From: Verrucomicrobiota bacterium | GTDB lineage: Bacteria > Verrucomicrobiota > Verrucomicrobiia > Chthoniobacterales > UBA10450 | Direction of reading: 5' to 3' | NCBI GenBank assembly: GCA_902810735.1 | Contig: CADDYX010000004.1 | Span: 1-39,373 of the forward strand | DNA length: 39,373 nt | Shown here: in pieces, positions 1 through 39,373 of the stretch | Position numbering within the stretch: position 1 is the first letter of the stretch | How the letters are laid out: each line of letters begins with the position of its first letter | Program-made: the position numbers and the translations under genes | The notes under the pieces: model-generated | What the model was told of the DNA's origin: nothing | Database searches by the model: none | Seen by the model: the letters and a program-made list of their open reading frames with translations, nothing else

Positions 1-803
1 CGACCGCAACGCCTCCGGTAAACCTCCCAATTCAGCTCGTGAATATGTCGGGACGCGTTGACGTGGGAGAGGGTGACAACGTCGGAATCGGCGGGTTTAT
101 CATCACCGGCTCGAAGCCAAAACGGGTGCTGTTGCGCGGCCTCGGTCCTTCGCTGGCGCACGCGCACGTGAAAGGCACGCTCAAGGATCCAGTGATCCAG
201 CTGCACGAGAGCACCGGGAAAGTGAGGACGAACGATAACTGGCGCAGCTCACAGCAGGCCGAAATCCAGAACACGGGCCTCGCGCCGACTGATCCCCGCG
301 AATCAGCGATGATCGCGACGCTGCCGCCGGGAAATCACACGGTCATTCTGCGGGGCGCAAAACAATCGACCGGTGTCGGGTTGATCGAAATCTACGATCT
401 CGAGCCCGACGTCAGTGAACTTGGTAATCTGTCGGTGCGCGCGGACGTGGAAATCGGGGACAAGGTGCTCATCGCCGGCTTGATCATTCGCGCCGGCGAT
501 CCGCGGAGCGTCTTGCTTCGAGCGCTCGGGCCGGAGCTTGCCGCGCACAAACTCGAAGGCGTGCTAAAGAATCCCGCGATGGAATTGCACGACGCAAACG
601 GCGAAGTCATCGCCGCGAACGACAACTGGCGACAGGCGCCGAACGTGACGGCGATTCGCAACACACGGCTCGCGCCGACCGACAGGCGTGAATCGGCAAT
701 TCTCAAGCGCCTGATGCCCGGCAAGTACACGGCCGTGGTGCACGCGGCGGACAACAACATGACAGGCATCGGCCAGGTAGAAGCTTACAAACTGGATGAG
801 TAA
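1..803 (+). CDS. C-terminal part of a secreted NDNWR-repeat protein (5' end outside window)
   Basis: The reading frame is open from the first bases of the window. The residues before the GTG at 39 (TPPVNLPIQLVN) match the Pro/Thr linker and repeat entry of the two following genes, so this is the 3' end of a longer gene and not one starting at 39. What remains is two copies of a roughly 125-residue repeat, at about 39-401 and 420-800. Each carries an IGGFII/IAGLII strand, an RVLLR.LGP core, NDNWR and a TG.G.VE.Y ending. By analogy with the neighbours the missing part should hold a signal peptide and a beta-propeller. It ends 18 bases before the next paralogue, so the three genes are probably one transcript. 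Function is unknown; a surface or secreted role is inferred. Confidence 0.8.
   Translation, partial: TATPPVNLPIQLVNMSGRVDVGEGDNVGIGGFIITGSKPKRVLLRGLGPSLAHAHVKGTLKDPVIQLHESTGKVRTNDNWRSSQQAEIQNTGLAPTDPRESAMIATLPPGNHTVILRGAKQSTGVGLIEIYDLEPDVSELGNLSVRADVEIGDKVLIAGLIIRAGDPRSVLLRALGPELAAHKLEGVLKNPAMELHDANGEVIAANDNWRQAPNVTAIRNTRLAPTDRRESAILKRLMPGKYTAVVHAADNNMTGIGQVEAYKLDE
39..800 (+). repeat. Two tandem NDNWR repeat domains (copies A1 and A2)
   Basis: Protein-level repeats of about 125 residues, at roughly 39-401 and 420-800. Shared landmarks in order are GDNV or GDKV, GGFII or AGLII, PKRVLLRGLGP or PRSVLLRALGP, NDNWR, GLAPTD or RLAPTD followed by RESA, and a closing GIGQVEAY or GVGLIEIY. Confidence 0.8.
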
Positions 804-821
804 ACGCTGGAGAATAAAGAC

Positions 822-3800
822 ATGAGAAGAGTGACGCTCGGTGGTGGAGCGGCGATCGCGCTGTGGATTGCCGCCTGTTTTGTGACGCAGATATCGCGCG
901 CTTCGACGCCGCCCTCGGGCAGCGTCACTGCCACTACCGGTTCGCATGTGAACTTTACTGGCTCCGCAACCGCCAGCGGCGCGCCGGATGGCGAAAGCGA
1001 CTGCGTGGATGGGGTGAACTGCGATACGTTCGAGCTGACGATTAGCGGCAACCCGGCCGATTACGAAGGCAAGCTCGTCGCAATCCGCATCGACTGGACG
1101 CTGCCGACAAACGATTACGACCTCGTCGTACACAAGGGCGCCGTCGACGGCCCGGTGATCTCAACCTCAGGGAATGGACCGCCGCTGACCTATGAGAAAG
1201 CGGCGATCCGGCCGAGCGATCACGGCACGGGCAAGTACGTCGTGCACGTGATCTATTTCGCGACCGCTCCGCAGGTCGATCAGTACAGCGGTTCGGCGAC
1301 AACGGTGGTCGCGCCGCCTTCGCGCACCGCAACGTACGTGAAAGGCGGAATGCGTTTCAGCCCGAACATCACGGTGAAAGCGCCGGTGGCTCGGCGCGAT
1401 GGCGAGCCGAGCAGCCGAACCGACGTCAAAGGTAACTTTTACATTTCCGGCATCCGCGGCGTGCCGGCAGGCATCGACCTGTGGTACTTCAATCTCAACC
1501 CGAGCAGCGCGGGCTTCGATCCGCTGATGCAGAACCCGATTTATCGCGGCCAGCCGGATTCGTTTAGTTCGACCGATCAGGCGGACCTCGGCGCGGACGG
1601 CGGCGGCGACGTCGACCTGTCGGTTGGCATCGGAACCCCGTCCGGCCAGCAGGATCCGACGCTTGCATTCAGCAGTCTTGTTCTGGCCAACGTGTCGACC
1701 GGTAACAGCACCGATCGCGCCCAGACTTACAACCACAATCCCGCCGGCAATGTGAACGGCGCGCCGGTAAACGACCGGCAGTGGCAGGAGTTCTTTAACG
1801 ACCAGATCAACTTCCTGACGTATCGAACATTCGATCCGGTATTCGGCGTGGTGCAGCGATCAAGCGACGGCGGCCTTACCTATGACAACGGAACGGTCGT
1901 CGGCGGAGTCGCGCAGAATGGCGGCATCGACGTCAATCACAAGGACGGCACGGTTTACATTTCGTATAACGACGGACGCGTTGCCGTCGGGATTCCAGCA
2001 ACTCCCGGCGCCGCGCCGGCAAGCTATAATCTCGTCCAGGCGGTCGACCATCCGAACGGTGTCGGGCATCTCTTCTGCATCGTCAAAGTCGCAGAAGACG
2101 GCACGGCCAACGGCACCGTTTACGTCGCGTATTCCGACGGCAAAAACATCTTCCTCGCGCATTCGACCGACCGCGGGTCGACGTGGAGCCTGCCCGTGCG
2201 GGTCAGCGATTTGCCCGGCGGGACGTGCCTATTCCCCGCAATGGAAACTGGGCCGGTGCCTGGCTCAGTCGGCATTGCGTGGTACGGCGCGGACAACCAG
2301 CCGTTCAACAACAATCTGTGCAACTGGCGCGTGTATTACGCGGAGACGTTTAACGCTACCGCCGCGACACCGACATTTCGCCAGGTCGTCGCGAGCGATC
2401 ATGTCATCCACGCGAGCAATATTTCCGAAGGCGGCTTGAACGGCAGCGCGAACCGCAACCTGCTCGACTATTTCCAGCTGTCGTTCGATCCGGATGGAGC
2501 GGCGGTGATCGGTTACACAGACGATCACAACGATTTCAGCGGCCACTCGTTTGTTACCAAACAGATCAGCGGGCGCAGCATCAAAGGCGGCGGCGCGGTG
2601 GTCACGTTGCCGAAGCCGATTCCACATCCGAGTCCTCCGTCCGGTGATGCAGCACCGCCGCGGCAGCCGGGACCGCATGGCGAGCAGGTCACCGACTTTG
2701 CACAGGACGCGGCGAGTGGCAGCTCTCTGGCGCGCGTTAATTCGCCGAATCCGGCCGACATCCTGTCGATCAAGTACAGCTCGAGCGCGTCGGGCTCGAA
2801 GTTGTTGCTGACGGCGACGATGGAACTTTCCGCGCTACCGGTGTTGCCGCCGAACGCGACTTACCGGATGACCTTTACCGCGAACGCGCCTGATTCGACG
2901 CTGAGCCAGAGCGGCGACTTCACTTATGGCGTGTCGGATCGCGGCGACCAGTTCTTCTTTTCGGTGACAACGGACGCATCGGGCGCGCCGACCTACAATT
3001 ACGGGACGGCGGAGCGGAACAGCGACGGCTCGATCACTTACACGACGGTTGGAGCGGCGGACAGCGGTTCATTCGACCCGGCGACGAACACGATCTCGGT
3101 CAGCACCGACGTCGCAAAGTTGAACAATGTCGTGCGCGCACGCGGTACCCAACTGCTCCAGACAGGCAGCGTTCTGGTCGGATTGCGCGGCACGGCGTCG
3201 GCCGGTCAGCAATCAGACGACACGCGCGGCGGGACGTTATTCGTGATTGGTGGCGGACGAGCGCCAACTCCGACGCCGACACCTTCAGCGACTCCGACGC
3301 CATCACCCAGCGCGACGCCTGCCAATCTGCAGCTGGTTAACATCTCGGCGCGCGCAATGGTGCAGAAGGGCGACAACGTCGATATTGCCGGTTTCATTAT
3401 CAGCGGCGCGGGACCGAAACGCGTGCTGGTGCGTGGCCTCGGCACATCGCTCAAAAACAGCAGCGGCATGCCGTTACCGGGCCGGCTGCAGAATCCGACG
3501 CTCGAACTGCACGACCGCAGTGGCGCGTTGCTTGCGTCGAATGATAACTGGCGGCAAAGCCCCGAAGCGCCACTGATCCAGGAGTCCGGGCTTGCGCCGC
3601 ACAAGAACCGCGAAGCGGCGATCGAGACCGTGCTGCCGCCGTCGAGCTACACCGCGATTCTGCGTGGCGCGAATGGCACCACCGGCATCGGCCTGGTCGA
3701 AATCTACGATCTTGACGAGACCGGCGGGTCCGAGCTGGGCAACCTCTCTGCTCGCGCGCTGGTGTTGACCGAAGACAAGGTCCTGATCGGCGGCGTGATT

Positions 3801-4115
3801 GTGCACGGCGCGAAGTCGAGACGCGTGTTACTGCGCGCGATCGGGCCCGAGCTGCACGATCGAGGTGTAACCGGAGAGTTACAGGATCCGACGCTGCAAC
3901 TGTTCGATGTGAACGGGAACAAAATGCGGTCGAATGATGACTGGAAATCGGCGCCGAATGCGGACGAGATCAAGTCCAGCGGTCTTGCTCCGAAAGACGA
4001 TCGCGAGTCGGCTATCTTACTAAGACTGAAACCCGGCAAATACACCGGCATCGTGCGTGGCAAAGGCGGAAGTACCGGCGTTGCGCTCGTTGAAGCATAC
4101 ACAGTTAATGATTAA
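822..4115 (+). CDS. Large secreted protein: beta domain, sialidase-like propeller, two NDNWR repeats
   Basis: 1097 residues. The ATG at 822 follows a TGGAGAA ribosome-binding sequence and begins a signal peptide (RR, then a hydrophobic run to about residue 27). Next comes a beta domain with a close cysteine pair (CVDGVNC) and DYDLVVHK, resembling PPC-type or carbohydrate-binding folds. The middle looks like a sialidase-superfamily propeller. Asp-box motifs are visible near residue 347 (SSDGGLTY) and 449 (STDRGSTWS), with DRQW between the first beta region and the propeller. I could not place the arginine triad of active sialidases, so enzymatic activity is not claimed. A second beta region leads to a Pro/Thr linker at about 812-835 and two NDNWR repeats. 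It is closely paralogous to the next gene along its whole length. Likely exported or surface-bound. Confidence 0.85.
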   Translation: MRRVTLGGGAAIALWIAACFVTQISRASTPPSGSVTATTGSHVNFTGSATASGAPDGESDCVDGVNCDTFELTISGNPADYEGKLVAIRIDWTLPTNDYDLVVHKGAVDGPVISTSGNGPPLTYEKAAIRPSDHGTGKYVVHVIYFATAPQVDQYSGSATTVVAPPSRTATYVKGGMRFSPNITVKAPVARRDGEPSSRTDVKGNFYISGIRGVPAGIDLWYFNLNPSSAGFDPLMQNPIYRGQPDSFSSTDQADLGADGGGDVDLSVGIGTPSGQQDPTLAFSSLVLANVSTGNSTDRAQTYNHNPAGNVNGAPVNDRQWQEFFNDQINFLTYRTFDPVFGVVQRSSDGGLTYDNGTVVGGVAQNGGIDVNHKDGTVYISYNDGRVAVGIPATPGAAPASYNLVQAVDHPNGVGHLFCIVKVAEDGTANGTVYVAYSDGKNIFLAHSTDRGSTWSLPVRVSDLPGGTCLFPAMETGPVPGSVGIAWYGADNQPFNNNLCNWRVYYAETFNATAATPTFRQVVASDHVIHASNISEGGLNGSANRNLLDYFQLSFDPDGAAVIGYTDDHNDFSGHSFVTKQISGRSIKGGGAVVTLPKPIPHPSPPSGDAAPPRQPGPHGEQVTDFAQDAASGSSLARVNSPNPADILSIKYSSSASGSKLLLTATMELSALPVLPPNATYRMTFTANAPDSTLSQSGDFTYGVSDRGDQFFFSVTTDASGAPTYNYGTAERNSDGSITYTTVGAADSGSFDPATNTISVSTDVAKLNNVVRARGTQLLQTGSVLVGLRGTASAGQQSDDTRGGTLFVIGGGRAPTPTPTPSATPTPSPSATPANLQLVNISARAMVQKGDNVDIAGFIISGAGPKRVLVRGLGTSLKNSSGMPLPGRLQNPTLELHDRSGALLASNDNWRQSPEAPLIQESGLAPHKNREAAIETVLPPSSYTAILRGANGTTGIGLVEIYDLDETGGSELGNLSARALVLTEDKVLIGGVIVHGAKSRRVLLRAIGPELHDRGVTGELQDPTLQLFDVNGNKMRSNDDWKSAPNADEIKSSGLAPKDDRESAILLRLKPGKYTGIVRGKGGSTGVALVEAYTVND
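3333..4112 (+). repeat. Two tandem NDNWR repeat domains (copies B1 and B2)
   Basis: Copies at about 3333-3714 and 3735-4112, entered through LVNISARAMV and LGNLSARALV. B1 has NDNWR, while B2 has the variant NDDWK. Both end in TG(I/V)(G/A)LVE.Y. Confidence 0.85.
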
Positions 4116-4134
4116 CACGAGCAGAGAACCACCG

Positions 4135-7100
4135 ATGAAGAACTACCTGGAAACCACGATGAGAATCAACGGCAGCACAATCCGGCCGCTAACAGCGTTC
4201 CTGCTCGCGTGTACATCAGCGGCGCTCGTCGCGATCGGATACGCAGCAACGCCGCCCAGCGGCACGATTGGTCCGGCGTCGAAACCGGTAACGTGGATGG
4301 GCGACGCGCCGGTTGGCGTGGAGGGCGGCGCGGCGGGCGAAGCGACCTGCGTTGACGGAGTCAATTGTGATGTCTTCACGCTGACGGTTACTGGCAAGCA
4401 GACCGATTGGGCGGGCAAGCAGATCGCCGTCACGATTAGCTGGAACCTGCCGGCAAGCGATTACGACTTCTACATTCACAAAGATACCGTCGACGGGACG
4501 CAGGTCTCGTCCGGCGAGAACGGTGGGCCGCCGGCGACGAGTGATCAGGCGGTGATCAATCCCGCCACCACCGGCACTGGGAAATACGTCGTGCATGTCG
4601 TCTACGCGAGCGGCGGCGGCCCAGCCGACCAGTATACAGGCACAGCAACGGTGAAAACGGCGGCCGGGCCGGGGCCGACGAGTCGTACTGCGAAATATAT
4701 TACTGGCGCGGCCACCGGCATCCGGTTCAGCGACAGCATTCCGCTCAAAGCGCCGCTGACGACTCGCGATGGTGAGCCGAGCAACCGGACGGATTATGTC
4801 GGTAACACCTACGTCGGCGCGATCCGGGGTTTCCCGGCCGGCGTCGACCTGTGGCACATCAATCTCAATCCGAAGAGCGCGTCCTACGATCCGTTCATGC
4901 GCGTGCCGTCGTATCGCGGCCAGCCGGACAAGTTTTCGCCGACCGACGAAGCTGATCTCGGCGGTGATGGCGGCGGCGATATCGATCTCGCCGTTCCGCA
5001 TCCGAGCCCCGGCGCGAAACCGAATCCGGCATCGACTCCTACGCTCGCCTTTAGCAGTTTGATCGCGGCGAACATCTCGACCGGCGTGTCCACTGACGGC
5101 GGCCGCACCTTCACGAAAAACCCGCTCGGCAACTGCACCGGCGGTGTCTGCGCCGATGATCGGCAATGGGAGGAGTTTCTGGGTGAGACGAGCGTTTACA
5201 TGTTGTATCGCACGCTCGATCCCGCAGTGACGCAGATCCAGCGCTCGGACGACAGCGGGCTGACGTTTGGTCCGGCCGCAACGGCTGGTGCGATCGGCCA
5301 GGTCGGTTACATCGACGTGCACCAGAGTGATGGTGTCGTGTATGCGTCCGGTAGCAGTGGCCAGGTGGCAGTAGGTGTGCCGTCGCTGCCAGGGCTCGCG
5401 CCGACCAGCGCTGACTACAACGTGGTGCAGGTTGCCAACGATCCGAACGGCGTCGCGCACCTGTTCTTCGAGGTCAAAGTCGCCGACGACGGGACGCCGA
5501 ATGGCACCGCCTACGTCTGTTACTCGAACGAGAACAACGTTTACCTCCAGCATTCAACCGACCAGGGAAAGACATGGTCGAAGCCGGTGAAGGTGAATGG
5601 CGGGATCCCGACGAAGGTAAACATCTTCCCGTGGATGGAAACCGGACCGACGCCTGGTTCGGTCGGCGTCGTCTGGTATGGCACCACCGCGGCGTCAAAC
5701 AGCGACGTTGCTGAGTGGCGCGTTTATTTCGCGCAGAGCTTCGATGCCAGCGCCGACTCGCCGACGTTCAAAATCGCGGAGGTGACCGAGCCCGAGCACA
5801 TCATACACGGCTCGAATATCTCGGAAGGTGGATTAACCGGCGCCGCTAACCGCAACCTGATCGACTACTTCCAGATTTCATTCGATCCAAATGGCGCGGC
5901 CGTGGTCGCGTACACCGACGATCACAACGATTACGACGGCCACACTTACGTGGCGCACCAGATCGCAGGAGCGAGCATCAACAACGGCGCGCCGCTTCCA
6001 CACGTCGCCGAAGGTTCGTTGAAGCTGCCGCCGGGCGACGAATTTCCACCGCGCGTGCCCGGATTGAACGGCGAGCAGGTGACCGATTACGCGCAGGACC
6101 TGCAGGAATCCTCCGTCGCTCGCGTCCATGCCAATGATCCGTCCGACGTGCTGGCAGTACAATACGCGACGTCCGGAACAGGTGATAAGCTCGCCGTCGC
6201 GGCCACGATCAAGGTCTCGGACCTGAGCATTATTCCCGGTCAGACGACATGGCAGATGAGCTTTGCGGTGAACGCGCCGCACAACGTGATGTCGCCGACG
6301 AACACCTACTCGTTCGGTGTTTCCGATCACGCGGACCAGTTTTATCTGCAGGCCGACACGAACGTGAACGGCGCCCAGACGTTTACCTACGGCACCGTCG
6401 AGCGCGCGTCGGACGGCAAGCTGATCTACACGAAGGTCGGCGACGCCGACGCGGGCGAGTTCAACCAGGACGACAACACCGTCTCGGTGCAGGTGAGTGT
6501 CGCGAAGTTGAATGCCGTGCTCGCGAAAGCGAAACACGGGCTGATCAAGAACGGCACCGTCATCAGCGGATTACGCGGCCGTTCTTACACGATCGAGGTT
6601 GTGCCGCCGGTCAGCGGCCAGGCATCGCGCAACGGGCGACGAGACATCGCGCGTGGCGGAACGCAGTTCGTGGTTCACGATTCGGCATTCGCCTATCCGA
6701 AACCCACGCCAAGCCCAACTCCGCTGCCGCCGTTGGCAAAGCCGGCGAGCACGGCGACGCCGCCGCCTGTCGAGTTGGCAAACATCTCGACGCGCGTCGC
6801 GGTCAGGACTGGTGACGAGGTCGCGATTGGTGGGTTCATCATTCGCGGCTCGGAACCGAAACGCGTGCTTGTCCGCGGCGTTGGCCCGTCGCTGAACGGC
6901 CTCGCCGGCCTCGCCAATCCGCACCTGCGGCTGATCAGCGAAGCTGACGGTTCGATCGTCGCCGAGAATAACGGCTGGCGCGCTTCGCAGCAGGCAGAGA
7001 TCAGTGCGACGAATCTCGCGCCGAAATCCGACAAGGAGGCGGCACTGATCGCTGAGCTCGCGCCGGGAAGCTACACAGCCATTCTGAGTGGCGATGAAGG

Positions 7101-7548
7101 CAGCACCGGTATCGGTCTGATTGAAGCTTACGATCTTGAAGCCGAGCACCTCGGCCAGTTCAGGAACATCTCCACGCGTGGATTTGTTGGCAGCAACAAC
7201 GACGTGCTGATCGGAGGTTTCATCCTGCGCGACAACACCTCGCATGACGCGCCGCGAGATATTGTCGTCCGCGCGCTCGGCCCGTCGCTGACGTCGAAAG
7301 GCGTCCAAGGCGCGCTGGCCGACCCGGTCCTCGGGCTGTTCAACGCCAACGGCACGCGAATCCGGGCGAACAACAACTGGCGCGACTCACAGGAAGCGGC
7401 GTTGATGAAAACCGGTCTCGCGCCGAAGGACGACCACGAATCGGCAATTCTCCAGACCGTCGCACCCGGCGCGTACACCGCGATCGTTCAGGGCAAATCC
7501 GGTACCGGAGTAGGCTTGGTGGAGGTCTACAACCTCGGCGCGCCATAA
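4135..7548 (+). CDS. Large secreted protein, paralogue of the preceding gene
   Basis: 1137 residues from the ATG at 4135. The frame opens further upstream (4057), but that would overlap the previous gene by 59 bases and put extra sequence before the signal peptide. The ATG at 4159 (MRINGSTIRPL) is an equally good start and gives a cleaner signal peptide, ending near YAATPP. The order of parts matches the preceding gene: CVDGVNC beta domain with DYDFYIHK, propeller with Asp boxes near 370 (SDDSGLTF) and 474 (STDQGKTW), second beta region, Pro-rich linker at about 856-879, and two repeats. It starts 19 bases after the previous stop, which suggests an operon formed by tandem duplication. Function unknown. 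Confidence 0.85.
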   Translation: MKNYLETTMRINGSTIRPLTAFLLACTSAALVAIGYAATPPSGTIGPASKPVTWMGDAPVGVEGGAAGEATCVDGVNCDVFTLTVTGKQTDWAGKQIAVTISWNLPASDYDFYIHKDTVDGTQVSSGENGGPPATSDQAVINPATTGTGKYVVHVVYASGGGPADQYTGTATVKTAAGPGPTSRTAKYITGAATGIRFSDSIPLKAPLTTRDGEPSNRTDYVGNTYVGAIRGFPAGVDLWHINLNPKSASYDPFMRVPSYRGQPDKFSPTDEADLGGDGGGDIDLAVPHPSPGAKPNPASTPTLAFSSLIAANISTGVSTDGGRTFTKNPLGNCTGGVCADDRQWEEFLGETSVYMLYRTLDPAVTQIQRSDDSGLTFGPAATAGAIGQVGYIDVHQSDGVVYASGSSGQVAVGVPSLPGLAPTSADYNVVQVANDPNGVAHLFFEVKVADDGTPNGTAYVCYSNENNVYLQHSTDQGKTWSKPVKVNGGIPTKVNIFPWMETGPTPGSVGVVWYGTTAASNSDVAEWRVYFAQSFDASADSPTFKIAEVTEPEHIIHGSNISEGGLTGAANRNLIDYFQISFDPNGAAVVAYTDDHNDYDGHTYVAHQIAGASINNGAPLPHVAEGSLKLPPGDEFPPRVPGLNGEQVTDYAQDLQESSVARVHANDPSDVLAVQYATSGTGDKLAVAATIKVSDLSIIPGQTTWQMSFAVNAPHNVMSPTNTYSFGVSDHADQFYLQADTNVNGAQTFTYGTVERASDGKLIYTKVGDADAGEFNQDDNTVSVQVSVAKLNAVLAKAKHGLIKNGTVISGLRGRSYTIEVVPPVSGQASRNGRRDIARGGTQFVVHDSAFAYPKPTPSPTPLPPLAKPASTATPPPVELANISTRVAVRTGDEVAIGGFIIRGSEPKRVLVRGVGPSLNGLAGLANPHLRLISEADGSIVAENNGWRASQQAEISATNLAPKSDKEAALIAELAPGSYTAILSGDEGSTGIGLIEAYDLEAEHLGQFRNISTRGFVGSNNDVLIGGFILRDNTSHDAPRDIVVRALGPSLTSKGVQGALADPVLGLFNANGTRIRANNNWRDSQEAALMKTGLAPKDDHESAILQTVAPGAYTAIVQGKSGTGVGLVEVYNLGAP
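6775..7545 (+). repeat. Two tandem NDNWR-type repeat domains (copies C1 and C2)
   Basis: Copies at about 6775-7137 and 7150-7545, entered through LANISTRVAV and FRNISTRGFV. The signature is diverged here: ENNGWR in C1 and ANNNWR in C2, with PKRVLVRGVGPSL and RDIVVRALGPSL cores. Confidence 0.8.
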
Positions 7549-7553
7549 GGAAC

Positions 7554-7571
7554 CGAAGCGTGTTTCGTTTT
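7554..7571 (+). terminator. Weak intrinsic terminator candidate after the tandem paralogues
   Basis: CGAAG and TTTCG flank a four-base loop (five pairs including one G-U), followed directly by TTTT. It begins five bases after the stop codon at 7548. The stem is short, so this is tentative. Confidence 0.3.
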
Positions 7572-7583
7572 CGCAGCCGATGC

Positions 7584-7589
7584 GCTAAT
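7584..7589 (+). promoter_or_regulatory. Possible extended -10 element (TGC GCTAAT)
   Basis: TGC followed by GCTAAT (four of six matches to TATAAT) lies eight bases before the GTG start at 7598. No convincing -35 is present. If real, transcription would start at or almost at the start codon. Confidence 0.3.
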
Positions 7590-7597
7590 CTCGCCGC

Positions 7598-8374
7598 GTG
7601 CAGGCAAACGAAACGGAGCGCGAATTCAGTTTGGCGGGTGAGCCGGTCATCGGCTCATCCGCCGATCTAACCGCGAGCAACACCTCCCACGCCGATATCG
7701 GCGACCTCGGCGAGCTGCCGCGCAGTTACGACGCGCCGGTGCTTGTCGCGATCGCGCGCGATCCGCACACGCTCTTCGTCTACTGGAACATTGACTGGCC
7801 GGTCGTGTTCGGCGATTCACCGCCGGCCGATCGCGCCGCGCACCTGCGTGTCCGGGAACGAAACGGCGCCGAGCAACTCGATGTCGACGTCGAGCCGCTC
7901 GCCGGCAGTTGCTACGTAACAGTCGATCGCCCCGGCGCCGAGTACACAGTGGAGCTCGGTTACCAGACGCCGACCGGGGAATGGAAATCAGTTGCGACCA
8001 CGAATCGCGTCGTCACTCCGCGCGACACGGTGGCGCAAAGCGCCGAGTTTCAGCTGACGACTGTGCCGCTGCATCTGACATTCCAGCGGATGATTGAAAT
8101 GTTCCGCGGCTCGCGCTTTGACGCCCAGACCTTGGGCGAATCACTCGCAAAGTTGCAGCAGCGCGCAGCGTCCACCGAGCCCGACGCAGCATTGCCAGCC
8201 GAGCACCTCGAGCTGATCGCCGCCATTACCGCCGCAGCCTCAAGCGAACACGAGGGCGTCTTGTTTGAGACCAGCGCGGAAGAGCCGTCCGTCCGCGCGC
8301 GAATCGAACGCATCCTGGGCATTGCGGGCACGACCAGTCCCGGCGCGAACGCGGACGCCGGCGGGAGCAGCTAA
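7598..8374 (+). CDS. DUF4912 domain protein
   Basis: 258 residues from a GTG start with no Shine-Dalgarno sequence. After a variable first 40 residues comes the feature I recognise as DUF4912: a short strand pair ending ARDPHTLFVYWN (about residues 52-63). A beta-rich section follows with a second strand set around YTVELGYQTPTGEW (about 115-128). The C-terminal half, from about 150, is helical and charged. There is no signal peptide or membrane segment, so the protein is probably cytoplasmic. DUF4912 proteins have no established function; elsewhere they often occur near alpha-glucan or glycogen enzymes, but no such gene is present here. It converges on the permease gene at 8486. Confidence 0.75.
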   Translation: MQANETEREFSLAGEPVIGSSADLTASNTSHADIGDLGELPRSYDAPVLVAIARDPHTLFVYWNIDWPVVFGDSPPADRAAHLRVRERNGAEQLDVDVEPLAGSCYVTVDRPGAEYTVELGYQTPTGEWKSVATTNRVVTPRDTVAQSAEFQLTTVPLHLTFQRMIEMFRGSRFDAQTLGESLAKLQQRAASTEPDAALPAEHLELIAAITAAASSEHEGVLFETSAEEPSVRARIERILGIAGTTSPGANADAGGSS

Positions 8375-8399
8375 GTCGCGCGCGCGAACTCCAAAAAAT

Positions 8400-8415
8400 A
8401 TCGGGGTATCCCGAT
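8400..8415. terminator. Bidirectional terminator between convergent genes
   Basis: A perfect 6-bp stem (ATCGGG/CCCGAT) with loop GTAT has an A-rich left flank (AAAAAAT) and a T-rich right flank (GTGTTTT). It lies between the stops of the DUF4912 gene (plus) and the permease gene (minus), so it could serve both directions. Confidence 0.5.
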
Positions 8416-8485
8416 GTGTTTTGCCGGTCGCGAAAGTGCCGCCGAAGTGGTGGACATCGACGAAGACGGCCTTCTGTCGCGGTGA

Positions 8486-9991
8486 TTATCGGCTGAGCTT
8501 TATGCCCTCGGGCATTTCCGGCGGCGGGGTGTTGATCCGGCTGTGGCTTTTGCCATAGCTGAAATAGAAGACGAGGCCGATGACCAGCCAGACGATGAGC
8601 CGCATCCAGTTCGTCCAGCCGAGGCCGAAGATCATAGCGCCGCAGGTAATGATTCCCAACGTTGCGACGACCGGCACGGCTGGCACCCGGAAGCCGCGCT
8701 CCAGCTCAGGACTGCGCACACGGATGATCCACACGCCCGCGCAAACGAGCATGAAGGCGAACAACGTGCCGATGCTTGTCATCTCGCCGGTGACGTCGGC
8801 GGGAACGAACGCGGCAAGCAGTCCGGTGAAGACAAAGAAGAGCATGTTCGATTTCCACGGAGTGCGAAAGCGCGGGTGCACCTCGGCGAACACGGGCGAG
8901 ACCAGGCCGTCGCGGCTCATGGAAAAGAAGACGCGCGACTGGCCTAACAACATCACCAGAATAACCGACGAGAATCCGGCGAGGATCGCGACCGTGACCG
9001 ATTTCGAAAGCCATTCGTACCCGTGCATGTATTTGCTGATCGCGAAGGCAACCGATGCTTCACGGCCGGCGCTGCGGAAATCCTGGACGGTCGCTACGCC
9101 GCTCAGCACGTAGGAAAAAAGCACATAGAGGATTGTACAGAACACGAGCGAACCCAGAATGCCGATCGGCATGTCGCGCTTGGGATTTCGCGCTTCCTGC
9201 GCCGCGGTCGAGACCGCATCGAAGCCGATGTAGGCGAAGAACACCACGCCGGCGGCGCCGAGGATTCCCATGATTCCGCCGAATGGATGGGTGATGCCTT
9301 CCGGCGTCGTGTAGGTCGTCGGCAACGGCACCATCGGCGTGTGGTTCGCCGGATTGATGAACTGCCAGCCGAGACCGATGACGAGCAATACGATCGTCAC
9401 CTTGAGGATGACGATCAGGCCATTGACGAAAGCAGACTCTTTCGTGCCGCGAATCAGCAGCATCGTGAGCAGGAGCAGAATGATAACGGCGGGGACGTTC
9501 ATCATGCCGTGCATGCCAGTGGGATCGTGCTCGAAGGGAGAGTGCGACCATTGGTAAGGAATGCGCACCCCGAACCATTCGAGCACGCGATTGAAGTACT
9601 CGCTCCAGGCGATTGCGACCGTTGCGGCCGCGACCGCATACTCGAGGATCAAATCCCAGCCGATGATCCACGCCACGAGCTCGCCCATCGTCGCGTAGGA
9701 ATAAGTGTAGGCGCTGCCCGCTACTGGAATCATGGACGCGAACTCCGCGTAACAGAGCCCGGCAAATGCGCAGCCAATCCCGGCCACGATAAACGCGAGC
9801 ACGACCGATGGACCGGCGCGATCGGCGATGGCCGCCGCGGTTCGCACAAACAGACCCGCGCCAATGATCGCGCCGATTCCGAGCGCGACGAGATTCATGG
9901 GCCCAAGCGAACGCTTGAGACTGTGTTCGCCGACTTCCTGCGCTTCCTCCATCAGCCGGTCGAGCGGCTTTCGTGCGAATAGGTTTGCCAT
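8486..9991 (-). CDS. APC-superfamily amino-acid permease, CAT/YfnA type
   Basis: 501 residues, an inner-membrane secondary transporter with about 12 predicted membrane helices. The N-terminus has a cytoplasmic segment, then the APC signature in helix 1 (GIGAIIGAGLFV, about residues 36-48). Helix 3 has YSYATMGELVAWIIGWDLILEY-like sequence and helix 6 FFAYIGFDAVSTAAQEARNP, both typical of the cationic amino-acid transporter branch. The start is well supported: AAAGGAG sits nine bases upstream of the ATG (10001-10007 on the window). A second APC permease lies upstream on the same strand after a 47-base gap, so the two may be co-transcribed. Substrate is not predictable from sequence alone; cationic or small neutral amino acids are possible. 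Confidence 0.88.
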   Translation of the reverse strand: MANLFARKPLDRLMEEAQEVGEHSLKRSLGPMNLVALGIGAIIGAGLFVRTAAAIADRAGPSVVLAFIVAGIGCAFAGLCYAEFASMIPVAGSAYTYSYATMGELVAWIIGWDLILEYAVAAATVAIAWSEYFNRVLEWFGVRIPYQWSHSPFEHDPTGMHGMMNVPAVIILLLLTMLLIRGTKESAFVNGLIVILKVTIVLLVIGLGWQFINPANHTPMVPLPTTYTTPEGITHPFGGIMGILGAAGVVFFAYIGFDAVSTAAQEARNPKRDMPIGILGSLVFCTILYVLFSYVLSGVATVQDFRSAGREASVAFAISKYMHGYEWLSKSVTVAILAGFSSVILVMLLGQSRVFFSMSRDGLVSPVFAEVHPRFRTPWKSNMLFFVFTGLLAAFVPADVTGEMTSIGTLFAFMLVCAGVWIIRVRSPELERGFRVPAVPVVATLGIITCGAMIFGLGWTNWMRLIVWLVIGLVFYFSYGKSHSRINTPPPEMPEGIKLSR

Positions 9992-10038
9992 GGGACTAAA
10001 CTCCTTTCGGTTCTGCTACTGCTCGCGGCGGCACCGAT

Positions 10039-11523
10039 TCAAACCGCGCTGCGCCTGTGCCAGAGGAAATAAACCGGGACGCCGGTCAGCACGATGATCA
10101 GACCCGGCCAGGTCGTTGCCGTTTGGTAAATGAACAAGACACCGAGAATCACAGCCGCGCCGATCACGTAGAGCGCCGGCACAATCGGATAACCGAAGGC
10201 GCGATACGGCCGCTCGGCGTCGGGTCGTTTCCGGCGGAGCACGAAAATGCCGATGATCGTCAGGATGTAGAAGATGAGCGCCGCGGAGATGACGTAGTCG
10301 AGCAGGTTGCCGTAGAGATTTCCGTAAGTCACGTTGCCGGCGGCGTCTGTTTTCACCGTGCGCGGCAGCACGAGAACGGCGGCCCAGATTCCCTGGATGA
10401 CGAGGCCCCACGCGGGCACGTGGTATTTGTTCAGCTCGCCGACGCGCCGGAAGAACAATCCGTCGCGCGCCATCGCGTAGTAGGCGCGCGCGCCGGCGAG
10501 GATCAGTCCGTTGTTGCAACCGAAAGTCGAAACCATGATCGCGATCGCCATGATCGTCGCGCCGGCGCCGGGAAAGATGACCTTCGCGGTTTCGGTGGCG
10601 ACGCGATCGCTCGGCGCGTTCTGAATTGCATCAAACGGCAGCGCCGCGAGATACGCGACATTGGCGAGCAGGTACAATCCGATCACCAGAATCGTGCCGA
10701 AGGCGAGTGACAGCGGAATGTTCCGACGCGGGTTGATCACCTCGCCAGCCGTGAAGGTGATGTTGTTCCACGCGTCCGCAGAAAAGAGTGAATTGGTTTG
10801 CGCCACGCAGATGCCGACGAAGAGACCGAATGCCGTCGCGGCGGTTAACCCCTGGCCGACTTCCTGCAGACCGCCGCGCAGCGTCCACATGTCGTGAAAA
10901 TTTGCCGTGCCGCCGCCGGAGCGCAGCCCAACGATGATGCCGAGAAGAATGAGTGCGATGAGCGCGCCGGTCTTCGCGGTTGTGAAAACATTTTGCACCA
11001 GCTTGCCCAGCTCCAGGCCGCGTGTGTTCGTGAATGTGAGCAGCGCTATCAGAGCGAGGCCGACGAACTGCACCGTTGACAGCGAGAGCGCATATCCGCC
11101 CATGCGAATCGGCGCGATGATGTAGTTCGATTCCGAGATGCCGGGCACCAGCACGCCCATGTAGCGGCCGAAACCAACCGCCACCGCCGCGATCGTGCCG
11201 GTTTGGATTACCAAGAAAAGCGTCCAGCCGTAGAGAAACCCCCACAGCGGCGAGAAGGCTTCGCGGAGATACACGTACTGGCCGCCCGCCTTCGGCATCA
11301 TCGCAGCGAGTTCGCCGTAAGACAGTGCGGCCATCAACGTCAGCACGCCGGTAACCACCCACACGATCAGCAGCCAACCGGGCGCGCCGACCTGCCGCGC
11401 GATGATCGATGAGACAATGAAGATGCCCGAGCCGATCATCGACCCCGCGACGAGCATCGTGGAATCGAGCAACCCGAGGCCGCGAATGAATTTCGTGTCT
11501 TCGGTAGGAGCTGGTTCGGCCAT
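10039..11523 (-). CDS. APC-superfamily amino-acid permease, LAT/SteT-like
   Basis: 494 residues from the ATG at 11523. The frame continues up to a TTG at 11580, but those 19 residues are arginine-rich and unlike an APC N-terminus. The helix-1 signature MIGSGIFIVSS (about residues 28-38) and the helix-3 segment MPKAGGQYVYLREAFSPLWGF resemble the LAT/SteT branch of amino-acid exchangers. About 12 membrane helices are expected. It is the upstream gene of a pair with the permease at 8486, and diverges from the aspartyl protease gene at 11647. The two permeases belong to different APC branches, so they are unlikely to be a recent duplication. The substrate is unknown. Confidence 0.87.
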   Translation of the reverse strand: MAEPAPTEDTKFIRGLGLLDSTMLVAGSMIGSGIFIVSSIIARQVGAPGWLLIVWVVTGVLTLMAALSYGELAAMMPKAGGQYVYLREAFSPLWGFLYGWTLFLVIQTGTIAAVAVGFGRYMGVLVPGISESNYIIAPIRMGGYALSLSTVQFVGLALIALLTFTNTRGLELGKLVQNVFTTAKTGALIALILLGIIVGLRSGGGTANFHDMWTLRGGLQEVGQGLTAATAFGLFVGICVAQTNSLFSADAWNNITFTAGEVINPRRNIPLSLAFGTILVIGLYLLANVAYLAALPFDAIQNAPSDRVATETAKVIFPGAGATIMAIAIMVSTFGCNNGLILAGARAYYAMARDGLFFRRVGELNKYHVPAWGLVIQGIWAAVLVLPRTVKTDAAGNVTYGNLYGNLLDYVISAALIFYILTIIGIFVLRRKRPDAERPYRAFGYPIVPALYVIGAAVILGVLFIYQTATTWPGLIIVLTGVPVYFLWHRRSAV

Positions 11524-11630
11524 GGGCAGTCGGAGCGGCGGCACAGTTAACCAGAGCGCGCGGAAGCGAAGCAACGGCAAAAGCAGCGGCCTCGTAACGC
11601 GGCACAGTTTCGGCTCCTGTGCGGACGTGC

Positions 11631-11636
11631 TATCCT
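11631..11636 (+). promoter_or_regulatory. Possible extended -10 element (TGC TATCCT)
   Basis: TGC followed by TATCCT lies ten bases before the GTG start at 11647. It matches the spacing seen before the DUF4912 gene. The region 17 bases upstream (TTTCGG) is a poor -35. Confidence 0.35.
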
Positions 11637-11646
11637 GCGCGCTTCC

Positions 11647-12621
11647 GTGAAAACCCTGCGGCCAATCGATTTTCTCCGAACTCTCTCGGCCGCACTTCTC
11701 TTCGCGGCGCTGATTTCGCCTGCTTCAGCAGCGAAGCGAGGCGCGGCGACTCGCGACGATGCACTATTCGAAGCGCTGCCACTCGAGCGTTCGCCGCAGA
11801 ATCACCTGCTTCTCCGTGCGCGCATTAACGGCAAACCAGCGCTGCTCACCGTCGACACCGGAGCGCCAGTAAGTGCGATCGCGCTGCATCGCCGGGAACA
11901 TTTCGGTTTGAAGGCAATCGCCGCCGGCTCGGAGATTCCGACACAGCTGAATGTGAACGGTGCACTCAACGCCGTCGTCGTCGCAAAGACGCTGTCGCTC
12001 GGTTCGCTTCACCTGATGGATGAGCCGCTCGTCGCGATCGACCTCCGCGCGCGCGCCGGCGCGGCACGTCGCCTGAACGAGCCGGCGATCGACGGCATCA
12101 TCGGCGCCGACATTCTCTTTCCGACCAAAGCGGTGCTGGATTGCGAGCGCCAGCTGCTGGTGTTGAAAATGGATCCGTCGCTGCCTGGCTCGGCTCCGGG
12201 ATTCGATTACCGCGGATTCCGCAGAGTCCCGATGCAGGTGAGCTCCGGGTTCAACCTATACGTCAACAGCTCGGTGAACGGACATGCGACGCGCCTGATG
12301 GTCGACACCGGTGCGTTCGCCACGCTGCTGCACTCCGGCTTTGTTCGCAGCATGAGGATCCCGGTGCGGCGCTCGCCTTTCACGTCGTCAGGCGTGAACC
12401 TCGGCGACCGGAAAGTGCAGCTCGCGACCGTTTCGCGATTGTCGATCGGGTCGTTCGAGATCCACGGCAAGGAAGTCGGCGTCATCGATCTGGAAGGTTT
12501 AATCCACAACGGGCTGCTCGAAGGTTCGCCGCCGGTGGTCGGTCTTCTCGGGTCGGAACTTCTGCGGCGTAACCACGGCATCATCGATTTCGGGACGAAT
12601 TCGCTCTACCTGAAACGGTAG
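11647..12621 (+). CDS. Secreted retropepsin-like aspartyl protease with two DTG sites
   Basis: 324 residues from a GTG start. A signal peptide (hydrophobic run ending ALISPASAA, about residues 14-29) predicts export. Two retropepsin-type half-sites occur in one chain: VDTGAPVSAI with D70 and VDTGAFATLL with D220. Each half is followed by a hydrophobic-hydrophobic-Gly strand (IDGIIGADIL and VVGLLGSELL). This is the single-chain arrangement expected when two half-domains supply the catalytic aspartates. The family includes bacterial proteins annotated as retropepsin-like aspartic endopeptidases whose substrates are mostly unknown. No ribosome-binding sequence is visible, and a -10-like element sits only ten bases upstream. 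The murU-like gene follows after 30 bases. Confidence 0.8.
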   Translation: MKTLRPIDFLRTLSAALLFAALISPASAAKRGAATRDDALFEALPLERSPQNHLLLRARINGKPALLTVDTGAPVSAIALHRREHFGLKAIAAGSEIPTQLNVNGALNAVVVAKTLSLGSLHLMDEPLVAIDLRARAGAARRLNEPAIDGIIGADILFPTKAVLDCERQLLVLKMDPSLPGSAPGFDYRGFRRVPMQVSSGFNLYVNSSVNGHATRLMVDTGAFATLLHSGFVRSMRIPVRRSPFTSSGVNLGDRKVQLATVSRLSIGSFEIHGKEVGVIDLEGLIHNGLLEGSPPVVGLLGSELLRRNHGIIDFGTNSLYLKR

Positions 12622-12651
12622 CGGCGCGACTCCTCCTGGTCAGCCGCGCTA

Positions 12652-13587
12652 ATGACACAGGCGTTCGTTCTTGGCGCGGGGCTTGGCACGCGGCTTCGGC
12701 CATTAACCGAGACAACGCCGAAGCCGCTCGTGCCGATTTTTCAGAAGCCGCTGATCACGTTCGCGCTCGATCATCTGATCGCGAACGGCCTGCGCGCGTT
12801 CGTCATCAATACGCACCATCTCGGCGAGCAGTTGAGCACGTTTTTCGCGAGCGGGAGTTATCGCGATTGCGCGGTGCGGGTCGTGCACGAACCGCTGCTC
12901 CTCGACACCGGTGGCGGAATCAAAAACGTCGAGCAGTGGATCACGACCGAGCCGTTCGTGGTCTACAGCGGAGATATCCTGACGGATTTCGATCTGCGGC
13001 CGCTGATCGACGAGCACATGCGCACGGGCAACGATGTCACGCTTGCGTTGCGCAAGACCGGCCTGGCGTCAGGCGTCGCCTTCCAGAACGGCCGCGTCAC
13101 CGCGATCCAGAAACGACCGGTGCCGGACGGCTACGATTTCGCGAACGTCTCGATTTGGAACCGCAGCGTCTTCGAGCGCATTCCCGCGAACGAGAAAATC
13201 TCGTTCATCCCGATTCTCGTCGAGTGGATTAATTCCGGCGGAAAAATCGGCGGCGTCGTGATGAACGACGGTCTCTGGTTCAACATCGGCTCGCCCGCTG
13301 AGTATCTGCACGTGCACCACACCATCATCGATGGGCCGTGGCGACCGCGTTACGTTAGCCAAGCTGATTGGCCGCTCCGGATTTCGCCGAACGCCGCGAT
13401 TGATTCTACGGCACAGCTTGCCGGCTATTTTTCAATTGCAGAGAACGTGACGATCGGCGCGGGCGCGTACGTCGAAAACACAATCGTCTGGGCTGGCGCA
13501 CAAATCGCTTCCCGAACGCGATTACGGAACTGTATTGTCCGTGCGGATCAAACGGCGGAAGGGGATCTGAGTGACGCGATCATCTAA
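12652..13587 (+). CDS. murU: Sugar-1-phosphate nucleotidyltransferase, MurU-like
   Basis: 311 residues. The N-terminus has the NTP-transferase signature (LGAGLGTRLRPLT, then TPKPLVP, residues 7-27), and the metal-binding aspartate follows in YSGDILTDFD near residue 105. The C-terminal 70 residues contain hexapeptide-like turns (IAENVTIGAGAYVENTIV), suggesting a short left-handed beta helix. The overlap with an AmgK-like kinase points to MurU, which makes UDP-MurNAc from MurNAc-1-phosphate in peptidoglycan recycling. Known Pseudomonas MurU is shorter and lacks the beta-helix, so mannose-1-phosphate guanylyltransferase or another sugar specificity remains possible. The stop overlaps the next start by 17 bases. 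Confidence 0.72.
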   Translation: MTQAFVLGAGLGTRLRPLTETTPKPLVPIFQKPLITFALDHLIANGLRAFVINTHHLGEQLSTFFASGSYRDCAVRVVHEPLLLDTGGGIKNVEQWITTEPFVVYSGDILTDFDLRPLIDEHMRTGNDVTLALRKTGLASGVAFQNGRVTAIQKRPVPDGYDFANVSIWNRSVFERIPANEKISFIPILVEWINSGGKIGGVVMNDGLWFNIGSPAEYLHVHHTIIDGPWRPRYVSQADWPLRISPNAAIDSTAQLAGYFSIAENVTIGAGAYVENTIVWAGAQIASRTRLRNCIVRADQTAEGDLSDAII

Positions 13588-14605
13588 CGTTTCCAAAACC
13601 GATGCACTGCTCCGGCGGACGCGGATGCACTTTCCGCGGCTCGACGAGGCGAAGGTAAAGATTACGCCGATCGAAAAAGGCGGCTCGGACCGGAAATTTT
13701 ACCGCGTTCGCTCCGGGCGCGACCAGACGCTGATCCTCGTGAAGTATAATCTCGAACGCGAGGAGAACCGGCACTACGTGCAGATCGCGGAGTTCCTCGC
13801 CGCGCATGCCATTCGCGCGCCGAAGATTTATTTCCACGACGCAGCGGAGGGCCTGATCTGGATCGAAGACCTGGGGAAGACCGATCTCTGGTCATTTCGG
13901 GACGAGCCGTGGCTCGTTCGCCGCGCGCTGTACGAATCTGCACTCGACGAAGTGGCGAAGCTGCACGCTCTCCCGCTTTCCGCCGCCGATCCGATTTCGC
14001 ACGACCTGCCGGCGGAATTCGACGCAACCCTTTACCGTTGGGAACAAGGCTACTTTTTCGAGAATTGTCTCGGCCGCGTGTTTGGGACGAACGCTGACGA
14101 ATCAGCGGCACTGGCACAACTTCCCGCACTCGGGCAGATCGCGGAGCGGCTCGATCAGCTTCCGCGCGTTCTTGTTCACCGGGATTTTCAATCGCAAAAC
14201 ATCATCATCCGCAATGGCGCCGCGCACCTGATCGATTTTCAGGGGATGCGGCCGGGATTGGCCGAATACGACATCGCGTCGCTGCTCTACGATCCGTATG
14301 TCTCGTTGACTCACACTGAGCGGCAGGAGCTTCTCGAGTATTACAGGCGGCGGCGCGAGCTCGCCGGACAGCCGGTTAATCCTGACTACCTGGAATTGGT
14401 GCGCCTGTGCGCAATCCAGAGATTGATGCAGGCGCTCGGCGCATATGGTTTTCTGAGCCTCGTTAAAGGCCATCGCGCGTTTCTGGCGCATGTGCCGGCT
14501 GCGATCGCCTCGCTCGCCAAACTACTGCAAGATACCGACGGTCTTGCGCCGCTCGCTGCGCATCTCAATTCACTCGATGTGTCAGCGGCGACGCGGCTGG
14601 AATGA
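13571..14605 (+). CDS. amgK: AmgK-like anomeric sugar kinase (APH fold)
   Basis: 344 residues from a GTG inside the end of the murU-like gene. The aminoglycoside-phosphotransferase fold is clear: a lysine in LILVKYNLE (about residue 57), the catalytic loop HRDFQSQNIII (H203, D205) and the metal-binding DFQG (D222). AmgK phosphorylates MurNAc or GlcNAc at the anomeric carbon, and MurU then activates the product, so MurNAc recycling bypasses de novo UDP-MurNAc synthesis. Here the order is nucleotidyltransferase first, kinase second. The 17-base overlap implies translational coupling. The assignment rests on the pairing; the kinase alone could be another APH-type sugar or choline kinase. Confidence 0.72.
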   Translation: MTRSSNVSKTDALLRRTRMHFPRLDEAKVKITPIEKGGSDRKFYRVRSGRDQTLILVKYNLEREENRHYVQIAEFLAAHAIRAPKIYFHDAAEGLIWIEDLGKTDLWSFRDEPWLVRRALYESALDEVAKLHALPLSAADPISHDLPAEFDATLYRWEQGYFFENCLGRVFGTNADESAALAQLPALGQIAERLDQLPRVLVHRDFQSQNIIIRNGAAHLIDFQGMRPGLAEYDIASLLYDPYVSLTHTERQELLEYYRRRRELAGQPVNPDYLELVRLCAIQRLMQALGAYGFLSLVKGHRAFLAHVPAAIASLAKLLQDTDGLAPLAAHLNSLDVSAATRLE

Positions 14606-14629
14606 AGTAGCCGAACTGCCGCTGCTCGC

Positions 14630-15529
14630 GTGACAGCTCAACGGCGAACAGCAGCCGACCCGGCGATTCGACTGGTCGCCTGGGGCGCGGTCATACTCGG
14701 CAGTTCGCTTTGCGAAATCATCGCGCGCGAGTATTTCGGCACCTCGCCGTGGTGGGTGGGTGTCGTGCAATGCAGCATTTTGACCGCAGCGGGTGTCGCC
14801 GCGCTCGCGTCGAAACGGTTTCGGCCGATTGGCCGGTTTCTGCTCGCAGTGGCGGCGCTCCGATTGTGCTGGTTCATCGTCGCGCCGCGGCTGCGCGAGA
14901 CCAGCTTCGTCCAGCACTGGTTGCAGTCGACCAACTGGGGTGCACAGATTTTCATCCAGCGCTGCCTCCCGCTTTTCGGTGCAGGGCTGATGATTTTCAC
15001 GCTGATCGGACACGGTGTGCGGCGGCACGACACGTTTCTACACATCGGCAACATGGATGCGCCGGCGCAACCAATCCCGTGGGTCGGATTGTTGAAGCCG
15101 ATTCGCTGGACGATCTTCGGGCCGATTTTGCTGGTGGTATTCGGTGTGGCGCTGCCTGCGTTTCTGTTCGTCACCCTGCGTCCGGATTTCGCGAATGCCG
15201 CCTCGGTGCTTCACTTTCTGCCGTGGATTCTGGCGACAGCGGCGCTCAACGCAGCCAACGAGGAATTCCAGTTTCGCTGCGTTCTGCTCGCGCATCTCCG
15301 CGATGTCGTCCTGCCGGGCGAAGCAATTCTGCTCACTGCGGTGCTGTTCGGGATCGCGCACTATTATGGACAGCCGTCCGGTCCAGGAGGCGTCGTGCTG
15401 GCAGGCTTCGCCGGCTGGATTTGGGGCAAGAGCATGATCGAGACGCGCGGATTCGCCTGGGCATTCCTGATTCACATGGTGCAGGACATCGTCATCTTTT
15501 CGTTCCTCGCGATGACGGTGGCGAAGTAG
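14630..15529 (+). CDS. CPBP-family intramembrane metalloprotease (CAAX/Abi type)
   Basis: 299 residues from a GTG 24 bases after amgK. About seven or eight membrane segments are visible. The C-terminal half has the complete CPBP motif set: EEFQFR (E211, E212, R216), FGIAHY (H244) and HMVQD (H282, D286). These are the residues of the glutamate-dependent intramembrane proteases (Rce1/Abi family). The bacterial members include proteases, bacteriocin self-immunity factors and proteins of unknown role. The position after a recycling pair suggests an envelope function, but that is weak evidence. It converges on the hydrolase gene at 15534 with only four bases between them. Confidence 0.82.
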   Translation: MTAQRRTAADPAIRLVAWGAVILGSSLCEIIAREYFGTSPWWVGVVQCSILTAAGVAALASKRFRPIGRFLLAVAALRLCWFIVAPRLRETSFVQHWLQSTNWGAQIFIQRCLPLFGAGLMIFTLIGHGVRRHDTFLHIGNMDAPAQPIPWVGLLKPIRWTIFGPILLVVFGVALPAFLFVTLRPDFANAASVLHFLPWILATAALNAANEEFQFRCVLLAHLRDVVLPGEAILLTAVLFGIAHYYGQPSGPGGVVLAGFAGWIWGKSMIETRGFAWAFLIHMVQDIVIFSFLAMTVAK

Positions 15530-15533
15530 GAAC

Positions 15534-16145
15534 TCAGCGGACGAACGGGTTGGTGCGGCGTTCGGCGCCGATCGTCGTCGGTGGTCCGTGACCCGGCAGC
15601 ACCGTAACATCGTCGCCAAGCGGATAGAGCTTGTTCCGAATGCCTTCGAACAGCAGCTCGCCATCGCCGCCTGGCAAATCCCATCGCCCCACGCCGGAGG
15701 CGAACAGCACATCGCCACCGATCAGCAGCGCTTCGCTCTTCACGAAAAAGCAGAGACTTCCCGGACAGTGGCCGGGCACCTCCAGCACCTGCATTTCCAG
15801 GCCGGCAAAGTCGCGGCTCGGCGTCGCTTCGATGAGAAAATCGGGCTGGACCGGTTCAATCTCGAGTTGGAACCCGAAGCTGCGGAAAAAATCGGGGTCT
15901 GCGATCATCGGAACGGTCTCGCGGTGACAGCCGATCGTGCAGCCGAAGCGGCGTTTCACTTCCGCTACTTCCGGCACATGATCGAAATGGCCGTGCGTGA
16001 GCAGCAACACCGCCGGCGTGATGCCGCGCGACTGAAGCCAATCGCAACAGCCATCCGGCGCGTCGAAGAGGAGCGTTCCCTGCGGCGCCTGCAGGACGTA
16101 GCAGTTTGTTTCGTAAATGCCGCCGCAAAAACTCTCGTAACGCAT
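15534..16145 (-). CDS. MBL-fold hydrolase, glyoxalase II-like
   Basis: 203 residues, cytoplasmic. The full set of metallo-beta-lactamase-fold ligands is present: THGHFDH (H51, H53, D55, H56), H126 in PGHCPGS, D145 in GGDVLF and H186 in PGHGPPT. The pattern and length match the small glyoxalase-II-like group (YcbL type), which hydrolyse thioesters such as S-lactoylglutathione or similar metabolites. It has no C-terminal glyoxalase II substrate-binding domain, so glutathione specificity cannot be assumed. The gene is divergent from prc, with a 220-base region between the two starts. Confidence 0.85.
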   Translation of the reverse strand: MRYESFCGGIYETNCYVLQAPQGTLLFDAPDGCCDWLQSRGITPAVLLLTHGHFDHVPEVAEVKRRFGCTIGCHRETVPMIADPDFFRSFGFQLEIEPVQPDFLIEATPSRDFAGLEMQVLEVPGHCPGSLCFFVKSEALLIGGDVLFASGVGRWDLPGGDGELLFEGIRNKLYPLGDDVTVLPGHGPPTTIGAERRTNPFVR

Positions 16146-16365
16146 AGCCCGGCTCGCGGTGCGCGCACGTTATCACTTACGCGCGACATTGCAGCAGTTC
16201 GCTGCCCGCGAGGAATGAAACATGCAACAAACCGCCTGCGATCGCGCGTCTGATTGAATGTTCGGCAGCCGCGGTTGTCTCACGTGATTACACTACATGC
16301 CGCCCGACCGGTTACCTTGCGTGGCGCGTAAATTCTGCGACTGTCACAAACCTCTTTTCCCTCGA
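16146..16365. other. Divergent intergenic region between the MBL hydrolase and prc
   Basis: 220 bases that must hold promoters for both directions. I see no convincing -35/-10 pair, hairpin or RNA gene. GATAAC on the minus strand, 23 bases before the hydrolase ATG, is the closest thing to a -10 element. Confidence 0.4.
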
Positions 16366-18564
16366 ATGAAGCCACTCCGCTCGTCCCTCGCCGCCGTCGC
16401 GATTCTCATCCCGTTGCTGGCCACGACGCCGCTGCAGGCAAAGTCCGATGGCAACATCGCGATGTCGGTGGGCCGGCTGCTCGAAGAAGGCCACTACACT
16501 AGGCAACAGCTGACCGACGACATCTCACGGAAATTTCTCCGCACCTATCTCGAGATGCTCGATTTCAGCCATCTCTTCTTCACCCAGCAGGACGTCGACA
16601 TGCTGAATGCGAAATACGGCACCGCGCTCGACGACGATGTTCTGCTCGGCAATCTGAAGCCGGCCTACGAAATTTACGATCTCTACCAGAAGCGCGTCGA
16701 CGACCGCGTGGCGAAGATCAAGGAGTTCCTGAAGAATCCGCCGACTGAGTTTAAAGGAGACGGCACAATCGAGCTCAGCAGGCAGAAAGCGCCGTGGCCG
16801 AAGGACGGAGCTGAAGCCGATGCGCTCTGGCAGGGCCGGATCATCAACGAACTGCTGCAGGAGAAGTTGAGCGAACATCCGATCGAGCCGGGTCCGCAGC
16901 TCGTCGCGCGCCGCTACGATCGATTGCAGCGGAACGTGCACGAAGAAGATCGGGAGGAGCAGATGAAGCTGTTTCTCGATGCGCTCGCGCAGAGCTACGA
17001 TCCGCATTCCGAGTACCTGAGCAGAGCGGACCTCAAGAATTTCAGCATCAACATGGGGCTCTCGCTGGTCGGGATCGGCGCGATGCTGCGCACCGAAGAT
17101 GGCTACGCGAAAATCGAGAGCCTTGTGCCCGGTGGTCCGGCGCAGACCGATGGCCGGCTGAAGGTCGGCGACAAGATCACCGCCGTTGCGCAAGGCAACG
17201 CAGAATTCAACGATGTCCGCGACATGCGGCTCGACAAAGTGGTCGAGCAGATTCGCGGGCGGAAAGGCACCCGCGTTCGCCTGCTGGTGATCCCGACTGA
17301 CGCGCCTGATCCGTCGAAGCGCAAGACCGTCGAGCTGGTGCGCGATGAAATTAAGCTGAAGGACCAGGAAGCGCGCGCCGACATCATCATCAAGAAAGGC
17401 GAGAACGGCGCGCCGGTGAAGCTCGGGTGGCTGACGCTGCCATCGTTCTACGCCGACATGGACCGCCACCAGAAGAGCACCACGAAAGATGTGCTGGCAC
17501 TGCTGAAGAGGCTGAAAAAAGAGAACATCGCCGGATTGGTTGTCGATCTGCGGCGCAACGGCGGCGGCTCGCTCGAAGAGGCGATCGCGCTGACCGGTTT
17601 GTTTTTGAAATCAGGACCAGTCGTCCAGACCAAAAGTTCGAACGGCAACGTTGTCGTCTCAAGTGACCCGGACCCGGGCATCGCCTACACCGGGCCGATG
17701 GTCGTGCTGACGAGCCGGCAAAGCGCATCGGCGAGCGAGATTTTTGCGGCGGCGTTGCAGGATTACGGGCGCGCGGTGATCGTCGGCGATCAGAACACCT
17801 TCGGGAAGGGAACGGTGCAAACGATCCTCGAGCTTGGGAAGTTCACCTCATTGCTGGGCAATCGCTCGCAGGAAGACGGCGCACTCAAGCTCACGATCCA
17901 GAAATTTTACCGTGTGGCCGGCGGCTCGACGCAGCTGCACGGCGTCGCCTCTGACATTGTGCTGCCGAGCCTGACCGACCTGCCGGAGTTCGGCGAAGGT
18001 GCGCTGAAAAACTGCCTGCCTTACGACGAGGTTTCGAAAGCGAAATTTAGCAAATGGTCAGACGCGCACCCGCTGTTCGTCGACGAGCTGAAGCGCCGAT
18101 CGCAGGCGCGCGTCGAAGGCAGTCCGGAGTTTCACTACGTGCTCGAAGACATGGAGCGGCTGCGCCACAAGCTGGATGACAACCGAATCTCGCTGAATGA
18201 GGATGCACGTCGCACTGAGCTGAACGAGGACAAGCTCCGCAAAGAGACTCGTGCCAAAGAGCGCCTCGCGCGCCAGGGCGAAGAGACGAAGATGTATCGG
18301 CTGACGCTGGACACAGTCGACAAGCCAAACCTGCAGATGATCACCCTTCCGGGAAAACTCGCCGCTGCGAACAAAAACGGCGGCCCGAAGGTTGCGCCGG
18401 AAGCAGCTTCCGACGCCGATACCGACGACCTCGACGGTTTGAACCCGACCGGCGACGGCACGAAAGAGCCTGCTCTTGATCCCGAGCGCGACGAGGCGCT
18501 CAACATTCTGAACGATCTCGTCGACCTCAGCCGCGCCCCGACAACCGCGAGCGTAAAACGCTAA
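16366..18564 (+). CDS. prc: Tail-specific (C-terminal processing) protease Prc, peptidase family S41
   Basis: 732 residues from the ATG at 16366, which starts directly at a signal peptide (KPLRSSLAAVAIL...LQA, about 24 residues). An upstream in-frame ATG at 16297 would add 23 residues with Cys and His that spoil the signal peptide. In order: Tsp N-terminal region, a PDZ domain at about 234-280 (GGPAQTDGRLKVGDKI), the S41 core with serine 455 in SASASEIFA and lysine 481 in FGKGTVQ, then a charged C-terminal region as in E. coli Prc (DUF3340). The Ser-Lys dyad appears intact. Prc acts in the periplasm on C-termini of envelope proteins and on peptidoglycan hydrolases. The length is close to the E. 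coli form. Confidence 0.92.
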   Translation: MKPLRSSLAAVAILIPLLATTPLQAKSDGNIAMSVGRLLEEGHYTRQQLTDDISRKFLRTYLEMLDFSHLFFTQQDVDMLNAKYGTALDDDVLLGNLKPAYEIYDLYQKRVDDRVAKIKEFLKNPPTEFKGDGTIELSRQKAPWPKDGAEADALWQGRIINELLQEKLSEHPIEPGPQLVARRYDRLQRNVHEEDREEQMKLFLDALAQSYDPHSEYLSRADLKNFSINMGLSLVGIGAMLRTEDGYAKIESLVPGGPAQTDGRLKVGDKITAVAQGNAEFNDVRDMRLDKVVEQIRGRKGTRVRLLVIPTDAPDPSKRKTVELVRDEIKLKDQEARADIIIKKGENGAPVKLGWLTLPSFYADMDRHQKSTTKDVLALLKRLKKENIAGLVVDLRRNGGGSLEEAIALTGLFLKSGPVVQTKSSNGNVVVSSDPDPGIAYTGPMVVLTSRQSASASEIFAAALQDYGRAVIVGDQNTFGKGTVQTILELGKFTSLLGNRSQEDGALKLTIQKFYRVAGGSTQLHGVASDIVLPSLTDLPEFGEGALKNCLPYDEVSKAKFSKWSDAHPLFVDELKRRSQARVEGSPEFHYVLEDMERLRHKLDDNRISLNEDARRTELNEDKLRKETRAKERLARQGEETKMYRLTLDTVDKPNLQMITLPGKLAAANKNGGPKVAPEAASDADTDDLDGLNPTGDGTKEPALDPERDEALNILNDLVDLSRAPTTASVKR

Positions 18565-18582
18565 CCCGCGGCAGATCGCCGC
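18550..18582. terminator. Hairpins at the prc / L,D-transpeptidase convergent junction
   Basis: Two short stems: AGCGT-AAA-ACGCT (18550-18562, overlapping the prc stop codon) and GCGGC-AGATC-GCCGC (18568-18582). There is no T-run, so intrinsic termination is uncertain. Confidence 0.3.
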
Positions 18583-18588
18583 AGCGTC

Positions 18589-19227
18589 TCACCACCGCCA
18601 ACCCGGCGGCGGCTGCGAATACCTCGGATCGTAAACCGGCTCCTGATATCGCGGGTCGAACCGCGGGTCGTATCGCCGCTGATAGCGGGGCTGCGCCGGC
18701 TGCGGTCCGTAGCGGAAGTATTCGCGCTGGAGCGGCGTCCGGCCGAAAACATGAACCGGCGTGCCGATGTCGACGGCGTTGAAGAAGGCAATAGCCATAT
18801 CCTCCGGCATTCGGACGCAGCCGTGCGACGCCGGATAACCGGGCAGGTATCCCGCGTGCATTCCGTCCGCCTCATGGAAGCGCATGAAATAACGCATCGG
18901 TGCGGGAATGAACTTTCCGCCGGCCGGCACCTTCATGTCGACGTCCGCGTCCGCGACGACGGTGTTGCCGGAACGATCGACGATTTTGCCGTAGATCGAC
19001 GAGACGTGGTTGCGTTCCTTCTCGATCACCTTGAACGAGCCGGTTCCCGTCAGATGACCTGAGCGCCCGCTCGAGATCGGACTCGAGAGCACAAGCTGGC
19101 GACCGCGGATCAGATAGGCCATCTGCTGTTGCAGATCGATTTCTACGGAATAGCCGGGCGCGGCGCTCAGCCACGATGTGCCGGCGAAAATGAAAACGAG
19201 CGCGAAGATCCCTTTTCGCCAATCCAT
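18589..19227 (-). CDS. Exported L,D-transpeptidase (YkuD domain)
   Basis: 212 residues from the ATG at 19227, which opens a signal peptide (MDWRKGIFALVFIF, cleavage near AAPG). A longer frame to a TTG at 19281 has no signal-like sequence. The YkuD catalytic motif SHGCVRM is intact with the nucleophile Cys137. An upstream strand pair includes SVEIDLQQQMAYLI, typical of the domain start. Such enzymes form 3-3 peptidoglycan cross-links or anchor lipoproteins to the wall. The C-terminal tail of about 45 residues is low-complexity, rich in Arg, Tyr, Asp and Pro with repeated YDPR units. This is unusual for the family and may bind the wall or outer membrane (inference). It lies downstream of thyA on the same strand, with a 66-base gap. 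Confidence 0.87.
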   Translation of the reverse strand: MDWRKGIFALVFIFAGTSWLSAAPGYSVEIDLQQQMAYLIRGRQLVLSSPISSGRSGHLTGTGSFKVIEKERNHVSSIYGKIVDRSGNTVVADADVDMKVPAGGKFIPAPMRYFMRFHEADGMHAGYLPGYPASHGCVRMPEDMAIAFFNAVDIGTPVHVFGRTPLQREYFRYGPQPAQPRYQRRYDPRFDPRYQEPVYDPRYSQPPPGWRW

Positions 19228-19270
19228 GGAGCAGTTCGACGCAGTGCGCGCCGGAACATTCAACACGACT

Positions 19271-19290
19271 CGCCGCGGCAAGTTGCGGCG
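19271..19290. other. Hairpin between thyA and the L,D-transpeptidase gene
   Basis: CGCCGC and GCGGCG form a perfect 6-bp stem around an eight-base loop. It lies just after the thyA stop on the minus strand. There is no T-run; it may be a weak terminator or of no function. Confidence 0.3.
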
Positions 19291-19293
19291 CGA

Positions 19294-20088
19294 CTAGACA
19301 GCGATAGGCGCTTTGATTGCGGGGTGCGGATCGTAGTCGGCGAGGCGGAAATCTTCGAACGTGAAAGCGCGAATGTCCTTCACCTCTGGATTGAGCTCCA
19401 TTCGCGGCAGCGGGCGCGGCTCGCGTGAGAGCTGTTCGCGCGCCTGTTCGAGGTGGTTTTTATATAAGTGCAGATCGCCGAACGTGTGGACAAATTCGCC
19501 CGGCCGCAGGCCGCAGACCTGCGCGACCATCATCGTGAGAAGCGAGTACGACGCGATGTTGAACGGGACGCCGAGAAAAAGATCGGCACTTCGCTGATAC
19601 AACTGGCAGCTCAGCTCGCCGTCAGCCACGTAAAACTGGAAGAGCACGTGGCAAGGTGGCAGCGCCATGCCTTCGATTTCGGCGGGGTTCCACGCGCTCA
19701 CGATCAGCCGTCGGCTGTGCGGGTTCTCTCGGATTTGTGCGATCACCGCGTCGATCTGGTTGATGTGCTGGCCATCCGCGCCGCGCCAGTCCGTCCATTG
19801 CGCGCCGTAAACGCGGCCGAGGTCGCCGTTTTCGTCCGCCCATTCGTCCCAGATCGAGACGCCGTGTTCGTGCAGATAGCGCACGTTCGTGTCGCCGCGC
19901 AAAAACCAGAGCAGCTCGTAAACGATCGATTTCAGGTGGAGCTTTTTGGTCGTGAGCAGCGGAAAGCGTTCGCGCAAATCGAAGCGCGCTTGTGCGCCAA
20001 ACACGGAAAGCGTGCCGACGCCCGTTCGATCGGGCCGCTCGCGACCGCGGTCGAGAACCATCCGCAGCAGTTCGTGATATTCGCGCAT
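19294..20088 (-). CDS. thyA: Thymidylate synthase
   Basis: 264 residues from the ATG at 20088, the same length as E. coli ThyA. It converts dUMP and methylene-tetrahydrofolate to dTMP. Almost all conserved segments are readable: [11 protein letters not shown] (21-31), PLLTTKKL (43-50), ELLWFLRG, the catalytic cysteine 146 in [29 protein letters not shown] and DLHLYKNH. The frame remains open far upstream (to 20421), but that part runs antisense through dinB and is discarded. Only 30 bases separate its start from the divergent dinB start. ThyA requires dihydrofolate reductase for folate recycling; no such gene lies in this window. Confidence 0.95.
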
Positions 20089-20118
20089 TCGCCAGATTGA
20101 TGTAGCCGAAACCAAAGA

Positions 20119-21186
20119 ATGCCCGCAAATCAAACCGCGCCGCCGCAGCGCGAGATCATCCATCTCGACATGGATTGTTTCTACGCCGCGATCGAGGTGC
20201 GCGATCGGCCGGAGCTGAAGGGCAAGCCGGTGGGCGTTGGCGGTTCGCGCGACCGGCGCGGTGTTTTGACGACGTGCAACTACGAGGCGCGCGAGTTCGG
20301 CGTGCATTCCGCGATGCCGACGTTCATGGCGCTGCGCCGCTGTCCCAGGCTCATCGTCTTGCCCACGCGTTTCGATGTTTACCGCCGCGAATCCGGCGTG
20401 GTTCGCGCCATCCTCCATCAATTTTCTCCCCTCGTGGAGCCGCTGTCACTCGATGAAGCCTACATCGATGTGACCGCGCATCCCGACGCGCCGGCCGCAA
20501 TTGCGCAGGAGATGCGCGACCGGATTTTTGACGCGACGAAGCTCACCGCGTCCGCCGGGATCGCGCCGAACAAGCTGCTGGCAAAGATCGCGAGCGACGT
20601 GAACAAGCCGGACGGGCAGTTCGAGATCAAAACAGCCGACGTCGCAAATTTCATGGCGCAACTGCCGGTCCGGAAACTGTGGGGAATCGGTCGAGTGACG
20701 GAAGAGAAACTGCAGCGGCTCGGAGTCGCCACGTGCGGTGAACTGCAGAAATTTTCGCGCGCCGAGCTGCACGAAATGTTCGGCAAATGGGGCGGCGAAT
20801 TGTTCGACCTCTGCCGTGGGATCGATGCGCGTCCCGTCGAGCCGGAGCGCGAACGCAAATCGCTGAGCAATGAAGAAACCTTTGTCACCGATCTCAACAC
20901 GCTGCGCGAATGCGAGGACAAATTGCCGGAGCTGTTTGAAGAGTTGATGGCGGAGCTCGCGCAAAAAGAACCGACGCGGCGGATCACGAAGATATTCGTC
21001 AAACTGAAGTTCGCCGATTTTACACGCACGACCGTCGAGCGCGCTGGACTCGACCCGACGCTCGCAAATTTCTGTGCGCTCCTCTCGGACGGCTTCGCGC
21101 GAACGGGAAAGCCGGTGCGGCTGCTCGGGCTGGGCGTTCGGTTCGCGGAAATGCAACCCGAGGAGACACAGCTCGCGTTGCTTTAA
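20119..21186 (+). CDS. dinB: DNA polymerase IV (Y-family)
   Basis: 355 residues. The palm signature [11 protein letters not shown] (D17, D19) and SLDEAYIDV (D112, E113) supply the metal-binding residues. [27 protein letters not shown] and the fingers region around [13 protein letters not shown] follow, then the helix-hairpin-helix region ([17 protein letters not shown]) and a little-finger domain from about residue 240. Translesion synthesis and untargeted mutagenesis are its usual roles. It starts a plus-strand run of four genes and diverges from thyA. I found no LexA-type box in the 30-base gap. A C-terminal beta-clamp motif could be the Q.L.L-like end (TQLALL), as in E. coli Pol IV. Confidence 0.93.
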
Positions 21187-21222
21187 CCGCGCGCGCCGCA
21201 TCGGCCCGCCGATTCACAGGGG

Positions 21223-22125
21223 ATGACCGTGATCATGAACGTCAGCGCGGGAACCGCTGCGCGCGAATCAGAGCAGGCGCGCAGAAAAGTTGCCGACGCA
21301 TTTTCGGCCGCAGGACTCCGGCCAAAAATCGTAACACCTGACGCCGGTCACGATCTCGCGAGCATCGCGCGTGCGGCGATCGAATCGGGAGATGAGGCGC
21401 TGGTAGCGGCCGGCGGCGACGGGACGGTGCGCGCAGTTGCGGCGGCACTTGCCGGAACCGGCAAAACGCTTGGCGTGCTGCCGCTTGGGACGCTGAATCA
21501 TTTTGCGAAGGACCTCAGGTTACCGCTCGACCTCAATGCAGCTGCCGCCACCATCGCCGATGCGCACATCATCGAAGTGGATGTGGCGGAAGTGAACGGC
21601 AAGATATTCGTCAACAACTCCAGCCTCGGGATTTACCCGCGGATCGTCTCGAACCGCTCGGCGCAGCAGGAACGACTCTCCCGCGGCAAGTGGCCGGCGT
21701 TCCTGTGGGCGACGCTGCATGCATTCCGCCGCTTTCCCTTTCTCGATCTGCAGATCACGTTGGAAAACCAAACGCTCGCCCGCCGCACAGCGTTCCTGTT
21801 TGTCGGCAACAACGAATATGAGATTTCCGGGTTTCGAGTCGGCGGCCGCGCCGCTGTCGATCGCGGCCGGCTCGGCCTCTATCTTACCCATCGCACCGGA
21901 CGTCTGGGACTTTTTCGCCTCGCCATCCGCGCCTTATTCGGGCGGCTCAATCAGGCGAGCGACTTCGATGCATTCAGCGTGACCGAGGCGACCATTGAAT
22001 CACGGCACCGGTCGCTGCTTGTCGCAACCGACGGTGAGGTCGAGCGAATCGACGCGCCGCTGCGCTATCGCAGCCGCCCGCGCGCTCTCCGTGTCTTTGC
22101 TCCGGCGCCGCAGCCAGCTGCGTGA
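21223..22125 (+). CDS. Diacylglycerol kinase-like lipid kinase (YegS/DgkB family)
   Basis: 300 residues. The DAGK catalytic signature GGDGTV is at 64-69, followed by the PLGTLNHFAKDL nucleotide-binding loop (81-92). The first strand has NVSAG where most members have NP.SG. A beta-sandwich C-terminal half ends in a VATDGEVERIDAP segment, close to the D-G-E strand of YegS. The protein should phosphorylate diacylglycerol or another lipid at the membrane surface; substrate is open. The start is uncertain: AGGGG at 21218-21222 fits the GTG at 21229 or the ATG at 21235 better than the ATG at 21223. The stop is one base before the next gene's ATG. Confidence 0.85.
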   Translation: MTVIMNVSAGTAARESEQARRKVADAFSAAGLRPKIVTPDAGHDLASIARAAIESGDEALVAAGGDGTVRAVAAALAGTGKTLGVLPLGTLNHFAKDLRLPLDLNAAAATIADAHIIEVDVAEVNGKIFVNNSSLGIYPRIVSNRSAQQERLSRGKWPAFLWATLHAFRRFPFLDLQITLENQTLARRTAFLFVGNNEYEISGFRVGGRAAVDRGRLGLYLTHRTGRLGLFRLAIRALFGRLNQASDFDAFSVTEATIESRHRSLLVATDGEVERIDAPLRYRSRPRALRVFAPAPQPAA

Positions 22126-22126
22126 C

Positions 22127-22936
22127 ATGCGCACCGTCGTCCATCTCTCCGACCTGCACTTTGGTCGAACCGATCCTGCGATCCTGGCGCCGATCATCAC
22201 CTTCGTGAACAATGTTCGGCCGGATGTCGTCGCCGTGTCGGGCGACCTGACTCAACGCGCGCGGACGCGCGAGTACATCGCGGCACGAGATTTCCTGCAC
22301 TCACTTCCATCGCCGCAAATCGTCGTGCCCGGAAATCACGACGTGCCGTTGCGAAATATCTTCGCGCGCTTCGTTCGAAGTCTCGATCATTACCGCCGCT
22401 ACATCACAGCTGATCTGGCGCCGTTCTATGCCGATGCGGAGATTGCGATCGCGGGCGTGAATACCGCTCGCGCGTTCACGTGGAAGCAGGGTCGAATTAA
22501 TCGGCGACAACTCGCGACTTTGCGCCGGCAGTTAATGCCGGTTCCGGAGAACCGGACGAAAATTGTCGTCACGCATCATCCGTTCGATCTGCCCGCGGGC
22601 GCGGAGGGTCGCGTCGTTGGACGGTCGCGCCTCGCCATTCGCACGCTTGCCGAGTGTCGCGTCGACATGCTGCTCGCCGGACACTTTCACATCGCCGACA
22701 CCGGCCAGACCGCCAAGCGCTACAACATCCCCGGCTACTCAGCGCTGATTGTTTCATCCGGCACGAGCACGTCGACACGCGGCCGCGGCCAGCCGAATTC
22801 GTTGAACGTCATTCGCATCGAGGCGGGAACGGTTGCAATCGAACGGCGAACCTGGCAGCCGGCGTCGGTGCGATTTGATGTGCTCTCGATCGAAAAGTTT
22901 GAGCGCACGAATGCCGGTTGGGTGCGCGCCTCATGA
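22127..22936 (+). CDS. Calcineurin-like metallophosphoesterase
   Basis: 269 residues from the ATG at 22127, one base after the preceding stop. The frame extends upstream through the lipid kinase gene, but that part is out of phase with it and rejected. Metal-ligand motifs in order: SDLHFG (D9, H11), SGDLTQ (D40), PGNHD (N70, H71), THHPFD and AGHFHI. This arrangement is the class III cyclic-nucleotide-phosphodiesterase-like group, which also includes lipid pyrophosphate hydrolases related to LpxH. No signal peptide. Its place between a lipid kinase and a lipid phosphatase suggests a phospholipid-related substrate, but that is inference only. The stop overlaps the next start (ATGA). Confidence 0.85.
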   Translation: MRTVVHLSDLHFGRTDPAILAPIITFVNNVRPDVVAVSGDLTQRARTREYIAARDFLHSLPSPQIVVPGNHDVPLRNIFARFVRSLDHYRRYITADLAPFYADAEIAIAGVNTARAFTWKQGRINRRQLATLRRQLMPVPENRTKIVVTHHPFDLPAGAEGRVVGRSRLAIRTLAECRVDMLLAGHFHIADTGQTAKRYNIPGYSALIVSSGTSTSTRGRGQPNSLNVIRIEAGTVAIERRTWQPASVRFDVLSIEKFERTNAGWVRAS

Positions 22937-23643
22937 ATCAGCAGCGCGGAAAGCGAATGCCCGGCTGGCGCGCGCATTTCGTGCCCGACGGATGGCTGGG
23001 CCTGCACTTCATCGTCGGCTTCCTGGTGGTGTTCATCGCGTGCGTTGCGTTCGCCGAAATCGCGCACCGAAGCGGCGCACATCGGCCTTTCGCGCTCGTC
23101 GACCAGACGGTCGTCGCTTGGTTTCATCAGCACGCGACGCCGCCGCTCACACGTGCGGCGCTGCTGGTCTCTTTCTTCGGCTCCGTGCGATGGTTGTCCG
23201 CGGCGTCGCTGATTACCGCCGCGATTCTCTGGCGCAACAGGATGTGGAACAGGATGATGGTTGTTCTGCTCGCGATGGCCGGCGGCAGCCTTCTCAATAT
23301 CGCGCTAAAACATGCATTTCATCGGCAACGGCCGGTGCTCGAAAATCCGCTCGTCACTTTATCGAGCTTCGGATTTCCGAGCGGCCACACGATGGGCGCC
23401 ACGATTTTCTATGGATTGATTGCGCTCCTGGTGGCGGAGCGGGCAGCGCGCTGGTCGTTGCGCGGTTTGGCGATCACCGCCGCTTTGTTCATCACGATTT
23501 TGATCGCGACCAGCCGTGTTTACCTGGGCGCGCATTACGTCAGCGACGTCGCTGGAGCATTCGCGGCGGGACTCGGCTGGCTGGCGTTCTCGTACAGCGG
23601 GCTCGAGATGCTGCGCCGGCGCCGCGCTCGGAACGCTCGCTAG
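22933..23643 (+). CDS. PAP2-family membrane phosphatase
   Basis: 236 residues with about five or six membrane helices. The three PAP2 signature motifs are all complete: K126 to R132-P in KHAFHRQRP, PSGH at 149-152, and SRVYLGAHYVSD with R195, H201 and D205. Family members dephosphorylate phosphatidic acid, phosphatidylglycerol phosphate or undecaprenyl pyrophosphate on the outer face of the inner membrane. The ATG overlaps the previous stop by four bases, indicating translational coupling. It converges on the response regulator gene, whose stop overlaps its own by three or four bases. Confidence 0.88.
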   Translation: MNQQRGKRMPGWRAHFVPDGWLGLHFIVGFLVVFIACVAFAEIAHRSGAHRPFALVDQTVVAWFHQHATPPLTRAALLVSFFGSVRWLSAASLITAAILWRNRMWNRMMVVLLAMAGGSLLNIALKHAFHRQRPVLENPLVTLSSFGFPSGHTMGATIFYGLIALLVAERAARWSLRGLAITAALFITILIATSRVYLGAHYVSDVAGAFAAGLGWLAFSYSGLEMLRRRRARNAR

Positions 23644-24077
23644 TCTCGCGCCGTCGCGCCATCTGCCGCGACGTGTTCCAACGCATCCGTCAGATCATCG
23701 GGCGAGAATGGCTTGGTCAAATGCAGCCGGAATCCGGCGGCACTGCTGCGCTCCAGGTCTGACTCGCTGCCAAATCCGCTGATCGCGATCCCGACAAAGT
23801 CCCGGCGACGGCGGAGATTGCGCATCAGGTTCCAGCCGTTGCCATCAGGCAAGCCGATGTCGCAGATCAGCACATCAAATTTGTCAGTGACGGCATATTC
23901 ACGCGCGCAGCGCGCATCGGGTGCGACATGCACCGCGTAGCCGATCTGCTCCAGATAACGCCGCAGCGCATTCGCTGTCGCCGCATGATCTTCGACGAGA
24001 AGAACGCGCAGCTTCGGCGAACTCTTGCGATTTCGACCGACTGCGGCGGGTTTGACGATTGCGTCGGTGTCGGTCAT
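23640..24077 (-). CDS. Single-domain response regulator (CheY-like receiver)
   Basis: 145 residues: about 22 charged N-terminal residues, then one receiver domain. The acidic pair E29-D30, the phosphoacceptor D73 (CDIGLPDGNGW), the switch serine S100 (ISGFG) and K122 (LTKPF) are all present, so it should be phosphorylatable. There is no output domain, so it may act as a phosphate shuttle or protein-interaction switch. No histidine kinase is in the window; it is an orphan here. The sequence upstream contains the short palindrome GTGATCAC at 24083-24090, of unknown relevance. Confidence 0.88.
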   Translation of the reverse strand: MTDTDAIVKPAAVGRNRKSSPKLRVLLVEDHAATANALRRYLEQIGYAVHVAPDARCAREYAVTDKFDVLICDIGLPDGNGWNLMRNLRRRRDFVGIAISGFGSESDLERSSAAGFRLHLTKPFSPDDLTDALEHVAADGATARD

Positions 24078-24193
24078 CGCGTGTGATCACTGGATCGCTT
24101 CGCGACGAGCCGCTGGATTCAACGAAAATAGCGCGCGATTTTGTAAACGCCGTAAATTCTTGCACTCGGCGCCGCACCCGCGGGCGCAGTCGA

Positions 24194-24493
24194 TTAGCGT
24201 CGAGTCTGGCGCTTTGTCGTCGTAGTCGTCTGGCGGACTTCTTTGCCGCCGGTTTCGGTACGCTGCCGCTCGGTGACCGCAAAAGCAGGACCGCCATACC
24301 CGAACGGCGCGCCGTAGTACGGGAAGCCCGGATAACCTTGATAGCCGTACGGGTATGCGTCGAACGCGTAGTATTGGCCGCGATAAACCGGCGGATGCGT
24401 CAAATCAGTGGCGCACGAAGTGAAAGCGATCGCTGCGACTGTGGCGAGAACGATCAATGCGGCAGAGCGGCGGAGAACGACAAGCGTGTTCAT
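24194..24493 (-). CDS. Small Tyr/Gly-rich lipoprotein
   Basis: 99 residues from the ATG at 24493; a longer frame to 24613 runs through the GH2 gene region and lacks signal features. The N-terminus is a signal peptide ending in a lipobox-like FTSC with Cys27. The mature part is rich in Tyr, Gly and Pro (YPYGYQGYPGFPYYG), then a charged, Thr-rich tail (TTTTTKRQTRR). A -10-like TG-A-TACCAT lies 13 bases before the start. It resembles the lipoprotein at 30661 in composition, though not obviously in alignment. No function is known for this kind of protein; an outer-membrane or cell-wall location is likely. Confidence 0.7.
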   Translation of the reverse strand: MNTLVVLRRSAALIVLATVAAIAFTSCATDLTHPPVYRGQYYAFDAYPYGYQGYPGFPYYGAPFGYGGPAFAVTERQRTETGGKEVRQTTTTTKRQTRR

Positions 24494-24542
24494 AATCAAG
24501 TCGCGAATGGTATCAGATCCGAGCTGGATCGAACAGCGCGTT

Positions 24543-27350
24543 CTATGCCGCGGCAGCCGCGTTGCCACTATCAACCACGATCGTGATCGGGATCGGATAG
24601 CGACCGCAATCACCGCCGTAGATAGTCAGCCCGCCGCGTGGCGCTTCGTCGCCGGGCACGACACAACGCAAGCGAAGCCCGCCGCTCTTCGAATTCGCCA
24701 GCACCTGCCGGAGCAGATCACCTTCGATTGTGGCCTGCGCGAGATATCCGTATGCGCCGCGTGCAGCACGCAGATAGCTGAGGGAGCCGGTCGCATCGTG
24801 TGGGTGATTCGGCAGCAGCGCCGCGTAGATCGGCACATCGTTCAGCAGCATTCGCAAGTTAGTCGCGAACGTGAACGAATCGGTCTGCGGCGTGTCATCG
24901 CGCCGCGCGGATGCTTCGCAAAGCACGCGGATCCGAACCGACGATTGTAGAAGTTCCTGTCCGACTGCGAAGCGCCACCCAAAGTGCCCGTGGCCGGTTC
25001 CAAAACAGTTGCCGGCCTGTTGTGCTTCGGCGGCGGAACTCATCGAGCGACTCCATTTGGCGGAGCTCCATGCGTGCGGCTCGGCGCGAAAGATCGTGGA
25101 CCTGTTCGTCCGCTCAACAGGCGCAAACCCGCCGTCGACGAAAAATTCGATATAATTCCGCGCGAGGAGCGCGCCGTCAGGTGTCATCGCACTGACCGCC
25201 AAACGGCAAAGCATCGTCTGGTTCGGCATTTGAACCCGGATGCGTTCGGCGAGCGCGACGCGGTAATGCGGAAACGGAATTTCAGCCGAGCCGCTGGCGA
25301 TATTGTCGTGCACCCAGCCTAACGAGTCGATGCCGTTGAGGCGCCAGTGCAGCATCACGTTCTCGCGTAGCCGGCGAGCGAAGTGCGACGAGTGAACGTC
25401 GATCTCGAACTCTTCGCCTGGCCTGCGGCGGGAGATCGGCGGCGCATCGATCGGCAGAACGTCGCCCTGGTTTACGATCGTCGGATCGTAACCGAACTCT
25501 TTCGGCGTTCGATCGTAGTTGAGGAAGCCGTTGCGCTCCCATTCCACGTCGTGCAGCTCAGTGAAAATGTACGCTGACAGCTTTCCATGTCGGCGCAGTT
25601 CGTTGGTCAGAAACTTGAAGCTCCAGCTCACGTCGATGTCGCCGTCGAGCGCGCCGACGCCGCCGTACTCGCTGTTGATCAGCGGCTGCGCCTGTTGCTC
25701 GAATCCGGGAACGTAATTGTGCTTCGAGCCGGAATAGGTCTGCTCGACTACCTGCTCGATGGCGTTGCGCGCGAACTGATAGTCGCCGCTGTAGAAGTGC
25801 CACGAGTTCACGTCCGTTTGCCCGTGGCCGTAGTACTGAAGGTGTTCCCACGCGACCACGCTCATGTCTTCAACGAGCCGCGTCGGATCGAGGCGCTTGG
25901 CCAGATTCCACATCGCGCCGACCCAACGATACGACTCCTCGCCATTCACGCGTGATACGGCTTCGCCCGCGATCGGCGGTTTGGGATTGATGAGCTTGAC
26001 GAATTCAGCCTGGCCGCCAAATCCCCACGTCTCGTTGAACAGACACCACGCGACGATCGACGGATGATTGAAATCGCGCCGGATCGCGCCGCGCATCGTT
26101 GCTTCATACCGCTCGCGCCCGAGCGGCGTGTCGCCTCCTTCGCCGAAATTCGGAAAATCACACATCAGCAGAATGCCGATCGTGTCCGCGTAATAAAGCA
26201 GCAGCGGATCGTCGACTTTGATGTGGACGCGCAGCAGGTCGAACCCGCAGCGTTTCGCGTACGCGATATCATCCTGCAGTGTCCGCACGTCGGGCGCGGT
26301 GTAGACGCCGGCGGGATGATACGATTGGTAGAGCGCGCCGCGGAGGTAGATCGCTTCGTCGTTCAGCGCCAGGGCCGCGGGAGCGCCGGCCTGTTCCGCC
26401 GGTTTTGCCGCCAGGCTTCGCATCCCAAAATAACTGTGCACGACGTCATCGACGCCGCTCCCGCGCAGCGTCAGCCGAGCGGTGTAGAGCTGAGGGTTTG
26501 TCGGGTCCCACAAGATGACGGGATCAAAGCTGAGGGAACCGTCGGCGCGACCGGCGATAACCGGAAACGTGGCGGAATATGTCCGGCCCTGCGGATCGGT
26601 CGCTTCCAACAACAGCTGCGCGCCGCCGCGCGTGAACACCTTCACGTGCAGTTGTTTCACCGCCAGCCCGGCGACGAACTCAAAGCGCTCGACGTATTCG
26701 GCTGGCCGCGGCTCAACAAACACCGTCTGCCATATGCCGCTCACGCTGCTGTACCAGCCCCACTGTTTGCCGACGGGCTGCTCCGCGTTATCGATCCGGT
26801 CTTCGACGCGAAACACGATCGTGACCTGCGCCGCGTCGTTTGCGACCGAGATCGCATCGGTGATGTCGAATTCGAACGGAATGTAACCGCCTTCATGCCG
26901 ACCGACATGCTCGCCGTTGCACCAGCAATCCGTTGCGAAATCGGAGGCGCCGACAGTTAGGATGACCCGCTTGCCGCACCAGTGATCGTTTTGCGGCAAG
27001 GAAATTCTGCGGCGGTACCAGCCGACCTCGTAGCGCGCCGCATCGCGATAATTGAAGCGCGTGACCTCGAGCGGATTTCGGTAAACGCGACTCGAAAAAT
27101 AATTGTCGTTTCCGGCTGCGTCCGATTCTCCCCACGCGGCAAGCGATTCCCAGCAGAACGGCACGATGATCTGGTCGCTCCAGAGCTGTTCGTCGGGCGT
27201 GAACCATCCATGCTCCACCCCCGCGTCGTCCGGATCGAAACGGAATTCCCATGGCCCATTCAGGTTTAACCAATCGACCCCGTCGACGAACGCGCGCTGG
27301 CGATCGGGCCGCGGATATTCCGGGCGCGGGAGAAACGTCAACGCCCGCAT
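24543..27350 (-). CDS. Glycoside hydrolase family 2 protein (beta-galactosidase/glucuronidase type)
   Basis: 935 residues, no signal peptide, so probably cytoplasmic. The N-terminal sugar-binding domain opens with LNGPWEFRFDPDD and holds WYRRRISLP, the usual jelly-roll landmarks of GH2. A sandwich domain follows, then the (beta/alpha)8 barrel from about residue 330 (LYQSYHPAGVYTAPD). The catalytic acid/base is Glu440 in FNETWG, and the nucleophile is Glu561 in NSEYGG; both are intact. The extra C-terminal beta domains, from about residue 680, add to the length. Its ATG overlaps the galactokinase stop (TGATG), so it is translated from the same message and may release galactose from galactosides. 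Glucuronidase or mannosidase activity cannot be excluded. Confidence 0.87.
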   Translation of the reverse strand: MRALTFLPRPEYPRPDRQRAFVDGVDWLNLNGPWEFRFDPDDAGVEHGWFTPDEQLWSDQIIVPFCWESLAAWGESDAAGNDNYFSSRVYRNPLEVTRFNYRDAARYEVGWYRRRISLPQNDHWCGKRVILTVGASDFATDCWCNGEHVGRHEGGYIPFEFDITDAISVANDAAQVTIVFRVEDRIDNAEQPVGKQWGWYSSVSGIWQTVFVEPRPAEYVERFEFVAGLAVKQLHVKVFTRGGAQLLLEATDPQGRTYSATFPVIAGRADGSLSFDPVILWDPTNPQLYTARLTLRGSGVDDVVHSYFGMRSLAAKPAEQAGAPAALALNDEAIYLRGALYQSYHPAGVYTAPDVRTLQDDIAYAKRCGFDLLRVHIKVDDPLLLYYADTIGILLMCDFPNFGEGGDTPLGRERYEATMRGAIRRDFNHPSIVAWCLFNETWGFGGQAEFVKLINPKPPIAGEAVSRVNGEESYRWVGAMWNLAKRLDPTRLVEDMSVVAWEHLQYYGHGQTDVNSWHFYSGDYQFARNAIEQVVEQTYSGSKHNYVPGFEQQAQPLINSEYGGVGALDGDIDVSWSFKFLTNELRRHGKLSAYIFTELHDVEWERNGFLNYDRTPKEFGYDPTIVNQGDVLPIDAPPISRRRPGEEFEIDVHSSHFARRLRENVMLHWRLNGIDSLGWVHDNIASGSAEIPFPHYRVALAERIRVQMPNQTMLCRLAVSAMTPDGALLARNYIEFFVDGGFAPVERTNRSTIFRAEPHAWSSAKWSRSMSSAAEAQQAGNCFGTGHGHFGWRFAVGQELLQSSVRIRVLCEASARRDDTPQTDSFTFATNLRMLLNDVPIYAALLPNHPHDATGSLSYLRAARGAYGYLAQATIEGDLLRQVLANSKSGGLRLRCVVPGDEAPRGGLTIYGGDCGRYPIPITIVVDSGNAAAAA

Positions 27351-28477
27351 CAGTTTTGCTGATTCACGATCTCGGCCCCGTCTGCGATCCGGCAGACGAA
27401 TGCATGCGCGTCGCGCCCCGTCCGCGCGAGAAATTGCTCATCGATCTGCTGCGCCGCGTCCGCGGCTTTCGCCGAGGCGACGAGTGTCACAGTAGAACCG
27501 CCGAAGCCGCCTCCGGTCAGCCGCGCGCCGAACACGCCGTCGAGCGATCGCGCAATCCGCACCAGCTCGTCCAGTTCCGGCGTGCTGTTCTCGAAATTCG
27601 TGCGCGAGCTTTCGTGCGATGCGTTCATCAAGACACCGATTTCGCGCGCGTCAGCATCAGCCAGCGATTGCAACGCAGCGAACACCCGCCCGTTTTCGCC
27701 AACCACATGCGCGGCACGCCGGCGCAAGAGCGGCTCCAGATCACTCGCGGCGAGTTGTTCCATCGACACGTTGCGCAGGCTTTCGACGCCGAGCGCCGCA
27801 GCAGCGGCGGCACATTCCGCGCGGCGCTGATTGTATTGGCTCTGCAGCAACGAGTGCTTCGTTCCCGAATCCGCGATCACGAGCGCCACATCGCGCGGGA
27901 ATTCGATCGTGCGCACCTCTTCACTTGCGCAATCGAGAAACACCGCGCAATCGCGCCGACCAAAGACCGATGTAATTTGATCGAGCAGACCGGAAGCGAC
28001 GCCCACAAAATCATTCTCCGCTTTGCGGCACAATCGAGCGATCTCGCGCGGCGGAACATCCAGCCCCTGCAGCTTTACCAGGAAGTATGCGGTCGCGACC
28101 TCAACTGCTGCCGAGCTCGACAAGCCGCCGCCGAGCGGTAGATCGCCGTCGAGTTCTGCTTCAAATCCTGCGACGTTGAAGCCTGCTTGCCGAAGCTCGT
28201 GAACGACGCCGAGCGGATAATTCGCCCATCCGTCACCAGCTCGCCGCTGCAGCTGGTCGAGCGACGTTTCGCACGTGCGCTCGAGCGTGTGCGAATAAAG
28301 CCGCACCCGGCCGTCAGCACGCTGCGAACCGGCGACGGTGATTCCGCGATCGATTGCGGCGGCAAGCACCACGCCGCGATTGTAGTCGGTGTGGTTTCCA
28401 AGCAGCTCGACGCGCCCGGGCGCGCAGGCGGAAACGCGGTTCACGCGCAACCGATAGCCGAACTGCGATTCGAGCAA
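27350..28477 (-). CDS. galK: Galactokinase (GHMP family)
   Basis: 375 residues, predicted to phosphorylate galactose at C1 in the Leloir pathway. The N-terminal signature is PGRVELLGNHTDYN (20-33), the GHMP glycine loop is LPLGGGLSSSAAVE (114-126), the catalytic aspartate is D166 in GLLDQITSVFG, and the C-terminus has GARLTGGGFGGS. The usual GEHTDY has Asn28 in place of Glu, a residue that contacts the sugar in characterised galactokinases, so the substrate could be altered. The only start compatible with a stop codon (TAG) just upstream is TTG at 28477, with AGGAG 13 bases before it. Its start is nine bases from the divergent thioesterase start. It overlaps the GH2 gene downstream by one base. 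Confidence 0.87.
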   Translation of the reverse strand: MLESQFGYRLRVNRVSACAPGRVELLGNHTDYNRGVVLAAAIDRGITVAGSQRADGRVRLYSHTLERTCETSLDQLQRRAGDGWANYPLGVVHELRQAGFNVAGFEAELDGDLPLGGGLSSSAAVEVATAYFLVKLQGLDVPPREIARLCRKAENDFVGVASGLLDQITSVFGRRDCAVFLDCASEEVRTIEFPRDVALVIADSGTKHSLLQSQYNQRRAECAAAAAALGVESLRNVSMEQLAASDLEPLLRRRAAHVVGENGRVFAALQSLADADAREIGVLMNASHESSRTNFENSTPELDELVRIARSLDGVFGARLTGGGFGGSTVTLVASAKAADAAQQIDEQFLARTGRDAHAFVCRIADGAEIVNQQN

Positions 28478-28486
28478 AAGCGGCTA

Positions 28487-28948
28487 ATGACTCCTGACGA
28501 TCTGCGGCGGGCCGAGGAATTCCTCCACGACAAAATTCCGCTCACGCGCGCGATGGGCGTTCGTGTTGTGCCGGCGCCGATCGCGTTCGCGATCGAAGCG
28601 CCCGTCACGTCGAACTCCAATCATCTGCAAACCGCGTTCGGAGGAAGCATCAATGCGGTGGCGACCCTTGCCGCGTACACGTTTCTCTGGTTGCGGCTGC
28701 GCGGCAGCGATTTTCACGTCGTCGTGCGCGAGAGCACGATTCGATTTGTTAGGCCGATCTGTAGAATGATTAGCGCGCGGTGCGAGGCGCCGTCAGATGC
28801 GGAGTTGAACGCTTTTACTGCGGCACTGCAGAGCAAGGCGAAGGCGCGGATCACGTTGCGGGTTGTTGTGGAGGAAAACGGAAGTGTCGCCGCGGAGTTT
28901 AGCGGTGAGTTCGTCGCGACGCGGATTGCTCGACTGCGTCCGCAGTGA
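28487..28948 (+). CDS. YiiD C-terminal-type thioesterase (hotdog fold)
   Basis: 153 residues. The hotdog helix segment NHLQTAFGGSINAVATLAA (45-63) and the following strands (FHVVVRESTIRFVRP) match the putative thioesterase domain found at the C-terminus of E. coli YiiD. In YiiD this domain is fused to an acetyltransferase; here it stands alone. The substrate is unknown; acyl-CoA thioester hydrolysis is inferred from the fold. The longer upstream frame runs antisense through galK and is rejected. The stop overlaps the GTG of the next gene by four bases (GTGA), so the two are probably co-translated. Confidence 0.75.
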   Translation: MTPDDLRRAEEFLHDKIPLTRAMGVRVVPAPIAFAIEAPVTSNSNHLQTAFGGSINAVATLAAYTFLWLRLRGSDFHVVVRESTIRFVRPICRMISARCEAPSDAELNAFTAALQSKAKARITLRVVVEENGSVAAEFSGEFVATRIARLRPQ

Positions 28949-30633
28949 CAGGCAGTATGCCGGAGATGCGCCATCTCCTTCTCCTATTGTGCAGTGCCAG
29001 CCTGGCCGCCGCCGCGGATGCGCCGTTCGACGTCCTCATCAAAGGCGGCGCCGTCTACGACGGAACAGGCGGTCCGGCGCGAAACGCAGACATCGCGATT
29101 CGTGGCGATCACATCGTCGGGATTGGCGATTTCTCGAAAGCGCAGGCGAAGAACGTGATCGACGCGAAGGGGCTCGCCGTCGCGCCCGGCTTCATCAACA
29201 TGCTCTCCTGGTCGACGATTTCACTGATCGAAGACGGCCGCTCGCAAAGTGAAATTCGCGAGGGTGTAACGACGGAAATTTTCGGCGAAGGCGAGTCGAT
29301 GGGCCCGCTCAACGACGAGATGAAGAAGCGGATGGTGCAGGAGCAGGGCGACATCAAGTTCGACGTGAAATGGACGTCGCTGGCCGAGTATCTGCGTTAC
29401 CTCGAAAGCCGTGGCGTCTCATGCAACGTCGCTTCGTTCCTCGGCGCGACAACAGTTCGCGAATACGTGCTCGGCCAACGCGACGTCCAGCCGACGCCCG
29501 AGCAGCTCGAACAGATGCGCGAACTGGTGCGCAAGGAAATGGAAGCGGGCGCGCTCGGCATCGGCAGCTCGCTGATTTATCCGCCGGCCTTCTACGCGAA
29601 AACGGCGGAGTTGATCGAGCTGTGCACGGTGGCGGCGAAATATCAGGGCAAATACATCTCGCACATGCGCAGTGAAGGAAACCAGTTGCTCGAAGCGGTC
29701 GACGAGCTGCTGCGCATCAGCAAGGAAGCGGACATTCCGGCCGAGATTTATCACCTCAAATCGGCCGGCCAGCCGAACTGGGGAAAGGAAGACGCGCTGC
29801 TCACCAAGATCGAGGACGCGCGGAAATCCGGGCTGAAAATTACAGCCGACATGTACACCTACACCGCGGCGGGAACCGGGCTTGACGCCTGCCTTCCGCC
29901 CTGGACCGAAGATGGCGGCTATCCGGCGTTGTTCAAGCGGCTGCGCGATCCGGCTACGCGCGAGAAAATCGCCGCTGAAGTGCGAACGCCGACCGACAAA
30001 TGGGAGAATCTTTACCTCGCTGCCGGCTCGCCCGATCGCATTTTGTTGTCCGGATTCAAATCAGAGAAGTTGAAGCCGCTGACGGGCAAATCGCTTGCCG
30101 ACGTCGCGAAAATGCGCGGAAAAGATCCGGTCGAAACCGCGATGGACCTGATCAGCGAAGACGAATCACGCGTCGATACGATTTACTTCCTCATGTCCGA
30201 AGAGAACGTGAAGAAGCAGATCGTGAAGCCTTGGGTCTCCTTCGGCTCGGATGAAGCTTCGCAGGCGCCGGAGGGAAATTTCCTGAAATCGAACTGCCAC
30301 CCGCGCGCTTACGGCAATTTTGTTCGCGTGCTCGGCAAGTACGCGCGGGACGAGAAGGTGCTGCAGCTACCGGATGCGATTCACAGGCTCAGCGGATTGC
30401 CGGCGAGCAATCTCGGACTCGATCACCGCGGTTTTCTCCAGGACGGGATGTTCGCGGACGTCGTCGTCTTCGATCCCGCGACCATCACGGATCACGCAAC
30501 CTTCGAGAAGCCGCATCAGTACGCGACCGGTGTGAAGCACGTCTTCGTCAACGGCGTGCAGGTCATCAAAGATGGCGAGCACACCGATGCGAAGCCCGGC
30601 CGCGCATTGTGGGGGCCAGGCAAACTGCGGTAG
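28945..30633 (+). CDS. Exported N-acyl-D-amino-acid deacylase-family amidohydrolase with missing metal ligands
   Basis: 562 residues from the GTG at 28945; ATGs at 28957 and 28966 are alternatives, all preceding the same signal peptide (RHLLLLLCSASLAAAADA). The amidohydrolase frame is clear: GGAVYDGTGGPA, APGFIN (80-85), EGVTTEIFGEGE, ISHMRSEG (H240), EIYHLKSAG (H270), SFGSDEAS (D436), and a terminal GMFADVVVFDPATI. The His-His spacing of 30 is the same as in D-aminoacylase. However, the HxH expected just after APGFID reads MLSW here, and the cysteine in the GNCG motif is replaced (FGEGESMG). Activity may be altered or lost, or this is a variant subfamily. It was probably once acting on D-amino-acid-containing compounds in the periplasm. 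Confidence 0.8.
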   Translation: MTGSMPEMRHLLLLLCSASLAAAADAPFDVLIKGGAVYDGTGGPARNADIAIRGDHIVGIGDFSKAQAKNVIDAKGLAVAPGFINMLSWSTISLIEDGRSQSEIREGVTTEIFGEGESMGPLNDEMKKRMVQEQGDIKFDVKWTSLAEYLRYLESRGVSCNVASFLGATTVREYVLGQRDVQPTPEQLEQMRELVRKEMEAGALGIGSSLIYPPAFYAKTAELIELCTVAAKYQGKYISHMRSEGNQLLEAVDELLRISKEADIPAEIYHLKSAGQPNWGKEDALLTKIEDARKSGLKITADMYTYTAAGTGLDACLPPWTEDGGYPALFKRLRDPATREKIAAEVRTPTDKWENLYLAAGSPDRILLSGFKSEKLKPLTGKSLADVAKMRGKDPVETAMDLISEDESRVDTIYFLMSEENVKKQIVKPWVSFGSDEASQAPEGNFLKSNCHPRAYGNFVRVLGKYARDEKVLQLPDAIHRLSGLPASNLGLDHRGFLQDGMFADVVVFDPATITDHATFEKPHQYATGVKHVFVNGVQVIKDGEHTDAKPGRALWGPGKLR

Positions 30634-30660
30634 CGGTTTACGCCGCCTCCGGATCGAAGA

Positions 30661-31062
30661 TTACGGCTGACGCTGCGGCTCAGTGCGCGTACGCGGTGTC
30701 GTCGTGTTCCCCGACCGCGGTGCTGGCGCGGTGGCGCGCGGCGTTCCATTGCGCGGCCGATTGTCACGCCAGTGATGCCAGTGATGATACCGATCGCTGT
30801 AACGCGTCGAGCTGATCACCGCCACACCGCCGTATCCGTAGCCGTAAGGACCGTAGTACGGATAACCAGGGTAGCCGTAAGCCGGATAACCGGCATAGCC
30901 ATAGCCGTACGGAGAGCCGTAGCTCACTCCCGCAGAATAGTACCCACCGCCGTACGGTGGCGGGCCGTAGTAATCAGCACATCCGCCCGCCCCGATCGCC
31001 ACGCCGCTTAGCGCGACGAGCAACGCGGCCCATTTCGCCCTCGATGTCGTCTTCATACTCAT
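30661..31062 (-). CDS. Small Tyr/Gly/Pro-rich lipoprotein
   Basis: 133 residues, with a second possible start two codons in. A signal peptide (KWAALLVALSGVAIGAGGC) ends at a plausible lipobox with Cys28. The mature half is an array of Tyr-Gly-Pro units (YGYAGYPAYGYPGYPYYG), followed by a His/Trp/Arg stretch (YHHWHHWRDNRPR) and a Thr/Arg/Pro tail. It is probably an outer-membrane lipoprotein, and a structural role is possible. It converges on the amidohydrolase gene, 27 bases apart. It resembles the shorter lipoprotein at 24194 in design. I do not recognise a named family. Confidence 0.72.
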   Translation of the reverse strand: MSMKTTSRAKWAALLVALSGVAIGAGGCADYYGPPPYGGGYYSAGVSYGSPYGYGYAGYPAYGYPGYPYYGPYGYGYGGVAVISSTRYSDRYHHWHHWRDNRPRNGTPRATAPAPRSGNTTTPRTRTEPQRQP

Positions 31063-31180
31063 GATTCGTATTTGACGCTTCTGGGGCGCGGAAATTCACC
31101 AAAGAAATCTTCGATTTTACGTCGTTGCTTCAGGTTGAATCGACCGCGATCCCGATCCGATTTTCGCGTTAACGTGGAAA

Positions 31181-31209
31181 GGTCTCACAGGTGTTTCACC
31201 CGTGAGACC
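31181..31209 (-). terminator. Strong hairpin terminator after the Tat-exported barrel gene
   Basis: GGTCTCAC/GTGAGACC pair over eight bases, then one mismatch, then GGTG/CACC around a TTT loop. On the minus strand it is followed by TTTCC, a short T-run. It begins 24 bases after the stop at 31233. Confidence 0.65.
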
Positions 31210-31232
31210 CTCCGCGACGATTGGGTGCGCTG

Positions 31233-31760
31233 CTAATCGTTGGACTGAATCACGAGCGGCCGCCCCTCGAACGTGCCGACGACCTTTGGCGGGCTCGCGG
31301 TGTTGTCCTGCGTCGCGACGAAGCTGCCGGCCGCCTGCGCATTTTTGTACGCGCCCGTTCCGCTGGTGATCGCTTCAAATCCTTCCACATAGTAGAAGTT
31401 GTTCGAGCGCGCGTGGATCGTCGCGGTGAAGACGGTTTCCATTTTGCCTTGCGGCGTCGTGATCGTCGACGTGCCCTGGATGATCGGGCTGCCGTCGGTC
31501 GTCACCGCGATGACATGGAACTCTTCGTGCCTGGTGCCCTTGCCATTGTATCGCCCGGAGAGGACGATCTCGCCATTCAGGGTGCCGGTTCCGGCATTCG
31601 GATTGAACGAGGAGATGTTCTCGACGAAGCTCATCAGTTGGTAATCCCGACTGGTCCGATCGGGGTGCTCATCTGCCTTCAGCATCATCGGGCTGAGAGG
31701 TAAGGCGCCGGCGGCAAGCGCCGACAGGGTTAGCAATGATCTGCGAGTTAGTTTGTTCAT
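31233..31760 (-). CDS. Putative Tat-exported beta-barrel protein (dirigent/AOC-like)
   Basis: 175 residues from the ATG at 31760; upstream sequence in this frame has no signal features. The N-terminus MNKLTRRSLLTLSALAAGALPL has an RR pair and a hydrophobic run, consistent with a twin-arginine signal. The mature part is beta-rich, with an EGFEAITSGTGAYKNAQAAG segment near residue 130-150 and LSGRYNGKGTRHEEFHV earlier. This pattern recalls the small beta-barrels of the allene-oxide-cyclase/dirigent type, which have GTGxYxxAxG turns. This resemblance is by eye and not proof. It diverges from the ECF sigma gene with 136 bases between the starts, and could be controlled with it (inference). No catalytic motif seen. 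Confidence 0.6.
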   Translation of the reverse strand: MNKLTRRSLLTLSALAAGALPLSPMMLKADEHPDRTSRDYQLMSFVENISSFNPNAGTGTLNGEIVLSGRYNGKGTRHEEFHVIAVTTDGSPIIQGTSTITTPQGKMETVFTATIHARSNNFYYVEGFEAITSGTGAYKNAQAAGSFVATQDNTASPPKVVGTFEGRPLVIQSND

Positions 31761-31800
31761 ATGATGTTTCTGCGATTGTGGTTTCTTGTTTTGTTTGGGT

Positions 31801-31832
31801 GAGGAATCGCAGCGCGAATTCCTCGTTTGAGG
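31801..31832. promoter_or_regulatory. Inverted repeat in the divergent region upstream of the sigma factor gene
   Basis: GAGGAAT (31801-31807) and ATTCCTC (31818-31824) form a 7-bp inverted repeat with a 10-base spacer. The second arm can instead pair with GAGG (31829-31832) across GTTT. Either an operator or alternative RNA stems are possible; nothing in the sequence settles it. Confidence 0.35.
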
Positions 31833-31896
31833 AGTGACGCAAAAAAGGCGGACCAAAGGGGCCAACGAGTAATGAGGCGACGCTGGACGAACGCGC

Positions 31897-32538
31897 GTGA
31901 AACTAGTAAGAACCTCGGCGCGCGTGCTGTCACCGGATTCAGAACAGGAGGCGGAACAGACGAACGTCTTGTCGTTGACGGAGGCGGTGCTCGGCGGGCT
32001 TAAGCCGCTCGACTCAGTCGATGCCGAGTCGCTCACTCGGCTGCTGCCGTCCGTTTACGATGAGCTGAGGAAGCGCGCGGCGAGTCTACTCCGCGGCGAG
32101 CGGCTCGGCCACACGCTCCAGCCGACCGCATTGGTGCACGAAGCTTACTTGCGACTGGCCGAGCAGGAGAACCTCGGGTTCCAGAACCGCGCGCATTTTC
32201 TGTGCGTCGCTGCGCGGATGATGCGCCGCATTTTAACGAACTACGCGATCGCACGCGGTGCGGCGAAACGCGGTGGCGATAAGATCGTGCGGTTTGCGCT
32301 CGACGAGGCCATCGACTTCGCCGCGCCACGCGATCTGAGCCTCGTCGCGGTGAACGCCGCCCTCGAAGAGCTCGAGAAGCTCGACCCGCGTCAGGCGCAA
32401 ATCGTCGAGCTGCGTTTCTTCGGCGGCATGACGGTGGAAGAGATCGCCGACGCCCTCGGCATTTCACCGCGAACAGTGAAACGCGAGTGGGCGACGGCGA
32501 AACACTGGTTGCGGCGCGAAATCGCAAACGCCGCATAA
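31897..32538 (+). CDS. ECF RNA polymerase sigma factor, TIGR02999 type
   Basis: 213 residues from a GTG start; GTG at 31924 is an alternative. After a 40-residue N-terminal extension, sigma region 2 includes LLPSVYDELRKRAA and the tight HTLQPTALVHEAYLRL segment (about 75-90), a hallmark of the TIGR02999 group in Acidobacteria, Planctomycetes and Verrucomicrobia. Region 4 ends with the helix-turn-helix EEIADALGISPRTVKREWATAKHWLR. The kinase gene starts four bases after its stop. There is no anti-sigma factor beside it. In Vibrio parahaemolyticus an ECF factor (EcfP) is activated by phosphorylation from a neighbouring kinase (PknT); the same logic is possible here. Confidence 0.88.
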   Translation: MKLVRTSARVLSPDSEQEAEQTNVLSLTEAVLGGLKPLDSVDAESLTRLLPSVYDELRKRAASLLRGERLGHTLQPTALVHEAYLRLAEQENLGFQNRAHFLCVAARMMRRILTNYAIARGAAKRGGDKIVRFALDEAIDFAAPRDLSLVAVNAALEELEKLDPRQAQIVELRFFGGMTVEEIADALGISPRTVKREWATAKHWLRREIANAA

Positions 32539-32542
32539 TCGA

Positions 32543-35443
<2,901 letters not shown>

Positions 35444-35446
35444 ACT

Positions 35447-35466
35447 GTCGCTGCCGCGGCAGCGAC
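35447..35466. terminator. Perfect 20-base palindrome at a convergent junction
   Basis: GTCGCTGCCGCGGCAGCGAC lies between the kinase stop (35443) and the ResB-fusion stop (35472). Folded, it gives an 8-bp stem with a CGCG loop. Without a T-run it may be a weak bidirectional terminator or a protein-binding site. Confidence 0.4.
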
Positions 35467-35471
35467 TGCGG

Positions 35472-38027
35472 TTACGGCGCGGGCTCGATGGCGCGTGATT
35501 CGATTTGCTCGACGGACGGCTCGTTCTTCCGCACCCAATCGCGGATCGCGTTCACGTCGTCCGGATTGATCGCGGTCGCGCGTTCGGCTGGTGCGGCGGA
35601 ATTTTGCTCTTCAGCGGCCGCGATTTCATGGGGTTTTGCCCGCTTCGCTTTCTTCACGGAAAACTTCCAGTGCCGGCCGAACCGCAGGAGCGCGTAATAC
35701 ATCGTTTTCGCTTCTACGGCCCCGACACCGCTGCAGCGCATCGCGTTGTAAAACATTCGATCGCACTCGGCTGGCGGGCGATTCTGCTTTTCGTAGGCGA
35801 CGTCGTGCAGCACGGAGGCGTTGCGGTAACGCCCTTCGAACGGTCCGCCCATGAAGGTCCAGAGCGCGCGCGGAATCGACGCGCCGTCGACAGTTGAACC
35901 GGCTGGTGCGATCCAGACTTCACCTTTCGGATCGACGTAGCGGAGCTCGTTCAACAGCGTCATCGTCCGACCGTCCGAGTTCCACCGCGTATCCACGGGT
36001 CCGCTGTAGTAACCCCACGGGTGTTTTTGCTGCGCAAAATGCGTCCACGGTGTTTTGTCCGCCGCGCATCCGGACAAGAACGCGCTTGCGCCGATGATCA
36101 ATGCAGCCGCGGCTGCTGCTTCGACGCGCTTCGATTTCGGCTGAGCAACTGGCGGCGAGCCGCCGAGCGGCCGCCGGAATTTCTTCACGTAAAACATCAT
36201 GAACACGCCGCTGACGATGAAGAGCGAGCCGATCCATTTCAGCAGCCAACCGGGATCGCGCAGGATCTGGATCGTGCTCTGGTTCAGGTTTTCCGGGTTC
36301 CAAGAGGCCTGCGACATCTTGAAGGTCAGGCCGGTCCAGGTGCGCCACCATTGCCCGGGAAAACTGAACGGGTGATTCATCCAGCACTGGCCGACCGCCG
36401 TTTCGCCGTCGGCCGTGCTCACTCGAACGGTGCTCTTGAATCCGGCCGGACTGTCGCTGCCTTCATTGCGCTGCACTTCGAACTCGAGTAACTCGAGCGC
36501 GATCGGCAGCGGCACCTGCTTCCAGCCGTATGCGATCTGCACTTCCTGCGGCGAAATCGGAACCGAAATCTGCCAGCCGGCAGGCACCCATTGCTCGAAC
36601 GTGTGGTCACCCTGCTGCACGCGCACTCTGACGCCGTCCGGCAATTCGGCCGCGGCTTTCGGCTGCGCAACGGGCGTGAAATCCATCCACTCCTCCGCGT
36701 GCGGCAGCAAGCGATCGATCGTCAGCTTCCAGTCGGCCCAGCCGGTCGCGAGCGGTTGGTGCAGATCGAGCGTGCCACTCGATTTGCCGGCTTTGCGCGA
36801 CGCGAGCTCATACGTGATCGCGCCATCATCAGCGACATAGAGCGTGAGTTGGTTTGCGGTCGCTTCGCCCGCCTGCGGCATCGCCGGCGCGCCGGTGTGC
36901 GCGTCCTTCGGCGGTTCCACCGGCACGCCAGTGCCGCGCAACGTCACGATTACCGCCGGGTTGTTTGGCTGATCGGTGACGGAGACCGGTTTGCTGTTTT
37001 CGATGCGGAAGTCCGGCCAGTAGTTGTCGATCCGCGCAGTGAATGGCGTGCCTTCAATGGCGACGTCTTTGCCGATATTCGACGCCACATCGAGCGTCGC
37101 GGTTTTGCCTCCGATGTTGAACGTCACCGCCCCTTTGTTGCCGTTGCTCGGCGGCGACAACTGCACCTTGGCGCCTGTGCTTCCGCCTTTCAGCGATCTC
37201 GCGATCTGCTGGTCCGCCGCTTTCGCGAATGCAAAGATCGACTCCTCGATCTCGACTGCGCCCGCCGGACCAGAAGCCGGCGCCGGCGTGACGTGATCAG
37301 CCGCCGGAGCGCGTCCGCGTTTCAGCGTGATGTTCGCCAGGCCCATGCCGAATGTGCCGTGCTGCTGATTGTCGGCGAGCAGCCAACTCTCCAGCTTTTG
37401 GCCCATCATCGCTGTCGCGATCGAGACATGCACGGCTGGTGCGCCGCCCTCCTTCAGCGGCCGCGGATTCAGCTTACCTTCGACCTGCGGCGCGTACTGG
37501 ATGACGCTGAGCCGCGCCCCCGATGCCAGCGCGCCGAGGTCGAGCGGCTTTTGCGGAGTCGGTGGCCGATGGATAAACTCCGCGCGATAACCTTTGACGA
37601 TCCCATCGGTGTCGCGGACGCGCAGCTGGTGTTCGTCGACCAGCAGCCGATTCGCGGGCGCCTCTCCTTTAAAGAGAGTAATCGTGCCTTCGATGCCGAA
37701 GATGCGGCCGATGAGCGAACCGGTGAGCAGCGTGATAATTCCGAGATGCGTGACGAGAAACGCGACGTGGTGTTTTTTCCACGGCCAACGCGACAAGGCC
37801 GAGACGGCGAGGTTCGCCGCCAGCAACACGAGCCAGGCGTTAAACCACGGCGCGCCGTAAATGTAGGCGCGCGCGACTTTGGCATCGAACGTCGACTCGT
37901 AAAGCGTGCCTGCGATCGCGCCGACGATCAGCACCGCAAGCAGCACGACCGCGAGCTTGAGGGACGCGAAAAACTCAAACAGCGCGTTGCGCTGCCATGC
38001 CGGCCGTGTGCTGGATTTCCCACCCAT
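35472..38027 (-). CDS. resB: ResB-type cytochrome c assembly protein fused to a DUF1353 lipoprotein-like domain
   Basis: 851 residues. The N-terminal half is ResB-like: membrane segments around residues 18-45 (FFASLKLAVVLLAVLIVGAIAG), a second at 60-80 and a third near 88-112, then a large outer domain, then a membrane segment near 596-616 (WIGSLFIVSGVFMMFYVKKF). ResB and its partner CcsA/ResC attach haem to c-type cytochromes outside the membrane. From about residue 632 a new hydrophobic stretch ends in FLSGC with Cys654, which looks like a complete lipoprotein signal. It is followed by DUF1353 (GSTVDGASIPRALW, then VLHDVAYEKQN). So an independent lipoprotein seems joined in frame to ResB. 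The upstream cytochrome gene fits the maturation role. No CcsA homologue is in the window. Confidence 0.82.
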   Translation of the reverse strand: MGGKSSTRPAWQRNALFEFFASLKLAVVLLAVLIVGAIAGTLYESTFDAKVARAYIYGAPWFNAWLVLLAANLAVSALSRWPWKKHHVAFLVTHLGIITLLTGSLIGRIFGIEGTITLFKGEAPANRLLVDEHQLRVRDTDGIVKGYRAEFIHRPPTPQKPLDLGALASGARLSVIQYAPQVEGKLNPRPLKEGGAPAVHVSIATAMMGQKLESWLLADNQQHGTFGMGLANITLKRGRAPAADHVTPAPASGPAGAVEIEESIFAFAKAADQQIARSLKGGSTGAKVQLSPPSNGNKGAVTFNIGGKTATLDVASNIGKDVAIEGTPFTARIDNYWPDFRIENSKPVSVTDQPNNPAVIVTLRGTGVPVEPPKDAHTGAPAMPQAGEATANQLTLYVADDGAITYELASRKAGKSSGTLDLHQPLATGWADWKLTIDRLLPHAEEWMDFTPVAQPKAAAELPDGVRVRVQQGDHTFEQWVPAGWQISVPISPQEVQIAYGWKQVPLPIALELLEFEVQRNEGSDSPAGFKSTVRVSTADGETAVGQCWMNHPFSFPGQWWRTWTGLTFKMSQASWNPENLNQSTIQILRDPGWLLKWIGSLFIVSGVFMMFYVKKFRRPLGGSPPVAQPKSKRVEAAAAAALIIGASAFLSGCAADKTPWTHFAQQKHPWGYYSGPVDTRWNSDGRTMTLLNELRYVDPKGEVWIAPAGSTVDGASIPRALWTFMGGPFEGRYRNASVLHDVAYEKQNRPPAECDRMFYNAMRCSGVGAVEAKTMYYALLRFGRHWKFSVKKAKRAKPHEIAAAEEQNSAAPAERATAINPDDVNAIRDWVRKNEPSVEQIESRAIEPAP

Positions 38028-38073
38028 CGCAGACGCATACTTAGCCGCGAAAGGCGGCGGGCTTCAAACGCCT

Positions 38074-39225
38074 TCAGCGCGACCGCTGGGCGAGCGCGAG
38101 GCTGAGCGCCTGCAGGTGCGCCGCGAATTGCGCTGGCTCGAATTGTTCCGGTGGTCGGACGTCATCGGCGAGCGATTTCAGCTCCGTCTCGACGCCGAGG
38201 GACTGCGCAGTGTTTGCTTCCACGGCTGCACTGAGTCGCTGAAGCGCCGGCACGAGCCGCTCCGCGCGACGGGCGAGCAACGTTGCCGGCGTTTCAGGTT
38301 TCGCCGCAAACTCCGCGTCGGTCGCCGCAAGTGACCGCAGCAAGCTGCGCGTCATTTGCTCGTCGAACGGCCAACCCGGTGCACGCCGCGCGAGATCGTC
38401 GGCTGTGCGTTGCATCTCGGCAAAGTCGCTCGCGTTCGCCGCGAATACCGGCGCGTGCTTCGTTGCGCCACTCGTCTCGACACCCACGATTTTCGCCAGC
38501 AACCAGGCTAGCCCGCTCCAGCGGGTCTTCTCGTTTTCGTCATTTGGATGCTGCGCAAGCATCCAGCTCATCTCGCGCAACGCGACGGCCTGGCCGGTGA
38601 GCCACGCGCGCGGGCCAATCCACGCGTCTTCCTCGCGCCAATGTCTCGGCTCGGCTTCCGATTGCCCATCGAGCTCGAATCGCAGCTCCGGATGGCCGGC
38701 GCGGAGCACATCCGGATCGACATTTTGATGGCACGCGACACAGGCATTCGCCCGCACATACAGATTCCGCAGGTCGTGCATTCCGGCGGCAACACGAGTG
38801 CCGTAGGTCCAATCCGATCGCGTGTGGCCGCGCAGCCAGCCAGACGCCGCCCCGTGGCAGTTTTCGCACGAAACCCCTTCGTCCGGGTGCGCGGTCGGCA
38901 ACAGACGAGCGGCGCTGACCGATTGCAGTGGCGAATGGCAGACGGTGCACCGCGCGTCGGTTTGCGCCTGCGCAATCCCGAGCGTCTCCGCCATTCGCGC
39001 CGAGCGCGCGCTGATCAAGACGGCGTAGGCGCGGGAATGAAAATCCTGCTGGCTCCAGGTGATGAATTGGCTGCGCTTCGGCCCGGCGCCGCCGTGACAG
39101 CTCGACGACTTGCAGCCGATCGCGCCAACGAAGCTGCCGCCGCCGTCGATTTGCTGTTGAGTCGGGCGCGCGAAAACGGTGCCCGCGAGAACGAATGAGG
39201 CTGCTAACGTCGCGAGCCGGAGCAC
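38074..39225 (-). CDS. Exported tetraheme c-type cytochrome (cytochrome c554-like)
   Basis: 383 residues from a GTG start. A signal peptide (LRLATLAASFVLAGTVFA) leads into four haem attachment motifs: an unusual CX4CH at 38-44 (CKSSSCH), and standard CXXCH at 93-97 (CTVCH), 120-124 (CENCH) and 162-166 (CVACH). The spacing and the FVGAIGCKSSSCHGG start resemble the cytochrome c554/c' type multihaem proteins. The C-terminal half, from about residue 190, has no haem motif and is helical with many charged residues. It should act as a periplasmic electron carrier or redox enzyme subunit. The ResB fusion gene follows 46 bases downstream on the same strand, so the cytochrome and its haem-insertion factor are likely co-expressed. 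Confidence 0.85.
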   Translation of the reverse strand: MLRLATLAASFVLAGTVFARPTQQQIDGGGSFVGAIGCKSSSCHGGAGPKRSQFITWSQQDFHSRAYAVLISARSARMAETLGIAQAQTDARCTVCHSPLQSVSAARLLPTAHPDEGVSCENCHGAASGWLRGHTRSDWTYGTRVAAGMHDLRNLYVRANACVACHQNVDPDVLRAGHPELRFELDGQSEAEPRHWREEDAWIGPRAWLTGQAVALREMSWMLAQHPNDENEKTRWSGLAWLLAKIVGVETSGATKHAPVFAANASDFAEMQRTADDLARRAPGWPFDEQMTRSLLRSLAATDAEFAAKPETPATLLARRAERLVPALQRLSAAVEANTAQSLGVETELKSLADDVRPPEQFEPAQFAAHLQALSLALAQRSR

Positions 39226-39292
39226 GCGCGCGAGACTACAATCGTCGCGTCGGCGAACGCCAGACGGAAACCACCGTGCAGGACCTACCGGA

Positions 39293-39373
39293 TCAGTTCG
39301 TCCACGCTTTCCACTTCTTCCGAAGTGGCTTCACGTAATCGTCGACGTCGATCTTTCGCAGCCGGTCGACACC
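39293..39373 (-). CDS. C-terminal fragment of an unidentified gene (5' end outside window)
   Basis: A minus-strand frame is open from the window edge to a TGA at 39293-39295, giving 26 residues that include VDDYVKPLRKKWKAWTN. The terminal fragment is too short to name. It is 67 bases upstream of the cytochrome gene on the same strand, so it may belong to the same operon. The Trp/Lys-rich end looks like real protein, but a chance frame is not excluded. Confidence 0.45.
   Translation of the reverse strand, partial: GVDRLRKIDVDDYVKPLRKKWKAWTN

Follow-up and report, generated by a model that had tools for sequence, protein, structure and literature searches.

A ResB reading frame that continues into a DUF1353 lipoprotein in an uncultured Verrucomicrobiota bacterium: probably a small local gene joining and not a new haem-delivery device

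Does a single frame that runs from the cytochrome c assembly protein ResB into a DUF1353 lipoprotein create a new partner for haem delivery, or does it simply join two neighbouring genes? The frame lies in a stretch of 39,373 nucleotides (the window) that is one entire contig (39 kb) of a metagenome-assembled genome (MAG) of a soil-type, uncultured Verrucomicrobiota bacterium, and the window fusion is known from this one assembly (3.0 Mb, 310 contigs, about 96% complete). The closest named relatives are Chthoniobacterales, Spartobacteria and Udaeobacter MAGs. A sequence-only reading had described ResB fused in one frame to a lipobox and a DUF1353 domain. The assembly confirms this description: the frame is truly open over 851 residues, and both domains score above their Pfam cut-offs (PF05140, ResB, 52.9 bits vs. 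24.6; PF07087, DUF1353, 80 bits vs. 22.5 for residues 689-779). The same search found no CcsA domain (PF01578) in the ORF, and its identification as a ResB-CcsA fusion was rejected for that reason. The features are collected in the table. On the opposite strand (31897-35443, +), by-eye assignment gives a predicted ECF-type sigma factor ORF and, immediately after it, a predicted Ser/Thr kinase whose C-terminal part is TPR-like; both are convergent with the fused gene.

Table. Positions of the fused gene, its parts and its upstream neighbour in the window
Feature	Positions	Strand	Basis or remark
Fused ORF	35472..38027	-	Open-frame reading, 851 aa, ATG to TAA
ResB/CcsB part, residues 1-620 (end approximate)	36168..38027	-	PF05140; three helices at the N-terminus, a large periplasmic region rich in beta structure, one closing helix
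Last ResB transmembrane helix, residues 594-614	36186..36248	-	Hydropathy and model; conserved in free-standing ResB
Basic linker, residues 615-635 (KKFRRPLGGSPPVAQPKSKRV)	36123..36185	-	Corresponds to the cytoplasmic ResB tail, stop-terminated in relatives
Former lipoprotein signal peptide: hydrophobic stretch and lipobox L651-S-G-C654	36066..36122	-	Hydropathy; position as in free-standing homologues
Mature DUF1353 part, residues 655-851	35475..36065	-	PF07087; AlphaFold model, mean pLDDT 79
Putative phospholipase A2 catalytic residues His741-Asp742 ... Asp756	35760..35807	-	Spacing as in TtaP H70/D71/D85
Upstream multihaem c-type cytochrome, Cytochrome_C554-like	38074..39225	-	Profile match; neighbour of resB kept in several relatives (cluster c3)

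The ResB part has the architecture expected of this protein, with three N-terminal helices, a large periplasmic domain and a C-terminal helix. Hydropathy places membrane segments at residues 20-38, 61-79, 88-106 and 594-612, and the AlphaFold model has helices at 23-42, 60-78, 85-110 and 594-614 with a beta region between them. An extra hydrophobic segment (637-655) closes with LSGC, the cysteine being Cys654. His94, located in the membrane helix 85-110, is invariant in 30 sequences; a haem role of membrane-helix histidines is described for CcsBA (PMC6299221). At sites where all the other sequences agree, the window differs in 0 of 139 cases in the ResB part and in 1 of 40 in the DUF1353 part, the latter a conservative change of Ile to Val. 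Judged by this conservation, both halves look functional. The full-length model has pLDDT under 50 for residues 618-677 and says little on the linker or on contacts between the domains.

The same fusion was sought in 83 genomes of the bacterial family and in a genome collection. Within the family, resB precedes DUF1353 on the same strand at 42 distinct loci, and at 40 of them the two are separate genes that have a stop and a start each. The interval from the resB stop to the lipoprotein ATG is mostly between a one-base overlap and about 250 nt. Locus L050 is exceptional in having 3.2 kb there, and a long open frame of about 1,000 codons (L050:8109-11147) occupies the interval. The free-standing DUF1353 lipoproteins beside resB, which the sequence-only reading had suggested looking for, are thus the rule. 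Their N-terminus is a short signal peptide of the ordinary kind, mostly with a lipobox, and this bears out the earlier view that the second hydrophobic stretch of the fused protein is a former lipoprotein signal peptide. In genus g5, certain DUF1353 N-termini (L015, L073, L077, L079) lack the lipobox cysteine (e.g., AAWASDNEP, AAFGADKEQ), which suggests that these proteins have become soluble, or differently cleaved, periplasmic forms.

The sequence-only reading had named separate genes in every relative as a finding that would refute a fusion. The survey comes close to this; however, one other locus, in the MAG G032 (L053), is also fused, at a different point. L010 and L053 are one MAG and were counted as one case. 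There the middle of the last ResB helix is joined straight to the lipoprotein methionine (SLLVVSG/MRVSVLILALLLSGC). Because the join point differs from that in the window, the G032 fusion is either an event of its own or an error of its own. In this frame (L053:5941-8451, the same as L010) a shortened last ResB helix blends into the signal peptide of the lipoprotein, and the topology looks damaged. Matching 'open_frame' values in the genome tables hinted at further fusions, which were rejected because the DNA contains stops. In order-level relatives (L024, L028, L030, L031), resB is followed by ccsA and not by DUF1353. A Spartobacteria MAG (L052:5974-9477) encodes ResB fused to a full CcsA-like protein of about 1,170 aa via a signal-like hydrophobic segment, and loci related to it have resB and ccsA as adjacent genes. 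Read-through of ResB into the next exported or membrane protein has thus occurred with another partner among the relatives.

The DUF1353 family is no longer wholly unknown, given that TtaP, one of its members, is a phospholipase A2 (PLA2) in vitro with the residues H70, D71 and D85 (PMC11525133). The window protein belongs to the same Pfam family and has the His-Asp pair and the Asp at identical spacing; the His/Asp dyad and the Asp beside the His that characterize group XIV-type PLA2s are present as H741, D742 and D756. Unlike TtaP, which has no overt signal sequence, the window's DUF1353 family has a lipoprotein signal as well as an additional helical region at the C-terminus, and PLA2 activity here is putative. 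The His-Asp pair is invariant in 28 diverse DUF1353 proteins, and the third Asp is nearly so in the close family (all but L093). The proteins of L124, L119, L120 and L093 keep His-Asp and have His or Ala in place of the third catalytic-position Asp; they are possible non-enzymatic members.

In hhalign comparisons, a DUF1353 profile of diverse members matched group XIV PLA2 (89%, E 2e-6), whereas the narrow family profile A1 reached a probability of only 4%. The two best PDB matches of the diverse DUF1353 profile are group XIV PLA2s as well, both weak (E 0.075 and 0.41). A first mixed alignment (A2) was left out because its short rows were misplaced. Foldseek and VIA comparisons against solved structures returned no PLA2 and no match for DUF1353; the two folds are expected to share a three-helix core only. 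Phage DUF1353 models matched the DUF1353 part in structure comparison, as expected, and the sole phage family match, phrog_1158, labelled tail assembly chaperone, carries no weight here. Taken together, the TtaP precedent, the kept His-Asp...Asp and the diverse-profile matches make PLA2-like activity of the window domain probable.

How the two parts are joined can be seen in the junction alignment. The window resB tail (FRRPLGG...KSKR) leads into the hydrophobic part of the lipoprotein signal, with no resB stop, spacer or lipoprotein ATG left. The lipobox cysteine is thereby preceded by a basic and then a hydrophobic stretch (KSKR-VEAAAAAALIIGASAFLSGC), and the signal lies about 636 residues into the chain and not at its N-terminus, as in an ordinary lipoprotein. 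With one Glu and six consecutive Ala, this signal peptide is weak-looking. A simple pattern finds a lipobox-like motif at the same place in 40 of 54 homologues, fused or free-standing, so the lipobox is not a chance match; several of the remaining 14 have a near-consensus Cys closing the signal peptide. The basic linker fits the positive-inside rule, given the cytoplasmic end of ResB.

We consider it about an even prospect that a lineage-specific fusion yields one precursor from which both proteins are recovered. The co-directional neighbours resB and the DUF1353 lipoprotein gene would have been joined by a small in-frame change that on balance removed the stop of resB, the spacer and the start of the lipoprotein, and the cell would produce a single precursor. 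The ResB tail would remain cytoplasmic, with its basic residues (KSKR) acting as a positively charged n-region, and the DUF1353 part would be taken across the membrane to the periplasm by the old signal peptide. By known lipoprotein maturation, Lgt would lipidate Cys654 and LspA would cut before it; the internal lipobox is a putative LspA substrate. The products would be ResB with one extra membrane segment and a lipid-anchored DUF1353 protein, much as in the two-gene relatives. ResB would act together with CcsA, encoded at an unlinked site, in System II cytochrome c assembly, and the lipoprotein, a probable periplasm-facing PLA2-like phospholipid hydrolase, would have a separate job.

An assembly or strain-mixture artefact, by which a junction between two genes of the actual genome disappeared from the MAG, is unlikely but still credible. 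The fused state is rare, both cases are MAGs, and the G032 junction, cutting the last ResB helix, looks damaging. However, no obvious repeat or microhomology was found at the window junction, and the join is in frame with helix, basic linker, signal peptide and lipobox all kept. A single missed stop codon, which the sequence-only reading had offered as a possible cause, is ruled out, since stop, spacer and start are jointly gone. A frameshift error was likewise rejected: a one-base shift might end ResB, yet it provides no lipoprotein ATG, there being none in the other two frames across the junction.

That the fusion is real and stays uncut, with the DUF1353 domain tethered to ResB via a fifth helix, appears rather improbable. 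The export topology would be right, with the basic linker inside and the domain outside, and the same-group MAG L052 offers a parallel in its ResB-CcsA fusion. Retention of a perfect lipobox argues against a tether, as do the prevalence of free-standing forms and the lack of any indication of a shared function. Separate production of the lipoprotein by internal initiation is more doubtful still. In-frame start codons do occur near the junction (ATG 36200/36197, GTG 36188, TTG 36101), and a start at GTG 36188 would give MKKFRRP... with a plausible basic n-region. None of the in-frame ATG, GTG or TTG codons at the window junction is preceded by a Shine-Dalgarno-like sequence, however, some 20 residues would make a remarkably long n-region, and the native ATG is gone. 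Because the internal starts lack a ribosome-binding sequence, one precursor is likelier than two translation products.

The sequence-only reading had further supposed that the fusion couples DUF1353 to haem delivery. Adjacency of resB and DUF1353 is indeed kept across most of the family; nonetheless, a joint action of DUF1353 with ResB in haem delivery or cytochrome c assembly is very improbable. In 11 genomes of the family DUF1353 is kept although nothing matches the long ResB; in several, the rest of the neighbourhood (gene clusters c1 and c2) is still in place around DUF1353 and resB is absent. These genomes are MAGs in which single absences may be gaps; in ten loci, other genes stand at the place of resB. 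The partner that co-occurs with ResB is CcsA. A separate contig (C90) encodes a CcsA homologue bearing the WGxxWxWD motif, and the high-scoring CcsA class is present in 7/7 examined genomes with this long ResB and in 0/4 without it. Old as the adjacency is, DUF1353 does not depend on ResB, which weakens the haem idea. The persistence of DUF1353 without this ResB, together with CcsA on another contig, leaves a haem role for DUF1353 unsupported, and the ccsA genes that follow resB in order-level relatives and the PLA2-like residues of DUF1353 also speak against it. Least probable of all is a stable ResB-phospholipase A2 chimera, with the hydrolase tethered at the cytochrome c assembly site and acting, e.g., on lipids around the haem channel.

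Two known systems help to place the single-precursor reading. The Bradyrhizobium japonicum FbcH is a cytochrome b/c1 polyprotein whose internal signal peptide is cut by signal peptidase I. Like FbcH, the window frame would deliver a membrane protein and an exported protein within a single precursor that contains an internal signal peptide; unlike FbcH, with its signal peptidase I and fixed functional pair, it has a lipobox and apparently unrelated partners. A literature search on fbcH and on lipoprotein signals inside a chain gave no useful paper. The second system is CcsBA, the natural ResB-CcsA fusions of Helicobacter, Wolinella, Bacteroides and Campylobacter (PMC6299221). As in CcsBA, the frame of the window ResB carries on into a sequence that elsewhere is a gene of its own, but the CcsBA partner is the haem-handling synthase CcsA, whereas here it is an unrelated lipoprotein, with CcsA encoded elsewhere.

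In general, the fusion is probably a small local joining undone by cutting at the old signal peptide, and not a new haem-delivery device. As a local fusion of two neighbour genes, it is of modest interest, and the useful correction concerns DUF1353. It shows how a two-gene neighbourhood may collapse into one frame with the parts kept in their proper compartments by the old signal peptide, and it would allow the processing of an internal lipobox by LspA to be tested. For the biology of the group, a lipid-anchored DUF1353 protein, predicted to be PLA2-like, emerges as a common envelope protein of soil Chthoniobacterales.
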